From: Streptococcus tangpeifui
Lineage (GTDB): Bacteria; Bacillota; Bacilli; Lactobacillales; Streptococcaceae
Assembly: GCF_011038795.1 (NCBI RefSeq)
Contig: NZ_JAAKDU010000001.1
Coordinates: forward strand, 186,001 to 250,000
Direction of reading: 5' to 3'
DNA length: 64,000 nt
This document shows positions 1 through 64,000 of this stretch, piece after piece (the first letter of the stretch is position 1; every line of letters starts with the position of its first letter). Below the pieces are notes generated by a model that saw only the letters and a program-made list of their open reading frames with translations, searched no databases and had not been told where the DNA came from. The position numbers and the translations under genes were made by a program.

Positions 1-761
1 AGGCCAACAAGGGCAAACGTTCGGGAGCCTATTCAGGTGGTTCTTACGATACCAAAGCTTTTATGCTACTCAACTGGCAGGACACGCTGGACAACCTCTA
101 TACCTTGGTTCATGAGATGGGGCATAGTATGCATTCGACTTTTACCCGTGAGAATCAGCCCTATGTCTATGGGGATTATTCAATTTTCTTGGCTGAGATT
201 GCCTCGACTACTAATGAAAATATTATGACCGAGACTCTGCTCAAGGAAGCGAAGACTGACAAGGAGCGTTTTGCTATTCTTAATCATTATTTGGATAGTT
301 TCAAAGGGACGGTATTTCGTCAAACTCAGTTTGCAGAATTTGAAGAGAAGATTCATCAGGCAGACGCCCAAGGTCAAGTCTTAACGAGTCAGTATTTAAA
401 TGAGCTCTATGCGGACCTCAATCAAACTTATTATGGCCTAGCCAAGGAAGGTAATCCTGAGATTCAATATGAATGGGCACGTATTCCTCATTTTTACTAT
501 AATTACTATGTCTATCAGTATGCGACAGGTTTTGCGGCTGCCAGTTATCTGGCTGAAAAAATTATTCATGGTTCTCAGGAAGATAGGAAACGCTATCTCG
601 ATTATCTTAAAGCCGGAAGTTCTGCCGACCCACTGGAAGTTATTGCCAAGGCAGGAGTGGATATGACTCAGGCAGATTACTTAGAGTCTGCTTTCCAACT
701 CTTTGGCAAACGCTTGGATGAATTTGATCGCCTAGTTAAAAAGAATAAGTTAAGGAGTTAA
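1..761 (+). CDS. pepF: Oligoendopeptidase F, 3' part (partial gene)
   Basis: C-terminal 252 residues or so of an M3-family zinc metallopeptidase that trims oligopeptides in the cytoplasm. The frame is open from base 3; the gene begins before the window. The zinc-binding HEMGH sequence (HExxH) lies around bases 111-125, with the downstream glutamate of the family in [11 protein letters not shown]. The rest is the helical PepF tail with many Tyr and Phe residues. The gene ends with TAA at 761 and is followed by a hairpin terminator, so it closes its own transcript before typA. Family call is firm; oligoendopeptidase F versus the near-identical PepB naming cannot be separated here. Confidence 0.95.
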
Positions 762-808
762 GTTAAAGAAGGATAATTTTTCAGTAAAGGCTAGCATGGC
801 CCACGAGG

Positions 809-840
809 GAGAGCAAGATGATTTTATCTGGCTCTCTTTT
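809..840 (+). terminator. Rho-independent terminator after pepF
   Basis: GAGAGC (809-814) pairs with GCTCTC (831-836), extended inward by AGAT/ATCT, followed by TTTT. It separates pepF from typA. Confidence 0.8.
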
Positions 841-915
841 GAGCTTGAAAAAAATTTTACTCTTGCTTTTTAAAAACGTTTACATGCATTGCTGCCTGAT
901 TTTTGGGGGAATTCG

Positions 916-924
916 TGCTATAAT
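916..924 (+). promoter_or_regulatory. Extended -10 promoter of typA
   Basis: TGC-TATAAT (TATAAT at 919-924) is an extended -10 box. No good -35 hexamer lies 16-18 bases upstream. The start would be near 931, giving a leader of about 30 nt with a GAGGAAG ribosome site at 953-959. Confidence 0.7.
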
Positions 925-961
925 AATAAGGTTGAAAACTTATAGAATAATCGAGGAAGAC

Positions 962-2809
962 ATGACTAAACTTAGAGAAGATATTCGTAACGTCGCTATC
1001 ATTGCCCACGTTGACCATGGGAAAACAACCTTGGTAGATGAGCTCTTGAAACAATCTCATACACTGGATGAACATAAAGAGTTGCAAGAGCGAGCGATGG
1101 ACTCTAACGATTTGGAGAAAGAGCGTGGGATTACTATTCTAGCTAAGAATACTGCCGTTGCCTACAATGGTACACGCATTAATATTATGGATACCCCAGG
1201 ACACGCCGATTTCGGTGGTGAAGTGGAACGAATCATGAAGATGGTTGACGGGGTTGTCTTGGTTGTAGATGCCTACGAAGGAACAATGCCACAAACACGT
1301 TTTGTGCTGAAAAAAGCTTTGGAACAGAATCTAATTCCAATCGTTGTGGTTAACAAGATTGATAAGCCAGCAGCTCGTCCAGCAGAAGTTGTTGATGAAG
1401 TGCTGGAGCTCTTCATTGAACTTGGTGCTGATGATGAACAGTTGGATTTCCCAGTCGTTTATGCGTCAGCTATCAATGGAACTTCGTCTATGTCAGATAA
1501 TCCAGCTGATCAAGCACATACTATGGAACCAGTCTTTGATACCATCATTGATCATATTCCAGCACCAATTGATAACTCTGATGAGCCTCTACAATTTCAA
1601 GTTTCTCTTTTGGATTACAATGATTTCGTTGGCCGTATTGGTATCGGGCGTGTTTTCCGCGGTAAAATTAAGGTCGGTGACCAAGTTACCCTGTCTAAAT
1701 TGGACGGGACAACTAAGAATTTCCGTGTTACCAAGCTCTTTGGTTTCTTCGGTCTTGAACGTCGAGAAATTGACGAAGCTAAGGCTGGTGACTTGATTGC
1801 CGTTTCGGGTATGGAAGATATCTTCGTCGGTGAAACTATCACACCAACCGATGCTGTTGAACCATTGCCAATTCTTCACATTGATGAACCAACCTTGCAA
1901 ATGACTTTCTTGGCTAATAATTCACCATTTGCTGGCCGTGAAGGAAAATGGGTAACCTCACGTAAGGTTGAAGAACGTCTCCTGTCTGAATTGCAGACTG
2001 ACGTTTCCCTTCGGGTTGACCCAACAGATTCTCCTGATAAATGGGTTGTTTCCGGACGTGGGGAATTGCACTTGTCTATTCTGATTGAAACCATGCGTCG
2101 CGAAGGCTATGAATTGCAAGTTTCACGTCCTGAAGTTATCATCAAAGAAATTGATGGTGTTAAGTGTGAACCATTTGAACGGGTACAAATTGATACTCCT
2201 GAAGAATATCAGGGAGCTATTATCCAGTCCCTCTCAGAACGTAAGGGAGATATGCTGGATATGCAAATGGTCGGCAACGGACAAACGCGCTTGGTCTTCT
2301 TGATTCCGGCTCGTGGTCTAATCGGTTACTCAACGGAGTTCCTTTCTATGACGCGTGGTTACGGTATCATGAACCATACCTTTGACCAATACTTGCCAGT
2401 TGTTCCTGGTGAGATTTCCGGTCGCCACCGCGGTGCCTTGGTTTCTATTGATAATGGTAAGGCCACCACTTACTCCATTATGCGAATTGAAGAACGCGGG
2501 ACTATCTTTGTTAATCCAGGGACCGAAGTTTACGAAGGAATGATTGTTGGGGAAAATGCCCGTGATAATGACCTTGGTGTTAATATTACAACGGCTAAAC
2601 AGATGACCAATGTTCGTTCAGCAACTAAGGATCAAACAGCAGTCATCAAGACTCCTCGTATTTTAACTTTGGAAGAGTCGCTGGAATTCCTCAACGACGA
2701 TGAATACATGGAAGTTACACCAGAATCAATCCGTTTACGGAAGCAAATTTTAAACAAGGCAGCCCGCGATAAGGCTAACAAAAAGAAAAAAACAGCAGCA
2801 GCTGAGTAA
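962..2809 (+). CDS. typA: Ribosome-associated GTPase TypA/BipA
   Basis: Translational GTPase of the EF-G-like family that binds the 70S ribosome and supports ribosome assembly and stress growth. G1 is AHVDHGKTT near residue 18, G3 is DTPGHADF and G4 is NKIDK; after the G domain come the EF-Tu-like barrel, EF-G-type domains and the BipA C-terminal domain ([10 protein letters not shown], then [10 protein letters not shown]). Length of 615 residues is normal. ATG 962 is preferred over an in-frame start at 818 because GAGGAAG sits 3 nt upstream and the family starts with this short lead to the G domain; the longer frame would run through the promoter. Confidence 0.97.
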
Positions 2810-2942
2810 GGAATGAGAGAGCAGTCGTAAATTTCAGCTGTTCGATGCTTCCTTGTACTTAGATGCTTAGCTATACTGGGATGGGGGCTAAACTATTAAA
2901 ATTAGTGTTACCAGCTCATCACTGCGTTAGGAGGTACCGGCA

Positions 2943-3245
2943 ATGTTTTATCTATTTGTTGCAATCTTGATTGCCATTTATTATTTCTTTGCGGCTCCTA
3001 AGACCGTAAAAAATACGATGAATATGATTTCAACCATGGGAATTGTTGCGGTCCTGATTGTCATGTCTATTCTCGGTTTTGTCAAACTGATTCAATCCCC
3101 CCCAGAAGTTTTTGTAGCCCTAGCTATGGTAGGATTGGCTTATTTCAGCCTCCGGGATGTTGTTGGTCTGTCTACTCGGCCCAACAAGCATCACAAACTT
3201 TGGGTTGGTTTTAAAAATTATATTGTCAATCATTTTAAGTCATGA
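2943..3245 (+). CDS. Small two- to three-helix membrane protein, DUF3165 family
   Basis: A 100-residue hydrophobic protein with membrane segments at about residues 2-17, 26-46 and 56-72, then a basic C-terminal tail. I recognise it as the streptococcal DUF3165 type found between typA and murD. No function is known to me. AGGAGG at 2929-2934 gives a strong ribosome site for ATG 2943. No terminator is evident between typA and this gene, so read-through from typA is likely. A repeat element follows immediately. Confidence 0.85.
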   Translation: MFYLFVAILIAIYYFFAAPKTVKNTMNMISTMGIVAVLIVMSILGFVKLIQSPPEVFVALAMVGLAYFSLRDVVGLSTRPNKHHKLWVGFKNYIVNHFKS

Positions 3246-3250
3246 TAAAG

Positions 3251-3530
3251 AGAACGGGCAAAAGCTCGTCCAGTATCTTTGTTTTGGAATAAACTCTTGG
3301 TGCAGTGGCTGGTTTTCCTTTTGCCATGAGGACAAAGCGGAAAAACTAAGCGAATAAGATGAGCATCGTTCATCTTATTTCCAACCTTAAAAGGCCTGTG
3401 GAACCTTTTGAGCTGTGCGGGTGTGGAGTGAAAAGGTCTGGGAAGAGACCGTTTCAGGTTACCGCAAAGAAATTAGGAAGTGGTGAGAACCAAAATTTTC
3501 AATTTTTTGGTTGTTCCCACTCCCTTTTTT
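3251..3530 (+). repeat. Interspersed intergenic repeat, copy A
   Basis: This 280 bp non-coding stretch has close relatives at 9301-9844 (same strand) and 26307-26655 (opposite strand). Shared blocks include a left-end hairpin ending CTCGTCCAGT, GGTTTTCCTTTTGCCA, CATCGTTCATCTTATTTCC, a GGTCTGGGAAGAGACC hairpin followed by GTTTCAGGT, and a right-end hairpin (3480-3520) built on GAGAACC...GGTTGTTCCCAC followed by a T run. It carries no open frame and fills most of the gap before murD. Confidence 0.85.
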
Positions 3531-3677
3531 AGAGCCCTAAATAAACAGTTAGTCAAGGACAAATAAGTCTGCTTTGAAGGGAAAAGTCGAGAGGTCTTGT
3601 CTGTGGTGCTAGGCTTGAAAAACCACTCAATTAAAGGTAAAATAAAGAGAACTATACTAGTTGGAAGTGGGCTTATT

Positions 3678-5033
3678 ATGAAAGCAGTTAAAGACTTTGA
3701 GAACAAGAAGGTGCTGGTTTTGGGATTGGCGCGTTCAGGCGAAGCAGCAGCGCGTCTTTTAGCAAAATTAGGAGCCATTGTAACGGTCAATGATGGCAAG
3801 CCTTTTGAAGAAAATCCTTCGGCTCAGGCTCTCTTGGAAGAAGGGATCAAGGTTATCTGTGGCCACCATCCCTTGGAACTTTTGGACGAAGATTTCGCCT
3901 ATATGATTAAAAATCCCGGAATTCGCTACGACAATCCTATGGTGGCAAAGGCTCTGGGAAAAGGTATTCCTGTCTATACTGAAGTTGAATTGGCCTATCG
4001 GATTTCTGAGAGCCCAATTATTGGGATTACTGGTTCTAATGGGAAAACGACAACAACAACCATGATTGCGAATGTCCTTAATGCAGCTGGTCAGTCGGCT
4101 CTCCTGTCTGGAAATATTGGTTTTCCAGCTTCAGAAGTGGCTATGACAGCAACTGATAAGGATACTTTGGTGATGGAGTTATCGTCCTTCCAATTGATGG
4201 GAGTTGAGAGGTTTCACCCTCACATGGCAGTTATCACCAATCTTATGCCAACTCATATTGACTACCATGGAACATTTGAAGACTATGTGGTAGCTAAGTG
4301 GCACCTGCAAGATCAGATGACGGCTGATGACTATCTGATTCTTAATTTTAATCAAGATTTGGCTAAGGAGCTGGCTTCTAAGACACAAGCAACCGTCCTG
4401 CCATTTTCAACTCAGGAAGAAGTCGATGGTGCTTATCTCAAGGATGGTTACCTCTGCTTTAAAGGTGAGCAAGTCATGGCCGCAGATACTATTGGTGTAC
4501 CTGGCAGTCACAATATTGAAAATGCCTTGGCAGCTATTGCGGTTGCTAAGTTATCAGGTGTAGATAATGCTGTCATCGCTCAAACTTTGTCCAGTTTCAG
4601 TGGAGTCAAGCATCGTCTGCAATTTTTGGGACAGGTAAAGGGCGTTTCCTTCTACAATGATTCTAAGTCAACCAATATTCTTGCTACTCAAAAAGCTTTG
4701 TCTGGCTTTGATAATAACAAGGTCATCTTGATTGCCGGTGGTTTGGATCGCGGAAATGAATTTGATGAGCTAATACCAGATATTGTCGGCTTGAAAAAAA
4801 TGATTATCATCGGTCAATCTGCCCCTCGTGTCAAGCGAGCTGCAGATAAAGCGGGCGTTCCTTATTTGGATGCTGAGGATGTCAAAGATGCTGCAAGCAT
4901 TGCCTTTAAAGAAGCGGCTCCTGATGATGTGATTCTCCTGAGCCCAGCCAATGCTTCTTGGGATATGTATAAGAGTTTTGAGGTGCGTGGAGATGACTTT
5001 ATCGCTGCCTTTGAAAGCCTAAAGGGAGAGTGA
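3678..5033 (+). CDS. murD: UDP-N-acetylmuramoyl-L-alanine:D-glutamate ligase
   Basis: Cytoplasmic Mur ligase that adds D-glutamate to UDP-MurNAc-L-Ala in peptidoglycan precursor synthesis. The N-terminal Rossmann-like domain starts [19 protein letters not shown]; the ATP P-loop is [12 protein letters not shown] near residue 115; C-terminal YNDSKSTN and LIAGGLDRG are typical of MurD. ATG 3678 gives 451 residues, the usual size; the frame stays open back to 3597 but that extension has no family counterpart. A possible -10 TATACT is at 3653-3658. First gene of murD-murG-divIB; only 2 nt separate its stop from the murG ATG. Confidence 0.97.
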
Positions 5034-5035
5034 GC

Positions 5036-6118
5036 ATGGCTAAAAAAATCGTCTTTACCGGTGGTGGAACTGTCGGCCATGTTACTCTCAATTTGATTCT
5101 GATTCCCAAATTTTTGAAAGATGGCTGGGAAGTTCACTATATTGGTGATAAGCATGGCATCGAACACCAACAATTGCTCCAGTCGGACCTAGATGTTAAA
5201 TTTCATAGTATTGCGACAGGGAAATTACGGCGTTACTTTTCTTTTCAGAACCTGTTAGATCTCTTCAAGGTTGGTTGGGGTGTCCTGCAGTCTTTGGCTA
5301 TCATTGCCAGAATTAGGCCGCAAGCATTGTTTTCTAAGGGAGGTTTTGTCTCGGTTCCGCCTGTTGTAGCCGCTAAACTTTTGCGCGTTCCTGTCTTCGT
5401 CCATGAATCAGACCTGTCTATGGGGCTGGCTAATCGGATTGCCTACAAGTTTGCGACCAAGATGTTCACTACCTTTGAGCAAGGGCAGGGCTTGAGCAAG
5501 GCTCAGCACGTAGGAGCTATTACTAAGGTGAATCAGACCGACCAAACTACTCCTGATTCTGAGCAAATTAAGAAAATTAAAGCAGCCTTTGATTCCAATC
5601 TGAAAACTCTCCTCTTTATTGGTGGGTCTGCTGGGGCCAAGGTCTTTAACGATTTCATCACCAACAATCCTGACTTGACTGAGTCTTACAATGTCATCAA
5701 TATTTCCGGTGATAAGAGCCTAAATGGTTTGCAGTCTCACCTCTATCGGGTTGATTATGTGACTGATCTCTACCAACCTTTGATGGATTTGGCGGATGTT
5801 GTAGTGACAAGAGGAGGCTCAAATACGATTTTTGAGCTTCTGGCTATGCAAAAACTCCATATCATTGTCCCTCTTGGTAAGGAGGCCAGTCGGGGAGATC
5901 AGTTAGAAAACGCAGCCTACTTTGAAAAAAAGGGCTATTCAACTCAGCTGCTAGAGCCTGACTTGACATTAAAAAATCTTGAAGCAAAGCTAAAGCAACT
6001 TTTATCCGCTAAAAAAAGCTATCTATCTGCTATGGCAGATACGACAGAACTTAAATCGCCAGAAGAGTTTTATCAGCTATTAAGCATGGCTATCTCTCAA
6101 GGATCATCGAAAAGCTAG
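5036..6118 (+). CDS. murG: UDP-GlcNAc:lipid I N-acetylglucosaminyltransferase
   Basis: Membrane-associated GT-B glycosyltransferase that converts lipid I to lipid II on the inner face of the membrane. The N-terminal glycine-rich loop is [10 protein letters not shown]; the UDP-GlcNAc site is seen in [12 protein letters not shown] and the preceding D-L-Y-Q-P-L-M stretch. 360 residues. ATG 5036 is preceded by GGGAGAG within the murD end; a GTG at 5030 overlapping the murD stop is possible but less well placed. Translational coupling with murD is likely. Confidence 0.96.
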
Positions 6119-6151
6119 CAGTTGTTTGTTTTTGTCGAAAAGGGGGAAATC

Positions 6152-7315
6152 TTGGCTAAAAAATCAAAAGATGAAAAAAATCAAAAGCAAGAGCAAGCTC
6201 CTCTGACTGAGTGGCAAAAACGCAATCTTGACTTTTTGAAACAGAAGGAAGAAAAGAAGAAGGAGCAAGAAAAGCTCAAGAAGGAGTTGGCCGATAAGAA
6301 TCGAGCTCGTTTCACAGGCCAATCTTCGTTTTCTAAAGAAGATAATGAAAGCAATGGCAAGGGAAAAAAGCAGAAGTCTCAGGCTGGTTCTAAGAAAAAG
6401 TCTAAACCTGCTAAAAAGGCTTCAGTAAAGCCTTTGCCTAAAAAGCCCAAGCCTAAGTCAACTAAGTTCAAACGACGTCTGACCAGTGTACTTGTCCCTG
6501 CATTTTTAGGGCTTCTCTTGGCACTCTATATGATGACTCCGCTTAGCAAGATTAAACAGGTAACGGTTGAAGGGGTTAATCAAACCGATAGTCAGTCGGT
6601 CTTGAAGGCTTCTGGTTTAAAGGATAGCGACTATACCTTAGCTACTATCTTTAATCGTTCTCGGTTAGCCCAGTCGATTGCTAAAAATGATGTTTGGGTC
6701 AAATCTGCCACGGTTGATTATCAATTTCCCTTTACTTTCTCGATTAAGGTCAAGGAATACAGTATCGTTGCCTATGCTCAGACAGATCAGGGGTATGTCC
6801 CAATCCTAGAGAGTGGGACTCGTCTCAACAGTGTTGAAGCAACGGCTTTGCCTGATGCGTTTACGACTATAAATCTTGAAAATGGTAAGTACTTGTCCAG
6901 TTTGATTAGAAAACTGACCAAGATGGATAAATCTTTGATTTCTGAAATTAAGGTCATTACCTTGGCAGATTCTAAGACAACACCTGATCTCCTCAATTTG
7001 GAAATGCAGGATGGAAATACAGTGCGCGTGCCTCTGTCTCAAATTGATAAAAAGCTTCCTTACTATGATAAAATTAAGGATAGCTTGAAGGACAACCATA
7101 TTATTGATATGGAGGTTGGTATCTTTGCGACCAATAATGAAGGCGAACAAGAAGATACTGGAAATTCTGATGGCGACAATCCTGATCAAGCTCCAGAAGA
7201 ATCGCAGTCAGATGATTCGGGCGATCAAAACCCAGATCAGAATGCAACGGAATCTTCTTCAGAGACCGATGGCTCTGAGCAAGCTAACAATGATCAAACA
7301 GCAAATCCTCAGTGA
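6152..7315 (+). CDS. divIB: Cell division protein DivIB/FtsQ
   Basis: Bitopic divisome protein that acts with FtsL and DivIC at the septum. The cytoplasmic head (about 110 residues) is very rich in Lys/Glu, a membrane segment is at about 112-129, then an extracellular POTRA domain (ISKIKQVTVEG-type entry) and the beta domain, ending in an acidic Gln/Asp/Ser-rich tail. TTG 6152 is chosen because AAGGGGGAAATC stands directly upstream and the product begins LAKKSK; an upstream TTG at 6122 has no ribosome site. 387 residues. Lies 33 nt behind murG. In most streptococci ftsA-ftsZ follow; here a terminator does. Confidence 0.93.
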   Translation: MAKKSKDEKNQKQEQAPLTEWQKRNLDFLKQKEEKKKEQEKLKKELADKNRARFTGQSSFSKEDNESNGKGKKQKSQAGSKKKSKPAKKASVKPLPKKPKPKSTKFKRRLTSVLVPAFLGLLLALYMMTPLSKIKQVTVEGVNQTDSQSVLKASGLKDSDYTLATIFNRSRLAQSIAKNDVWVKSATVDYQFPFTFSIKVKEYSIVAYAQTDQGYVPILESGTRLNSVEATALPDAFTTINLENGKYLSSLIRKLTKMDKSLISEIKVITLADSKTTPDLLNLEMQDGNTVRVPLSQIDKKLPYYDKIKDSLKDNHIIDMEVGIFATNNEGEQEDTGNSDGDNPDQAPEESQSDDSGDQNPDQNATESSSETDGSEQANNDQTANPQ

Positions 7316-7328
7316 GTTGCTGTTTTTT
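7296..7328 (+). terminator. Rho-independent terminator ending murD-murG-divIB
   Basis: AAACAGCAA (7296-7304) pairs perfectly with TTGCTGTTT (7317-7325), then TTT. The left arm lies inside the last codons of divIB, so the operon ends here. Confidence 0.85.
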
Positions 7329-7449
7329 ATCTCTTCTTTGGGAATTGCTGCTAATTTTTTAAAGGTATCAGTGGGATTGGCCTGCTGATGTTTTCTAGCT
7401 AGAATTGTCTTTCTTTTGAAATAAATCTTAAATTATCATTAAGATTGCT

Positions 7450-7478
7450 TTGCAAAGGTTCTAAAAACATGCTAGAAT
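7450..7478 (+). promoter_or_regulatory. Promoter upstream of the 7719 gene
   Basis: TTGCAA (7450-7455), 17-base spacer, TAGAAT (7473-7478) with an extending TGC. This implies a leader of roughly 235 nt that includes the MITE-like repeat at 7506-7612. The rest of the divIB to 7719 gap holds no open frame that I can support. Confidence 0.6.
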
Positions 7479-7505
7479 AATGATAATTGTTATTGACGGT
7501 TTAGT

Positions 7506-7612
7506 TATACTTTTTGAAAATCAAAACTATACATCGTTGACTTCTGCTTGCTGTACATCGGTACTGCCTGCGCTTCGTCGCCTTGTCTATTTTTGATTTT
7601 CTTTGAGTATTA
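7506..7612 (+). repeat. MITE-like palindromic repeat (about 107 bp)
   Basis: The left end TACTTTTTGAAAATCAAAA (7508-7526) and the right end TTTTGATTTTCTTTGAGTA are imperfect inverted repeats. Between them is GTTGACTTCTGCTTGCTG...CTTCGTCGCCTTG. The layout resembles the short 'gaaaatcaaa' palindromic repeats found many times in S. pneumoniae and relatives. No coding capacity; mobilised in trans if at all. Confidence 0.65.
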
Positions 7613-7718
7613 GTTCTAAATGATAAAAAGCTAGTAGATATTACTGATGTATCCCTATCTTGTTTGAAGAAAGTATTTAGACTAGCTCTCTAACAAAAAA
7701 ATAAGGAGATTTCCTCAT

Positions 7719-9281
7719 ATGGCAACCAAAGAAGAATGGGTAAACCTATTTGAATCCACTAAAGGTCGAAAACCAACAGCTGCTGAATATGCGCAGGCGA
7801 TGAGAAACGATTTTGATATTAGCGAGTTTGCTCCGAGACAAGCTCAACAAACACCAGTTCAAGAACCAGCTACGAGTCAAGCGGATGCTCGAGAAGACTG
7901 GATGAAATTATTTGAATCAGTTTCTGGTCGAAAACCAACAGCTGCTGAATTTATGCAGGCTAAAGCAACCGGCTTTGATAAAGCTCAAATGGCTAGTATC
8001 CTTAACCCTGCTCCTGTTAGCAGTTCAGTGGCTGAAACAACTCAAACAAGTGCTGAATCTGAGAGTTTGACTTCTGAAGCTAGTCCAGAGATAACAAATT
8101 CAGCTGGTCAAGCAGACCAACCAGTCCGAGAGGCAGCGCCTTTGGTTCAGCCAGCAGAGTCAGTTGTTCAGCAGGGGGCACCTGTCCAGCCTGTTCAGGG
8201 ACCAGCGAATCCAACTCAAGAGCCTGTTGAACCAGCAAATTCAGCCTTTAATCCAGCTGGTCAAATGCCAGACTCTGGTCTGTCTGCCTCAGCTCAACAA
8301 GTGTCAAGCCCAACATCAATTCAGACTGGTTTTCAACCGACTGCTTCAGCTATGCCGCAAGGACAGATGACAGGAGTGGCTCCGGCTAAGTCTAGCAACT
8401 TTCTGAGCCTAATTTTACCAATTATTTCCTTGACTCTGTCAGTGCTCTTTATGATTTTATCTTTCCTACTGGCAGCTCCCCTATTCTTAGGTTTATCGGT
8501 GCTTGGTTTAATCGGCGCTGCCGTCCTGATTATCCTGAATCTTAAAGGCAAGCCAGTCCTTTCGATTGTTGCGACTGGTGTTGCTCTGCTGGCTCTCATT
8601 GTTACTAGTGTTGCCACTTTTGCTTCTGTGTCGCATAAAACTACAGACACTAGTTCAGCTTCAATCAGTAAAAAAGATGGTAAGGTCAAAGATGACAGTA
8701 CAGATGTCAATGACTATATTGATAAAGATTATAAATTTGAATGGAAGCAGGATGACTTCAAGGACTTGGAGGCCAAATCAGACTCGGTTTCTGATGTTAT
8801 TGAGAAACATGGTAAGGCTTCTGACGCACAAATTTCGGGTGATCGTCTGACTTTGACTTATAAGGACAGCAAAGCTGGAAGCAACAATAGTGTCACGGTG
8901 ATTTTTGAAAAGCAATACAATGGCAAGTTCGTTCTTTCAAGCGGAAATGCGAATTTTAATGCTGATGATATTGATTCGAGCAGGGATTATAAATCTGACT
9001 GGAAAAAAGAAGACTATGATGCATTGAAAGAAGGCGACAGTGAAACGGGTGCCGGCGGTAGCAGTTGGAATGATATTAAGAATAAGCATCCAAAAGTTTC
9101 TTCAGCCTATTATAATCTGTCTTTCTATGGTGACGAAGATATCAGCTATGGTTTGTCAGTCACTTACTCAGATTATGGTACTGATGATTCTCATTTGACC
9201 TATGTAGGTTTAACCTTTAAATCAGACGATGGCGGAAAAACTTATAACTTGTCTTCTAAGTATAGTGACAAGGATAACTAA
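7719..9281 (+). CDS. Membrane protein with two N-terminal W...GRxP modules and a duplicated extracellular domain
   Basis: 520 residues, no named family recognised. Residues 7-23 and 61-77 are two copies of W-x3-F-E-x3-GRKP-x3-E, the module also seen once at 23170 and twice at 24522. A Pro/Gln/Ser-rich linker (about 95-225) leads to a hydrophobic block (about 227-306) with two or three membrane passes. The C-terminal half contains two related units, each opening DYK-x2-W-K-x2-D (near 340 and 427) and carrying a KHGK or KHPK step, reminiscent of small lipoprotein-type domains that monitor the envelope. Strong ribosome site AAGGAGA upstream of ATG 7719. Monocistronic by layout. Membrane placement is clear; function is unknown. 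Confidence 0.85.
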   Translation: MATKEEWVNLFESTKGRKPTAAEYAQAMRNDFDISEFAPRQAQQTPVQEPATSQADAREDWMKLFESVSGRKPTAAEFMQAKATGFDKAQMASILNPAPVSSSVAETTQTSAESESLTSEASPEITNSAGQADQPVREAAPLVQPAESVVQQGAPVQPVQGPANPTQEPVEPANSAFNPAGQMPDSGLSASAQQVSSPTSIQTGFQPTASAMPQGQMTGVAPAKSSNFLSLILPIISLTLSVLFMILSFLLAAPLFLGLSVLGLIGAAVLIILNLKGKPVLSIVATGVALLALIVTSVATFASVSHKTTDTSSASISKKDGKVKDDSTDVNDYIDKDYKFEWKQDDFKDLEAKSDSVSDVIEKHGKASDAQISGDRLTLTYKDSKAGSNNSVTVIFEKQYNGKFVLSSGNANFNADDIDSSRDYKSDWKKEDYDALKEGDSETGAGGSSWNDIKNKHPKVSSAYYNLSFYGDEDISYGLSVTYSDYGTDDSHLTYVGLTFKSDDGGKTYNLSSKYSDKDN

Positions 9282-9300
9282 TGTAAGAGAGCTATAAAAA

Positions 9301-9844
9301 AGGGCTGGGCGAAAACTCGTCCAGTCTTCCTGTTTTGTAATAAACTTTTGGCGCAGTTGTTGGAGGGTAAGACTTACTAGCTATGCCAAGAAGTCTTACT
9401 CCTGCACAGTTCATTAGAGAGTGGGACAGTTGATTAGGATGGTCGCTAACACTTGCGGAGTAGTTAAACAGTCCAGTGGACTGTTTAAGGGGATGCCTGA
9501 AAATGGGGCTGCACCCCAAGATAAGGACTCCCAACCACTGCGCCAAACTGTTATTACTGTAAAAATAGAAGGCTGGAATATTTTTTCCTAGCCTCGATGA
9601 ACCACTGCTGGCTAGTTTTCCTTTTGCCACAAGGCTAAAGCAGAAAATCTAAACGAATGTGATGGCCATCGTTCATCTTATTTCCAACCTCAAAAGGCCC
9701 CCAGCCCTTTTTAATCGGGAAATGAAGCTTGCAAAGCAAGTGTTAAAAACGGTCTGAGGGGAGACCATTTCAGGTCATCACCTAAAAACTAGGATGTGGT
9801 GAGAACCAAAATTTTCAATTCTTGGGGTGTTCCCACTCTTTTTG
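9301..9844 (+). repeat. Interspersed intergenic repeat, copy B, with a nested inverted insert
   Basis: Outer parts (9301-9350 and about 9590-9844) match copies A and C: CTCGTCCAGTC, GGTTTTCC-like TAGTTTTCCTTTTGCCA, CATCGTTCATCTTATTTCC, GCTTGCAAAGCAAGTGT, a GGTCTG...GAGACC hairpin and the right-end GGTGAGAACC...GTTCCCAC hairpin with T run. The middle is interrupted by about 200 bp bounded by TTTTGGCGCAGTTGTTGG (9346-9363) and its inverted partner CCAACCACTGCGCCAAA (9531-9547). Part of this insert resembles, in inverse orientation, copy D at 11939-12299. A 112-codon minus-strand frame inside is not supported. Confidence 0.8.
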
Positions 9845-9921
9845 ATTGTTAGGCTAAGTCTCAGAGTAAGTTTTAGAAACTGTATAGCTGGCATTTAGGT
9901 TGAGAATCCTACATGAAATTA

Positions 9922-9954
9922 ACGGAATTTCGCCTCAGGCGACGTTCTGTTTTT
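9922..9954 (+). terminator. Terminator-like hairpin in a gene-free gap
   Basis: ACGGAATTTCGCCT (9922-9935) pairs with AGGCGACGTTCTGT (9937-9950) with few mismatches, followed by TTTTTG. It has no gene directly before it. It may end a short RNA or a read-through from the repeat. The rest of 9845-10056 shows only a second C/G hairpin near 9981-10005. Confidence 0.45.
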
Positions 9955-10056
9955 GTTTACAAGAAAAACAGTTTCATAAGGGGGGCAGCTAAGCAGTTCC
10001 CCCGAAAAATGTGTACAGAAGGTACGAGACTTTAGGTCTTGCCATGGGAGCTTGAG

Positions 10057-10085
10057 TTGCTTTCACTTTCATTTTTAGCTATAAT
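10057..10085 (+). promoter_or_regulatory. Promoter of prfC
   Basis: TTGCTT (10057-10062), 17-base spacer, TATAAT (10080-10085). The leader would be about 80 nt. Confidence 0.65.
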
Positions 10086-10170
10086 GAAAGGGTTGCAGAG
10101 TATTTTGGCTTGTGTCTAGCTGAAATTAGCTCTGCTAGATTTAGATTGAACATGATAAGATTGGAAAACA

Positions 10171-11715
10171 ATGACTTTACAAGACGAGATTAAGAAACGG
10201 CGCACTTTTGCTATCATCTCTCACCCAGATGCTGGAAAAACAACGATTACAGAGCAGTTGCTTTATTTTGGGGGTGAAATTCGTGAGGCTGGTACTGTCA
10301 AGGGGAAAAAAACTGGGACTTTTGCCAAGTCAGATTGGATGGATATTGAGAAACAGCGTGGGATTTCTGTAACATCCTCGGTTATGCAGTTTGACTATGC
10401 TGGCAAGCGTGTCAACATCCTAGATACACCGGGGCACGAAGATTTCTCTGAAGATACCTATCGGACCCTGATGGCTGTTGATGCAGCAGTCATGGTAGTC
10501 GATTCTGCTAAGGGGATTGAGGCGCAGACCAAGAAACTTTTTGAGGTCGTAAAGCATCGTGGTATCCCCGTTTTTACTTTTATCAATAAGTTGGATCGTG
10601 ATGGGCGAGAACCCTTAGACCTCTTGGAAGAATTAGAGGATGTCCTAGGTATCGCTAGCTATCCTATGAATTGGCCAATCGGTATGGGACGATCCTTTGA
10701 GGGGCTCTATGATATTCATAATCAGCGTCTGGAGCTCTACAAGGGTGATGAGCGCTTTGCTGAAATTTTAGATGGAGATACCCTCTTTGCCAGCAATCCC
10801 TTCTACGAACAAGCTAAGGAAGATATCGAGCTTCTGACTGAGGCGGGTAATGAATTTTCAGAAGAGGCCATTTTGGCGGGTGAGCTGACCCCTGTCTTCT
10901 TCGGCTCCGCTTTAACAAACTTTGGGGTACAAACCTTTCTAGATACCTTCTTGAAGTTTGCCCCAGAACCTCATGGTCACCGAACGACAGATAATCGTAT
11001 GATTGATCCACTGGATAAGGATTTCTCTGGTTTTGTTTTTAAAATTCAGGCCAATATGGATCCTCGTCATCGCGACCGTATTGCTTTTGTTCGCATCGTT
11101 TCTGGTGAGTTTGAGAAAGGTATGTCAGTCAACTTAACGCGGACGGGTAAGGGGGCTAAATTGTCCAATGTTACTCAATTTATGGCGGAATCGCGGGAAA
11201 ATGTAGAAAATGCTGTTGCTGGTGATATTATTGGCGTTTACGATACGGGAACTTATCAAGTTGGTGATACTCTTACCGTCGGCAAGAATAAGTTCGAATT
11301 TGAGCCGCTACCAACCTTTACCCCAGAACTCTTCATGAAGGTTTCAGCCAAGAATGTCATGAAGCAGAAGTCCTTCCATAAAGGAATTGAGCAGCTGGTA
11401 CAAGAAGGAGCCATTCAGCTCTATACCAACTACCAAACTGGCGAATATATGCTGGGAGCTGTCGGTCAACTACAATTTGAAGTTTTTAAGCATCGTATGG
11501 AAAGTGAATACAATGCTGAAGTTGTCATGACCCCGATGGGCAGCAAAACTGTGCGATGGATTAAGCCTGACGACTTGGATGAGCGTATGTCGTCCAGCCG
11601 TAATATTCTCGCTAAGGATCGTTTCGATCAACCCGTTTTCCTTTTTGAAAACGACTTCGCTCTGCGTTGGTTTGCAGACAAGTACCCCGATGTGGAGTTG
11701 GAAGCCAAGATGTGA
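10171..11715 (+). CDS. prfC: Peptide chain release factor 3 (GTPase)
   Basis: Class II release factor that recycles RF1/RF2 from the ribosome after peptide release. G1 is [10 protein letters not shown] near residue 17, G3 is DTPGHEDF, G4 is NKLDRDG. These, with the long insert [14 protein letters not shown], separate RF3 from EF-G and TypA. 514 residues, full length. No strong ribosome site is visible before ATG 10171 (GGAAAAC at 10162-10168 is the best candidate). Stands alone between repeat-rich gaps and ends at a terminator at 11873. Confidence 0.97.
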
Positions 11716-11872
11716 GAGGCCCAACCGCCTAAGTTTTGAAGAACTTGGTGGCGAATGGTGAGCTCATTCACTGACTTCGCCAAAGTAGTATTATTGGCTG
11801 CTTTGGCTCTATGTCATGATTGAAATCTGGAATTGAGTACGATGGTGCTTTGCCTATTCCCCTCACTCATTT

Positions 11873-11904
11873 AAAAGAGATGGCCATTTGACCATCTCTT
11901 TTTC
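11873..11904 (+). terminator. Rho-independent terminator downstream of prfC
   Basis: AAAAGAGATGG (11873-11883) and CCATCTCTTTTT (11892-11903) form an 11-bp stem with a short loop and T tail. It lies about 160 nt after the prfC stop; the intervening bases hold no gene. Confidence 0.85.
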
Positions 11905-11938
11905 ATGTCATAATGCCCTAAAATTTAAAGGAGAAATT

Positions 11939-12299
11939 GAGTCCGGGACAAAAATCCATATCCGTTAGCATTATTTCTAGATTTACCAGATCGACGCAGT
12001 GGTTGATTGGCGGTCCTTATCCCTTTCGTAGCAAGGGATAGCGACTAACCTAATCAACTGTGCGGAGGTGGGTGAAATGCTCCAGTGAACTTTGGCAGTC
12101 TGGGGATAGACTGCCAAAGCCTGCCACCTAAAGATAAGAAAGTGGCAGAGACCTGAGCCTTAAAATGGGAGAGCGAAGAAAATCAAAGTTGTGATTTTAT
12201 CACGATTTACTGATTTTTTATACGTAATCTTCAGAGATTACAATGCTTTGTGGGTGAGGGCTAAGCTATCATGGCTGTTTGTCCCACTCTCAATTTTTG
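11939..12299 (+). repeat. Interspersed intergenic repeat, divergent copy D
   Basis: The first 70 bases (GAGTCCGGGACAAAAATCC, then ATTTCTAGATTTACCAGAT and GACGCAGTGGTTG) match the outer end of copy C read on its own strand. The next part (GTCCTTATC, TAACCTAATCAACTGT) matches, in reverse, the nested insert of copy B. The element ends TTTGTCCCACTC, an inverted echo of its start, so the whole has loosely paired ends. No open frame of note. Confidence 0.65.
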
Positions 12300-12566
12300 T
12301 GTTCTAACTGAAATATTTCTACGTAAGTTCTGATGAATGTAATAGTCTGCGACAAGTACTGTAGGTACTTTGTTTACTTATTTTACTGACTTCATAAGGA
12401 CAGTATGGTATATTGGGAATCTTTTTCCTTACTGTATGAAAAAGATTTCTAAGAATGGAATGAGCTTTTAAAAACATAACGGCGATCATCAAGAGGTCTC
12501 ACTATTTCTTTTAGTGGGATAATTGTCGATAAAAGCTGCACCTTGGCTCGCAAAGTTCAAACCTTG
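12300..12566. other. Gene-free stretch with no recognised feature
   Basis: I see no supported gene here. There are short A/T-rich stretches and a small hairpin (AAGTACTGTAGGTACTT, 12354-12370), nothing assignable. Confidence 0.5.
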
Positions 12567-12874
12567 CTAGCGCGGTCCTTCCCTCGATACGCCTGTTTTT
12601 TGAATGTTGAGTCTATCCAGGTGGGCTGAGCTGGCCTTTTTACTGCTCTCTTGATTGGTTTGTGCCAAGTTAGGAAGAGTGAGGATTTTCTTAGTAGTAT
12701 CGCTGATTAGGTAAGCTTGAGCGGAGCCATTTCGATTACCATGATGGCCCGTCCTAGATCGTTGGCTAGGCTAGGCAAGAAAACACTATAAGCATCATGA
12801 GGATCACTGGTAATGCAATCAAGAGGTGCCTTTTCTGGTAGAAAGGCAGCTTCTTCCATGCCTAAGGCCTGATT
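12567..12874 (-). pseudogene. Possible decayed gene fragment on the minus strand
   Basis: Reading the minus strand from about 12874, one frame gives a protein-like run (NQALGMEEAAFLPEK, then a segment ending MVIEMAPLKLT) that stops near 12715. One base out of frame, the next 50 codons continue as YLISDTTKKILTLP... and stop at 12567. The two parts would join if one base were restored. Composition is protein-like but I do not recognise the family, there is no start or ribosome site, and chance cannot be excluded. Confidence 0.3.
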
Positions 12875-13022
12875 TTTCCTTCTTTCTTTTTATGAAAGAA
12901 GTGTTAATGCAGGAATGTGATTTCAGTATGGTCAAAGCGGGTCTTGATAAATCTGTTAGAAGTCAGAATTTTTATAGGCATATTGAAAATAGCTCAAACA
13001 AAACTTAAATCAGACTTAAAAA

Positions 13023-13051
13023 TTGTTTGATAGCGCAAAATGTGCTAAAAT
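13023..13051 (+). promoter_or_regulatory. Promoter of the glucan-binding esterase gene
   Basis: TTGTTT (13023-13028), 17-base spacer, TAAAAT (13046-13051) preceded by TGTGC. The start near 13058 gives a leader of about 22 nt that ends in AAGGAGG (13064-13070). Confidence 0.7.
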
Positions 13052-13079
13052 GACAGGGATTACAAGGAGGAATGATATT

Positions 13080-15521
13080 ATGTCATTGGAAAAACATCAA
13101 CGTTACAGTTTTCGTAAATTGAAATTTGGCTTAGCATCTGTTGCGGTTGCTGCCTTTTTATCAGGAACAGCTGGTTTAGCTCAAGCTGATGAAACAAGTG
13201 CTGATGAGCAAGAGAATAATAACCAAATTGCTGCACAAACAGGTAACGATCAGGACAATCAAGTTCAAACTGATACTGAGCAGAGTAGTTCTAGCCAGAC
13301 TGCTGTTGCTCCAACTGAAGTCAATAATCAGCAAGAAGCCGTCACGCCGACAAGTACCAGCGAAACTAGTATGGTTGCTCAGCCTGCTACCGAATCAGTA
13401 GCGAATCCCGATGCGGCAACGACGACGTTAAATCTAGACCAAGGGAGTGAGACTGCCAGCTTTGAGGCTAATCTAGCTGATTCTAAGATTGCGACCGGGA
13501 CTGGTGCTCAGGCTGATAAGCTTGATGCCGCCTTGGCTAAAAGAGCCGTCACAGCTGATGTTAAATACAAGAATACTTTTGTTGATGATGGACAGGGCAA
13601 CTGGTACTATCTTGATAATAATGGTAACAATGTGACTGGCCGTCAAGATATCAACGGTCAAAGGCTCTATTTCGCTCAAGATGGGAAGCAGGTCAAAGGT
13701 CAAGAGGCTACCATTGATGGTAAGGTCTATTATTTTGATAGGGATAGTGGTGAGCTGTGGATCAACCGTTTCCGCCAAGCAGATGATCAACAAGGTTGGT
13801 TCTATTATGGTTCTGACGGTGCTCGTGTTGTTGGGAGCCAAGAAATCGGTGGCCAAAAGCTGTACTTTGATCCAACTACTGGCAAGCAGGCTAAGGGACG
13901 TTTGGTCACTGATAGTGATGGGAAGATTCGCTATTATGATCAAGATAGTGGCAATCTTTGGACCGACCGTTTTGCTCAAATTGATGGCAGATGGTATTAT
14001 TTTGGTTCTGACGGAGCTGCCGCCACAGGTACTCAAACGATTAATGGACAAGATCTCTATTTCAATGCTGATGGTAGCCAAGTTAAAGGCGGTCTCGTTC
14101 AAGTTGATGGCAAAACTCATTATTATGATGAAAATTCAGGCCAAATGCTTAGAAATACTAGTCTGTTGATTGATGGTGTAACCTATAGATTTGATAATAA
14201 TGGCGATGGTCAGGCTCAAGATAAGATTCAGGTTGTCAAAACCAGTATTGTGGTTGATAGCTATGAATTTGGCCCTGCTGTTTCTAAAATCATCTTACAA
14301 TTTGATCATAAGGTAACCCCATCGGTTATTCATAATGGTGCCAGTGTTATGACCGCAGGTGTAGCTCGTCAAGTCTTGAATTCTTATGTTTCAGATGCGA
14401 CTGGTCATGTGGTCTATTTCGACAGCAGCAATTATGTAACACTGGAATTGAACATCCCTTATGATAGTAATGATACCAGCAAGAATGCTTCTCCATTTAA
14501 TTTTGATATGGCTACTTTTTCTAACCAGTGGGCTAGTGCCTATAATGTTAAAGTAGATGGCTTGTCTGTTCAATATGATGGTTCTGTTTATCATCAAAAT
14601 CTTACTTCGGAACAAAATGCTATTGCTAACCGAGTGATTCCTGAGACAGAACGTTTCTCAGAACGTGCTACTTATGGCGATTTTCATTACGCAGCCTATA
14701 CGCCGGAAAACGCCAAGGCTGGTGAAAAGAATCCATTGATTATCTGGCTGCATGGTATTGGTGAAGTTGGTACAGATGTTGATATTCCGATTCTTGCCAG
14801 CAACGCTGTCAACTTGACAGAAGATCCGATTCAAAGTCATTTCACTTCAACTGGCAAGGGTACCCAAAAAGGCGCTTATGTCATGGTATTGCAGAGCCCA
14901 ACGTCTTGGGAAAAAGCAGATAAGACTCAAGTCATGGCCGCTATTCGCTCTTATGTTGCTGCCCATCCAGATATTGATAGTAATCGTATTTATTTGGCCG
15001 GTGCCTCAAATGGCGGCGGAATGACTTGGGCTTTAGCTGCTGCTTATCCTAATTACTTTGCTGCTCTAGTTCCGATTTCTGCACCGTATGATGTTATTTT
15101 GACTAACAATAATAATAATATTAAGGTGGATGTGCAAGCTGCTTTAAGGAATCAACCAATGTGGCTGATTTCTTCTAAGGCAGATGCAACTCTTGATGTT
15201 GACAATCATGTCTTGCCGTTCTATAAAGATATGTTGCAGGCTGGCGGGCAAAATAAATGGCTGTCTTACTTTGAAACCAATGTTGGTGAGTTTGCTAATC
15301 ATCCAACTTACAATGGACACTGGTCATGGGTTTACTTTATGAACGACCAAGTTACCGGTGTGCAAAATGCTACTAATGCTGAAAATTGGGCAGGTTTGAC
15401 CGGTATGGTACCAACCAATGCTACCCGCGGCGGTGATGCTCAGGCGGTCTATAAGGGCAAAAAATATGCTAATATCTTTGACTGGATGAATGCTCAAAAT
15501 AAAAAGAATCGTAAAGCCTAA
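13080..15521 (+). CDS. Secreted glucan-binding protein with C-terminal esterase domain
   Basis: 813 residues. The start is a YSIRK-like signal peptide (YSFRKLKFGLASVAVAAFL, residues about 9-27), cleaved near AQADE. Residues about 38-150 are Gln/Thr/Ser-rich. Residues about 161-375 are cell-wall/glucan-binding repeats of the glucosyltransferase type (NWYYLDNNG, RLYFAQDGKQVKG and similar). Then comes an Ig-like module typical of esterases, and an alpha/beta-hydrolase domain with GASNGG (Ser643), Asp702 in SKADAT and His747 in NGHWSW as likely triad. No LPXTG motif, so it is probably held by glucan. ATG 13080 is chosen for its AAGGAGG; the frame is open to 13023 but through the promoter. Substrate unknown; an acyl or feruloyl ester on a polymer is plausible. 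Confidence 0.9.
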   Translation: MSLEKHQRYSFRKLKFGLASVAVAAFLSGTAGLAQADETSADEQENNNQIAAQTGNDQDNQVQTDTEQSSSSQTAVAPTEVNNQQEAVTPTSTSETSMVAQPATESVANPDAATTTLNLDQGSETASFEANLADSKIATGTGAQADKLDAALAKRAVTADVKYKNTFVDDGQGNWYYLDNNGNNVTGRQDINGQRLYFAQDGKQVKGQEATIDGKVYYFDRDSGELWINRFRQADDQQGWFYYGSDGARVVGSQEIGGQKLYFDPTTGKQAKGRLVTDSDGKIRYYDQDSGNLWTDRFAQIDGRWYYFGSDGAAATGTQTINGQDLYFNADGSQVKGGLVQVDGKTHYYDENSGQMLRNTSLLIDGVTYRFDNNGDGQAQDKIQVVKTSIVVDSYEFGPAVSKIILQFDHKVTPSVIHNGASVMTAGVARQVLNSYVSDATGHVVYFDSSNYVTLELNIPYDSNDTSKNASPFNFDMATFSNQWASAYNVKVDGLSVQYDGSVYHQNLTSEQNAIANRVIPETERFSERATYGDFHYAAYTPENAKAGEKNPLIIWLHGIGEVGTDVDIPILASNAVNLTEDPIQSHFTSTGKGTQKGAYVMVLQSPTSWEKADKTQVMAAIRSYVAAHPDIDSNRIYLAGASNGGGMTWALAAAYPNYFAALVPISAPYDVILTNNNNNIKVDVQAALRNQPMWLISSKADATLDVDNHVLPFYKDMLQAGGQNKWLSYFETNVGEFANHPTYNGHWSWVYFMNDQVTGVQNATNAENWAGLTGMVPTNATRGGDAQAVYKGKKYANIFDWMNAQNKKNRKA

Positions 15522-15630
15522 TCAAGGAGAACACGGGCATAAATGCAAGTGGGACAGATGTTCATGAGCGATACGCTCTACTCACAGGTTCTGTCGTCTC
15601 TGAGATGACAGACAAAGGCTAGTAACAAAT

Positions 15631-15687
15631 AAAAAGCGAGCAAAGTTAGATTTCTAATGACGAAAATTCTAATTTTGTTCGCTTTTT
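15631..15687. terminator. Bidirectional terminator between convergent genes
   Basis: AAAAAGCGAGCAAAGTTAGA (15631-15650) pairs with TCTAATTTTGTTCGCTTTTT with few mismatches. It serves the esterase gene on plus and can serve the phosphodiesterase gene on minus. Confidence 0.85.
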
Positions 15688-15760
15688 GGTTTTCTATATG
15701 AAGAAACATGAATTAATGGCAAAGATTTTTAACTCCCATTATCCCAATCATGTTTTGAGC

Positions 15761-17542
15761 TCAAGAGTCTGTAAACTCGATTTTTAAGAGACGGATTACT
15801 CTGTCAAAATACGAATCCTGAGGATCGATTTCTTTTTGGTTCGTTTTAAAATCAGTCAGTTTATCGGTAATGATCCCATTGACTGGGCTGTGTAAGAAAC
15901 GGAATAAGAGACTATCATCATTGACGGTCCAAACATAGAGATCCTTTTTTTGTTGATAGGCAGACAGGGCCGCTACATTATTATAAGAGAATTCTTCAAT
16001 AGCGTAAAAATCAACCTTGTGGGGCGGAAGTGGTCCAAACTGGAGAGAAACCAGATAGCCGGTATCAGCTTGGGGTAGCTTTCTTTCAATCGCTTCGATG
16101 ACTGGCAGTTTCATGGACATAATCTTGTTGCCTTGAACGGCTTTTAGATCCTTAAGCTTCTTAAGAAATATATCAACATAGTTGGCTGGCTCATGTCCAT
16201 AGGGTTTTAATTCGATAGCAATTTTCTGATGACAAGCCTGAGCGGCCTTCATAAATTCATCTAGTGAAGCAATATGATCGCTGTGGCCATTCTGGTAAGT
16301 TTTAAGTTTAATTACTTGGGCTAAAGTTAAATCAGAAATATTTTTATCTAAACCAGTCAGACGTTTGAGGTTATTGTCGTGACTGACGACGAATTGCTGA
16401 TCTTTGGTCATGACAACATCCATCTCTGAATAATCTGCTCCAGCCTTGTGGGCGGCCTGCATAGCTGTAATAGAATTTTCGACACCGTGGGTATCATCTC
16501 CCCGATGGGCGATTAGGAGAGCCTGAGAATGGTGTGGCAGGAGGTAGAGGCTGAGGCCGTTGGAAATTAAGCAGGTTAAAAGTGTTAGTGGAATCAGGAG
16601 CCGAGTCCAGTGAGGAAAGCCCCAAACTGGTCTGTCTTCGGATCGGTAGGAAAGGTGTAACTGATACTTTTTATGCTTTAAGAGATGACTAGTTAGGAGG
16701 ATAATCAGAACATATTTTAGTTCCAAAATAGTTCCAAAATTGAGGAATCGCACCAGATTGTCGAAGCTTGTCTGAAGTAGGAGGTTGTTACCTGCTTGAT
16801 CTAGCTGGTCAAAAAGCAGGGCGGCCCCACTATAGATAAGGGTGAGGCCAAGTCCTGTAGATAGGCTGTAACAGCCAAAGAAGGCTAAGACTTTGATCTG
16901 AGTTCCTCTGGTTAGCTGCCAAGAGTCTCGCAAAACCTGACTGGGTTTGCGGTTGTTGATGGTATAGAGGGGGATAAAATAAATAAAACGGAGGTTGAAA
17001 TAGACAATTAGGATCAGACCAGTCAGATAACTAAATTTTCCTAAGCTGGATTTTACTAATGGATCTGAAATGACATTAGGAATATTAAAGTGAGAAAGCA
17101 GACCGAATTTCAAGCCATAGACGGCCAGAGGCACCATGAGGGTAAGATAAAAAAGAAAGACTAGGAGCTGGCAGCTACAAAGCTCTCGCCATTTTTGAGG
17201 CAGATCTTTAATAATTTGACGAATAGAAAGAGGCTGGTAGGTCCTGGCAACAGTAATGGTTAAAATGGCAAATTCTAGGTAGATGGTTCCTGCTAAGACT
17301 AAGAGGTAGAGGCAGAAAAAGAGTAAAGCTAGCGGATGATGGCGGATAGCCGACCAACTATCAGGCGTCAAGTTGATGAGACCGGCAAAGCCGACCACTC
17401 TATTAAAGAGGAAGGAGAGCAGTCCCTTGGCCAAGTAGGCTAAGCCAATTTGCAAAATAATAGCTGTCAGTAGATAGGTCCATAGATGCTGCCACAAATT
17501 TTTCCAAGTCTCTTTTAAGAGGGCTCTAAACGATACTATCAT
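15761..17542 (-). CDS. Membrane-anchored glycerophosphodiester phosphodiesterase
   Basis: 593 residues. Residues 1 to about 335 hold eight or so membrane segments (the GDPD-associated membrane domain), followed by a TIM-barrel GDPD domain on the outer face. Catalytic marks are LIAHRGDD (about 343), VENSITAM, SEMDVVMTKD and VVSHDNNL: the two histidines and the Glu/Asp metal ligands are present. Such enzymes split glycerophosphodiesters to glycerol-3-phosphate and an alcohol, and have been linked to lipid or teichoic-acid turnover. Start at 17542 has AAAGGAA 8 nt upstream. Runs behind the 18509-17652 gene, but a terminator and its own -10 box separate them. Confidence 0.92.
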   Translation of the reverse strand: MIVSFRALLKETWKNLWQHLWTYLLTAIILQIGLAYLAKGLLSFLFNRVVGFAGLINLTPDSWSAIRHHPLALLFFCLYLLVLAGTIYLEFAILTITVARTYQPLSIRQIIKDLPQKWRELCSCQLLVFLFYLTLMVPLAVYGLKFGLLSHFNIPNVISDPLVKSSLGKFSYLTGLILIVYFNLRFIYFIPLYTINNRKPSQVLRDSWQLTRGTQIKVLAFFGCYSLSTGLGLTLIYSGAALLFDQLDQAGNNLLLQTSFDNLVRFLNFGTILELKYVLIILLTSHLLKHKKYQLHLSYRSEDRPVWGFPHWTRLLIPLTLLTCLISNGLSLYLLPHHSQALLIAHRGDDTHGVENSITAMQAAHKAGADYSEMDVVMTKDQQFVVSHDNNLKRLTGLDKNISDLTLAQVIKLKTYQNGHSDHIASLDEFMKAAQACHQKIAIELKPYGHEPANYVDIFLKKLKDLKAVQGNKIMSMKLPVIEAIERKLPQADTGYLVSLQFGPLPPHKVDFYAIEEFSYNNVAALSAYQQKKDLYVWTVNDDSLLFRFLHSPVNGIITDKLTDFKTNQKEIDPQDSYFDRVIRLLKIEFTDS

Positions 17543-17573
17543 GAGATTCCTTTCGTCAGAATAATTTAGTGCT

Positions 17574-17582
17574 ATTGTAGCA
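17574..17582 (-). promoter_or_regulatory. Extended -10 box for the phosphodiesterase gene
   Basis: On the minus strand, TGC-TACAAT; no clear -35. It lies about 32 nt before the start codon. Confidence 0.5.
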
Positions 17583-17630
17583 TAAAGTGGTAGTAAGCAG
17601 GAAAATGCTAAGACCTACTCTTTCTATTAT

Positions 17631-17653
17631 AAAAAGACCTCATCGGTCTTTTT
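17631..17653 (-). terminator. Terminator at the stop codon of the phosphoesterase gene
   Basis: AAAAAGACC and GGTCTTTTT form a perfect 9-bp stem that starts at the stop codon of the gene ending at 17652. Confidence 0.85.
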
Positions 17654-18509
17654 AACAGTCAAATATTGTCATGGAGTTGAGCAATTCAGTTTTGAATTGC
17701 TCTTTTTTATAGGCCTGATAGGCAGGATTCTTTCTAACCAGATTGTAGCGTTTGGAGAGGTTCCAGGTACCGCTGGGGTTAAGTTCGGGGTTGTCGGAAA
17801 CAAAGTTAATGGTTAGATCCCACTCCCTGATATATCCTAAGGGGTGAGAGTGGTAGTTGACTCCATCTAGAATCACATGGCCATAGGAGCGATGCTCATG
17901 TCCAAAAATTACATGGGCTACACCATACTTGGCAAAGAGATGATGAAATTTTTGGCTGCCTAGGAAGGCATTGAAGGGAGCAAATTTTGGATGGGTCATG
18001 GTGAAATCTTGGTGGGGCACGAAGTGCATGGCGACGATAAGGTCAGTGGTATCTAATTGCTTGAGCTGATTTTCAAGCTTGGTGAGAATTTTTTCGGTAA
18101 TAGTAGGGTCATCTGCCTGCCGGTGGAGTCGACGGTCAAACCAAAAAGTTTGCTTACGGCGCAGGATTTTATCCATCGGTTCTTGGCTAAATGAGTAATC
18201 GTACCAACCATGAAAGGCTAGGAGTTGGCGGCTGCCCAAACTGTAGAGCTGAAAGTCCAATCTATCAACTTCCTCATCTGTCAAATCCAACATATCATGA
18301 TTGCCCAGATTATAGGTAACTCTCAGGCTTTTTTGAAGTTCATTGATAAAAGGCAAGGAAATATCCTGATGGTGATTAGAAATATCACCAGCTAGGTGGA
18401 GGTGATCAATGTCTTTTTCCTGCAAAGTTTCCAGAAGGGTCTTTTTTTCAAAATCACCAAATTTATTAAGATCGATGTGGAGGTCGCTCATAATCGCTAG
18501 TTTTGTCAT
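17652..18509 (-). CDS. Calcineurin-like metallophosphoesterase
   Basis: 285 residues. Metal-site motifs run in order: SDLHID (residues 8-13), AGDISNH (40), LGNHDM (69), then HFVPH (161) and FGHEHRS (about 199), the full D-H / GD / GNHD / H / GHxH set. I recognise the streptococcal subfamily described as a putative phosphoesterase (TIGR03729-like). Substrate is unknown; cytoplasmic because no signal peptide or membrane segment is seen. Divergent from queG with only about 100 nt between the two starts. Confidence 0.88.
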   Translation of the reverse strand: MTKLAIMSDLHIDLNKFGDFEKKTLLETLQEKDIDHLHLAGDISNHHQDISLPFINELQKSLRVTYNLGNHDMLDLTDEEVDRLDFQLYSLGSRQLLAFHGWYDYSFSQEPMDKILRRKQTFWFDRRLHRQADDPTITEKILTKLENQLKQLDTTDLIVAMHFVPHQDFTMTHPKFAPFNAFLGSQKFHHLFAKYGVAHVIFGHEHRSYGHVILDGVNYHSHPLGYIREWDLTINFVSDNPELNPSGTWNLSKRYNLVRKNPAYQAYKKEQFKTELLNSMTIFDC

Positions 18510-18573
18510 AGGTCTATTCTAGCAAAAAAATTTAAAAAGATAAGAAAGGTTGGCCTGAAAGTGAGAACGAGTC

Positions 18574-18602
18574 TTGAAAGCTGGCGTATTTTCCATTATG
18601 AT
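18574..18602 (+). promoter_or_regulatory. Promoter of queG, placing the start at the ATG
   Basis: TTGAAA (18574-18579), 17-base spacer, TATGAT (18597-18602). The expected start, 6-7 nt on, is base 18609, the A of the queG ATG. Confidence 0.75.
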
Positions 18603-18608
18603 AGACTT

Positions 18609-19733
18609 ATGGATATTAAGGCAGAAATTCAAACATTAGCCAAGGATCTTGGTATTTCTAAAATTGGTTTTACGACAGCCGATGATTTTGCTTATCTGGA
18701 AGAATCCCTGAGGGCTTCAGTAGATGAAGGTCGAAATTCTGGTTTTGAGCACAAAAATGTTGAAGAGCGAATTAATCCTAAACTGAGTTTGGCTTCGGCA
18801 AAGACCATCATTTCTATTGCGGTAGCCTACCCTAGTCAGCTGCCAGTTCAGCCGCCTAAAACTCAGTACAAGAGAGGGAAGATTACGCCTAATTCGTGGG
18901 GATTAGATTATCACCGTGTTTTGAATGACAAGCTGACTCGTTTGGCTAAAGGAATAGAAGATCTTTGTGCGAATTTTCCTTTAGAACATAAAGCTATGGT
19001 AGATACAGGAGCCTTAGTGGATACAGCGGTAGCCCAGCGTGCTGGGATTGGCTTTATCGGTAAAAATGGTTTGGTTATTTCCAAAGAGTATGGTTCTTAC
19101 ATGTTTCTAGGTGAGCTAATCACCAATCTTGAGATTGAACCAGATAGTCCAGTTGACTATGGTTGTGGGGACTGCCGGCGCTGTCTGGATGCCTGCCCAA
19201 CTGCCTGTCTACTTGGCAATGGCTCTATGGATGCCAAACGCTGCCTGTCCTTCCAAACTCAGGACAAGGGGATGATGGCAATGGAATTTCGCAAGAAGAT
19301 TAAGACAGTTATCTATGGCTGTGATATCTGCCAAATTTGCTGTCCCTATAACAAGGGAATTCAAAATCCTCTGGCAACTCCGATAGATCCCGAACTGGCC
19401 TGGCCGGAGCTTTTGCCTTTTCTAGAGCTATCGAATAGCGATTTTAAGAAAAAATTTGGCGAGATTGCTGGTTCTTGGCGCGGTAAGAATATCTTGCAGC
19501 GCAATGTTATTATTGCTCTGGCCAATGCTCATGATAAAAATGCCCTTGTTAAGCTCATGGAAATTATTGATAAAAATAACAATCCTATCCATACAGCGAC
19601 AGCTATCTGGGCCTTGGGAGAAATTGTCAAAAAACCAGACCAAGCTATTAAGGATTATATGAAGGCTCTTAATCCTCGAGATCAAGCTGCTAAAGAGGAG
19701 TGGCGTTTAGTTTGTATAAAATGGCAAATTTAA
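18609..19733 (+). CDS. queG: Epoxyqueuosine reductase
   Basis: Iron-sulfur, cobalamin-dependent enzyme that makes the last step of queuosine synthesis in tRNA. The N-terminal domain begins MDIKAEIQTLAKDLGISKIGFT. The two 4Fe-4S clusters are held by CGDCRRCLDACPTAC and the later CDICQICCPYN. A HEAT-like C-terminal tail follows. 374 residues. ATG 18609 is where homologues start; a GTG at 18561 would lie upstream of a near-ideal promoter. No ribosome site precedes ATG 18609, consistent with a leaderless message. No queuosine operon surrounds it; prfB follows with its own promoter. Confidence 0.94.
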   Translation: MDIKAEIQTLAKDLGISKIGFTTADDFAYLEESLRASVDEGRNSGFEHKNVEERINPKLSLASAKTIISIAVAYPSQLPVQPPKTQYKRGKITPNSWGLDYHRVLNDKLTRLAKGIEDLCANFPLEHKAMVDTGALVDTAVAQRAGIGFIGKNGLVISKEYGSYMFLGELITNLEIEPDSPVDYGCGDCRRCLDACPTACLLGNGSMDAKRCLSFQTQDKGMMAMEFRKKIKTVIYGCDICQICCPYNKGIQNPLATPIDPELAWPELLPFLELSNSDFKKKFGEIAGSWRGKNILQRNVIIALANAHDKNALVKLMEIIDKNNNPIHTATAIWALGEIVKKPDQAIKDYMKALNPRDQAAKEEWRLVCIKWQI

Positions 19734-19750
19734 GGGCTTTGTGTTAGAAT
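19722..19750 (+). promoter_or_regulatory. Likely promoter of prfB
   Basis: TGGCAA (19722-19727), 17 bases, TAGAAT (19745-19750) with an extending TGT. Overlaps the queG stop. Confidence 0.55.
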
Positions 19751-19817
19751 AAGAACAATTGTGGCTAACTTCTATTAAGGAGTTTAGCTTTCTGAATCTA
19801 CAGAATGGAGAAAAATT

Positions 19818-20916
19818 ATGGAAGTGGCTGAAATTCGCCAAAAAATAGTAGAAAATCAAGAGAAGTTGACTAGCTTCAGGAGGTCTCTTTGACCTCGATC
19901 GCTTAGAAGAAGATATTGCTCTTTTAGAAAATAAGATGACCGAGCCAGACTTTTGGGATGACAATGTTGCTGCCCAAAAGACTTCTCAGGAGCTCAATGA
20001 GCTCAAGCAAACCTACGATACCTTTAATCAGATGGAAGAACTCTCAGAAGAAACAGAGCTCTATCTGGAGATGTTGGAAGAAGACGCCAGTGTCCAAGAG
20101 GATTTGGAGGACACCTTGGCTAAGTTGGATAAGATGATGGCAAGCTATGAAATGACTTTGCTTTTGTCTGAACCTTATGACAACAACAATGCCATCTTGG
20201 AAATTCATCCAGGATCTGGAGGTACTGAGGCTCAGGATTGGGGAGATATGCTGCTGCGGATGTACCAGCGCTATGGAAATGCCAAAGGTTTTAAGGTTGA
20301 AGTCTTAGATTATCAGGCAGGGGATGAAGCTGGTATTAAGTCGGTGACACTTTCCTTTGAAGGGCCTCATGCTTATGGTCTTCTCAAGTCTGAGATGGGT
20401 GTTCACCGTCTGGTTCGGATTTCGCCCTTTGATTCAGCCAAGCGGCGGCATACTTCCTTTACATCGGTTGAGGTTATGCCTGAATTAGATGATACCATTG
20501 AGGTTGATATTCGCGATGAAGATATTAAAATGGATACCTTTCGTTCAGGCGGTGCGGGCGGACAAAATGTCAATAAGGTTTCAACAGGTGTTCGCCTGAC
20601 ACATATCCCAACAGGCATTGTTGTGGCTTCGACCGTTGACCGAACCCAGTATGGCAACCGTGACCGGGCTATGAAAATGTTGCAGGCGAAACTCTATCAA
20701 TTAGAGCAGGAGAAGAAGGCCGAAGAAGTCTCTGCCCTCAAGGGTGATAAAAAAGAAATCACATGGGGCTCACAGATTCGCTCTTATGTTTTCACACCTT
20801 ATACTATGGTCAAAGATCACAGAACTGGCTACGAGGTTGCTCAGGTAGACAAGGTTATGGATGGCGATATTGATGGCTTTATCGATGCCTACCTTAAATG
20901 GCGATTAGAAGAATAG
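19818..20916 (+). CDS. prfB: Peptide chain release factor 2, with programmed +1 frameshift
   Basis: Release factor for UGA and UAA stops. The gene is read as 19818-19889 joined to 19891-20916, 365 residues. Codon 25 of the first frame is UGA (19890-19892); shifting forward one base gives GAC CTC GAT and continues into the long frame. The stop-codon tripeptide SPF lies in [11 protein letters not shown] and the peptidyl-hydrolysis GGQ in [10 protein letters not shown]. The N-terminus [14 protein letters not shown] matches the family, so the short first frame is genuine. Ribosome site GGAG (19807-19810). Directly followed by ftsE (12 nt), an arrangement common in bacteria. Confidence 0.97.
19878..19893 (+). 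promoter_or_regulatory. RF2 autoregulatory frameshift site
   Basis: AGGAGG (19878-19883) is the internal Shine-Dalgarno stimulator, 3 nt before CTT-TGA-C (19887-19893). This is the classic RF2 arrangement: low RF2 lets the ribosome slip +1 on CUU-UGA and complete the protein. Confidence 0.97.
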
Positions 20917-20928
20917 AAAGGAAATTAA

Positions 20929-21621
20929 ATGGCACTTATTGAACTAAATCGAGTCTCTAAAAAGTATGCTCATGGTTCGACTGCCCTGCGTGATATTACC
21001 CTCGATGTAAGAAATGGAGAATTCGTCTATATCGTTGGTCCTTCAGGAGCAGGGAAATCAACCCTTATTCGCATGCTTTATCGTGAAGAAGAAGTGAGCC
21101 GAGGCTCTATCAAGGTGGGACAATTCCGCCTCAACAAGATTAAAAAACGGCAGATTCCCATTTTGCGCCGCTCTATTGGTGTAGTTTTTCAAGACTATAA
21201 ACTGCTCAACCATAAGACAGTTTATGAAAATGTCGCTTTTGCTATGGAAGTTATCGGCGAAAAACCGCATTACATTAGAAAGCGGGTTAAAGAGGTCCTT
21301 AGCTTGGTAGGACTTAAACATAAGGAACGCTCCTTCCCTAATCAGCTCTCTGGTGGGGAACAACAGCGGGTGGCTATTGCCAGAGCCCTCGTCAACAATC
21401 CTAAAGTGCTTATTGCTGATGAACCGACTGGTAACTTGGATCCAGAGATTTCTGAAGAAATTATGCAGCTTCTAGAACGCATCAATGAGCAGGGAACGAC
21501 TGTCTTGATGGCGACCCATAACAGCAGTATTGTTAATACGCACAAACATCGGGTGCTGGCTATCGAAGATGGTAGGTTGGTGCGTGATGAAGAGGAAGGA
21601 GAGTACGGCTACGATGATTAG
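20929..21621 (+). CDS. ftsE: Cell-division ABC ATPase FtsE
   Basis: ATPase of the FtsEX complex, which in streptococci activates the PcsB peptidoglycan hydrolase. Walker A GPSGAGKST near residue 36, signature LSGGEQQR, Walker B VLIADEPTGNLD, then the switch His in MATHN. 230 residues, normal. Ribosome site GAAAGGAAA before ATG 20929. Ends inside the start of ftsX (8-nt overlap), so the two are co-translated. Confidence 0.97.
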   Translation: MALIELNRVSKKYAHGSTALRDITLDVRNGEFVYIVGPSGAGKSTLIRMLYREEEVSRGSIKVGQFRLNKIKKRQIPILRRSIGVVFQDYKLLNHKTVYENVAFAMEVIGEKPHYIRKRVKEVLSLVGLKHKERSFPNQLSGGEQQRVAIARALVNNPKVLIADEPTGNLDPEISEEIMQLLERINEQGTTVLMATHNSSIVNTHKHRVLAIEDGRLVRDEEEGEYGYDD

Positions 21622-22528
21622 AAACTTTTTCCGTCACATAAAAGAATCTTTTGTCAGTCTCAAACGCCAGGGGTGGATGACCTTCGCAGCGGTTTCCTCG
21701 GTAACTATTACTCTGACTTTGGTAGGAATTTTTCTTGCAGTTTTGCTCAATATCAATAAGTTGGGGACTGATGTGGAAAATAATTTGACCATTAATGTTT
21801 ATATGGAAACCAATGTTTTTGATGATTCCCCAAATAAGGCTGATGGGTCGGTCAATGAAAATTACCATGCCATTTACAACAAAATTCAAGAAATCAACGG
21901 CGTCAAATCCATCAAATTCTCGAGTAAAAATGATCAATTAGCAGATTTACAAAAGCAATATGGTGACGCTTGGTCTTACGATGAAGGCTCCAATCCTCTC
22001 TTTGATGCCTATCTTGTCAAGGTTAAGTCAGCCAAAGATATGAAAAGTATCTCTAAGCAAATCAAGGAAATTGAGGGGGTTAATGATGCTAACTATGGCG
22101 GTGTTGATACGGACCGTTTGACTGCTGTTGTTGGGAAAATTAGGACCTGGGGCTTGGCTGGTACAGTACTTCTGGTTTTGGTTGCTATCTTCCTGATTTC
22201 TAATACGATTCGTATTACTATTATGTCGCGTAAGGATGACATCATCATCATGCGTTTGGTCGGAGCTAAAAACTCCTATATTCGAACGCCGTTCTTCTTC
22301 GAAGGAGCTTGGGTTGGGATTTTGGGAGCTATTTTACCTGCTCTGATTGTCTATTACCTCTATACAATTACCTATAATCGAATCAATCCTTCCATGGCAG
22401 CTGAAAATCTCGGTCTCTATCCTGCTAATCCTTATCTTTATTATTTAATCGGTGGGCTCTTCCTAATTGGTATTGTCATTGGTTCCATCGGTTCTATGAT
22501 TTCTATTCGTAGATATTTGAAAGCCTGA
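21614..22528 (+). CDS. ftsX: Cell-division ABC permease FtsX
   Basis: Membrane partner of FtsE. Four membrane segments at about residues 20-45, 175-200, 225-250 and 275-297, with the large extracellular loop between the first two that contacts the PcsB hydrolase. 304 residues. ATG 21614 is chosen: it begins MIRNFFRHIKESF like the family and has AGGAAGGAGAG upstream within ftsE; the frame open from 21530 would run deep into ftsE. Confidence 0.95.
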   Translation: MIRNFFRHIKESFVSLKRQGWMTFAAVSSVTITLTLVGIFLAVLLNINKLGTDVENNLTINVYMETNVFDDSPNKADGSVNENYHAIYNKIQEINGVKSIKFSSKNDQLADLQKQYGDAWSYDEGSNPLFDAYLVKVKSAKDMKSISKQIKEIEGVNDANYGGVDTDRLTAVVGKIRTWGLAGTVLLVLVAIFLISNTIRITIMSRKDDIIIMRLVGAKNSYIRTPFFFEGAWVGILGAILPALIVYYLYTITYNRINPSMAAENLGLYPANPYLYYLIGGLFLIGIVIGSIGSMISIRRYLKA

Positions 22529-22712
22529 TGGCAAAAGTCTGTTGAGATTCTAAAGTTCTTTATAGACTACGGTAACACTTATCTTCCTACTAATGACCAA
22601 AGGGTGAAATCAACTTTGCTTTTCAAGACCCAAATCGTTAAGACCAATCAAACGGTTTAAAAGTTTTGAGTGATAGCGGTAGTCGTCAACTTGCCTATCT
22701 CTTACTAAATTC

Positions 22713-22743
22713 AAAGGAAAGCACATTCGTCTTTCCTTTTTTT
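22713..22743 (+). terminator. Terminator downstream of ftsX
   Basis: AAAGGAAAG (22713-22721) pairs with CTTTCCTTT (22731-22739), then TTTT. The 180 bases between ftsX and this hairpin hold no supported gene. Confidence 0.8.
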
Positions 22744-22945
22744 GTGTCGTGGGGAGTAAGATTAACTTCATCAGTTAAGATAGGGCAAGCGTGAGGATAG
22801 CTTTCCTGTTTTCATCACGAACTATAGTATTGTCAGCCGTTAGTGTTTTGAGATTGTAAAGCAGGCTTGAAAATTGAGCGGATTGGGAAGCTGATTTTTA
22901 GCGATTTTCTCCTAGAAGGGCAAAGGATAACACTAGTTAGTAATG

Positions 22946-22972
22946 AAAAACCTTGATTTATCAAGGTTTTTT
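22946..22972 (+). terminator. Second, orphan terminator hairpin
   Basis: AAAAACCTTGA (22946-22956) pairs with TCAAGGTTTTT (22961-22971). About 200 gene-free bases separate it from the previous terminator, so it may end a short non-coding transcript. Confidence 0.65.
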
Positions 22973-22986
22973 ATCTAAAAACGTTA

Positions 22987-23015
22987 TTGTTCTCTGATTC
23001 AATTTATAGTATAAT
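22987..23015 (+). promoter_or_regulatory. Promoter of the 23170-26303 operon
   Basis: TTGTTC (22987-22992), 17-base spacer, TATAAT (23010-23015). Implies a leader of about 148 nt, which includes a possible AGAAGC...GCTTCT hairpin. Confidence 0.75.
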
Positions 23016-23169
23016 GGGGAAGTATTCTAAAAGAAAACTGAATAGAAGCTTTGTCTCATTTTCTATGTTTAGTCTTGATTTGCTTCTTTATGGGGCAAGA
23101 GTTACATTCTGATAGAAATGGAATATTCAAATGCCAACATCAGTTTTTTAAAATGATAAGGAGAATAAC

Positions 23170-24498
23170 ATGAACAAACAGGATTGGATTGAATATTTTG
23201 AGGCCATCAATGGTCGAACACCCTCAGAGGCTGAGGTGGCCCAAGGACTTGCGGCGGGAGAATTTGTGGCAGAAGATGTGGCAGCAGCTCCAGAACAAGT
23301 CCAACCAGTAGCGCCGCAGGAACCAGTTGCTCCGCAGCCAGCACAAGCAGCAAACTCAGCAGAGGCCCAAGCTGAACAAATGGCGCAAACTCAAGCTCCC
23401 ATTCAGCCACAAGCAGGACAGGAGTCTGTTCAAGCAGCGGCTCCGCAAGATTTTGCAGAGGCTTCTGGTCAAGCACAAGCAATGCCGAGCTTTCAAAATC
23501 CTCAGGCCGATCAAGCCAGTCAATTTGCTCAGGTCCAACAAGGTTCAGTTCAAGCTGGTCAACCAATGTCAGGTCAATTTACTCAGCCAGGCCAAGTAGC
23601 ACAACCTCAGCAACAAGTCTATTATCAACAAGGTCCAGACGGTCAAGTTCAAGCGGTTATGGCTCCAGCACCTAAGCAACCCAATCCACAAGTAGAAGCC
23701 TTTAAGAAAGGATTTAAGGATTACTTTGCCTGGTTCTTGAAAGGCTTCAAGAATCCTCAAGCTAAGGAAGAAGAGGCTCATCCTGTTTTTGGTTTGGTAA
23801 CGATTGGTTTGGCTTCTTGGTTCATTTCATGGGGCTTAGTCAACTTCTTCCATAGATTATTGATGATGTTCCCTAATGCTACAGCTGATGGTGAAAGCTT
23901 TAAGGAAGCAGATCATGAAGCCTATAAGGAAATTGTAAATAGTATTTCTAGTCATTTTGGTTTTCTTAAGACTTTCGCATTCATCTTTATCTTCTTTGTC
24001 TTTTATGTCCTTGTTATGGGGGCACCTGCTATTTTTGATAAAGATAAGACCAAGACCTTCTTCAAAAAATTTGGTCAATATTTCTCTTATAGTCCAATTG
24101 TTTTGGTCTTGAATATCCTAGCGTTCTTCAGTAGTTTTATTGTTACGAACCAGTTAGATGTTGATACCTCAGCAATGGATGCCTTTGATACTTCTGATTC
24201 TTTATTTGGATCTTTTGGAATGTTTGCCAAGCTGGAACAAGCATTGCCAGCTCTTAAAACGATTACTGTTGGCGGAGGATTTGTGACCTTCTTTGTTATT
24301 CTTGGTCTTCTTTTCATCTTTGTGGCTCTGCTCAAAAACATTAATCTTTCTCTTAAGAAAGTTAACAATTTTTACATGTCAGTGCTAGTTGGTTTGGTGT
24401 TTGCCTTGGTTCTGTTCATCGTTTACAAGATTTCAAGTTCGATGATTATTGGTGGTTTAAGGGATATTCTCACAGAGTTATCCTCTAACTTTTTCTAA
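23170..24498 (+). CDS. Multispanning Yip1-like membrane protein with one N-terminal W...GRxP module
   Basis: 442 residues. Residues 6-22 carry W-x3-F-E-x3-GRTP-x3-E, the module repeated in the 7719 and 24522 proteins. Residues about 35-175 are a Gln/Ala/Pro-rich linker. The C-terminal 260 residues have about five membrane segments (around 205-225, 260-285, 315-335, 370-395 and 405-430), with a layout like the Yip1/DUF families found beside zinc-ribbon membrane proteins. AAGGAGAA before ATG 23170. First gene of a two-gene operon with 24522 (23 nt apart). Function unknown; the family likeness is my inference from pattern. Confidence 0.8.
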   Translation: MNKQDWIEYFEAINGRTPSEAEVAQGLAAGEFVAEDVAAAPEQVQPVAPQEPVAPQPAQAANSAEAQAEQMAQTQAPIQPQAGQESVQAAAPQDFAEASGQAQAMPSFQNPQADQASQFAQVQQGSVQAGQPMSGQFTQPGQVAQPQQQVYYQQGPDGQVQAVMAPAPKQPNPQVEAFKKGFKDYFAWFLKGFKNPQAKEEEAHPVFGLVTIGLASWFISWGLVNFFHRLLMMFPNATADGESFKEADHEAYKEIVNSISSHFGFLKTFAFIFIFFVFYVLVMGAPAIFDKDKTKTFFKKFGQYFSYSPIVLVLNILAFFSSFIVTNQLDVDTSAMDAFDTSDSLFGSFGMFAKLEQALPALKTITVGGGFVTFFVILGLLFIFVALLKNINLSLKKVNNFYMSVLVGLVFALVLFIVYKISSSMIIGGLRDILTELSSNFF

Positions 24499-24521
24499 TT
24501 GACAATACATTAGGTGCGACT

Positions 24522-26303
24522 ATGGCTACGAAAGAAAGATGGACAGAATTATTTGAAGATGTTGTCGGCCGCAAACCTACGCCTCAGGAATTTATGGCTG
24601 GGAAAAAAGCTGACTTTTCACCTAAGGAGATTCGTCGAATTGCTGGCTTGGAAAGTATTGATGGGGTTATTACAAGCGCCCAAGCAGTTTCTCAGGACAG
24701 TGATGTTACACAGAAAGCGTTTGTCTCCGATTTAGCCGATCAAGATTTTTCGAAAACAACTGCAGGTCAGGAGAAAGAGCCCAGTCAGTCTGTCGAAAGA
24801 ATGTCCGAAACAGGGATTCATCAGTCCAATTTATCTGAGCAGGATGATCTTGATAAATTGCAAAAAGATGCTTGGATTTCAGCCTTTCAGAAATATGTTG
24901 GCCGTCAGCCTCGGCCAGAAGAATTTTTAATCGGTAAGGCAGCAGGGTTTGATCTGACGAGTGTCAATCAGTTTTTAAATTCTAGTCCCAAGCCTGTTAA
25001 ACCACCGATGGCGACTTGGAAAAAGTTTTTAATCGCTTTCGCCACCCTGGCCGTTCTAGCCCTAATCAGTATGATTGTTTACGGCAGTCATTATTATTCG
25101 CGTGACGCTGTGGCAAACCGCTATTTGGCTGTAGCTGGTAAAAATTTTAAACAGCAACTAACCTATGAAGTTTGGGCTGATAATAAAAAGGCTATCAAGG
25201 ATTCGGACTTAAAATACACGAATCCCTCTAAAGTCTTCTCGAATACCAGTAAGTCAGATCTGATGAAGGGCTCCAATATGGTACAAGTGGGGCGTGAGTA
25301 TCTCCTATTTCCTAAATGGAAAGTGGCTATTCAGCCTGTTTCAGCAAAGGTTTCAACGAACACTAAGGATTTGAAAATCAGCATTAATGATGTCAACTTT
25401 TCGACTTCTGATAGCGATAGATACAGTTCAACTCTAAAGCGCCTTTATCCTGGGACTTATGATTTTGTGGCAGCGGGCAAGGTTAAGGGTCAGACTCTTG
25501 AAGTCAGTTCAGAAAAGAAACTGAAACCCGATCATTCAAGTAACTCTCTGACAATTGCTCTTAATGTCAAGTACCTTAGTTTCACTGTCAATAGTAATTT
25601 GACGGATGGTGATGTTTATGTCGGCAGCAAGAAAATTGGGAGCATGAAAAATGGTCAATATTCTGCCTCGAAATTGGCGGTTACAGACAGCGCCTCGGTC
25701 TATGTTCAGAAGAAATTTAGCGATGGTACTAGTGTTAAATCAGACACTACATCAATTGAAGATATCAGTGATGGTGACAGCTTGAATTTAGATGCGGATG
25801 GTATCTTAGAGCGTGATACAGCAGATGACCTTATGACAGCTGCCTATAGTAAAATGGAAGATTACGCTGCTGATAATACGACACCGGATGATTTAACTGA
25901 CATTTTCCAAGGTGGTACGGATAACAGCATGTATAAGGATCTCAAAGATATGATTGACACCAATACCATTAATGCTAAGGTTCGTAAGGCGGATAGTGTT
26001 ACCTTTAGCGATGTCGATGTCACTAGCGTTACCCAAACCAGTGCGAAAAGTTATACAGTGAATTTCACAGTAGTATGTGATTTCTACTATGCTTATGATT
26101 CAGACCATGAGTCATCTGGTGATATTAAGGATAAGGTGTCATGGTCTGCGAAGGTAGATTATAATGATGGCCAGTCTGCTGATTCAAGCAGTGACAACGA
26201 TGATTATGATGATGATTCTAGTTATGAGGATTACGCAGACTATATTATTACAGGTAAGAATGGTAATTCGACTAATATTAGTCGGGAAGATACTGTGAAA
26301 TAA
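24522..26303 (+). CDS. TcaA/YvbJ-like membrane protein with two N-terminal W...GRxP modules
   Basis: 593 residues. Modules sit at residues 7-23 (GRKP) and 118-134 (GRQP), joined by an acidic linker. One membrane segment at about 169-190 is followed by a large extracellular part: a domain starting near NRYLAVAGKNFKQQ, then PEGA-like beta units (PGTYDFVAAGKVKG; DVYVGSKKIGSMKNGQY), and an NTF2-like end domain with an Asp/Ser tail. S. aureus TcaA and Bacillus YvbJ have the same order after an N-terminal zinc ribbon; here the W...GRxP modules take that place. Operon partner of 23170. A role in envelope or glycopeptide-type stress is only suggested by that likeness. Ends at repeat copy C. Confidence 0.8.
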   Translation: MATKERWTELFEDVVGRKPTPQEFMAGKKADFSPKEIRRIAGLESIDGVITSAQAVSQDSDVTQKAFVSDLADQDFSKTTAGQEKEPSQSVERMSETGIHQSNLSEQDDLDKLQKDAWISAFQKYVGRQPRPEEFLIGKAAGFDLTSVNQFLNSSPKPVKPPMATWKKFLIAFATLAVLALISMIVYGSHYYSRDAVANRYLAVAGKNFKQQLTYEVWADNKKAIKDSDLKYTNPSKVFSNTSKSDLMKGSNMVQVGREYLLFPKWKVAIQPVSAKVSTNTKDLKISINDVNFSTSDSDRYSSTLKRLYPGTYDFVAAGKVKGQTLEVSSEKKLKPDHSSNSLTIALNVKYLSFTVNSNLTDGDVYVGSKKIGSMKNGQYSASKLAVTDSASVYVQKKFSDGTSVKSDTTSIEDISDGDSLNLDADGILERDTADDLMTAAYSKMEDYAADNTTPDDLTDIFQGGTDNSMYKDLKDMIDTNTINAKVRKADSVTFSDVDVTSVTQTSAKSYTVNFTVVCDFYYAYDSDHESSGDIKDKVSWSAKVDYNDGQSADSSSDNDDYDDDSSYEDYADYIITGKNGNSTNISREDTVK

Positions 26304-26306
26304 GGT

Positions 26307-26655
26307 AAAATGGGGGAGGAAAGAATTCAAAAATTGAAAATTTTGATTCCCACCCCGTTCTGGTTTTAAGGTGGTGACCTGAAACGGTCTCTTCCAAGAC
26401 CATTTTGACACTTGCTTTGCAAGCTTTATTTCCCGATTAAAAAGGTCTTCCAGACCTTTTTAACCCACTCGCCGCATAACTCAAAAGGTCCGAGGGATCT
26501 TTTAAGGTTGGAAATAAGATGAACGATGGTCATCACATTCGTTTAGGTTTTCCGCTTTAGCCTTATGGCAAAAGGAAAACCAGTCAGCAATCACTGCGCC
26601 AATCTGGTAAATCTAGAATAATACTAACGAGTCTGGACTTTTGTCCCAGACTCAC
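26307..26655 (-). repeat. Interspersed intergenic repeat, copy C (minus strand)
   Basis: Read on minus, it starts with GAGTCTGGGACAAAAGTCC (hairpin with a T-rich reverse side), then ATTATTCTAGATTTACCAG, GGCGCAGTG, GGTTTTCCTTTTGCCAT, GATGAACGATGG complement, GCTTGCAAAGCAAGTGT, a GGTCTTGGAAGAGACC hairpin and a right-end hairpin. It is the fullest uninterrupted copy. It fills the gap between 26303 and asnA. Its outer hairpin probably serves as a terminator for both directions. Confidence 0.85.
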
Positions 26656-26793
26656 TTTATTTTTTGATCATTGATAATGTCAAGGCTGTTTTCCTGTAAG
26701 GACAAGGGGTCGCTGTCTTGTCTAGTAACTGTTGACTGTTTTCAAAAGTTTCCAGAAAAATTCAGGAAAATCAAACTTTTATGCTTCAAGCTA

Positions 26794-26822
26794 TTTATTT
26801 TTTAGGTAAATGGGAGTATAAT
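26794..26822 (+). promoter_or_regulatory. Promoter of asnA
   Basis: TTTATT (26794-26799), 17-base spacer, TATAAT (26817-26822). The leader is only about 28 nt, too short for a T-box. Confidence 0.6.
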
Positions 26823-26856
26823 AGCTTCATATTAAATTTTAAAGGAGGGAAAGCTT

Positions 26857-27849
26857 ATGAAGAAGAGCTTTATTCACCAGCAGCAGGAGATTTCTTTTGT
26901 CAAGAATACCTTCACCCAATACTTGATTGATAAGCTTGATGTCGTTGAAGTGCAAGGACCTATTTTGAGCCGGGTCGGGGACGGTATGCAAGATAATTTA
27001 AGTGGGGTTGAGAATCCTGTGCGCGTGAATGTCCTCCAAATTCCTGATGAAACCTATGAAGTTGTTCATTCTTTGGCGAAATGGAAACGCCACACCTTAG
27101 CACGTTTTGGTTTCAATGAGGGCGAAGGCCTCTTTGTTCACATGAAAGCTCTGCGCCCTGATGAAGATTCTTTGGATCAGATTCACTCAGTTTATGTTGA
27201 TCAATGGGATTGGGAAAAAGTTATCCCAGATGGCAGACGTAACCTCGCCTACCTCAAAGAAACGGTTGAAAAGGTCTATAAGGCAATTCGTTTGACAGAG
27301 TTGGCTGTTGAAGCTCGTTTCGATATTGATGCAATCCTGCCTAAGAAGATTACCTTTATCCACACCGAGGATCTGGTTGAGCAATATCCTGATTTAACAC
27401 CTAAAGAACGTGAAGATGTGATTGCTAAGGAATATGGTGCCGTCTTTTTGATTGGAATCGGTGGTATCCTGCCAGATGGTAAACCTCATGATGGCCGGGC
27501 ACCTGACTATGATGATTGGACCAGCGAATCTGAAGCGGGCTATCATGGTCTTAATGGTGATATTATCGTTTGGAATGACAGTCTAGGTCACGCCCTTGAA
27601 CTCTCCTCTATGGGAATTCGTGTCGATGAAGATGCCCTTAAGCGTCAGGTTGAAATCACCGGTGACCAAGATCGTTTGAAATTGGAATGGCATAAGTCCC
27701 TCCTTAACGGTCTCTTCCCTCTGACCATCGGTGGCGGTATTGGTCAGTCTCGCATGGCTATGTTCCTCTTGCGTAAAAAACACATTGGGGAAGTCCAATC
27801 CAGCGTTTGGCCAGACCAAGTCAGAAAAGACTTTGATAACATTCTATAA
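26857..27849 (+). CDS. asnA: Aspartate-ammonia ligase (asparagine synthetase A)
   Basis: Cytoplasmic ATP-dependent enzyme that makes asparagine from aspartate and ammonia; class II aminoacyl-tRNA-synthetase fold. Features: [19 protein letters not shown] near residue 33, [12 protein letters not shown], and the C-terminal [14 protein letters not shown] motif 3. 330 residues, full length. AAAGGAGGG upstream of ATG 26857. Alone on its transcript, bounded by its own promoter and terminator. Confidence 0.97.
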
Positions 27850-27853
27850 AATG

Positions 27854-27890
27854 AAGAGCGAGTGGGTTAGGAAAACCTGCTCGCTTTTTT
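27854..27890 (+). terminator. Terminator after asnA
   Basis: GAGCGAG plus GGGTT (27856-27868) pairs with AACCTGCTCGC, followed by TTTTTT. Confidence 0.85.
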
Positions 27891-27892
27891 GC

Positions 27893-27898
27893 TATAAT
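27893..27898 (+). promoter_or_regulatory. -10 box of the YjbR-family gene
   Basis: TATAAT, directly after the asnA terminator; the -35 would fall in the hairpin and is not convincing. Confidence 0.45.
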
Positions 27899-27932
27899 AA
27901 GAAGGCAGCAAGAGGTCAGAGGAGATGTTGTA

Positions 27933-29012
27933 ATGATATTTGAAAGTCAATATTTTAAACGTAGAACCGTGAATGTCCAAAAATTATTGGATTTTGGCTT
28001 TAAAAAAGAAGGAACTGACTATCGTTATAATCGTGCTATTATGTCTGGGGATTTTCAAGCTCAAATTCTAGTGACTGAGGAGGGTCAGGTGTCCGGTCGA
28101 CTCATGGATACCGACCTTGATGAAGAATACACGGCTATTCATGTCATCGGTCAAACCGGATCCTATCTAGGTCAGGTCAGGGAAGCCTATGGGGAGCTGC
28201 TTCAAGAGATTGCGGATGCCTGCTTTGAAGCCACACCTTTTGACCTACCTCAGACCAATCGTCTGGCCCAACATTTAAAAGATAAGTTCGGCGATGATTT
28301 TGATCATCCTTTTGCCAAGTATTCGCAATATGCTTCTTTTCGTCACCCGACTAACAATAAATGGTATGCTCTGGTCTTTCCTCTCAAATTAGACAAATTA
28401 GATAGTGAAACCAAGCCTCTAGTAGGATCAGATTTGGATCGGGAAGCTGAGGTTGTCAATATTAAAATTGATAAAAGACTCTTAGATGAGCTTTTGGAAA
28501 AGCCAGGCATCTATCCTAGTTATCACATGAACAAGCAGTCGTGGATTTCCCTGATTATGGACGATAGTCTACCAGATAAGGAACTTTTTGAGCTGGTGGA
28601 GGCCAGTCGTGCTTTGGTTGGTCCCAAGTCCTTTAAGGCCGAAGAAGGGCCGGACTACTGGCTGATTCCAGCTAATCCCAAATACTATGATATTGATGCC
28701 GAATTTGCCGTTTCAGATACCATTCATTGGACTCAGAAGGCCCAGATTAAAAAAGGGGACTGGGTTTTCATCTATATGACGAGTCCCATTCAGGCGGTTC
28801 GTTATGCTTGCCAAGTTTTAGCTAGCAATCTCCCCAATGAAGGCTATCGGGAAGGGTCAGATATCAAGGAGTTTATGACCATCAAGCGGGTCAAGACTTT
28901 TGCAGATCGAGAGTTTCCTCTGCCAGTCCTCAAGGAATCTGGAGTCAAGGCCGTTCGAGGGCCTAGACGGATGACCAAAAAATTGATTGATAAGATTAAA
29001 GTGAAACTCTAA
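27933..29012 (+). CDS. MmcQ/YjbR-family protein with EVE/PUA-like C-terminal domain
   Basis: 359 residues. Residues about 100-210 resemble the YjbR/MmcQ fold (YASFRHPTNNKWYALVF, then PGIYPSYHMNKQSWISLIMDD). The N-terminal 100 residues are a separate beta-rich unit (ARSG-less, MSGDFQAQILVTEEGQVSGRL). Residues about 240-350 look like an EVE/PUA-type module (DYWLIPANPKYYDI, then IKKGDWVFIYMTSP). EVE domains bind modified bases in some systems, but no such role can be claimed here. AGAGGAGA precedes ATG 27933. Known in streptococci as a conserved hypothetical beside rsmD. Confidence 0.8.
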   Translation: MIFESQYFKRRTVNVQKLLDFGFKKEGTDYRYNRAIMSGDFQAQILVTEEGQVSGRLMDTDLDEEYTAIHVIGQTGSYLGQVREAYGELLQEIADACFEATPFDLPQTNRLAQHLKDKFGDDFDHPFAKYSQYASFRHPTNNKWYALVFPLKLDKLDSETKPLVGSDLDREAEVVNIKIDKRLLDELLEKPGIYPSYHMNKQSWISLIMDDSLPDKELFELVEASRALVGPKSFKAEEGPDYWLIPANPKYYDIDAEFAVSDTIHWTQKAQIKKGDWVFIYMTSPIQAVRYACQVLASNLPNEGYREGSDIKEFMTIKRVKTFADREFPLPVLKESGVKAVRGPRRMTKKLIDKIKVKL

Positions 29013-29178
29013 GAGAGTTGGGGAAAAAGGAGACAGACAGAAGGCCTGTCAATCAGAAGTTCAAATAGTTAACAGATTATTGTGTTCGTGAGGGGAGAAA
29101 GAAGTGCTGCTCGCAATTCTTGTAGCCAGACTAAAAAAATTCGAGCTGGATTTTAATCCTTTATGGATTGTGAAATTT

Positions 29179-29187
29179 TGCTATAAT
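29179..29187 (+). promoter_or_regulatory. Extended -10 promoter of rsmD, start at the ATG
   Basis: TGC-TATAAT (TATAAT at 29182-29187). The expected start is 29194-29195, at the A of the rsmD ATG. No -35 is evident. Confidence 0.65.
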
Positions 29188-29194
29188 AGCTGTT

Positions 29195-29734
29195 ATGAGA
29201 ATTATTGCAGGAAATTTTGGCGGTCGTACGCTTAAAACCTTGGAAGGACAAACTACTCGGCCAACCTCAGATAAGGTCAGAGGAGCTATTTACAGTATGA
29301 TTGGTCCCTTCTTTGATGGGGGGCGTGTCTTGGATCTCTATGCTGGCAGTGGCGGTCTCTCCATTGAGGCTATTTCCCGAGGTATGGAGCAGGCCGTTTT
29401 AGTTGAACGGGATAGACGGGCCCAGGCTGTCATTGAGGCTAATATCAAGATGACTAACACCCAAGATCAGTTTCAGCTAATTAAGCGAGATGCTAAACAG
29501 GTCCTGCCAACCTTGAGGGGCCAGTTTGATTTGGTTTTGCTGGACCCCCCCTATGCTAAGGAAGAGATTGTTCAGACGATTCAACAGCTTCAAGACTATG
29601 ACTTGCTTGCACCAGCTGCTATGATTGTTTGTGAAACTGACAAGGCAGTTGTGCTGCCAGAAACTATCAATGATTTAAAAATTTGGAAACAAAAAATATA
29701 TGGAATTAGTAAGGTGACAATTTATGTCAAATAA
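29195..29734 (+). CDS. rsmD: 16S rRNA (guanine966-N2)-methyltransferase
   Basis: SAM-dependent methylase acting on 16S rRNA in assembling 30S subunits. Starts [18 protein letters not shown] loop [12 protein letters not shown] near residue 45; catalytic DPPY in [12 protein letters not shown]. 179 residues. ATG 29195 has no ribosome site and lies at the predicted transcript start. Overlaps coaD by 11 nt; rsmD-coaD-protease is a conserved order in streptococci. Confidence 0.95.
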
Positions 29735-30215
29735 GATTGGCTTGTATGCAGGCTCTTTTGACCCTGTGACAAATGGTCATTTAGATCTTATCAAGCGGGC
29801 TAGCCAGCTCCTTGATCAGCTATATGTAGGCATATTTTATAATCAGGATAAGGCAGGCTTCTTGCCGTTAGCCAAGCGTCAGGCTTTGCTGGAAGAAGTG
29901 GTTAAAGACCTTCCTAATGTTTCTGTCCTGACTTCGCACGACCAACTGACTGTTGATGTAGCTGAATCACTTGGGGCAACGATTTTGGTAAGAGGGCTTC
30001 GCAATGGTCAGGATTTGACCTATGAAGCTAGTATGGACCATTTTAACCATGATTTGGATCCGAAGCTAGAAACCATCTATCTTTTAGCTCAGCCAGATTT
30101 ATCCTATGTTTCATCGTCAAGAATCCGTGAGTTGACGTATTTTGGCGCTGACATTCGGCCCTATGTTCCAGAAGTCGTGGCTTTAGAATTGGAGAAAAAA
30201 TATGATGGTAAATAA
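29724..30215 (+). CDS. coaD: Phosphopantetheine adenylyltransferase
   Basis: Fourth step of coenzyme A synthesis: ATP plus phosphopantetheine to dephospho-CoA. Nucleotidyl-transferase marks are [13 protein letters not shown] (T/HxGH) near residue 10 and SSSRIREL near 128. 163 residues, normal. Starts within rsmD; ends overlapping the start of sepM by 14 nt, so the three genes are tightly coupled. Confidence 0.97.
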
Positions 30216-31287
30216 GGCAGCAAGTCAGGTCAGTCCCCAAAAAGGGAGTTTTGTTAAACGCTTTAAATGGTGGCTGATTGGCGGTTTTGCCCTCTTGGCT
30301 CTGGCCTTCTGTTTTATAGTTCCTCTCCCTTATTATGTTGAAGCTCCTGGTGGTGCCTTTGATATTAATCAGGTTATGACGGTTAATGGCAAGACTAATA
30401 AGGATAAAGGTTCTTACAATTTCGTAGCGGTCGAAGTTCGGCCGGGGACAGTTGTTAATCTCGCTTATTCTTGGTTCAATAAAGACACAACCGAGATTGT
30501 TTCCAAGGAAAAGATAACCGGCGGTGCTAGCACCAAAGACTATGAACTGATGAATCAGTACTATATGGAAAATTCCCAGAATACGGCTGTTTATCAGGCC
30601 CTCAAGCTGTCTGGTAAAAAGGTTAATTTAGACTATAAAGGTGTCTATGTCCTTAATATCGCTGACAATTCAACCTTTAAAGGCATTCTCGATATTGCTG
30701 ATACTGTGACAGGTATCAATGGCAAGAGCTTCAAATCTTCTAAGGAATTGGTCAAGTATGTCACTGGTCTTAAATTAGGGTCCAAAGTCACTGTCCAATA
30801 TACCAGTCAAGGTAAGAAGGAGTCGTCCAAGGGTAAAGTGGTCAAGCTAAAAAATGGTAAAAATGGTATCGGGATTACCCTGACCGATCATACCGAAGTT
30901 AGCTCGCCTGAAAAGGTTAAGTTCTCCACCCAAGGGGTCGGCGGACCTAGTGCGGGTCTTATGTTTACCTTGTCCATCTATGATCAACTCAATAAGGAAA
31001 ATCTGCTTAAAGGACGGATGGTTGCTGGAACAGGCACTATCGAGCCAGATGGTTCAGTCGGTGACATCGGCGGTGTTTCACAAAAGGTTGTTTCTGCTGA
31101 TAAATCGGGTGCTGAGATTTTCTTTGTTCCCGATAACCCTGTGACTAAGGCGGATAAGAAATACTATCCTCAGGGAAATAACTATCAAGAGGCCAAAATG
31201 ATGGCTAAGAAGATTGATAGCAAGATGAAAATTGTCCCTGTCAAGACAGCTCAGGAGGCTATCGACTATCTAGAAAAAACCAAATAA
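30202..31287 (+). CDS. sepM: Membrane-anchored PDZ/Lon-type serine protease, SepM-like
   Basis: 361 residues. One membrane anchor (about 23-43), an extracellular PDZ region (about 120-215) and a Lon-type catalytic domain with Ser250 in GGPSAGL and Lys295 in VSQKVV as the dyad. In S. mutans the protein in this position (after coaD) is SepM, which trims the competence peptide CSP from 21 to 18 residues outside the cell. Whether this species has a CSP to process is not shown in the window. ATG 30202 (a second ATG follows at once) overlaps coaD; the coaD end supplies GGAGAAAAA as ribosome site. Confidence 0.9.
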
Positions 31288-31291
31288 AAGT

Positions 31292-31324
31292 GAGCAACTG
31301 TCCGGGAAGGAGCAGTTGCTTTTG
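31292..31324 (+). terminator. Terminator after sepM
   Basis: AGCAACTG (31292-31299) pairs with CAGTTGCT (31312-31319), then TTTTG. Confidence 0.75.
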
Positions 31325-31366
31325 CTGTCAGCAGAGCTCAGGAGGTCTAGTAATCAGCATTTCAGT

Positions 31367-31395
31367 ATTACAAAATGTCCAAAATAGTGTATAAT
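31367..31395 (+). promoter_or_regulatory. Promoter of yutD-rlmN-vanZ
   Basis: ATTACA (31367-31372, weak), 17 bases, TATAAT (31390-31395). Leader about 45 nt. Confidence 0.55.
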
Positions 31396-31444
31396 ATAAA
31401 GGTTCTAAGCTATTTAAAATCATAATAAAAAAGAAAGGAGCCCC

Positions 31445-32008
31445 ATGCGAAAAGATATTACCCCTGATATGCTTAATTATAATAAGTTCCCAGGGCCCGA
31501 GTTTGTCTATTTTGATAATCAGGTTCGTTCGGAAGGTATCGAGTTAGAGCTGGTTGATAATTATAAAGACGGCTTTAAACTGGAAAATTTTCAGCAGCGT
31601 TTTTCACGTATTTTACTTAAATATGATTATATCCTTGGGGATTGGTCCAGTGATGAGCTCCGTTTGCGGGGGTTCTATAAAGATGAGCGAGTCGTAAAAA
31701 CAGACAGCAAAATCAGTCGTTTGGATGACTACCTTAAGGAATATTGTAATTTTGGTTGTGCCTATTTTCTCTTAGAAAATCCAGAGCCAAGGGAACCTAA
31801 ACAAGAAGAAGAGAACTGGCCTCGCCGCAAACGGGATAACCGCAAACGTCGCTCTCGTCAGAAGTTCAAGCAGGATTTTAAGAGGCATGAGCAAGATAAT
31901 TCCTATAAGCAATTCAATCAAAGGCGTCATAAGTCGGGGCCAGATAGCAGAAGGCGTGACGATAAGAATCAGAACCAACATTTCACCATAAGAAAGAAGG
32001 GCAACTAA
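31445..32008 (+). CDS. yutD: YutD-family protein (DUF1027)
   Basis: 187 residues. The N-terminal 115 residues are the YutD domain ([19 protein letters not shown], then [19 protein letters not shown]). The tail is a long, very basic Arg/Lys/Gln/Asp stretch, probably disordered and nucleic-acid-binding in character. Function unknown; the family is always near rlmN in Firmicutes. AAAGGAG precedes ATG 31445. One base separates its stop from the rlmN ATG. Confidence 0.9.
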
Positions 32009-32009
32009 G

Positions 32010-33125
32010 ATGGCAGCTACTAGCAAGAAGGATCAAGAAAATACAGAAATGAAACCATCAATCTATAGTTTGACGCGAGACCAATTGATTGACTGGGCTA
32101 TGGCACATGGTGAGAAGAAATTTCGGGCGACACAAATTTGGGATTGGCTTTATAAAAAGCGGGTGCAGTCCTTTGAGGAAATGACCAATATTTCTAAAGA
32201 CTTTATTGCTGTTCTCAAGGAAAATTTTGACTTCAATCCCCTTAAGCAACGCATTGTTCAAGAGTCTGCCGATGGTACTATTAAATATCTTTTTGAGTTG
32301 CCAGATGGCATGCTGATTGAAACGGTGCTTATGCGGCAGCACTATGGCCTGTCTGTCTGTGTAACAACTCAGGTTGGCTGTAATATTGGCTGTACCTTCT
32401 GTGCCAGCGGTCTGATTAAGAAGCAGCGGGACCTCAACAATGGAGAAATTACAGCTCAAATTATGCTGGTGCAAAAATATCTGGACGACCAAGGTAAAGG
32501 CGAAAGGGTCAGCCACGTAGTGGTTATGGGAATTGGCGAACCTTTTGACAACTATGACAATGTTATCCGCTTCCTAAGAACCATCAATGATGATAATGGC
32601 TTAGCTATTGGGGCTCGCCATATCACCGTTTCCACCTCTGGTTTGGCTCATAAAATCCGTGACTTTGCCAATGAAGGGATTCAGGTCAATCTGGCCGTTT
32701 CTCTCCATGCTCCTAATAATGAGCTGCGCTCGAGTATCATGCGAATCAATCGTTCTTTCCCACTGGAAAAACTTTTTGATGCCATTGAGTACTATATCGA
32801 GACAACTAACCGTCGGGTAACCTTTGAATACATTATGCTTAATGAGGTTAATGACAGTCCTGAAAATGCTCAGGAGCTAGCGGATTTGACTAAGTCTATC
32901 CGCAAGCTTTCTTATATCAACTTGATTCCTTACAATCCTGTATCCGAACACGATCAGTACAGCCGTTCAACAAAGGAGCGTGTAGATGCTTTCTATGATG
33001 TCCTCAAGAAAAATGGTGTTAACTGTGTTGTTCGTCAGGAACACGGAACGGACATTGATGCAGCCTGCGGTCAGCTGCGGTCTAACACCATGAAGCGGGA
33101 TCGGCAAAAAGCGATGGCAAGGTAG
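32010..33125 (+). CDS. rlmN: Dual-specificity 23S rRNA/tRNA adenine-C2 methyltransferase
   Basis: Radical-SAM enzyme that methylates A2503 of 23S rRNA and A37 of some tRNAs. Cluster motif [11 protein letters not shown] (CxxxCxxC) near residue 123; the second catalytic Cys is in [19 protein letters not shown]. 371 residues from ATG 32010, which has AGAAGGG 9 nt upstream. ATG 32049 would give 358 residues starting [12 protein letters not shown], nearer to many homologues, but its ribosome site is poorly spaced. Middle gene of yutD-rlmN-vanZ. Confidence 0.94.
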
Positions 33126-33131
33126 CTAAAG

Positions 33132-33662
33132 ATGGCTAAATTTATCAGGAGATTCTTTGACGAAGAGGCAGAATTGACACATTTAGGATGTAAGTTAGTT
33201 TGGTTTCTGCTGGAAGGGTATTTTCTCTGCCTGCTCTATCTTTGTTTTTGTCCTCAACCAATTAGTTTAAAAGGTGTTGATACGCCCAATATCCATTATT
33301 GGGGACGGGTGCCCTACCTATTAGTGCCCTTCAATTCCTTTGTTTCTATCGGCAAGCTAGATACCTTTAAAGAACTTTTCTGGGTTATCGGGCAGAACTT
33401 TTCCAATCTGCTCCTATTAACACCCTTGGTTTTGGGACTTTTGGCCTTGCGTCCGGATTGGCGGCCTTGGCCCAAAGTCTTGTTAATGAGCTTTGGCATG
33501 AGCCTGAGCATTGAAACAACCCAAGTTATTATTGACTGGCTTTTCAATGCCAATCGGGTCTTTGAAATTGATGACCTCATTTTTAATAGTCTGGGCGGAT
33601 TGTTTGCCCTCTGGCTGGTGTCTGTGGTAAAATTCTTTATAAAGAAAGTCAGAAATAAATAG
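33132..33662 (+). CDS. VanZ-family membrane protein
   Basis: 176 residues with four membrane segments (about 18-40, 87-107, 114-133, 151-170). VanZ marks: VPFNSF near 66, then the conserved S-x2-IE-x-TQ (SIETTQVII) and R-x2-EIDDLIFNSLGG. VanZ confers low-level teicoplanin resistance in enterococci; chromosomal homologues such as this are of unknown role. Lies 6 nt after rlmN and is followed by a hairpin. Confidence 0.93.
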   Translation: MAKFIRRFFDEEAELTHLGCKLVWFLLEGYFLCLLYLCFCPQPISLKGVDTPNIHYWGRVPYLLVPFNSFVSIGKLDTFKELFWVIGQNFSNLLLLTPLVLGLLALRPDWRPWPKVLLMSFGMSLSIETTQVIIDWLFNANRVFEIDDLIFNSLGGLFALWLVSVVKFFIKKVRNK

Positions 33663-33688
33663 CCCAATGTTAGGGTTCAATAAGTATA

Positions 33689-33721
33689 AAAAAGGTTGGG
33701 AAATCTTCCCAGCCTCTTGTT
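33689..33721 (+). terminator. Terminator after the VanZ gene
   Basis: GGTTGGGAA (33694-33702) pairs with TTCCCAGCC (33706-33714), then TCTTGTT; moderate T tail. Confidence 0.6.
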
Positions 33722-33832
33722 GTGGTTGAAATTTTTGCAGATGCAGACTGGATGCGTTGTTTCTCTGCTCGGACATTGGTTTTTCAATCGTTCAGTCTCT
33801 ATTACAGTAATCCATTTTTTGAAGGAAATAGC

Positions 33833-35602
33833 ATGATTATAAAAAAACTCTGGTGGTTTTTCCAGCAGGAAAAGAGCCGCTATTTAATTGGGATTTTCTC
33901 CCTCAGTTTGGTCAGTGTCCTCAATCTGATTCCCCCAAAGGTCATGGGGCAGGTTATCGATTCCATTGATGCTAAAAATCTGACCCTCGGCTCACTTTTG
34001 ACCAAGCTGGTCATTCTTCTTGCGGCTGCATTGGGCATGTATCTCTTGCGGCTGATTTGGCGGTTCTATTTACTTGGGACTTCTTATCGGCTTGGGAAAA
34101 TTCTCCGCAGCCGCCTCTTTGAGCATTTCACTCAAATGTCTCCTTCTTTCTTTCAGAAGTATCGGACTGGGGATTTGATGGCCCATGCTACTAATGACAT
34201 CAATTCCTTGACCATGTTGGCTGGAGCAGGGGTCATGTCGGCAGTAGATGCATCAATTACGGCCTTAGTGACCCTCTTTACCATGTTCTTTACGATTTCT
34301 TGGCAGATGACCCTGATTGCTATCCTCCCTCTGCCCTTGATGTCTTTGGCTACAGGCCGTTTGGGTCGCAAGAACCACGAATCTTTCAAGGCTTCTCAGG
34401 CTGCTTTTTCGGATCTCAACAACAAGGTGCAAGAGAGTGTTTCGGGTATCAAGGTAACTAAGTCCTTTGGTTATCAAAACCAAGAATCGGCCTCATTTGC
34501 TGAGACTAACCAGCAGACCTTTCAAAAGAACCTAGTCAGCATGCGGTACAATAGTATGTTTACTCCCGTCACTATGTTTTTTGTCGGGATGTCTTATGTT
34601 TTGACCCTCTTGGTTGGTTCCTACCTGATTACAGCAGAGACGGTCACGGTTGGTAGTCTGGTTACCTTTATCACTTATCTGGACATGTTGGTTTGGCCAC
34701 TTCAGGCCATTGGTTTCCTCTTTAATATCAGTCAGCGAGGAAATGTTTCCTATGACCGGATTTCTAAGCTCTTGGCGGAAGAGAGCGATGTTCAGGAAGC
34801 AGACCAACCGCTTGCAACTATTGAAAATGGCCCGATTACTTATGCGATTAATAGCTTTAGCTATGATGATGATGCAACCCTGAAAGATATCCATTTCGAA
34901 TTGGAAAAGGGTCAGACTCTAGGCCTGGTCGGCCAAACAGGTTCCGGTAAAACCACTCTCTTGAAATTGCTCTTGCGAGAATACGATGTTACAGATGGCT
35001 TTATCAGCCTTAATGGTCATAATATCAAGAATTATCGACTCTCAGACCTCCGCAGTCTAATTGGTTACGTTCCTCAGGATCAATTTCTTTTTGCTCTGTC
35101 CATCTTGGAAAATATTCGTTTTTCTAATCCAGATTTGACTTTAGACCAGATCAAGGAAGCCGCTAAATTGGCTCAGGTCTATGATGATATTACAGCCATG
35201 CCAGATGGTTTTGACACCTTAATTGGTGAAAAGGGAGTTTCTCTTTCTGGCGGTCAAAAACAGCGGATTGCCATGGCTCGGGCTATGATCATGGATCCTG
35301 AAATTTTGATTCTGGATGACTCCCTATCAGCTGTTGATGCTAGGACGGAGAATGCTATCATTGATCACCTTAAGGAAACTCGTCAGGGCAAGACTACCAT
35401 GATTACGGCTCATCGCCTCAGTGCAGTGGTACACAGTGATTTGATTTTGGTTCTGCAGGATGGTCAGATCATTGAACGGGGGCGTCATGAAGATTTGCTG
35501 GCTCAAGACGGCTGGTATGCAAGAACTTACGCTTCACAACAATTAGAAATGGAAGGAGGAGAGTATGGAAGTGAAACCAATGAGTCAGTGGCAGACTTTT
35601 AA
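33833..35602 (+). CDS. Heterodimeric ABC exporter, subunit 1 (degenerate Walker B)
   Basis: 589 residues: six membrane segments (about 1-310), then a nucleotide-binding domain. Walker A is GQTGSGKTT near 366, signature LSGGQKQR is canonical, but Walker B ends ILILDDSLSAVD: Asp replaces the catalytic Glu. With the partner at 35565 this gives one active and one degenerate ATP site, as in LmrCD, BmrCD and PatAB-type multidrug exporters. ATG 33833 has GAAGGAAA upstream; the frame is open from 33722 but begins right after a hairpin. Drug specificity cannot be read from sequence. Confidence 0.93.
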   Translation: MIIKKLWWFFQQEKSRYLIGIFSLSLVSVLNLIPPKVMGQVIDSIDAKNLTLGSLLTKLVILLAAALGMYLLRLIWRFYLLGTSYRLGKILRSRLFEHFTQMSPSFFQKYRTGDLMAHATNDINSLTMLAGAGVMSAVDASITALVTLFTMFFTISWQMTLIAILPLPLMSLATGRLGRKNHESFKASQAAFSDLNNKVQESVSGIKVTKSFGYQNQESASFAETNQQTFQKNLVSMRYNSMFTPVTMFFVGMSYVLTLLVGSYLITAETVTVGSLVTFITYLDMLVWPLQAIGFLFNISQRGNVSYDRISKLLAEESDVQEADQPLATIENGPITYAINSFSYDDDATLKDIHFELEKGQTLGLVGQTGSGKTTLLKLLLREYDVTDGFISLNGHNIKNYRLSDLRSLIGYVPQDQFLFALSILENIRFSNPDLTLDQIKEAAKLAQVYDDITAMPDGFDTLIGEKGVSLSGGQKQRIAMARAMIMDPEILILDDSLSAVDARTENAIIDHLKETRQGKTTMITAHRLSAVVHSDLILVLQDGQIIERGRHEDLLAQDGWYARTYASQQLEMEGGEYGSETNESVADF

Positions 35603-37310
35603 ACGCCTGATGGCCTACCTAAAAAACTACAAATGGTTGACCAGCTTAGCTCTTATCTTTCTTCTCCTGACAACGGTCGTTCAAACTCTCATTCCTTTAG
35701 TGGCCCGTTATTTTATTGATCACTATATCCAAAATGTTAGTCAGACGGCGCTAGTCATTCTAGTTGGTTACTTTTTGCTCTATGTATGGCAAATGATTTT
35801 CTCTTATGTGGGGAATTACCTTTTTGCTAAGGTAGCCTATTCTATTGTTCGGGATATTCGTCAAGATGCCTTTGACAATATCCAGCGCCTGGGGATGGTT
35901 TATTTTGACCAGACCCCTGCAGGTTCTATTGTCTCTCGGCTGACGAATGATACCGAGGCCATTAGTCAGATGTTCACTGGGATTCTGTCCAGCTTTATAT
36001 CAGCCATCTTTATCTTTACAACCACCCTTTATACCATGATTGTTCTGGATATTCGTCTGACTATTTTAGTTGCTTTCTTTCTACCCTTCATCTTTATTTT
36101 GGTTGATCTTTATCGTAAAAAATCAACCAGCGTGATTGAGGCCACACGGGCCCGACTCAGTGATATCAATACTAAACTATCTGAATCCATTGAAGGAATC
36201 CGGGTTATCCAGGCTTTTCGGCAAGAAGAACGACTTAAGGGTGAATTTGAAGCAATCAATTCCAGTCACTTAGCCTTTGCCAATCGCTCGGTTCTGCTGG
36301 ATTCTATCTTCCTAAGGCCGGCTATGTCCTTGCTCAAATTGCTGGGTTATGCGGTCCTTATGGCCTATTTTGGACTAACTTGGCAAAGCATCGGCATCAC
36401 AGCTGGACTTATGTATGCCTTTATCCAGTATATAAATCGTCTCTTTGATCCTCTGATTTCAGTTACTCAGAACTTCTCGACTCTGCAGACCTCTATGGTT
36501 TCAGCTGGTCGGGTCTTTACCTTGATTGACCGTGATACTTATGAGCCTAAACAAGCTAACCGAGATTTGCAGGTGACTCAAGGGAATATCGAATTTAAAC
36601 ATGTTAGCTTTTCCTATGATGGCAAGCGGCAGATTCTCGATGATATCAGCTTTAACGTCAAGAAAGGCGAAACGATTGCCTTTGTCGGGCCAACTGGTTC
36701 AGGAAAATCTTCTATCATTAATGTTTTCATGCGCTTCTACGAATTTGAATCAGGACAGGTTCTTTTAGACGGTCATGATATCAGAGACTATTCACAAGAG
36801 GAGCTTAGACAGTCTGTCGGCTTAGTCCTACAGGATCCCTTCCTCTATCATGGAACCATTAAATCCAATATTCGGATGTATCAGAATATTTCTGACCAAG
36901 AAGTTAAGTCGGCGGCAGAATTTGTCGATGCTGACGACTTTATTGAAAAGCTACCTCAGGGCTATGATGAACCCGTAACCGAAAGGGGTTCAACCTATTC
37001 AACAGGGCAGCGTCAGCTCCTAGCCTTTGCTAGAACAGTTGCTAGCCAGCCTAAGGTTTTGATTTTGGATGAAGCAACAGCTAATATTGACTCGGAGACC
37101 GAGGATGTTATCCAAAATTCCCTCAGGAAGATGCGACAAGGGCGGACGACCATCGCCATCGCCCATCGTCTTTCTACCATCCAAGATGCCAACTGTATCT
37201 ATGTCTTGGATAAAGGTCGGATTATTGAAAGCGGTAATCATGAAGAGCTTCTAGCCAAACGAGGAACCTACCACCGTATGTATCAGTTACAAGCAGGTAT
37301 GATGGACTAG
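35565..37310 (+). CDS. Heterodimeric ABC exporter, subunit 2 (degenerate signature)
   Basis: 581 residues with six membrane segments and a nucleotide-binding domain. Walker A GPTGSGKSS, Walker B VLILDEATANID with the catalytic Glu, but the signature is YSTGQRQ instead of LSGGQ. This complements subunit 1: the LSGGQ of one and Glu of the other form the single active site. Starts within subunit 1 (38-nt overlap) behind AAGGAGGAGAGT, so the two are made together. Ends in a terminator at 37319. Confidence 0.93.
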   Translation: MEVKPMSQWQTFKRLMAYLKNYKWLTSLALIFLLLTTVVQTLIPLVARYFIDHYIQNVSQTALVILVGYFLLYVWQMIFSYVGNYLFAKVAYSIVRDIRQDAFDNIQRLGMVYFDQTPAGSIVSRLTNDTEAISQMFTGILSSFISAIFIFTTTLYTMIVLDIRLTILVAFFLPFIFILVDLYRKKSTSVIEATRARLSDINTKLSESIEGIRVIQAFRQEERLKGEFEAINSSHLAFANRSVLLDSIFLRPAMSLLKLLGYAVLMAYFGLTWQSIGITAGLMYAFIQYINRLFDPLISVTQNFSTLQTSMVSAGRVFTLIDRDTYEPKQANRDLQVTQGNIEFKHVSFSYDGKRQILDDISFNVKKGETIAFVGPTGSGKSSIINVFMRFYEFESGQVLLDGHDIRDYSQEELRQSVGLVLQDPFLYHGTIKSNIRMYQNISDQEVKSAAEFVDADDFIEKLPQGYDEPVTERGSTYSTGQRQLLAFARTVASQPKVLILDEATANIDSETEDVIQNSLRKMRQGRTTIAIAHRLSTIQDANCIYVLDKGRIIESGNHEELLAKRGTYHRMYQLQAGMMD

Positions 37311-37318
37311 ATCGATAT

Positions 37319-37363
37319 AACAGTAAGAAAGTCGAGCAATCAAACTCGGCTTTTACTGTTTTT
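37319..37363 (+). terminator. Terminator after the ABC exporter
   Basis: AACAGTAA-g-AAAG-t-CGAG (37319 on) pairs with CTCGGCTTTTACTGTT, then TTT. Long imperfect stem. Confidence 0.8.
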
Positions 37364-37427
37364 AATCGTTAACTCAACCTTGAACTTTAATAGTAGTAGG
37401 AGAAGAAGCTTATTCTGAAGTGGACAG

Positions 37428-37467
37428 AAAAAAACGTTCCTCGCTGTTTTTACGAAGAACGTTTTTT
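37428..37467 (-). terminator. Terminator of the LPXTG gene (usable in both directions)
   Basis: AAAAAAACGTTC (37428-37439) and GAACGTTTTTT (37457-37467) form a strong A/T-tailed stem just past the minus-strand stop. Confidence 0.8.
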
Positions 37468-37486
37468 AGAGTAGTCTTAATTTATC

Positions 37487-39067
37487 TTAGTCTTGACCTT
37501 GGATTTTACGTTTCGTTGCAAGTCCAAGTCCAGCCATGACCATAACAGCACCAATAGCTGTTACGGCAGTTTGAGCAGAATCACCTGTAGATGGAAGGTT
37601 CTTATCTCCCTTGGCGGCAGTAGCAGATGCATTAGCACTACCCATACCTGCTCCCTTGTTAGCCAATTCAGCTGTCTTAGGCATTACAGCAGGAGCGCCA
37701 GAACCAGCTTGGCCGTTACCAGCAGCTCCATTACCTGAATTGCCAGCTGCAGGATTGGCTGGATCGTTAGCTTGTGCGCCATTACCAGCAGCCGGATCAT
37801 CGGCTTGACCGCCATTGTTTTGGTTTGGATCTGGTTTAGCATTAGGGTCTTTGGTAACATAGTGGAAGGTTGTCTTAGGTAAGAACAGGACTTGTTTACC
37901 GTTGTAAGTCAAGATCCAGTTGCCATTTGCATCCTTGGTATCAGCAGCAAAACCATCATCATTTTTCACATTAGAATTGCTACCGAATTCCAGCATAGCA
38001 TAGAAACCGCCATTTTCTTTCCCCGTACCGTTAGCAAAGCCTAGAGCCATACCGTCTCCGCTATTGGAAAGGATAGAAAGGGCATGACCAAATGATGTCA
38101 GGCCATTTGCATCATCCTTGCTGCCAGCGATATTGAAGTAGTCAGCAAACCAGCTGAGGGCCAAGTAGTAAGCTGTTGCCTGATCAGAGCCCAAATTTTG
38201 GCCAGCTTGATTGGTTGGTGCAATGGAAGAGAGAGAATCTTCATGACCATCTTCTGAATAGACAGAAACACCGGAAGGGAAGGCCAATTTTGTTTGGTGA
38301 TCAATGCTGTCAGCTTCGGAAGCTTCCTCGTTAGCACGTCCTTGAGCCCAGCTCTTCATCAAATCGTTAGCTGGCGGAACAGGAACATTGATACCGTTGA
38401 TATTACGCAATTGTGTCAAGTACTCATTCAAGTACTTAGCAATGTTATCCGCATTTGGTGTATAAGGTTGGCTTGGATCATCAACCGTGATGTAGACATC
38501 CTGAGAACCGTTGTAGTTAACATCGGTAACAGGAGCCGTTTTTGCTGTACTGGTCAACGTTTGATTGAAGTCAACACTGCCGTACTCAGTTGTATCTGCT
38601 GGTTTAGTTGCGATATTATCAGCAGATTTTGGTTGTTGAGTATTTGTGTTCATTTGGCTGGCTGGAACACTAGCCTGATTGCTGTTTTCAGTGCTTGCAG
38701 CAGTGGCAGGTGCTTGTTGAACAGGTGCCTCAGCAGCGGTTGAAGTATTTTCGTTTGCTGCGGGAGCAGTTTGTCCAGCTGTTACAGCTGTTTGAGCAGG
38801 ACTGCTAGCAATCGTGAAAGTGCCTGTCGGTGTCGTTACCTGTGTATCTTGGCTGGTATCAACAGGAGTCGTTTCAAAGCTTTTTTGGTCTTGCTTTGTA
38901 TCTGCAGGGGTTGTTTCTTGAGCAGTTGCATCAGTAGCTGATGGTGCTGCCGTTTCATCAGCCTGAACGGTTGCGCCAACCCCCATAGCGATGGTCGTTG
39001 TAGCAAGGATGGCTCCACAGAGACCGGCGAATTTTGTTTTACGTTTGCTGAATGTGTTCTTCTGCAT
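37487..39067 (-). CDS. LPXTG cell-wall-anchored protein, SEC10/PgrA-type with CAP-like domain
   Basis: 526 residues. Signal peptide at 1-36 (basic FSKRKTKF, then a hydrophobic run, cut near VQADE); residues about 37-165 Ala/Thr/Gln/Pro-rich; residues about 185-350 a globular domain (NIAKYLNEYLTQLRNING, SWAQGRANEEA, TSFGHALSIL) of the SCP/CAP-like type found in streptococcal and enterococcal PgrA/SEC10 proteins; then a Pro/Asn/Gly-rich wall-spanning region; and LPSTGD, hydrophobic helix and KRK at the end for sortase A. AGGAAG before the start. Likely adhesive or envelope role; enzymatic activity not shown. Confidence 0.9.
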   Translation of the reverse strand: MQKNTFSKRKTKFAGLCGAILATTTIAMGVGATVQADETAAPSATDATAQETTPADTKQDQKSFETTPVDTSQDTQVTTPTGTFTIASSPAQTAVTAGQTAPAANENTSTAAEAPVQQAPATAASTENSNQASVPASQMNTNTQQPKSADNIATKPADTTEYGSVDFNQTLTSTAKTAPVTDVNYNGSQDVYITVDDPSQPYTPNADNIAKYLNEYLTQLRNINGINVPVPPANDLMKSWAQGRANEEASEADSIDHQTKLAFPSGVSVYSEDGHEDSLSSIAPTNQAGQNLGSDQATAYYLALSWFADYFNIAGSKDDANGLTSFGHALSILSNSGDGMALGFANGTGKENGGFYAMLEFGSNSNVKNDDGFAADTKDANGNWILTYNGKQVLFLPKTTFHYVTKDPNAKPDPNQNNGGQADDPAAGNGAQANDPANPAAGNSGNGAAGNGQAGSGAPAVMPKTAELANKGAGMGSANASATAAKGDKNLPSTGDSAQTAVTAIGAVMVMAGLGLATKRKIQGQD

Positions 39068-39949
39068 AATACTTCCTATCTAAAAATTTTATTTTTATTT
39101 TAACAGTAAAATATTCTATCACAGTTTTTGGATTACGCAATAAGGCTTCAGAGATTAAAATTGTCCTCGCAAACGATTTTTGCAAATAAGACAAAATGAT
39201 TGCTAGTCAAAAATCCTTGCTAGATAAAGCCCAATTTTACTTTTGTACTTTTTTTAATCGGATAAAAGGTTAGAAAATTAAAAAAGCATGTCGAGTTTAT
39301 TACAAAGGTCTCAAATGTGACCAGGCAAGCAACAAAGCTTGATTTAAAGCTATTTATGATAATTATCGAGTACTACCATTTTCAAAACTTTCCTGTCTAT
39401 AATTTTTTAATCCATCAAAATCCTTGAAATTATCAGAAATTTTAACTTTTATTAGAACCTATTATTCCTCAACAACTTGGATTTTCTTTGGTGACTGCTT
39501 TACTGATATCTTGTTAATCAACGGGGAAGTGACAAGTGGCTTTACTGTTCTAATGGCTTACCTTGGTATCTTTTTAGTAATTCTAGGGATGTGTATGGTC
39601 AGCAGGTCAATAAAGAAAGTAATCCGTTCATGTTAAATTTGACTTTGAGTGTGTTTTTTCCACCTTGTTTGTCTGTAAACCAGCTGCTTCTTTGTTCATC
39701 AAAATCAGTTCTTGATGGTGCTCTTCTTTGTGAGGACTATGACGAGGTCTATTCGTTTTTTAACCTCAGCCATTTGGCTAACTTTAATGACTAAAAATTA
39801 GCCTTCTATTCAATTTTTGGATGACATTTTTGAAGCTTTCGAGGACTTGGCTCAGTCTTGAGTTTTAAATTGGCTAATAGAACCCAAAAACCATTAGAAT
39901 TTGGTATAATGGAAATGTTTTATTAGAAAGAATGAAGTAGGAAGCAGCA
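39068..39949. other. Gene-poor gap between divergent LPXTG gene and degV
   Basis: About 880 bases, AT-rich. A 70-codon plus-strand frame (39424-39636, TTG start, one membrane-like segment) and an overlapping 67-codon frame (39591-39794) lack a ribosome site and family signs, so they are not called. The gap should hold the LPXTG promoter (TAGAAT on minus near 39109 is a weak candidate) and the degV promoter. Confidence 0.5.
39902..39910 (+). promoter_or_regulatory. Extended -10 promoter of degV
   Basis: TGG-TATAAT; no clear -35. The start near 39917 gives a leader of about 33 nt with GTAGGAAG before ATG 39950. Confidence 0.65.
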
Positions 39950-40792
39950 ATGTCTAAAATTAAAATTGTAACGGATTCTTCAATTACTATTGAGCCAGAA
40001 CTGGTAGAGAGTTTGGGAATTACTGTTGTCCCCCTGTCGGTTATGATTGATGGGGTTATTTATAGTGATAATGATTTAAAGGAAGAAGGCAAGTTTCTAG
40101 ATCTGATGCGACAGAGTAAAGAATTGCCTAAAACCAGCCAGCCGCCCGTTGGAGTCTTTGCGGAAGTTTATGAAAACTTGGTCCAAAAAGGTGCGGATCA
40201 AATTGTCTCTATTCACATCACTAACAGCCTTTCTGGAACGGTTGAAGCCGCTCGTCAAGGGGCAAGTATTGCTGGTGCGAATGTGACGGTCATTGATTCA
40301 ACCTTTACTGATCAGTCTATGAAGCATCAGGTGGTTCAGGCTGCCCTTCTGGCTGAACAAGGAGCTAGTCTGGAAGAAGTTTTGGCTAAGGTAGAAGAAG
40401 TGCGAAAAAAATCCGAACTTTTCATTGGGGTTTCAACCTTAGAAAATTTGGTTAAAGGTGGCCGTATTGGGCGTGTTTCAGGAATGCTTTCTTCCCTTTT
40501 GAATATCCGAGTGGTGATGGAACTCAGAGATTCTGCCTTAAATCCTGTTGTTAAAGGTCGGGGACAGAAGACCTTTGTCAAATGGTTGGATAGTTTTATT
40601 GAGCATGCTAGAGGACGTAAGGTTGCTGAAATTGGTATTTCTTATTCAGGAACACCTGATTGGGCCAATACCATGAAGGATAAGCTTGAAGTTTTGGTTG
40701 ATGGTGAACACATTTCGGTTTTAGAAACCGGATCTATTATCCAAACTCATACGGGTGAGGGAGCTTTTGCGGTTATGGTGCGCTATGAATAA
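39950..40792 (+). CDS. degV: DegV/FakB-family fatty-acid-binding protein
   Basis: 280 residues. DegV folds bind a fatty acid and present it to the FakA kinase so that exogenous fatty acids enter phospholipid synthesis. Marks: [13 protein letters not shown] at the start, TSQPPVGVF near 63, [14 protein letters not shown] near 90 and KGGRIGR near 166. First gene of degV-SGNH hydrolase-ypmS, all overlapping. Which fatty acid it prefers cannot be told. Confidence 0.93.
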
Positions 40793-41627
40793 GCGATTGT
40801 TTTTAGCTCCAGCTTTTTTTATCATCTGCCTCCTCTTTTTTGGCTTGATTCTTAATTTTCTCCTGCCCGGCGCTAAAGGTCGATTAACAAAGGCTGATTT
40901 TAAACATTCTAGAAAGGTTAGTACTTTTAGCTATGTGGCTTTGGGAGATTCACTGACAGAAGGAGTTGGTGACTCTACTAATCAAGGGGGCTTTGTTCCC
41001 ATCTTATCTAGGCAGGTAGAAACAGATTATCATTACCGGGTGACATCAAAAAATTACGGTGTAGCTGGTAATACTAGTCAGCAGATTTTAACGAGAATGC
41101 AGGATAAGGCTGATATTCAAAAAGATTTGAAACAGGCTGATCTGATGACCTTAACTGTCGGGGGCAATGATGTCATGGCAGTTCTGAGAAAGAATCTAGC
41201 AGACTTGAGTCTTGATAGTTTTACTAAACCTGCTCAAGCTTATCAGGAGCGCCTGCGAAAGATTATTGAGTTGGCTCGTCAGGATAACAAGGATCTGCCG
41301 ATTTATATCCTCGGCATCTATAATCCTTTTTATCTCAACTTTCCCGATCTAACTCAGATACAAGACGTTGTTGATTCATGGAATGACGGAACTCAGGCGG
41401 TAACGGACGAATATGATAATGTTTATTTCGTTCCTGTGAATGACTTACTTTATAAGGGCATTGATGGTCAGGAAGGAGTCGCAGAAGCCTCAGACAGTCA
41501 GTCTAATACGTCTGTTAAAAATGATGCTCTTTTTGAAAAGGATCATTTCCACCCTAATAATACTGGCTACCAGATTATGGCTAATGCTGTTTTGGAGAAA
41601 ATTAATGAAACAAAAGACAAATGGTAA
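40785..41627 (+). CDS. SGNH/GDSL-family extracellular hydrolase
   Basis: 280 residues. N-terminal membrane anchor (residues 5-27), then an SGNH domain: block [13 protein letters not shown] (Ser near 52), block II Gly in YGVAGNTS, block III GGNDVM, block [11 protein letters not shown] with Asp and His of the triad. Such enzymes act as lipases, esterases or thioesterases outside the cell; the target is not known. ATG 40785 overlaps the degV end by 8 nt and is chosen over 40755. With DegV next door a lipid-related role is tempting but unproven. Confidence 0.9.
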
Positions 41628-42201
41628 AAAAAATCTATGGAAGTGGGGCTGTCTTGCCCTGCTTGCTTTTAATCTTGCTTTCGTCAGTATCATTTTCTTG
41701 CGGATAGGCACTCTTAGAGAACCAGCTGGTCATATCAGCAGCCAGCAGAGCCAATCGGATGTTATGGTAGGGACCTTCAGTTCCTCGCGGAATCAGCTTA
41801 ATGATACGGTCGAGGCTTATCTCAAGCAGTATCAGACTGATAATAACAGTTACAGTTTTAAGGCGACAGAAAAAGAAGTGGTATTTGAAGGGACCTATAC
41901 TTTCTTGGGGTATCAGGTTCCTCTCTACGTTTATTTCACGCCTGTTGTCTTGGAAGATGGCAGTATTCAGCTTAATGTCAGCTCAGTTTCTGCTGGGACT
42001 CTGTCCCTTCCAATTTCTGATGTTTTGAAATTTATCGCTTCTAGCTATCAGTTACCTGATTTTGTTGAGGTTAATAGCAAGAAGGAAGCCATTGTGCTTA
42101 ACTTGCCGAAAATGGATAATAAGGCAGGCCTCTATGTTAAAGCGACTGACTTCGATTTGGTTAATGATAAATTACGTTTTGCTATCTACAAGAGAAAGTA
42201 G
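41605..42201 (+). CDS. ypmS: YpmS-family membrane-anchored protein (DUF2140)
   Basis: 198 residues: one N-terminal membrane helix (about 12-32) and an extracellular beta-rich domain (YSFKATEKEVVFEGTY, LGYQVPLYVYFTPVV, then LSLPISDVLKFIA). YpmS sits beside an SGNH hydrolase (YpmR) and DegV in Bacillus too, so the trio is conserved. Role unknown. ATG 41605, with TTGGAGAAAA upstream, overlaps the previous gene by 23 nt; the frame back to 41440 is the hydrolase in another register. Confidence 0.92.
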   Translation: MKQKTNGKKNLWKWGCLALLAFNLAFVSIIFLRIGTLREPAGHISSQQSQSDVMVGTFSSSRNQLNDTVEAYLKQYQTDNNSYSFKATEKEVVFEGTYTFLGYQVPLYVYFTPVVLEDGSIQLNVSSVSAGTLSLPISDVLKFIASSYQLPDFVEVNSKKEAIVLNLPKMDNKAGLYVKATDFDLVNDKLRFAIYKRK

Positions 42202-42218
42202 TTTTTCGACAATTTCCC

Positions 42219-42258
42219 TAGCAATAAAAATTCTCCGACCTAGGAGAATTTTTGCTAG
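42219..42258 (+). terminator. Terminator after ypmS
   Basis: CTAGCAATAAAAATTCTCC (42219-42237) pairs with GGAGAATTTTTGCTAG (42243-42258). Confidence 0.8.
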
Positions 42259-42368
42259 CTAAGACTTGTTGAATGCTTTAAATTGCATTTTTCCTTAATC
42301 TCTGTTTTGGCTGACTTTTTACAAATTAGTTTATACGGGGAAAAATGGCTTAAAATAACGTTTTATAC

Positions 42369-42397
42369 TTGACCTAGCAAGGAAAATCAGATATGAT
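42369..42397 (+). promoter_or_regulatory. Promoter of the HU gene
   Basis: TTGACC (42369-42374), 17-base spacer, TATGAT (42392-42397). Near-consensus, in keeping with an abundant protein. Leader about 55 nt with TGGAGGA before ATG 42459. Confidence 0.85.
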
Positions 42398-42458
42398 AGT
42401 CATTGTTAAAGCTCAAGTGAAGACTTGAAGGCTTAATAATATTTGGAGGATTAGTTAA

Positions 42459-42734
42459 ATGGCTAATAAACAAGATTTGATTGCAAAAGTTGCAGAAGCA
42501 ACAGAATTGACTAAAAAAGATTCAGCTGCAGCAGTTGATGCAGTCTTCTCATCAATTGAAGAATTCCTTTCAAAAGGTGAAAAAGTTCAATTGATCGGTT
42601 TCGGTAACTTTGAAGTTCGTGAACGTGCCGCTCGTAAAGGCCGCAACCCACAAACTGGTGCTGAAATCAAAATCGCAGCTTCAAAAGTTCCAGCATTCAA
42701 AGCTGGTAAAGCTCTTAAAGACGCTGTTAAATAA
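42459..42734 (+). CDS. hup: DNA-binding protein HU
   Basis: 91 residues, the only HU type usual in streptococci; bends and compacts DNA. Typical start [22 protein letters not shown] and the DNA-embracing arm [14 protein letters not shown]. Strong promoter, strong ribosome site and terminator, and a codon set biased to GAA/AAA/GTT, all as expected for a highly made protein. Single-gene transcript. Confidence 0.98.
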
Positions 42735-42754
42735 GAATGATTTCTTGATAGCAA

Positions 42755-42787
42755 GAAGAGGCTGGGATTTGCTCCCAGCCTCTTTTT
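42755..42787 (+). terminator. Terminator after HU
   Basis: AAGAGGCTGGGA (42755-42766) pairs with TCCCAGCCTCTT (42773-42784), then TTT; a perfect 12-bp stem. Confidence 0.92.
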
Positions 42788-42802
42788 AGAAAAGTAGATA
42801 AT

Positions 42803-42988
42803 ATGACTAAAACAACATTTTTTATTGTCTTATTGATTTTGCTGGGGCTGACTTTTGTTAAACTTTTGATTTTTGGCTCTATGTTTAAAATTTTTAAACC
42901 GCAAGAAATGACGGAAAAAGAAAAAAGAGACTTTGACCGAGAAATGGACGGCGAAGACGAAGATGAAGATTTTGAGGATTTAACTTAA
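42803..42988 (+). CDS. Small single-pass membrane protein with acidic tail
   Basis: 61 residues: one membrane helix at about 6-27, then KPQEMTEKEKRDFDRE and a run of Glu/Asp. Family not recognised; similar small proteins are annotated as hypothetical in streptococci. It starts 16 nt past the HU terminator and its ribosome site (GAAAAGTAGA) is poor, so expression would need read-through or a weak promoter. The protein-like composition and clean membrane topology support it moderately. Confidence 0.55.
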   Translation: MTKTTFFIVLLILLGLTFVKLLIFGSMFKIFKPQEMTEKEKRDFDREMDGEDEDEDFEDLT

Positions 42989-43071
42989 AAAAAGACTTCA
43001 AGTGATTCAACCATTAATATTAATTAAGCAGCCTTTTGCTCCAGATAATAGGGGTTCTGTTTGAACAGTTA

Positions 43072-43105
43072 TATAAAAAAGCTTGGACGACTCAAGCTTT
43101 TTTAT
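43072..43105. terminator. Bidirectional terminator
   Basis: TATAAAAAAGCTTG (43072-43085) and CAAGCTTTTTTATA (43092-43105) form a perfect 14-bp stem between the small gene on plus and the reductase on minus. Confidence 0.9.
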
Positions 43106-43110
43106 ATACT

Positions 43111-44148
43111 TTATTTAACCTGTCCTCTTTGATAGGAATTATTGTAAGGCTTGAAATCGTGGTCATGCAGAACTTGAGCGGCATAGGCAGGCCAGTTAGG
43201 ATTACGAATGAGACCGCGTCCGATTTCAATTAGGTCAGCCTGTTCGGTTTGCAAGAGATATTCGTTTAGTTCGGGACTATTTAGCAGACCGACTGCTGTC
43301 ACAGGGATAGAGACAGCCTCTTTCATTTTAGCGGTGTAGGGAGCTTGATAACCGCCATAAATAGGGATATTTGGCCGGGTATCAAGCAGACCGCCTGTTG
43401 AAATATCTAGACAATCAAGGCCGTCCCTTTCAAGCCAACGGCCAAGAGTCTGCCAATCTTCAATGGTGTTTTGCTGACCGGACTCATCGTAGGCTGTCAT
43501 TGACAGGCGAATCCAGAGAGAACCAGAGAAAACCTGACGAATGTCTGGCAGCATTTCTCCGACGAAACGATAACGATTTTCTAAACTAGCACCATACTTG
43601 TCTGTCCGGTGATTCGTTAAGGGTTCTAAGAATTGATTGATGAGATAACCGTGGGCTCCGTGGAGTTCGATTAGGTCAAAACCTGCTGCTTGAGCGCGCT
43701 TGGCTCCTGCGATAAAGGCCCTTTGGACTCGACTGATGTCGTCAAGAGACATTTCACGTGGTTTTCCATAGTTGTCATTGTAGGCTAGGGGACTGGGAGC
43801 CATTTTATCCTTAGCATCTTGAGCTTTGCGGCCGCCGTGGCCTAATTGGATACCAACCTTGCTTCCTAGACTATGGAGTTCATCGACCAAGGACTTAAGT
43901 CCAGAAATGTGGTCATCGCTCCAAATACCAAGGTCTTTATTTGTTAGGCGGCCATCTGGTTCAACGGCGGTTGCTTCCAAGATAATAAGGCCGACCTGAC
44001 CGATAGCCCTAGATCCATAGTGGGCATGGTGAAAAGGTGTGACTTTACCATCTTCTTCATCGACCACATACATACACATAGGTGGCATGACCACTCGATT
44101 TTTTAATGATAAGCCTGCTATTTCGGCAGGTGAGAGTAGTTTGGACAT
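43111..44148 (-). CDS. namA: NADPH dehydrogenase / old-yellow-enzyme family (NamA/YqjM-like)
   Basis: 345 residues, FMN-containing TIM barrel that reduces activated alkenes and oxidised electrophiles. Start region SLKNRVVMPPMCMYV carries the flavin-tuning Cys of the YqjM class; ELHGAHGYLINQFLEPLTN carries the substrate-binding histidines; IEIGRGLIRNP binds phosphate. AAGGAGGATAAAC before the start. Stands alone on minus, with a terminator at 43072-43105. Physiological substrate unknown. Confidence 0.93.
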   Translation of the reverse strand: MSKLLSPAEIAGLSLKNRVVMPPMCMYVVDEEDGKVTPFHHAHYGSRAIGQVGLIILEATAVEPDGRLTNKDLGIWSDDHISGLKSLVDELHSLGSKVGIQLGHGGRKAQDAKDKMAPSPLAYNDNYGKPREMSLDDISRVQRAFIAGAKRAQAAGFDLIELHGAHGYLINQFLEPLTNHRTDKYGASLENRYRFVGEMLPDIRQVFSGSLWIRLSMTAYDESGQQNTIEDWQTLGRWLERDGLDCLDISTGGLLDTRPNIPIYGGYQAPYTAKMKEAVSIPVTAVGLLNSPELNEYLLQTEQADLIEIGRGLIRNPNWPAYAAQVLHDHDFKPYNNSYQRGQVK

Positions 44149-44273
44149 GTTTATCCTCCTTCTTGCTTTTTGAGCTCATTATAGCAAATCATTTGTGATT
44201 TTTCAGATTAGGAAAATAGAATGGCATAATAAGTAGTTTCCCAACCACTGTGTCTAGCTAATAAAATTGATCA

Positions 44274-44314
44274 AATAAATAAGGCTGAGAACTTTTGTCT
44301 TAGCCTTATTTATT
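44274..44314. terminator. Bidirectional terminator between namA upstream region and pyrD
   Basis: AATAAATAAGGCT (44274-44286) pairs with AGCCTTATTTATT (44302-44314). The loop ACTTTTGTC is the same as in the outer hairpin of repeat copy C, and CCAACCACTG stands 30 bases upstream, so this may be a trimmed copy of that repeat family. Confidence 0.85.
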
Positions 44315-44317
44315 AAG

Positions 44318-45253
44318 TTAGTTGAGGTAGTTGAGTTTGCCGCGGAAATCCTCAAGACTGTGGTAGCCTTTTGCTTTCATAATTGCCTTGAGTTCCTTGG
44401 TGATTCGTTCAAAGATGGCCGGTCCTTCTTGATGAAGGGCGGTTCCGATTTGGACCATGCTGGCACCGCAGAGAATATGCTCGAAAGCATCACGACCGGA
44501 TTTAACCCCGCCAGTTCCGACAATTTGGATAGAAGGGTTGAGACGTTGGTAAAAGGCGTGTACATTGGCTAGGGCGGTTGGTTTAATGTAGTCACCACCG
44601 ATACCACCGAATCCATGCTTAGGTTTAATAACCACGGTTTCGTCATTAATAACTAGGCCGTTACCAATCGAATTGACGCAGTTAACGAAGGCTAATGGAT
44701 ATTTATTGAAAATAGCAGCAGCCTGATCAAAGTGAGCAATATCAAAATAAGGGGGCAGCTTAATTCCCAGCGGCTTGGTAAAGTAGGAGAAGACCTCGCT
44801 TAAAATGCTATCAGTCGTCTCGAAATCATAGGCAATCTGAGGTTTGCCAGGAACATTTGGGCAGGAAAGATTGAGTTCAATCAAGCCCTCGTAGTCGCTG
44901 TCTTGAACGGTCTTAAGGATAGTGTGGGTTTCCTCTTGGCTCATTCCGACCAGAGATAAGAAATGATTCTTGCTTGTCGGTTCTTTCTGCAATTCTGTGA
45001 CATAATCGAGGTAGTAGTGGAATCCCTTATTGGGAAGGCCCATAGAATTGATAGAACCAAATTGAGTATCAGCGTAGCGGGGTTCGGGATTGCCAGAGCG
45101 TGCTTCTAAGGTTCCAGTCTTGGTGACAAAGGAACCCGCAGCAGAATCCTCGATTTCTGCTAACTCTTCTTTGGTCATGCAGTAAACGCCTGCCGCATTC
45201 ATCAGACAGTTATCAAAAGCAAATTGGCCTATTTTTGTTGCTGTAGAAACCAT
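44318..45253 (-). CDS. pyrD: Dihydroorotate dehydrogenase A (fumarate)
   Basis: 311 residues. Class 1A enzyme, cytoplasmic, FMN-bound, oxidises dihydroorotate to orotate with fumarate as acceptor in pyrimidine synthesis. Catalytic Cys in [13 protein letters not shown] near residue 130; flavin-phosphate site [13 protein letters not shown]. No pyrK partner is near, as expected for class 1A. AAGGAGGACAC before the start. Transcribed alone toward the terminator at 44274-44314. Confidence 0.95.
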
Positions 45254-45290
45254 TGTGTCCTCCTTGAATAGATGGTTTGGAATTACTTAC

Positions 45291-45319
45291 ATTCTACTAT
45301 TTCGGTTTGTTAAAGACAA
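45291..45319 (-). promoter_or_regulatory. Promoter of pyrD
   Basis: On minus: TTGTCT (45319-45314), 17-base spacer, TAGAAT (45296-45291). Leader about 30 nt. No PyrR attenuator seen. Confidence 0.75.
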
Positions 45320-45531
45320 GTTAAAACGAAATATTCAGCAACATTCTTATACTAATATTCGCTTTTTACTAGTGACAAGCTGATTAACTTAGTTTGATTC
45401 AATTCAACTGGGACTTTTATCCGAGATTAGACTAGCTTTTTTAGTGATTTTCTTGTAAAATATAGGAGTAATAGCGTAATGCTGTAACCTAAATTAACCT
45501 TCGGGGCTATATTTTAAAAGGAGAATGACTA

Positions 45532-46224
45532 ATGGTAAAATTGGTTTTCGCTCGCCATGGTGAGTCAGAATGGAACAAAGCTAACCTTTTCACTGGTTGG
45601 GCAGATGTTGATCTTTCAGAAAAAGGGACACAACAAGCGATTGATGCTGGTAACTTGATTAAAGAAGCAGGTATTGAATTTGACCTTGCTTTCACATCTG
45701 TTTTGAAACGTGCAATCAAGACAACTAACCTTGCTCTTGAAGCTGCTGATCAACTTTGGGTACCCGTTGAAAAATCATGGCGCTTGAACGAACGCCACTA
45801 TGGTGGTTTGACTGGCCAAAACAAGGCAGAGGCTGCTGAAAAATGGGGTGATGATCAAGTTCATATTTGGCGCCGTTCTTACGATGTGTTGCCGCCAGCT
45901 ATGGCTAAAGATGACGAATATTCAGCACATACTGACCGTCGTTATGCATCACTTGATGATTCTGTTATTCCAGATGCAGAAAACTTGAAAGTTACTTTGG
46001 AACGTGCGCTTCCATTTTGGGAAGATAAAATTGCTCCAGCCCTTAAAGATGGTAAAAATGTTTTCATTGGTGCTCATGGGAACTCAATCCGTGCCCTTGT
46101 AAAACACATCAAGCATTTGGGCGACGATGAAATCATGGGTGTTGAAATTCCTAACTTCCCACCACTAGTATTTGAATTTGACGAAAAACTCAACGTTACA
46201 AAAGAATATTATCTTGGAAAATAG
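45532..46224 (+). CDS. gpmA: 2,3-bisphosphoglycerate-dependent phosphoglycerate mutase
   Basis: 230 residues; glycolytic interconversion of 3- and 2-phosphoglycerate. Phospho-His motif [10 protein letters not shown] near residue 8; [11 protein letters not shown] near 87; second His in [10 protein letters not shown]. Codon use is strongly biased (highly expressed). AAAGGAGAATG precedes ATG 45532. Own transcript; a TAAAAT -10 at 45456-45461 is possible but its -35 is weak. Confidence 0.97.
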
Positions 46225-46335
46225 GGAATGAGATAAAATCGCAACTTTCTAGAAATCGATTTTGTTCTTGCCCCTACAAGACTGATTCAGCTTGTACTAT
46301 GAGTAAAGAAGCTGAAAATCAGTTTAAAGATAATA

Positions 46336-46385
46336 GAGGAAAAGCAGGCTGTGAAATCTAAAGTTTCAAGCTTGTTTTCTTTTGT
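46336..46385 (+). terminator. Hairpin terminator in the gpmA-pbp2b gap
   Basis: GAGGAAAAGCAGGCTGTGAAA pairs imperfectly (two short bulges) with TTTCAAGCTTGTTTTCTTTT. It lies about 110 nt after gpmA. The remaining 46386-46690 holds no supported gene. Confidence 0.6.
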
Positions 46386-46695
46386 ACAAAACTTCTGAGA
46401 TGAGTTTTTTAAGGAAATTAAGATGAACAATGTGATTTCCTAGAAGGTTATTTTCTGGCTATCGTAAGACGATAGGCTTTTGCTGTAATGCTAAGTAGTC
46501 TCAGTTATTGTAAAGATAATAGTGATAATAGTAACTAAAAGAATTGCTGATCCGTTTTTTTAGCTAGAGCATTTGGAATCTTGGTTTTCGAACGGAACAG
46601 CCTTTAAATGCTTTTAATCCGATTTTTAACTAGCTTTTTGGTAATCAAATTTTAAAAATTCCTTACTGAGAAGCTAAGTTTTTTTACTTGATTTG

Positions 46696-46704
46696 TGATA
46701 GAAT
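46696..46704 (+). promoter_or_regulatory. Extended -10 promoter of pbp2b
   Basis: TGA-TAGAAT (46696-46704); no strong -35. Leader about 27 nt, with ATGAGGAGACT before ATG 46738. Confidence 0.55.
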
Positions 46705-46737
46705 AAAATCATTAGATTTTATCGAAATGAGGAGACT

Positions 46738-48900
46738 ATGGATCTGAAGAATCTGTTTAAAAAAAGAAAAAAGAAAAGCGATAAACCTGAAACCAAAGTG
46801 GAAAAAACATTGGCTAGAACTACTCGAAAAAAACTGAGAAAGCGAACGGGTTTTCTTTCTAGCTTAACCAGCCGTCTTTATATTATTTTTGCCTTGGTTT
46901 TGACTCTGCTGACGGTGCTCATTAGTCGCTTAGCTTATATGCAGATTAGCCACCATTCTTTTTATTTAGGTAAGCTCAATAAACAGACCACTTATACGGT
47001 TAAGCAGTCTTCTGAACGGGGGCAGATTTATGATGCGACAGGACAACCCTTGGTTGATAATGAAAAGAAGACTGTTGTAACCTACACGCGCAGTAATAAG
47101 GCAACAGCTGCTGATATTCTTAAAAATGCTAATGATTTAGCTAAAATGGTTAATTTAACTGAAACCAAAGTGACGAATCGTCAGAAGCGGGATTATTACT
47201 TGGCCAATCCGAAACATTATCAATCAGTGGTAGATAAACTTCCTGATAAGAAAAAGTTCGATAATTATGGTAATAATTTGACCGAATCGAATATTTATAA
47301 GAATGCAGTCGATGCAGTCCCTAAGAGTAAGATTAATTATTCGGAGGAAACGCTCAAAAAGGTTTACATCTTTAATCAGATGAATAACGCTTCCAATTTC
47401 AGTACCGTCAATCTGACAACTGGAGATTTGACAGATGATCAGATTGCCTATATTACTGCTAATAAATCTAAATTGCGCGGTATCAGTATTGGGACAGACT
47501 GGAATCAAGAAGTAACAACCTCTTCTTCATCTCTGTCAGATATTATCGGAACACTGTCAAGTGAGAAGACTGGTCTGCCAGAAGAAACGGCCAAGGAATA
47601 CTTGGCTAAGGGCTATTCTCTTAACGACCGTGTAGGAACGTCTTACCTGCAAAAGCAATATGAGGATATTCTTCAAGGGAGTCGAACAACAAGAAAAATT
47701 AGTGTCGATAATGATGGAAATGTTGTTAAGACTAAACAAACAACCAAGGGAAGCAAGGGCAATAATCTGAAACTGACAATTGATCTTGGCTTCCAAAATG
47801 GTGTTGAAGGTATTCTCAACCAATTCTATGGCTCAGAGGTTTCTTCTGGAACAGCAGCTAATTCGGAAGGGATCTATGCGGTTGCCCTCAATGCTGATAC
47901 AGGATCCGTCCTGGCCATGGCTGGTCTGGCTCATGACAAAGATACCGGTCAACTATCCTCGAATGCTCTGGGCAATGTCACAAACGTCTTTGTTCCGGGG
48001 TCTGTGGTCAAAGGAGCAACCTTAACAGCTGGTTGGGAATCTGGTGTGCTAGAAGGCAATCAAACCTTGACCGACCAAACCATCAGTGTCAATGGTTCTA
48101 ATCCTATCAAATCGTGGTTTACCGACCAAGGCAGTCGTTCTATCACAGCTACTCAGGCTTTGGAATATTCATCCAATACTTATATGGTTCAAGTGGCTCT
48201 TAAGATGATGGGACAAGACTACTATCCTGGAATGAGTCTTAGCGATGATGGTGTTGACAGCACAATGGAGAAACTTCGCAGTGTCTATGCTGAGTATGGT
48301 ATGGGAACTAAGACAGGTATTGACCTACCTAATGAGTCCGAGGGCTACACGACCAAGGACTATAAGCCTGGTAACGTCTTAACAGAAGCCTTCGGTCAGT
48401 TCGACAGCTATACGCCTATGCAGTTGGCTCAGTATGCTGCAACAGTTGCTAATGGTGGCAATCGCGTCGCTCCTCACCTCGTTCAGGGTATTTATAATAA
48501 CAATGCTGATGGTGGCTTGGGCGATCAAATTCAAGCAGTTGATACTAATGTTCTTAACAAGGTAAATATTTCTGATGACCAAATGAGTTTGATTCAACAA
48601 GGTTTCTATTCGGTGGTTAATTCATCTTCTGGTTATGCGACTGGTAAAGATATGGCCAGCAGTTCGATTTCCATCTCTGGTAAGACTGGTACAGCTGAAA
48701 CTTTTGCTAGTGATGGTAATGGAAATACTGTTCCAACTGTAAATCTCAATGTTGTTGCCTATGCAACAGCTAACGATGGTACTCGTGTGGCCGTAGCGGT
48801 TATGTATCCGCATGCTGCTAATTCAGAAACCAAGGCTCACCAAAATATTGCGCGTGAAATTTTAAATCTTTATCAATCCATGTATGGTGGTGGCCATTAA
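46738..48900 (+). CDS. pbp2b: Penicillin-binding protein 2B (class B transpeptidase)
   Basis: 720 residues. Basic cytoplasmic head, membrane anchor at about 43-65, a dimerisation domain (SSERGQIYDATGQPLVDN), then the transpeptidase domain with S422VVK, S478SN and K649TG. Acts in peripheral/elongation peptidoglycan cross-linking in ovococci. The order pbp2b-recR-ddl-murF is the streptococcal one. I see no mosaic feature, but resistance substitutions would need alignment. Confidence 0.96.
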   Translation: MDLKNLFKKRKKKSDKPETKVEKTLARTTRKKLRKRTGFLSSLTSRLYIIFALVLTLLTVLISRLAYMQISHHSFYLGKLNKQTTYTVKQSSERGQIYDATGQPLVDNEKKTVVTYTRSNKATAADILKNANDLAKMVNLTETKVTNRQKRDYYLANPKHYQSVVDKLPDKKKFDNYGNNLTESNIYKNAVDAVPKSKINYSEETLKKVYIFNQMNNASNFSTVNLTTGDLTDDQIAYITANKSKLRGISIGTDWNQEVTTSSSSLSDIIGTLSSEKTGLPEETAKEYLAKGYSLNDRVGTSYLQKQYEDILQGSRTTRKISVDNDGNVVKTKQTTKGSKGNNLKLTIDLGFQNGVEGILNQFYGSEVSSGTAANSEGIYAVALNADTGSVLAMAGLAHDKDTGQLSSNALGNVTNVFVPGSVVKGATLTAGWESGVLEGNQTLTDQTISVNGSNPIKSWFTDQGSRSITATQALEYSSNTYMVQVALKMMGQDYYPGMSLSDDGVDSTMEKLRSVYAEYGMGTKTGIDLPNESEGYTTKDYKPGNVLTEAFGQFDSYTPMQLAQYAATVANGGNRVAPHLVQGIYNNNADGGLGDQIQAVDTNVLNKVNISDDQMSLIQQGFYSVVNSSSGYATGKDMASSSISISGKTGTAETFASDGNGNTVPTVNLNVVAYATANDGTRVAVAVMYPHAANSETKAHQNIAREILNLYQSMYGGGH

Positions 48901-48921
48901 GAAAGATAAACGCTATAATAG

Positions 48922-48950
48922 AAAGGCTGGAAGAATTTCCAGACCTTTTT
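48922..48950 (+). terminator. Hairpin between pbp2b and recR
   Basis: AAAGGCTGGAA pairs with TTCCAGACCTTTTT with one bulge. May attenuate transcription into recR. Confidence 0.65.
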
Positions 48951-48967
48951 AGTTGAAGGAGAGAGAA

Positions 48968-49564
48968 GTGCTGTATCCAACACCTATTGCAAAATTGATA
49001 GATAGTTTTTCTAAGCTGCCTGGTATCGGAACCAAGACTGCAACCAGACTGGCTTTCTATACCATTGGTATGTCAGATGAAGATGTCAATGATTTCGCTA
49101 AGAACCTTTTAGCGGCTAAACGGGAGCTGACCTATTGTTCGGTCTGTGGTAATTTAACTGAGGAGGATCCCTGTGTCATCTGTACCGACGAAACTAGAGA
49201 TAAATCAACTCTCTTAGTCGTCGAGGAGAGCAAGGATGTGACAGCTATGGAAAAAATCCAAGAGTACCACGGTCTCTATCATGTCCTGCACGGCCTTATT
49301 TCTCCGATGAATGGTGTAGGACCTGATGATATCAATCTCAAGTCACTGATTCATCGTCTGATGGATAGCGAAATTAGCGAAGTCATCGTGGCGACTAATG
49401 CTACAGCTGATGGGGAAGCAACGTCCATGTATATTTCTCGTGTTCTTAAACCGGCGGGTATTAAGGTTACTCGTCTAGCGCGTGGACTGGCTGTCGGCAG
49501 TGATATTGAATACGCTGATGAGGTTACCCTCCTTCGTGCTATCGAGAATCGAACAGAATTATAA
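48968..49564 (+). CDS. recR: Recombination mediator RecR
   Basis: 198 residues; forms a DNA clamp and loads RecA with RecO. Helix-hairpin-helix [13 protein letters not shown] near residue 18; Cys4 zinc finger [16 protein letters not shown] near 57; Toprim domain ends with [14 protein letters not shown] 48968 behind GAAGGAGAG gives the family start [15 protein letters not shown] 48953 would read through the ribosome site. Confidence 0.96.
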
Positions 49565-49607
49565 TCGTTAATGTGGTATCCATTAATCTGTTATATCTAA
49601 GGTTATT

Positions 49608-49642
49608 AAAACGAGGCTGAACGTTTGTTTCAGCCTCGTTTT
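49608..49642. terminator. Bidirectional terminator between recR and the quinone-reductase gene
   Basis: AAAACGAGGCTGAAC (49608-49622) pairs with GTTTCAGCCTCGTTTT (49627-49642), 13 bp or more. Confidence 0.9.
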
Positions 49643-49645
49643 ATG

Positions 49646-50209
49646 TTATAGATTTTTTGCTTTTTGAATAATTTTATTTAAGGCTTTTTGTCGCTCCTGA
49701 TCAGAAATTTTTTCAACACCCGTAATTTGACTAATGGTAACGGGTGAAATGCCACAGGATTTAAGGATCTGATTTTTCAGAACTTTACCGTAATCTTGTG
49801 CTAATGGGGTGATAAAGGACGGGGTGTTGTGTGTGATAATTATCCACGCTTTGCCCTTGAGATGGCCCTTCAGGCCGGTCTTAGTGTTGTGATAGGCAAA
49901 ACCGGCGACAAAGACCCGATCAATAAAGCCTTTGAGCATTGCCGGCATTCCCGACCACCAAATGGGAAAGATAAAAATGAATTGGTCTGCCCAAGTTACC
50001 AAATCACGATATTTGGCGGTTTCAGGATCAGAGGCCAAGTCACGCCTACGATGTCTACTATCAAAACGCAAAATGGGATCAAATCCTTCAGCATAGAGGT
50101 CTATTACCCGAAGTTTATGGGATTTATTTAAGTTTTCTTGCACTTGTTTTGCAATATAGGCATTAAAACTTTGTGGGTTAGGGTGAGCGGTAATCATTAA
50201 AATATTCAT
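49646..50209 (-). CDS. NAD(P)H-dependent quinone/flavodoxin-fold reductase
   Basis: 187 residues. Flavodoxin-fold family (KefF / MdaB / NQO-like): ITAHPNPQSFNAYIA phosphate loop at the start, and PIWWSGMPAMLKGFIDRVF near 80 that packs on FMN/FAD. Likely reduces quinones or other electrophiles in two-electron steps. Starts inside the end of the TetR gene (ATGA overlap, 4 nt), so one transcript carries regulator and enzyme. Confidence 0.9.
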   Translation of the reverse strand: MNILMITAHPNPQSFNAYIAKQVQENLNKSHKLRVIDLYAEGFDPILRFDSRHRRRDLASDPETAKYRDLVTWADQFIFIFPIWWSGMPAMLKGFIDRVFVAGFAYHNTKTGLKGHLKGKAWIIITHNTPSFITPLAQDYGKVLKNQILKSCGISPVTISQITGVEKISDQERQKALNKIIQKAKNL

Positions 50210-50802
50210 GCGTTTTCTCCTTTGATGTAAATGTCAAGCATATTTTCGATCATGGTTCGAAGAGATGCTTGTGAAAAGTCCGTTCCAATAGGACTTTGTG
50301 ACAAAATGGCCAGACCAGAAATGAAGCTCCAGAAGTGAAAAAGGGTTTCAGCTTCACTATTGTGGAATCCTTCCTCCTGTCTTAAATTGAGAACAATACG
50401 CTTAAAAGCATCAAAACCGGGTAAGTCTTTGTCTGCTAAAATAGTATCTTCAGAAAGCTCCATGTATTTAAAAGGATATTTAATAAAAAGAGCTTCAAAG
50501 ACATAAGGATTTTTTTGTGCGGCTAAAACAAAGTTAAATCCCATTTGAATCAATTCATCTCTCGCTGGTGAGGATGACTTGATGTTTACGGTCATCTCAT
50601 TGGCCCAGAAATTAGAGAGACGTGATAGAACGATTCTGAGATAACCATCTTTACTGCCAAAGTGTTTATAGGGAGCACCATGTGTGACACCACATTTTTG
50701 TGAGACGGTCCTTAGCGATAGATTATCTATGCCATGCTGGCAAATTTCTTCTATTCCTGTTTGAATCAAATTTTCCTTGAGCTGTGCTGTATTTCGTTTC
50801 AC
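50206..50802 (-). CDS. TetR-family transcriptional regulator
   Basis: 198 residues. N-terminal helix-turn-helix SLRTVSQKCGVTHGAPYKHFGSKDGYL at about 30-56, then a helical ligand domain with WHG-type C-terminus. GTG 50802 preceded by AAAGGAGATTAT is chosen; an in-frame ATG at 50832 lies inside the likely operator. Two 21-bp operator-like repeats stand upstream (50822-50869), so it probably represses its own operon with the quinone reductase and responds to an electrophile or quinone. Confidence 0.9.
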   Translation of the reverse strand: MKRNTAQLKENLIQTGIEEICQHGIDNLSLRTVSQKCGVTHGAPYKHFGSKDGYLRIVLSRLSNFWANEMTVNIKSSSPARDELIQMGFNFVLAAQKNPYVFEALFIKYPFKYMELSEDTILADKDLPGFDAFKRIVLNLRQEEGFHNSEAETLFHFWSFISGLAILSQSPIGTDFSQASLRTMIENMLDIYIKGENA

Positions 50803-50821
50803 ATAATCTCCTTTCTCAAAA

Positions 50822-50869
50822 AAAGTATACATTGACTACTTTATAAATAAAGTATACGCTGTCTACTTT
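50822..50869. promoter_or_regulatory. Tandem operator-like repeats upstream of the TetR operon
   Basis: Two 21-bp copies at 50822-50842 and 50849-50869: AAAGTATAC, six variable bases (ATTGAC or GCTGTC), TACTTT; 18 of 21 positions match, centres 27 bp apart. Each is an inverted repeat with arms AAAGTA/TACTTT. They lie where the minus-strand promoter should be. Confidence 0.75.
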
Positions 50870-50887
50870 TGTATGTCAAGAAAAAAT

Positions 50888-50933
50888 TTGACAACCTACT
50901 GCATCTTTGCTATTTTGTTAAGTAGTTTAACAA
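50888..50933 (+). promoter_or_regulatory. Promoter and MarR operator for the 50950 operon
   Basis: TTGACA (50888-50893), 17-base spacer, TATTTT (50911-50916). Overlapping the -10 end and start point is the palindrome TTGTTAA-gtagt-TTAACAA (50915-50933), a typical MarR-type operator placed for autorepression. Confidence 0.75.
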
Positions 50934-50949
50934 AACAAGGAGAAAAACA

Positions 50950-51429
50950 GTGGCAGATAAGATACTCGATTTGAGCCAAGACTTGCAGATATTTGTAGAA
51001 AGATATAAAAAACTGGAGCAGGAGCAGCACCATATACCTAATAAAGATCTGACGATGGCTGAAGTTCATCTGCTAGTCTTAGTTGGACAAGAGAGCGGTA
51101 TTGGTTTATCACAGATTGCCAAAAAACGGCAAATTTCCCGCAGCGCTGTCACCCAGCTGGTCAATAAGTTAGTCCTAAAAGGCTATCTGCAAAAGAAACT
51201 TTCGCCATATAAGAAGAGTGCCTATGGCGTGATTTTAACAGAATTAGGGCAGGAAATTTATCAGATACACCTCTACCAGCATGAGTTTCTAAGGCAAAAG
51301 CTGCAAAAGATTTTCGCAGCTTATCCTGAACATTTTTTAGAAGGAGTAAGACAGTTGATGTCGGATGTAGAAGGTGTCTGGGATGCTTTAGCACAGAAAA
51401 ATCAAGAAGGCTGGAGTAATGAAAATTAG
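50950..51429 (+). CDS. MarR-family transcriptional regulator
   Basis: 159 residues. Winged helix: IGLSQIAKKRQISRSAVTQLVNKLV (about 56-80) with wing KKLSPYKKSAYGVILTELG. GTG start behind AAGGAG. The palindrome in its own promoter suggests autoregulation. It overlaps the next gene by 11 nt, so the regulator and the acyl-CoA-thioesterase-like gene form an operon; its signal may be an acyl-CoA or the enzyme's substrate. Confidence 0.92.
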   Translation: MADKILDLSQDLQIFVERYKKLEQEQHHIPNKDLTMAEVHLLVLVGQESGIGLSQIAKKRQISRSAVTQLVNKLVLKGYLQKKLSPYKKSAYGVILTELGQEIYQIHLYQHEFLRQKLQKIFAAYPEHFLEGVRQLMSDVEGVWDALAQKNQEGWSNEN

Positions 51430-52656
51430 ACTTATTAGCGACAGTGTTCTGGCTGATAGCACTTTTGATCTCATCATCAGTGGGTTAAAGCCATTTAGTT
51501 CCTATCGGTTAGAAATGACTCTTGAAAATTACTACAATATCAATGCTCCCATGGACTTAAGTTACCTAGTTCCATGGCGAGCTAGCGGCCTTTACTATTC
51601 GGATCAGCAAGGCTCTATCAGCCTTAACGAAACTGTTTGCCAGTCTGGTTCCTATCAAGGTCAGTATCCTATGGGGCTGTTTTTTAACAGTAGGCCAGAC
51701 AAAATAAGGAAGATGAACTTGCCTTCGCGTTTAGAAGACATTCCATTAAATGAACGTTTTGACGTTCTTTTGGAAGTGTTCGAAGGGAAGCAAAAGCTGG
51801 GAGAACTGAGGTTTCAGCGTTATTATCAATTGCTTCATATCAGTAGGCAAGATGTTTCCTTTTCCCAAGCTAAAGCCAGACTTTTTTACCCAGAAAAGGC
51901 TCGCAATTTACCAGCTATCGTTGTATTGAGCGGCAGCGACGGTCGGATTGAAAAAGCCCAAAATATAGCTCAATTACTGGCCAGTCATGGTTTTGTTACT
52001 CTAGCTGTAGCCTATTTTGGTTTGGAGGGCACTCCTGAAGCTTTAGATAGAATTGACTTAGGTTTTATGGAAGAAATCCTACCTTATCTTAGCTCTATGT
52101 CTCAAGTTGATAAAGAAAGAATTGGGATTTATGGGCGGTCCAAAGGGGCCGAATTAGCTCTGATGGCGGCTGCTTTTTTCCAAGATTCAAATGTATTGTT
52201 GTTAATTCCCCCTCTTGTGCTGTACTTGAAGGTATGAAGGGTTATCGCAACTCGGGCCATTCGTCTTGGGTCTATCGAGGACAGGAGCAGCCTTTTACTA
52301 AATTTTTGCTCAGAGATTTTTTGGTAAGTAAATTATCGAGAAAACCGCAAATTCATTATCAGGCAGATAGTTATATTCCAGTTGAGACCATTCAAGGGCA
52401 TCTCTTATTGATAGGAAGTAAGCAGGATGAAATCTGGCCAGCTAATGAATCTATTGAAAAAATTTCAGAGCGATGGGCGCAAAGAAAAGATCAGATGTAT
52501 CATTTAGAAAAACTGGTTTTAAACCATAGCGGTCACATGCTGACGGTTGCCTACCAGCCTAATAATCGTTATAAAAAAATAGCTTGGCAAGAAATTTTGT
52601 CTGATAGTTTGCGGTCTTGGCAAGCTACGATAGGATTCTTTCCAAAGTATTTGTGA
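51419..52656 (+). pseudogene. Acyl-CoA thioester hydrolase / BAAT-family gene split by a frameshift
   Basis: Two frames that together make one BAAT-type protein. Frame 1 (51419-52237, 272 codons) has the N-terminal thioesterase/BAAT-N domain and the nucleophile elbow YGRSKGAE (Ser241). Frame 2 (52234-52656, 140 codons) has the rest of the hydrolase: GSKQDEIWPA (Asp) and NHSGHML (His). Adding one base at the C5 run (52208-52212) would join them as ...LLIPPS...LEGMKGYRN. As it stands frame 1 ends at TGA overlapping an ATG (ATGA), so a split product by reinitiation is conceivable, but the triad would be on two chains. Could also be a sequencing error. Confidence 0.85.
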
Positions 52657-52810
52657 GCTCAAATTTGCTTCCCCCCACTTTTGTTTTATGATATAGCAGT
52701 ATTTCAACACGAGGTAGAAAAAGGCTCAGTACGGTTATGCTGGGCGTTTTTGACATCGTTTACGCTTACGGAGCGGTTTTATCTACCGATTCCAAACTCC
52801 CTGCAATTTA

Positions 52811-52819
52811 TGCTATAAT
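52811..52819 (+). promoter_or_regulatory. Extended -10 promoter of ddl
   Basis: TGC-TATAAT (TATAAT at 52814-52819); no convincing -35. A weak hairpin GGCTCAG...CTGGGC with TTTTT lies upstream (about 52720-52750) and may end the previous transcript. Confidence 0.65.
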
Positions 52820-52852
52820 AAAGGGCGAATAATTTGCTAGAAAAGAGAAATC

Positions 52853-53899
52853 ATGTCAAAGAAAACTCTGATTTTATTGTATGGTGGACGTTCGGCAGAG
52901 CGTGAGGTTTCGGTCTTATCGGCTGAAAGCGTTATGCGTGCCGTTGACTATAATAAGTTTACTGTCAAGACTTACTTTATCACCCAAGCTGGTGATTTTA
53001 TCAAGACGCAAGAATTTACCAGTCAGCCTAGCGAAGCAGAAAAGCTCATGACTAATGCGACTGTGATTGCTAGTCAGACTATCAAACCTAGTGATATTTA
53101 TGAGGAAAATGCGATTGTCTTCCCTGTTCTTCACGGACCTATGGGGGAAGATGGTTCCATTCAAGGCTTCCTTGAGGTGTTGAAGATGCCCTATGTGGGA
53201 ACGAATGTCCTCTCATCTAGTGTTGCTATGGACAAGATTACCACTAAGCATGTTTTAGAATCAGCCGGTGTTCCTCAGGTAGCTTATGTCACTTATATGG
53301 AGGGACAGGATATGGCAGCCACTATTGACCAAGTGGCTAACAAGCTTGTCTATCCCGTCTTTGTCAAACCGGCTAATATGGGATCTTCTGTGGGGATTTC
53401 TAAGGCTGAAAATGATGGGGAATTGCGTGCTGCCCTTGAACTAGCCCTCAAATACGACAGCCGCATCTTGATTGAGCAAGGTGTCAATGCGCGTGAAATT
53501 GAAGTTGGGATCTTGGGTAATAGCCAGATTAAAACGACTCAGCCTGGTGAAGTCGTCAAAGATGTGGCCTTTTACGATTACGAGGCCAAGTATATCGATA
53601 ACAAGATTACTATGGACATTCCAGCCAAGGTATCTGAGGAGATTATGGCCAAGATGCGGACCTACGCTGAGACGGCCTTCCGAGCTATCGGTGGCTGCGG
53701 TTTGTCTCGCTGTGATTTCTTTCTAACTGAGAGCGGTGAGATTTATCTCAACGAGCTTAACACCATGCCAGGTTTTACCCAATGGTCAATGTATCCCCTA
53801 CTTTGGGAAAACATGGGTCTTCCATATAAAGAGTTGATTACTGAGCTGGCCCATCTGGCTCAGGAAGTGTTTGACAAACGAGAAAGTCACTTATTATAA
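52853..53899 (+). CDS. ddl: D-alanine-D-alanine ligase
   Basis: 348 residues; ATP-grasp enzyme giving the D-Ala-D-Ala end of the peptidoglycan stem. Marks: [42 protein letters not shown] and the C-terminal [17 protein letters not shown] metal site. The omega-loop has Tyr ([12 protein letters not shown]), the D-Ala rather than D-Lac type, so a vancomycin-sensitive pattern. Starts behind AAAAGAGAAATC. In relatives murF follows directly; here about 7.7 kb intervene. Confidence 0.97.
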
Positions 53900-53905
53900 A
53901 AATGG

Positions 53906-53931
53906 AAAGCGGAGAATTGTCTTCGTTTTTT
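53906..53931 (+). terminator. Terminator after ddl
   Basis: AAAGCGGAGA pairs (two G-U) with TCTTCGTTTT, then TT. Confidence 0.65.
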
Positions 53932-54039
53932 CTTTTGGAACAGGATGTAGTTAGCACTTGTTTGAAATGTTTTTGGAAAAGGATATTGAATTTGCTAAAA
54001 TTTCTGCTAGATTTTTGAAAAGATAATTTAAAAAATATT

Positions 54040-54068
54040 TTGAAAATTACAACAAATAGGAGTACAAT
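54040..54068 (+). promoter_or_regulatory. Promoter of the symporter gene
   Basis: TTGAAA (54040-54045), 17-base spacer, TACAAT (54063-54068). It implies a leader of about 130 nt with no motif I can name. The rest of the ddl-symporter gap is AT-rich and empty. Confidence 0.75.
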
Positions 54069-54205
54069 AGGGGTATTCTTATTAATTAAACATGCCTACA
54101 CTCTGTGAAATTAGGCTTACCTTTCTAGAATTTTTAGTGATTCTTTATCTGGTTTTCTAATTGCTTTGAGTTGTTTAAAGGCTTAATATCTTATAGGAGG
54201 TTCTT

Positions 54206-55156
54206 ATGCAAAAAGTTGAACAGTTTAGCAAATGGCTTAGCAAATGGTTCACGGTCATTGTTATCATTTGGGCAGCGTTTAACTATGTCCTGCCGCAAAC
54301 GAGTACTTGGGTTATTCCCAATACATCTTATCTACTGGGAATTATTCTGTTTGGGATGGGTTTGACCTTGACGACAGAGGATTTTGTTCGTATCTCAAAA
54401 AGACCTATTCCTGTCATTTTGGGGACAGTAGCCCACTATATCATTATGCCGGGCTTGGCTTGGCTGCTCTGTCTGCTTTTCCACCTAAAGGGGGCAACAG
54501 CAGCTGGGGTTATTTTAGTTGGCTCTTGCCCTAGTGGGACATCATCCAGTGTTATGGCCTTTCTTGCTGGTGGAGATGTTGCCTTAGATGTCTCCATCGA
54601 AGTCTTATCGACCTTGCTTGCCCCCTTGATGCTGCCGACTCTCCTGTCCCTTTTGGCAGGTCAATTTATTGCAGTACCGGCGGCTAAGCTCTTTCTATCA
54701 ACGCTCCAAATTGTTGTTGTTCCAATCGTTTTGGGGGTTATCGTCCATCGGCTTTTAGCTCATAAAATTGATTTAGTTATTAAACTGATGCCTCTGATAT
54801 CACAAGCAGCTATCCTTTTGATTATTGGTGCAGTCGTATCAGCTAATCATGCTAATATCTTTACTTCAGCAACGGCTTTAGTTATTCCTGTTGTGATGCT
54901 GCATAATCTTTGTGGTTATGGCTTAGGCTATGGCTTTTCTAAGTTACTGCGCTTGAAAGAACCTCAGCAAAAAGCCATTACTTTCGAAGTCGGTATGCAG
55001 GATTCAAGTTTAGGAGCAACACTGGCCATTAAATACTTTGCTCCCCAAGCAGCCATTCCTTCAACCATTTTCTCTATTTGGCATAATATCTCTGGTTCGA
55101 TATTATCATCCTGGTGGAAGAATCATTCCAAAGAAACCTTGATGAAAGAGGATTAA
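54206..55156 (+). CDS. Bile-acid:sodium-symporter-family transporter
   Basis: 316 residues with nine or ten membrane segments. Marks: LFGMGLTLTTEDF near 50, SCPSGTSSSVMAFLAGGD near 110 (sodium-site crossing), and FEVGMQDSSLGATLA near 263. Bacterial BASS members carry pantoate, keto-acids or bile acids; the true substrate here is open. AGGAGG before ATG 54206. Single-gene transcript with its own promoter and terminator. Confidence 0.93.
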   Translation: MQKVEQFSKWLSKWFTVIVIIWAAFNYVLPQTSTWVIPNTSYLLGIILFGMGLTLTTEDFVRISKRPIPVILGTVAHYIIMPGLAWLLCLLFHLKGATAAGVILVGSCPSGTSSSVMAFLAGGDVALDVSIEVLSTLLAPLMLPTLLSLLAGQFIAVPAAKLFLSTLQIVVVPIVLGVIVHRLLAHKIDLVIKLMPLISQAAILLIIGAVVSANHANIFTSATALVIPVVMLHNLCGYGLGYGFSKLLRLKEPQQKAITFEVGMQDSSLGATLAIKYFAPQAAIPSTIFSIWHNISGSILSSWWKNHSKETLMKED

Positions 55157-55166
55157 TAAACTTTAG

Positions 55167-55194
55167 CTTCATCACGAATGTGGTGAAGTTTTTT
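55167..55194 (+). terminator. Terminator after the symporter gene
   Basis: CTTCATCAC (55167-55175) pairs with GTGGTGAAG (55180-55188), then TTTTTT. Confidence 0.9.
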
Positions 55195-55236
55195 AGTCCC
55201 CCTGTTTAGTGGCCATTAACCTTATAAAAGTTAAAC

Positions 55237-55268
55237 AACAGCCTAATTGCTATTTATTAGGCTGTTTT
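55237..55268. terminator. Second terminator, also usable from the minus strand
   Basis: AACAGCCTAAT (55237-55247) and ATTAGGCTGTT (55256-55266), perfect 11-bp stem with TTTT. May insulate the symporter from the incoming minus-strand PfkB gene. Confidence 0.75.
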
Positions 55269-55429
55269 GCTGCGATTTTAGCTTGTCTCGCTCCGATAGA
55301 TATAAAGCAAATAAACTACTCGTTTAACAAGTGAGCATTATTATCCACTTTGAGTACAATATATGTGGTAACTTCTTTAGCTCATTAAAAATAGAAAAAA
55401 AGCGTGCACATGTCACATTTCGATAGCTA

Positions 55430-56386
55430 TTAATATTTTAATTTTGATACTGAAACGTCTTGATAAGCTAAATCAAATACACTATTTTCTAGAAATCCTG
55501 TTTTAACATCTAATGAATTAGCAGTTCCTGCTGCGGAACCATATTTTAATACATCAACAAAGGATCTGTTCTTATCAATAGCAGACAAGATACCTCCAAC
55601 GGTTGCATCACCGGATCCCTGCGTATTAATAGCATTAACTTTTGGAAATGTAATTTGATAGAATTCATTTTCATATTTGATAAGTGATCCATTAGCCCCT
55701 AATGATACAAAAATGACAGGGATATTAGAAAGCAACTCATCAGACATAATGTTTTTTTGCAGTGTTTCCACATCGGCTGTTATTTTCGTATTGAGTAATT
55801 CAGCAATCTCAGTTTCATTAGGTTTAATAATATCTGGTAGAAAACCTGAATCTAGGCAATCCTTTAATGCATTACCGGAAGTATCTAACAAAATTTTTAT
55901 ATTCTGATTTAATCCCCTGATTTTTTGTATTAAATCAGAATAAAAATGACGCGGACAATCTAGTGGCAGGCTGCCATTAATTGAAATTGCTGTGACCTTT
56001 TTAGTTTTAACATAAGATTCAATTTTTCCATCCAGTTCATTTAAAACCGATTGAGTAACGCTTGCTCCTAATTCATTTATTTCTGTTTTCATATTTTCTT
56101 TATCTAAAATGACATAGCAGTTCCTAGTTTCATCATTTGTACGAATAAAATCTGATGTGAACTTATCATTTTTTGTTTGAGAAAGGATGTAATCTCCATT
56201 CATTCCGCCAATAATACTGATAGCAGTGGCTTCTGTGCCAAGTATTGCAGAAACGCGTGCAGCGTTAATTCCTTTTCCTCCTACCATTTTGGTTATTAAA
56301 TTTACTCTGTTTAATTTCCCTGGAGATAAGCTATCAACTTTATAGAGGTAGTCTACAGAAGGGTTCATGGTAAGTGTGATAATCAT
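55430..56386 (-). CDS. PfkB-family hexose-phosphate kinase (1-phosphofructokinase / tagatose-6-phosphate kinase type)
   Basis: 318 residues. Start MIITLTMNPSVDYLYKVD is typical of the LacC/FruK branch; VGGKGINAARV near 38 and the catalytic-base signature NTQGSGDATVGG near 250, where the usual G-A-G-D reads G-S-G-D. ATG 56386 is chosen for AAAGGAA upstream; an ATG at 56407 overlapping the DeoR stop (TAATG) is possible. Second gene of the DeoR-PfkB pair that diverges from the PTS operon. It likely phosphorylates a sugar phosphate made by that PTS; the exact substrate is unknown. Confidence 0.88.
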   Translation of the reverse strand: MIITLTMNPSVDYLYKVDSLSPGKLNRVNLITKMVGGKGINAARVSAILGTEATAISIIGGMNGDYILSQTKNDKFTSDFIRTNDETRNCYVILDKENMKTEINELGASVTQSVLNELDGKIESYVKTKKVTAISINGSLPLDCPRHFYSDLIQKIRGLNQNIKILLDTSGNALKDCLDSGFLPDIIKPNETEIAELLNTKITADVETLQKNIMSDELLSNIPVIFVSLGANGSLIKYENEFYQITFPKVNAINTQGSGDATVGGILSAIDKNRSFVDVLKYGSAAGTANSLDVKTGFLENSVFDLAYQDVSVSKLKY

Positions 56387-56406
56387 ATAAGATTCCTTTC
56401 CAGACA

Positions 56407-57156
56407 TTATAATATATTGACATATTTTGAGTACTCTTCTTTTTTTATGGGATCCCAGTTATCATCGCTGACTAAGCTATCAAATGCTTCCAGAGGAGCA
56501 AATGTTATCATATCAGATATTCCAATTTTTGATGTATCTGCTACAATGATTTTTTTATCCGCACATTCCATAGCGGTTAACTGTATGCTTCCCTGTGTAG
56601 AATTGCTTGTTGTAACTCTATTTTTGCTAATACCATTTGTTGAACAGAGAGCAAAGTCAATGTTTAGGTCTTTAAAAGAAGCTTCGGCAATTGGTCCTAA
56701 AAACTCGCCGGTTTTTTTATAAAACTCACCGGCAGTTAATACGATCTGATTGTCATATTCCAATAGTGCTTGAAAAGCAGGGTAACTGTTGGTGACAAAT
56801 CGTATATTTTTAGTGGCTAAGTGCGGTATTGCTAAAAGAAGTGTGGTACCTGCACCGAGATATACAGTGGAGTTGCTGGGAATTAAATTACCTAGCTTTT
56901 TTCCTATACTATTTTTCTTTTCGACATTAAGTAGCAGTTTCTCATCTGTTGAAAATTCAATATGTCTTGAACGATCAATGGATAAGGCTCCACCATGCTC
57001 GCGTTTTAGTTTTCCGTGTTCTTCTAATTGTTTTAAATCGCGGCGAATGGTGACTTCAGACACCCCAGTTATGGAAGCAATTTCAGAAGTTGTCATCATT
57101 CCTCCGTTCATATTGATTAAATCAATGATTTTATTCCATCGAATATTTTTAATCAC
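56407..57156 (-). CDS. DeoR-family sugar-pathway repressor
   Basis: 249 residues. N-terminal helix-turn-helix TTSEIASITGVSEVTIRRDL followed by HGKLKREHGGAL, then the sugar-phosphate-sensing domain (YLGAGTTLLLAI, FVTNSYPAF, ALCSTNGIS). GTG 57156 is chosen: AGAGG upstream and it gives the usual family length; the frame is open to 57246. Divergent from the PTS operon and upstream of PfkB, so it probably controls both transcripts and senses a pathway phosphate. AT-rich with ATA/TTA codons unlike the housekeeping genes. Confidence 0.92.
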   Translation of the reverse strand: MIKNIRWNKIIDLINMNGGMMTTSEIASITGVSEVTIRRDLKQLEEHGKLKREHGGALSIDRSRHIEFSTDEKLLLNVEKKNSIGKKLGNLIPSNSTVYLGAGTTLLLAIPHLATKNIRFVTNSYPAFQALLEYDNQIVLTAGEFYKKTGEFLGPIAEASFKDLNIDFALCSTNGISKNRVTTSNSTQGSIQLTAMECADKKIIVADTSKIGISDMITFAPLEAFDSLVSDDNWDPIKKEEYSKYVNIL

Positions 57157-57190
57157 TATCTCTATACCTCTCGTTAATGTATTTGCTTTT

Positions 57191-57219
57191 ATTATAGTAT
57201 ACAATGAATCAATAATCAA
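57191..57219 (-). promoter_or_regulatory. Promoter of DeoR-PfkB
   Basis: On minus: TTGATT (57219-57214), 17-base spacer, TATAAT (57196-57191). Leader about 30 nt. Confidence 0.8.
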
Positions 57220-57267
57220 TAAATAATCATCTTCAAAAAAAAACATTCAAAAAAGTTTCGAAAATGA

Positions 57268-57295
57268 TTGACTTATGAATTATTTTGATTATAAT
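57268..57295 (+). promoter_or_regulatory. Promoter of the PTS-aldolase operon
   Basis: TTGACT (57268-57273), 16-base spacer, TATAAT (57290-57295). Start expected near 57302. Confidence 0.8.
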
Positions 57296-57301
57296 TAAAG
57301 A

Positions 57302-57315
57302 TGTAAGCGATATCA
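57302..57315 (+). promoter_or_regulatory. cre site for CcpA (catabolite repression)
   Basis: TGTAAGCGATATCA fits the cre consensus TGWNANCGNTNWCA at every position and lies on the transcript start, a position expected to repress when glucose is present. Confidence 0.85.
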
Positions 57316-57336
57316 TTCAAGGGAGGAGAGATTACC

Positions 57337-57798
57337 ATGATTAGTGAAATGTTCAAAGAAGATTTGATTGACTTGGATGTTATTGTATCCGATGAGGCAC
57401 AGCTGTTCGACTTAATAGGAATGAGAGTTATAGAAAAAGGTGTTGCAGAATTAGGATACATTGCTGGTTTAGAGAAGCGAGAGTTATCATATCCGACAGG
57501 ATTACAATTTCCTGAGATATCTGTTGCATTCCCACATGTAGATAGTAAGTATATCAAAGAGCCATTTATCTACATTGCAAGGAACAACGGCGTCTTAGAG
57601 ATTAGGCAAATGGGCGATGCAGCTGAAATGTCTTCCAGAGATTTCCTGTTTTTAGGAATCAAAGATGGGTCGAAGCAGCCACAATTATTAGCAAATATGA
57701 TAGCAGCGTTTCAAGATAGTGAATTTGTGAATAAATTTAAAAACGTTACAACCAAAGAAGAAATGTACGATTTGGTTGTCAGCAATTTTGAAGAATAA
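57337..57798 (+). CDS. PTS sugar EIIA component (fructose/galactitol type)
   Basis: 153 residues, PTS EIIA type 2. The phospho-acceptor is His67 in AFPHVDS. Cytoplasmic; takes phosphate from HPr and passes it to the EIIB next door. AAGGGAGGAGAG before ATG 57337. First gene of EIIA-EIIB-EIIC-membrane protein-aldolase. Closest in type to GatA; the sugar is not known. Confidence 0.93.
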   Translation: MISEMFKEDLIDLDVIVSDEAQLFDLIGMRVIEKGVAELGYIAGLEKRELSYPTGLQFPEISVAFPHVDSKYIKEPFIYIARNNGVLEIRQMGDAAEMSSRDFLFLGIKDGSKQPQLLANMIAAFQDSEFVNKFKNVTTKEEMYDLVVSNFEE

Positions 57799-57811
57799 AA
57801 GGAGTACTATT

Positions 57812-58132
57812 ATGAAAACAATTCTGGTGTGTTGTGGTTCGGGTGTCGCTACAAGCCCCCAAGTAACGAATAAAGTGAATGAATATCTGACTTCAGTAGG
57901 ACTAGATGGATATGCTAAGGCAGCTCCTAAACCTATTGAAACAGCTAAATCAACTATTGAAAGCGATCCAAGTATCATCATATATATCGGCATTGCCCCA
58001 GCGAATAAAGAACTTCAAGAAGTACTTGATGAACATGATGTTGTTGGAATGGTCGGCTTGCCATGGCTGACAGGTATGGGACAAGATGGGGCAAACGAAC
58101 GTATTAAAGAAGTCGTTGAAAAATATAAGTAA
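57812..58132 (+). CDS. PTS sugar EIIB component (galactitol type)
   Basis: 106 residues. P-loop with active Cys: VCCGSGVATS, Cys8 the likely phosphorylation site; Rossmann-like EIIB fold as in GatB. ATG 57812 behind AAAGGAG; the frame is open to 57776 within EIIA. Fourteen nt after EIIA. Confidence 0.93.
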   Translation: MKTILVCCGSGVATSPQVTNKVNEYLTSVGLDGYAKAAPKPIETAKSTIESDPSIIIYIGIAPANKELQEVLDEHDVVGMVGLPWLTGMGQDGANERIKEVVEKYK

Positions 58133-58172
58133 GTATAATTAAAATTTATAGAATTCTCAGGGGGAATTTATT

Positions 58173-59519
58173 ATGAACTGGAATGATATTGTTCAAGCAA
58201 TATTGGGAGTTGGATCTACTGTTCTTATTCCCATCTTTATTGCTATTCTGGGTTTAATCTTCGGAATGAAACCTTCTAAAGCTCTGCTGTCAGGTCTTTA
58301 TCTAGGGACTGGTTTTATTGGGATGAGCTTAGCTATTAATCAGTTAACTGCAGCAGTTAGTCCAGCAGCGAAAGCCTTGGCGAAAAACACAGGGATTAAC
58401 TTGCCAGTTGTTGACTTTGGATGGACAGGAGCTTCAGCAATTACTTGGGCTTGGCCACTTGCATTTACATTCTTTGCGGTTGAACTTGGGATTAACTTAG
58501 TTATGCTGCTTAGTAAAATGACCAAAACATTGAATGCAGATATGTGGAATGTATGGGGAGTTGCTCTGACTGGTTACATTGTATATCAATTCTCTGGTAA
58601 TCTTGTTTGGGGCTTTATTGTTGCTGGTATTCAGGTCATTATCGCTCTGAAATTGGGAGATATGTGGGCAGATGAAATTAAAGATATGTTAGGTTACGAG
58701 GGTGTAACTGTAACACACATAGAGACATTTACTGCTGTTATTATGAGTCCTGTCAATAAATTGATGGATTATATCCCAGTGTTTAATAAAAAATGGGATG
58801 CCGATGCCTTAAAACGTAAAATTGGAATTTTGAGTGAGCCTGTTGTGATGGGGGCAATTATTGGCTTGCTTCTAGGACTGATTGGACAATACGGGATTGC
58901 TAATTCATTGAATCTTGCAGTCACAACTGGTGCTGTAATGGCAATCTTTCCAGTAATGGCTAAATTCTTCATGGATGCGTTGACGCCATTTGGTACCACA
59001 ATGAGCGACTTCATGAAGAGACATGTAAAAGGTCGTGAGTTTGTTATTGGTTTAGACTGGCCAATTGTTGGTCAAAGTACAGAACTTTGGGTAACGATGG
59101 TACTTTTGATTCCTGTATCTATTCTGTTTTCTGCGGTGTTGCCAGGCAATGAGATCTTGCCTCTTGCTGGTGTCATTAACTATTGCCTAGGTGTAGGTGG
59201 TCTTTTGTTGACAGGTGGCAATCTATTGAGAATGCTTGTCCTAGGTATTATCTATGAACCGCTGTTTTTATATGGATCAACTTATTTTGCAGGCATCTTT
59301 ACAAAATTAGCCAAGAGTACTGGTGCTATCAATGTTCCTAAGGGATCAGAAGTTTCATGGAGTTCTATCGAAGCACCAGATTTCCGCTTCTTAGCAGGCT
59401 GGGCTGGTCGCGGCAATGTTATGGCAATTGTTGGTTTTGTGGCACTGTTAGCTTTGTTCTATATTTTATACAGGGGATTTAAGAAAAATCCAATTCCAAC
59501 AAATAAATACAAAGACTAG
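58173..59519 (+). CDS. PTS sugar EIIC permease (galactitol type)
   Basis: 448 residues, about ten membrane segments. Resembles GatC: start NDIVQAILGVGSTVLIP, mid LTPFGTTMSDF, and LFLYGSTYFAG near 370. Moves the sugar through the membrane while EIIB phosphorylates it. AGGGGGAA before ATG 58173. GatC-family permeases carry galactitol, other alditols and some ketoses; no alditol-phosphate dehydrogenase is encoded here, which argues against galactitol itself. Confidence 0.93.
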   Translation: MNWNDIVQAILGVGSTVLIPIFIAILGLIFGMKPSKALLSGLYLGTGFIGMSLAINQLTAAVSPAAKALAKNTGINLPVVDFGWTGASAITWAWPLAFTFFAVELGINLVMLLSKMTKTLNADMWNVWGVALTGYIVYQFSGNLVWGFIVAGIQVIIALKLGDMWADEIKDMLGYEGVTVTHIETFTAVIMSPVNKLMDYIPVFNKKWDADALKRKIGILSEPVVMGAIIGLLLGLIGQYGIANSLNLAVTTGAVMAIFPVMAKFFMDALTPFGTTMSDFMKRHVKGREFVIGLDWPIVGQSTELWVTMVLLIPVSILFSAVLPGNEILPLAGVINYCLGVGGLLLTGGNLLRMLVLGIIYEPLFLYGSTYFAGIFTKLAKSTGAINVPKGSEVSWSSIEAPDFRFLAGWAGRGNVMAIVGFVALLALFYILYRGFKKNPIPTNKYKD

Positions 59520-59542
59520 TAAATTTTTAGAAGGGACTGAGT

Positions 59543-59767
59543 ATGACTGTAAGATCTAAAGCATTTTGGACTTTCCTAAGTTTTCTGGCATTTTTACTAT
59601 TTATAGTAGCTATTTACACAAAATTATATTGGTTAAATATTTTTGTGATTGTATTGGGTCTACTAGTAAATAAAGAGGGAACGTCTATTTTGTTCCCTAA
59701 CTATTTGGAAAAGAAAAAGATTGTACTGGAAAGAAGTAAAGTAATACATGAATCTAAAGGAAAATAG
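59543..59767 (+). CDS. Small two-helix membrane protein in the PTS operon
   Basis: 74 residues; two close membrane segments (about 8-28 and 29-44), then a basic tail (LEKKKIVLERSKVI). Family not recognised. AGAAGGGACTGAG gives a ribosome site. It sits between permease and aldolase with short gaps on both sides (23 and 15 nt), so it is part of the operon and might assist the EIIC. Confidence 0.7.
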   Translation: MTVRSKAFWTFLSFLAFLLFIVAIYTKLYWLNIFVIVLGLLVNKEGTSILFPNYLEKKKIVLERSKVIHESKGK

Positions 59768-59782
59768 AAAGGTCGATTAGTT

Positions 59783-60553
59783 ATGAGATATCCAGCAGGT
59801 CGTATTCCATTTGAATATGAACGTGAAGATTTAGCAAAAGTTGTTAAAACAGTTATGGATCGTCGTGATACCAATATTGTTGGCGGAAATATTAGTATTC
59901 GTGTGACAGATGAAGAAGGGAACGACTATTACGTAATGACTCCAACAATGATGTCGGAAGCTTATTTGGGCCATTTAACGGCTGATCAAATTTTGGTCAT
60001 TGAACCACATACGCGAAAGGTCCTTTCAGGTAATGGTAAGGTGACGCGCGAAATTAATATGCATGAAGCAATTTATGATGTTAATCCAGATATTAAATGC
60101 GTATTCCATTCACATGCTGATCAGTCGATGTTTTGGGCTACTATTGGGCTAAGTATGCCAAACTTGACAGAAGCAACTCAAAAATTAAAAGAAATCCGAA
60201 CATTGGACTGGCACCCTATGTGTTCTGAAGAACTAGCAGAATATGTTGCTGAAGAAATTAAAAAAATTGGCGATAAAGCTTTACGAAATGGTTTCTTATT
60301 GAATTCTCACGGGACCTTATTCACATCTGGTGGAAAGGATATGGATCCAATTACGGCTCTACATAAATCTCTAGCAGATGTTGATATCACAGAGTGGAAT
60401 TCTAAAGTAGCCTATGAGCAGACCATTTTACAACACGAAGGTATTTTAGATGGTTACTATTCAGAAGGTGTTAAAATCGGAACATGGGAAGATGTTAAGG
60501 CTGGTAAAGCTTTATATAATACTGTGACTGTCCAAAATAAAAATGGGGATTAA
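59783..60553 (+). CDS. Class II aldolase (FucA/AraD family)
   Basis: 256 residues; zinc-dependent aldolase/epimerase. Zinc ligands in FHSHADQS near residue 112 and NSHGTLFTS near 175; substrate loop GGNISIRV near 35; general-acid Glu likely in REINMHEAIY. FucA-type members split ketose-1-phosphates to dihydroxyacetone phosphate and an aldehyde. That fits a PTS that delivers a ketose-1-phosphate. Last gene of the operon, ending at a perfect terminator. Confidence 0.92.
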   Translation: MRYPAGRIPFEYEREDLAKVVKTVMDRRDTNIVGGNISIRVTDEEGNDYYVMTPTMMSEAYLGHLTADQILVIEPHTRKVLSGNGKVTREINMHEAIYDVNPDIKCVFHSHADQSMFWATIGLSMPNLTEATQKLKEIRTLDWHPMCSEELAEYVAEEIKKIGDKALRNGFLLNSHGTLFTSGGKDMDPITALHKSLADVDITEWNSKVAYEQTILQHEGILDGYYSEGVKIGTWEDVKAGKALYNTVTVQNKNGD

Positions 60554-60621
60554 TCATAAGGAACTGCCAGAGTGCTATACTTTTCTTAAAATAGACACTA
60601 AAGAATAAAAATTTAAAAGTG

Positions 60622-60664
60622 AAAAGCACCCTAACCAAAATAATTGCACGGTTAGGGTGCTTTT
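60622..60664. terminator. Terminator ending the PTS operon; bidirectional
   Basis: AAAAGCACCCTAACC (60622-60636) pairs perfectly over 15 bp with GGTTAGGGTGCTTTT (60650-60664). Can also stop folT transcription from the minus strand. Confidence 0.95.
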
Positions 60665-60721
60665 CTAATGAAACTGTTTACTGGACAGAGAAATTTATTA
60701 AAAATCGAGATTTTATAACGG

Positions 60722-61288
60722 TTATTTTGGATTAATATTAATTAATTGTCGCCAGTCTCTTAACTTTTGCAGCTGGGTCATCACTAGCATAGTTAGAATG
60801 ACACGGATTGGAATTTCAAAGATTTTTAACCAGCGGCCTGAGATAAATTGGGCGGCAATAGGCACTTTGTAGTAGATTTGGATCAAAAGAGGTGTAAAAA
60901 TAAAGCTTCCAATGCCCATAATGATTAGCGTTGCTACGCTGACATAGGCCCAGTCTTTTTTAGAGGTCCAGCTTAGTGGTTTTCTATAGAAAAAGAAGCC
61001 GTAGAGGGCACCTTGAACAGCTTCCAGCAGGGTCCACCAGATAATGAAGTTGGCTGTTCCAGCTGTCATCATATCAATCAGATCAATCAAGGCTAGGATA
61101 ATAAATCCATAGGCTGGACCGCCGATAGCACCGATCATAGTTGAGATGATGAAAGTCAAGCTGATGACCAATTGCTGGGGAATGATAGGAATGGACAGTT
61201 TTCCCATCACGATAGACAGAGCCATGAGCATAGCCAAGCTAACCAAGTGTTTGGTTGATAATTTTGGAAAAAAGGGTTTAGAAAACAT
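60722..61288 (-). CDS. folT: ECF transporter S component for folate
   Basis: 188 residues, six membrane segments. Start SLAMLMALSIVMGKLSIPIIP and IGAIGGPAYGFIILALIDLID fit folate-type S components, which pair with the shared EcfT/A1/A2 module encoded elsewhere. The tetrahydrofolate riboswitch in its leader supports folate as the substrate. AGGAGC ribosome site 5 nt before ATG 61288, inside a hairpin. Transcribed alone, opposite to its neighbours. Confidence 0.93.
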   Translation of the reverse strand: MFSKPFFPKLSTKHLVSLAMLMALSIVMGKLSIPIIPQQLVISLTFIISTMIGAIGGPAYGFIILALIDLIDMMTAGTANFIIWWTLLEAVQGALYGFFFYRKPLSWTSKKDWAYVSVATLIIMGIGSFIFTPLLIQIYYKVPIAAQFISGRWLKIFEIPIRVILTMLVMTQLQKLRDWRQLININPK

Positions 61289-61292
61289 AAAA

Positions 61293-61319
61293 AGCTCCTA
61301 TTCTAAATTAAGTGGAGCT
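61293..61319 (-). promoter_or_regulatory. Ribosome-site-masking hairpin of folT leader
   Basis: AGCTCC (61319-61314 on minus) pairs with GGAGCT (61298-61293), which includes the folT ribosome site AGGAGC. It is the likely output switch of the riboswitch. A second, larger hairpin (61332-61373) built on GACGCTC...GAGCGTC lies between aptamer and this one. Confidence 0.7.
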
Positions 61320-61384
61320 GTTTAAAATGGAGACGCTCCAGTCCTAAAAATGAGAAAATCAGGATTGAGCGTCCTTAATTAAAA

Positions 61385-61472
61385 ACAGCGGATGCAGTGA
61401 TTTACCGCGCTCTTGCTTCGTTATGTGACAACATCCCATTCACATACACTTAACGCAAATCACTTACTCTGT
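61385..61472 (-). ncRNA. Tetrahydrofolate riboswitch (folT leader)
   Basis: On the minus strand the 88 bases carry the conserved THF-I blocks in order: GATTTGCGTTAAGTG, GTGAATGGGATGTTGTCAC, ACGAAGCAAGAGCGCGG, TAAATCACTGCATCCGC. The ends ACAG/CTGT close P1. This layout matches the known streptococcal folT aptamer, which binds two tetrahydrofolates and lowers expression. Distance to folT is about 96 nt. Confidence 0.95.
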
Positions 61473-61600
61473 ATTTTGAATACAGTTCTAGTCTAGCATG
61501 TTTGCAGGAGTTTTCCTAGATTTTCAGAGAATTCCATAATTATTGTTCGTCTTTTCTTAGTCGCTTTCAATGGCATGGCCTATTTTGAGTCAGATTTTTG

Positions 61601-61609
61601 TGGTATAAT
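61601..61609 (+). promoter_or_regulatory. Extended -10 promoter of murF
   Basis: TGG-TATAAT (TATAAT at 61604-61609). Leader about 37 nt with TAAGGAAT before ATG 61653. Confidence 0.7.
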
Positions 61610-61652
61610 TTCAGAGAAAATCACTTTTATACTATAAGAATAAGGAATACTA

Positions 61653-63017
61653 ATGAAATTAAGTTTATATGAAATTGCTGAAGTAGTCGGGGCACGCAAT
61701 GATGTTTCCCAGTTTGAGGATTTTCCCATCCATGCTATTGAATTTGACAGTCGCAAGATTACTTCTGGCGACCTCTTTTTACCCCTCAAGGGGACTCGTG
61801 ATGGTCATGAATTCATTCCGACAGCCTTTGAAAATGGGGCAGTGGCAACTTTTTCCCGTATTGAACTGGATGAAGTCCCCTACATCTTGGTTAAGGATCC
61901 TTTAGCTGCCTTTCAGGACTTAGCCAAATATTATTTGAAAAAGATGGCAGTTGATGTGATTGCAGTGACAGGTTCAAATGGTAAAACGACGACCAAGGAC
62001 ATGATTCATGATGTCTTGGCGACGACCTATAGGACCTACAAGACTCAAGGCAATTACAATAATGAAATCGGCTTGCCTTATACTGTTTTTCACATGCCAG
62101 ATGATACTCAGAAAATTGTTCTTGAGATGGGGCAGGATCACTTGGGGGATATTGACTTGCTGTCCAAGATTGCTCAGCCTAAGATTGGCATCGTGACCTT
62201 AGTCGGTGAAGCCCATCTGGAATTTTTTGGCAGCCGTGAGAAAATTGCTCAAGGAAAGATGCAGATTGTTAATGGTATGGCGGCAGATGGAACCTTGATT
62301 GCTCCGGCAGATAAGATTATCAATGATTACTTACCTGTTGATCAGAAGGTAGTCCGCTTTGGTCCTGATCAAGATATTTTCTTGACAAAGCTAGTAGAAC
62401 GGAAGGACAGTCTGCAGTTTTCGGTCAGCTTTATGGACGATCTGATTGAACTGCCTGTTACAGGTAAGTATAATGCCACTAATGCTATGTTGGCGGCCTA
62501 TGTTGGTCAACTTGAAGGAGTAGCAGATGAGGTTATTGCTTCAGCCTTGAAGCATTTGAAGCTGACTAAAAACCGAACGGAGTGGAAGAAGGCCAGAAAT
62601 GGGGCTGACATTTTAGCTGATGTTTATAATGCTAATCCGACAGCCATGAAATTGATCTTAGAAACCTTCCTAGCCATTCCGGCTAATGAGGGCGGAAAGA
62701 AGATTGCTCTCTTAGCTGATATGAAAGAGCTGGGAGAAAACTCGGTTCAGATGCACAGTGATATAATTATGGCCATCAATCCGGAGGATTTGGATTATCT
62801 AATTTGCTATGGAGAAGATATTGCCGAGCTGGCTCAATTAGCTAGCCAGATGTTCCCACTTGGCAAGGTATATTATTTCAAGAAAACAGATCAAGAAGAC
62901 CAATTTGAGGATTTGGTTAAGCAGGTTAAGACTCTCTTGCAGCCGGCCGATCAAATTTTACTTAAAGGATCGAACTCTATGGACTTAGACAAGGTTGTCA
63001 AGGCTTTGGAAGAATAG
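61653..63017 (+). CDS. murF: UDP-MurNAc-tripeptide:D-Ala-D-Ala ligase
   Basis: 454 residues; adds the dipeptide made by Ddl to UDP-MurNAc-tripeptide. N-terminal domain IHAIEFDSRKITSGDLFLP; P-loop [14 protein letters not shown] near 108; LADVYNANPTAMKL near 325. Reaches its partner ddl only functionally here, since the two are about 7.7 kb apart. Own promoter. The gene behind it is 104 nt away and may be co-transcribed. Confidence 0.96.
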   Translation: MKLSLYEIAEVVGARNDVSQFEDFPIHAIEFDSRKITSGDLFLPLKGTRDGHEFIPTAFENGAVATFSRIELDEVPYILVKDPLAAFQDLAKYYLKKMAVDVIAVTGSNGKTTTKDMIHDVLATTYRTYKTQGNYNNEIGLPYTVFHMPDDTQKIVLEMGQDHLGDIDLLSKIAQPKIGIVTLVGEAHLEFFGSREKIAQGKMQIVNGMAADGTLIAPADKIINDYLPVDQKVVRFGPDQDIFLTKLVERKDSLQFSVSFMDDLIELPVTGKYNATNAMLAAYVGQLEGVADEVIASALKHLKLTKNRTEWKKARNGADILADVYNANPTAMKLILETFLAIPANEGGKKIALLADMKELGENSVQMHSDIIMAINPEDLDYLICYGEDIAELAQLASQMFPLGKVYYFKKTDQEDQFEDLVKQVKTLLQPADQILLKGSNSMDLDKVVKALEE

Positions 63018-63121
63018 CGTTAATTGAACACGGGCTGTGGACTTAGCTAAAAAGATAGTTTCTCTTATTTTAACTGTGCCCACGGATGCCCTCTGTATCT
63101 TAGATAGAGGAGATAGATACT

Positions 63122-63811
63122 GTGACAGAATTTTGGCAGAATTTTTTTACAACTCAGCAAACAACCGTACCGATCATTTCGGGCTTCTGGTATGGTATGA
63201 TTGTCTTGGGAATGGTTCTTTTGATTTGGTTGTCTTATCGCTATCATCAAAGTGTTGTTTATATCCGCCTTTTTAAGGGGATCCAATTGGTTCAATTATT
63301 AGCACTCTATGGTTGGTATTTAGTTTATCGTATTCCACTGGACTACAGTCTGCCTCTCTACCATTGCCGTCTAGCCATGATTGGGCTAGTTTTTTTGCCA
63401 GACAGATGGTCGTTTAAACAGTACATCGGTCTGATGGGCTTTAGCGGGGCAATTTTTGCCTTGGGCTATCCGGTCATGGATCCTTATACTTTTCCGCATA
63501 TTACAGGGATTTCTTTCTTGGTTGGTCACTTTGCTCTTTTTGCCAATGGCTTAACCTATCTGCTTAATTACTTTAACAGGGATAATCTCAGTCTGACTGG
63601 TACTGTGGTCTATACTTTTGTGCTGGATCTCTTCTTGGTTGGAGTGAATCATCTGACTGGAGGAAATTACGGTATTCTGCGAGAACCTCCTTTTATTGAT
63701 AATAGCAATGTCTGGTTCAATTACCTCGTTGTTTCAAGTATTCTGAGTTTGGCTTTGGTCTTGACAGAACTTGGTTTTAGACGATTTAAAAAAGTTTCCT
63801 TAAAAATTTAG
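63122..63811 (+). CDS. YwaF-like integral membrane protein (TIGR02206 type)
   Basis: 229 residues with six or seven membrane segments. LPLYHCRLAMIGLVF near 80 and VGVNHLTGGNYGILREPP near 178 are marks of the TIGR02206/YwaF group. Function unknown. GTG start behind GAGGAGA. Follows murF on the same strand. Confidence 0.85.
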   Translation: MTEFWQNFFTTQQTTVPIISGFWYGMIVLGMVLLIWLSYRYHQSVVYIRLFKGIQLVQLLALYGWYLVYRIPLDYSLPLYHCRLAMIGLVFLPDRWSFKQYIGLMGFSGAIFALGYPVMDPYTFPHITGISFLVGHFALFANGLTYLLNYFNRDNLSLTGTVVYTFVLDLFLVGVNHLTGGNYGILREPPFIDNSNVWFNYLVVSSILSLALVLTELGFRRFKKVSLKI

Positions 63812-64000
63812 ATAGTGGATTTATTTGGTAAGTCAACTTATTATGGCTTCATGCTATTCTGAGTCATTACCTCATTTCAAGCCTTCGAGACCTTGATTTT
63901 AGCCTCAGTCTGACAGGTGGTACTAATATTATACTAACGGGTCTAGGGCAACCTTATGATTTTGTGACTTATTCAGCCTAGATAATTTGTAAGCCTCACA
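63812..64000. other. Window end, no gene seen
   Basis: No supported frame in the last 189 bases. ATTATACTAACGGGTCTAG (63930-63948) resembles the outer end of repeat copy C read in reverse, so a partial copy may begin here. Confidence 0.35.

What the first reader, a model, noticed from the sequence alone, without database searches (positions are those of the whole stretch)
7719..9281. Shared W...GRxP module defines an apparently undescribed streptococcal membrane-protein family
Five copies in three proteins fit W-x3-F-[EQ]-x3-G-R-x-P-x3-E without a gap: residues 7 and 61 here, residue 6 of the 23170 protein, residues 7 and 118 of the 24522 protein. In each the module is N-terminal and cytosolic, followed by a low-complexity linker and then membrane segments. 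The C-terminal parts are unrelated. That is how a docking or sorting module behaves. The two loci are 14 kb apart, so it is a set, not a single duplication.
Basis: partly seen in the sequence, partly recalled or inferred. Interest (0 to 1): 0.72.

Follow-up and report, generated by a model that had tools for sequence, protein, structure and literature searches.

The report
Zinc-free docking head of membrane proteins
In three families of streptococcal membrane proteins a small domain without zinc-binding cysteines sits at the end where relatives in other bacteria carry a zinc ribbon; it likely faces the cell interior and is predicted to dock partner proteins together.

Summary
The module is a real family: 12 copies in 10 ORFs of this genome, 112 of 284 genomes of the genus at E 0.001, four Lactococcus species. 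No Pfam or NCBIfam family matches it. AlphaFold2 gives three helices (pLDDT 86).

The docking idea is sharpened. The 24522 protein is TcaA-like. Outside the genus, 17 of 19 TcaA loci read carry zinc ribbons at that place. The 23170 gene encodes its partner (DUF6574 type): a profile built only from ribbon-headed partners finds it at E 4e-16. Over 64 TcaA rows no mixed heads were seen: ribbon with ribbon 17 of 18, module with module 22 of 24, headless without nearby partner 22 of 22. Module-headed TcaA rows are not one clade (p-AU 2e-6).

The substitution is shown; docking is inferred. Head and partner separate in only two independent comparisons (p 0.5), some other proteins carry both heads (12 of 128), and no binding partner is demonstrated.

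The parts
7719..9281 (+). 520-aa protein: two modules, low-complexity linker, about three hydrophobic segments, outer part
   Evidence: ORF; hydrophobic segments; of the 119 new relatives of its C-part that were listed (best 120 of 214), 117 carry the module and 0 a ribbon
7725..7829 (+). module copy 1 of the 7719 protein (residues 3-37)
7887..7991 (+). module copy 2 of the 7719 protein (residues 57-91)
23170..24498 (+). 442-aa DUF6574-type multi-span partner protein, one module head then Q/A/P-rich linker
   Evidence: ORF; profile of ribbon-headed partners only, E 4.1e-16; module-headed relative L013 hits PF20214 at 3.3e-17; the window protein itself gave no Pfam hit
23173..23277 (+). module of the 23170 protein (residues 2-36)
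24522..26303 (+). 593-aa TcaA-like single-span protein with two modules
   Evidence: PF22820 TcaA_3rd_4th 38.9 bits over a cut-off of 27; full-length model
24528..24632 (+). module copy 1 of the TcaA-like protein (residues 3-37); three predicted helices
24657..24839 (+). disordered linker between the two modules (residues 46-106, pLDDT under 50)
24861..24965 (+). module copy 2 of the TcaA-like protein (residues 114-148); three predicted helices
25014..25094 (+). predicted membrane helix of the TcaA-like protein (residues 165-191)

Best explanation
The W-GRxP module is a head domain of about 40 residues that stands in the place of the N-terminal zinc ribbon in TcaA-type, DUF6574-type and DUF4767-type membrane proteins of Streptococcus, is predicted to fold as three helices, and likely docks these proteins to one another or to a shared partner on the cytosolic side. 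Shown here: the same C-terminal families carry either a ribbon or a module at the same place. In all 39 TcaA/DUF6574 neighbour pairs with both heads in frame, the two genes carry the same kind of head. The 22 TcaA rows without a head have no detected DUF6574 gene nearby. Inferred: the head is the coupling element, so partners need matching heads; the W/F core with the GRxP turn makes the contact; and the flexible linker lets a membrane-anchored head reach its partner. The module has no conserved cysteine, so docking would no longer need zinc.
For: Five exact copies. 12 copies in 10 own-genome ORFs. 112 of 284 genus genomes. W and R invariant in 70 diverse copies, F, P and E in at least 90%. 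Ribbon at the same place in 17 of 19 non-genus TcaA loci. The ribbon-only partner profile finds the module-headed partner in 22 module TcaA loci and the partner with split frame in L389, and nothing in 23 headless loci, one of them a short contig. Heads: 17 of 18 ribbon TcaA with ribbon partner, 22 of 24 module TcaA with module partner, 0 mixed, 0 of 22 headless with partner. In named loci, 47 of 60 hold the partner and 41 of 60 both partner and TcaA. Module TcaA as one clade rejected, p-AU 1.9e-6. DUF4767 also occurs with either head. Both modules of 24522 show the same three helices.
Against: No binding was tested. Head presence and partner presence separate in only 2 independent pairs, sign test p 0.5, so the table is mostly shared ancestry. 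Exceptions: L355 (ribbon TcaA, no partner found), L388 (module TcaA, no partner in the stretch); L118 holds two neighbouring module ORFs that match neither profile. Heads are not strict alternatives: 12 of 128 module ORFs, of other families, also carry a ribbon, and 24 of the 44 ribbon-positive genus genomes are module-positive. The 7719 and lipocalin-like families show no ribbon version. The group of 12 module TcaA rows sits on a long branch (2.19), where tree tests are weaker.
Confidence: 0.6

Rival explanations
1. The head is a handle for a shared cytosolic regulator, such as a kinase or protease, that recognises the whole set; the pairing of heads merely reflects co-regulation of two genes.
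For: Many unrelated C-parts share one head, up to 14 copies in a genome.
Against: No regulator was identified. It does not by itself explain why the 22 headless TcaA rows have no partner nearby.
Confidence: 0.25
2. The module is a nucleic-acid-binding helix-turn-helix that tethers DNA or RNA to the membrane; the ribbon it replaces would do the same.
For: Three predicted helices with a GRxPT turn; chance-level resemblance to sigma-70 region 3 (2 of 70 members, best E 0.076) and to the RecQ4 N-terminal region (E 0.23).
Against: No fold match at E 0.001. By eye few basic positions are kept beyond the invariant R. Matched heads in a gene pair fit protein contact better (inference).
Confidence: 0.17
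3. Heads spread by recombination between paralogous N-termini and have no specific role beyond keeping the N-terminus inside; matched heads are inheritance of one operon.
For: Only 2 independent pairs separate head and partner; the separate module TcaA groups could have taken heads from paralogs in the same genome.
Against: The core residues are strictly kept across 70 diverse copies, which a mere N-terminal plug would not need (inference).
Confidence: 0.13

Closest known systems
TcaA (Staphylococcus aureus; Pfam TcaA_3rd_4th PF22820)
   Same: Single span, folded outer domains, small N-terminal head; the 24522 protein passes the PF22820 cut-off. S. aureus TcaA is described, from an AlphaFold model, as having an intracellular zinc finger and one span (PMC10328498, passages seen).
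   Different: Two modules without CxxC pairs instead of the zinc finger.
Zinc ribbon Zn_Ribbon_1 (PF13240), Zn_ribbon_3, DZR
   Same: Same place in the same protein families; tandem copies also occur.
   Different: Three predicted helices, no CxxC pairs; not a member.
DUF6574 (PF20214), Yip1-like multi-span proteins
   Same: The module-headed relative L013 and three of four ribbon-headed partners scanned (L354, L344, L336; not L353) match PF20214.
   Different: The window protein itself gave no Pfam hit at E 1; it is linked by the ribbon-only profile.
SHOCT domain
   Same: Short, helical end domain on many unrelated bacterial proteins (PMC3581485, abstract and passages seen).
   Different: No SHOCT match in 70 modules scanned; SHOCT is predominantly C-terminal.
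YvbJ of Enterococcus faecalis
   Same: Described as an uncharacterised membrane protein with an N-terminal Zn ribbon (PMC13377840, passages seen).
   Different: Ribbon head; its sequence was not compared here.

Membership tests
TcaA family | TcaA_3rd_4th outer domain | tested here: met
   24522 protein, 38.9 bits over a cut-off of 27
TcaA family | N-terminal zinc ribbon | tested here: not met
   No CxxC pair; two modules instead. Hence 'TcaA-like', not TcaA proper
TcaA family | One membrane span then folded outer domains | tested here: met
   Predicted only: helix 165-191, then strand-rich part
TcaA family | TcaA_5th NTF2-like last domain | tested here: inconclusive
   No Pfam match at E 1 in the 24522 protein; helices and long strands at that end in the model
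TcaA family | Effect on wall teichoic acid and glycopeptide sensitivity | not testable with these tools
   Described for S. aureus (PMC10328498, abstract and passages)
DUF6574 family (23170 protein) | Match to PF20214 | tested here: inconclusive
   Window protein: no hit at E 1; module-headed relative L013 E 3.3e-17; ribbon-only profile hits the window protein at 4.1e-16
Zinc ribbon (PF13240/PF12773) | Two CxxC pairs | tested here: not met
   No conserved Cys column in 70 modules; own genome has 0 matches to either family
SHOCT | Profile match | tested here: not met
   0 of 70 modules at E 1
Sigma-70 region 3 HTH | Profile match | tested here: not met
   2 of 70 at best E 0.076
UBA-like fold | Fold match | tested here: inconclusive

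The most novel reading that the evidence does not exclude
A zinc-free three-helix head has repeatedly traded places with the zinc ribbon on paired envelope proteins, and both partners must carry the same kind of head: an assembly code in which unrelated folds serve as interchangeable connectors for a family of Gram-positive membrane proteins, freeing it from zinc.
Probability: 0.4. Interest if true: 0.82.

Novelty: new variant of a known kind. Interest (0 to 1): 0.63.

Why it matters
Ribbon-headed membrane proteins such as TcaA and YvbJ occur in several Gram-positive bacteria, and what the ribbon does is not known (YvbJ: PMC13377840, passages). A natural counterpart with an unrelated, cysteine-free head suggests that zinc chemistry is not the point; position and partner are. 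It also ties TcaA to a DUF6574 partner gene and gives a directly testable rule: matching heads. Annotation is affected as well: a module-headed TcaA-like protein of Streptococcus dentapri with no cysteine at all is named 'zinc ribbon domain-containing protein'.

Tried and rejected

Rows dropped or not counted: L023 (a glutamate dehydrogenase-like ORF, E 0.0048); L111 (45 aa; it is the sole module match of one of the 112 genomes, and a few others there rest on E 1e-5 to 8e-4); TcaA pieces under 420 aa (L395, one piece of L355) from tree and table; L118, whose module pair matches neither profile. Flanks were fetched for 20 of the 22 headless genus loci, for 19 of the 20 non-genus genomes with a match (one had no locus), and for part of the module loci. 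L350 is a 3.4-kb contig, so its lack of a partner says little. The ribbon pattern also matched stretches not counted as heads: a window antisense ORF, comFC-like and accD-like neighbours, and L390.

Literature: the searches listed no paper whose title or abstract start describes the module; DUF6574 is in 0 papers of that library. I read passages of PMC10328498, PMC10611510, PMC8224003, PMC13377840 and PMC3581485 only. Subscription journals are mostly missing from the library.

Full report
Observation. About 1.5e-5 would be expected by chance in the six frames. The three ORFs are open. Of the two loci, the second is a pair of genes 23 bases apart.

Extent. A profile of the five copies finds 12 copies in 10 ORFs of the whole genome. 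A broader profile (35 rows) finds it at E 0.001 in 112 of 284 genomes of the genus, own genome included (a few rest on weak matches), in 26 of 295 of the order, two of them in another family, and in 2 of 398 of the phylum, the own genome and one more of the genus. A pattern scan of named genomes returned 60 loci: Streptococcus (sanguinis, parasanguinis, cristatus, australis, sobrinus, suis and others) and four Lactococcus species. The closest Streptococcus match to the 23170 module there is S. sobrinus, 81% over residues 1-42. One false match of the first profile (L023) was dropped.

The module. In 70 diverse copies W and R never vary, and F, P and E are kept in at least 90%. Pfam gave no family for the three proteins' modules or for the 70 copies, and NCBIfam none for the three proteins. 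AlphaFold2 predicts helices 4-15, 21-29 and 34-40 with mean pLDDT 86. In the full 24522 model both copies show the same order of three helices, joined by a disordered linker and followed by a membrane helix and a strand-rich outer part. No solved fold matches convincingly.

What carries it. 128 distinct full-length module ORFs fall into 11 multi-member C-part clusters and 13 singletons; two of the clusters are both DUF6574-like by profile. C-parts named by Pfam include TcaA, DUF6574, DUF4767, PrsW and DUF805. 12 of the 128 also carry a zinc ribbon, always after the module, so the two heads can coexist in some families.

The swap. Of 30 genus TcaA loci read, 8 have modules, 22 no head and none a ribbon. 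Outside the genus, 17 of 19 start with one to three ribbons and two have no head. C-parts of module proteins match C-parts of ribbon proteins directly. The genes near ribbon-headed TcaA include ribbon-headed relatives of the 23170 protein. A profile built only from those ribbon-headed partners finds the window protein at 4.1e-16 and none in 23 headless loci. The same profile hits the four Lactococcus module proteins at 1e-24 to 1e-28, although their downstream module ORF did not match the TcaA profile. Of the 60 named loci, 52 hold two or more module ORFs, 47 hold the partner, in 41 of these with the module in the same frame, and 41 hold both partner and TcaA. DUF4767 proteins carry the module in this genome and in some others of the genus, and a ribbon in L326-L328 and L335 outside it; most DUF4767 loci first read have neither head.

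Matching heads. Among 64 TcaA rows: ribbon TcaA 18, of which 17 have a ribbon partner and 1 none; module TcaA 24, of which 22 have a module partner, 1 (L389) a partner whose module lies in a separate frame, and 1 (L388) none in the stretch; headless 22, all without a partner nearby. No mixed pair was seen. The head-versus-partner table is 40, 2, 0, 22. A plain Fisher test (p 5e-15, on slightly different counts typed by hand) ignores ancestry. The tree allows only 2 independent comparisons, both in the expected direction, p 0.5. Two genomes hold both kinds: G065 (L363 headless and alone, L382 module with partner) and G149 (L380 module with partner, L395 headless, broken and alone). One pair, L118 in another family of the order, matches neither profile.

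More than one exchange. On a tree of TcaA parts with the head cut off, starred branches force at least 3 changes of the module label, and a single module clade is rejected (p-AU 1.9e-6). Long branches are a caution. L355, a Streptococcus TcaA with a ribbon, falls in the same fully supported group as 12 module rows; its place inside that group is weakly supported (84/63).

Reading. What is shown is that one head stands in the place of an unrelated one and that heads agree within a gene pair. That the head docks is inferred from its small conserved core, long linker, tandem copies, use on many C-parts and co-absence of head and partner. In S. aureus TcaA affects wall teichoic acids (PMC10328498, abstract and passages); whether the streptococcal pair does so is untested. 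Freedom from zinc is an inference from the missing cysteines.

First-stage claim. 'Undescribed' stands within the libraries and the nine paper searches used. 'Streptococcal family' does not stand: it is a head on many families, also in Lactococcus.

Noticed in passing
L389:6385-6802; L074-L089; L084: The linker of the partner protein is repeat-rich: a 42-base tandem repeat of 10 copies in L389; in the close relatives L074-L089 the ORF ranges from 319 to 411 aa, and L389 and L084 have broken frames there. Possibly repeat-driven variation.
   Followed up: partly
L116:1621-4758: A 1046-aa protein with DUF805, four modules, an NADase_transloc F5/8C domain and a TcaA_5th domain.
   Followed up: partly
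L209, L212, L213: PrsW-type intramembrane protease relatives with module plus zinc ribbon at the N-terminus (Pfam PrsW tested for L209 only).
   Followed up: partly
window 3597-9281: The murD-murG-divIB genes are followed by the 7719 gene; no ftsA or ftsZ was recognised in the ORF list of this window (gene names by eye).
   Followed up: no
window 13023-15521: Secreted protein with YYF-type repeats of the glucan or choline binding kind followed by an esterase-like part (by eye).
   Followed up: no
P0004 (Streptococcus dentapri): Named 'zinc ribbon domain-containing protein' by NCBI but has two modules and no cysteine.
   Followed up: yes
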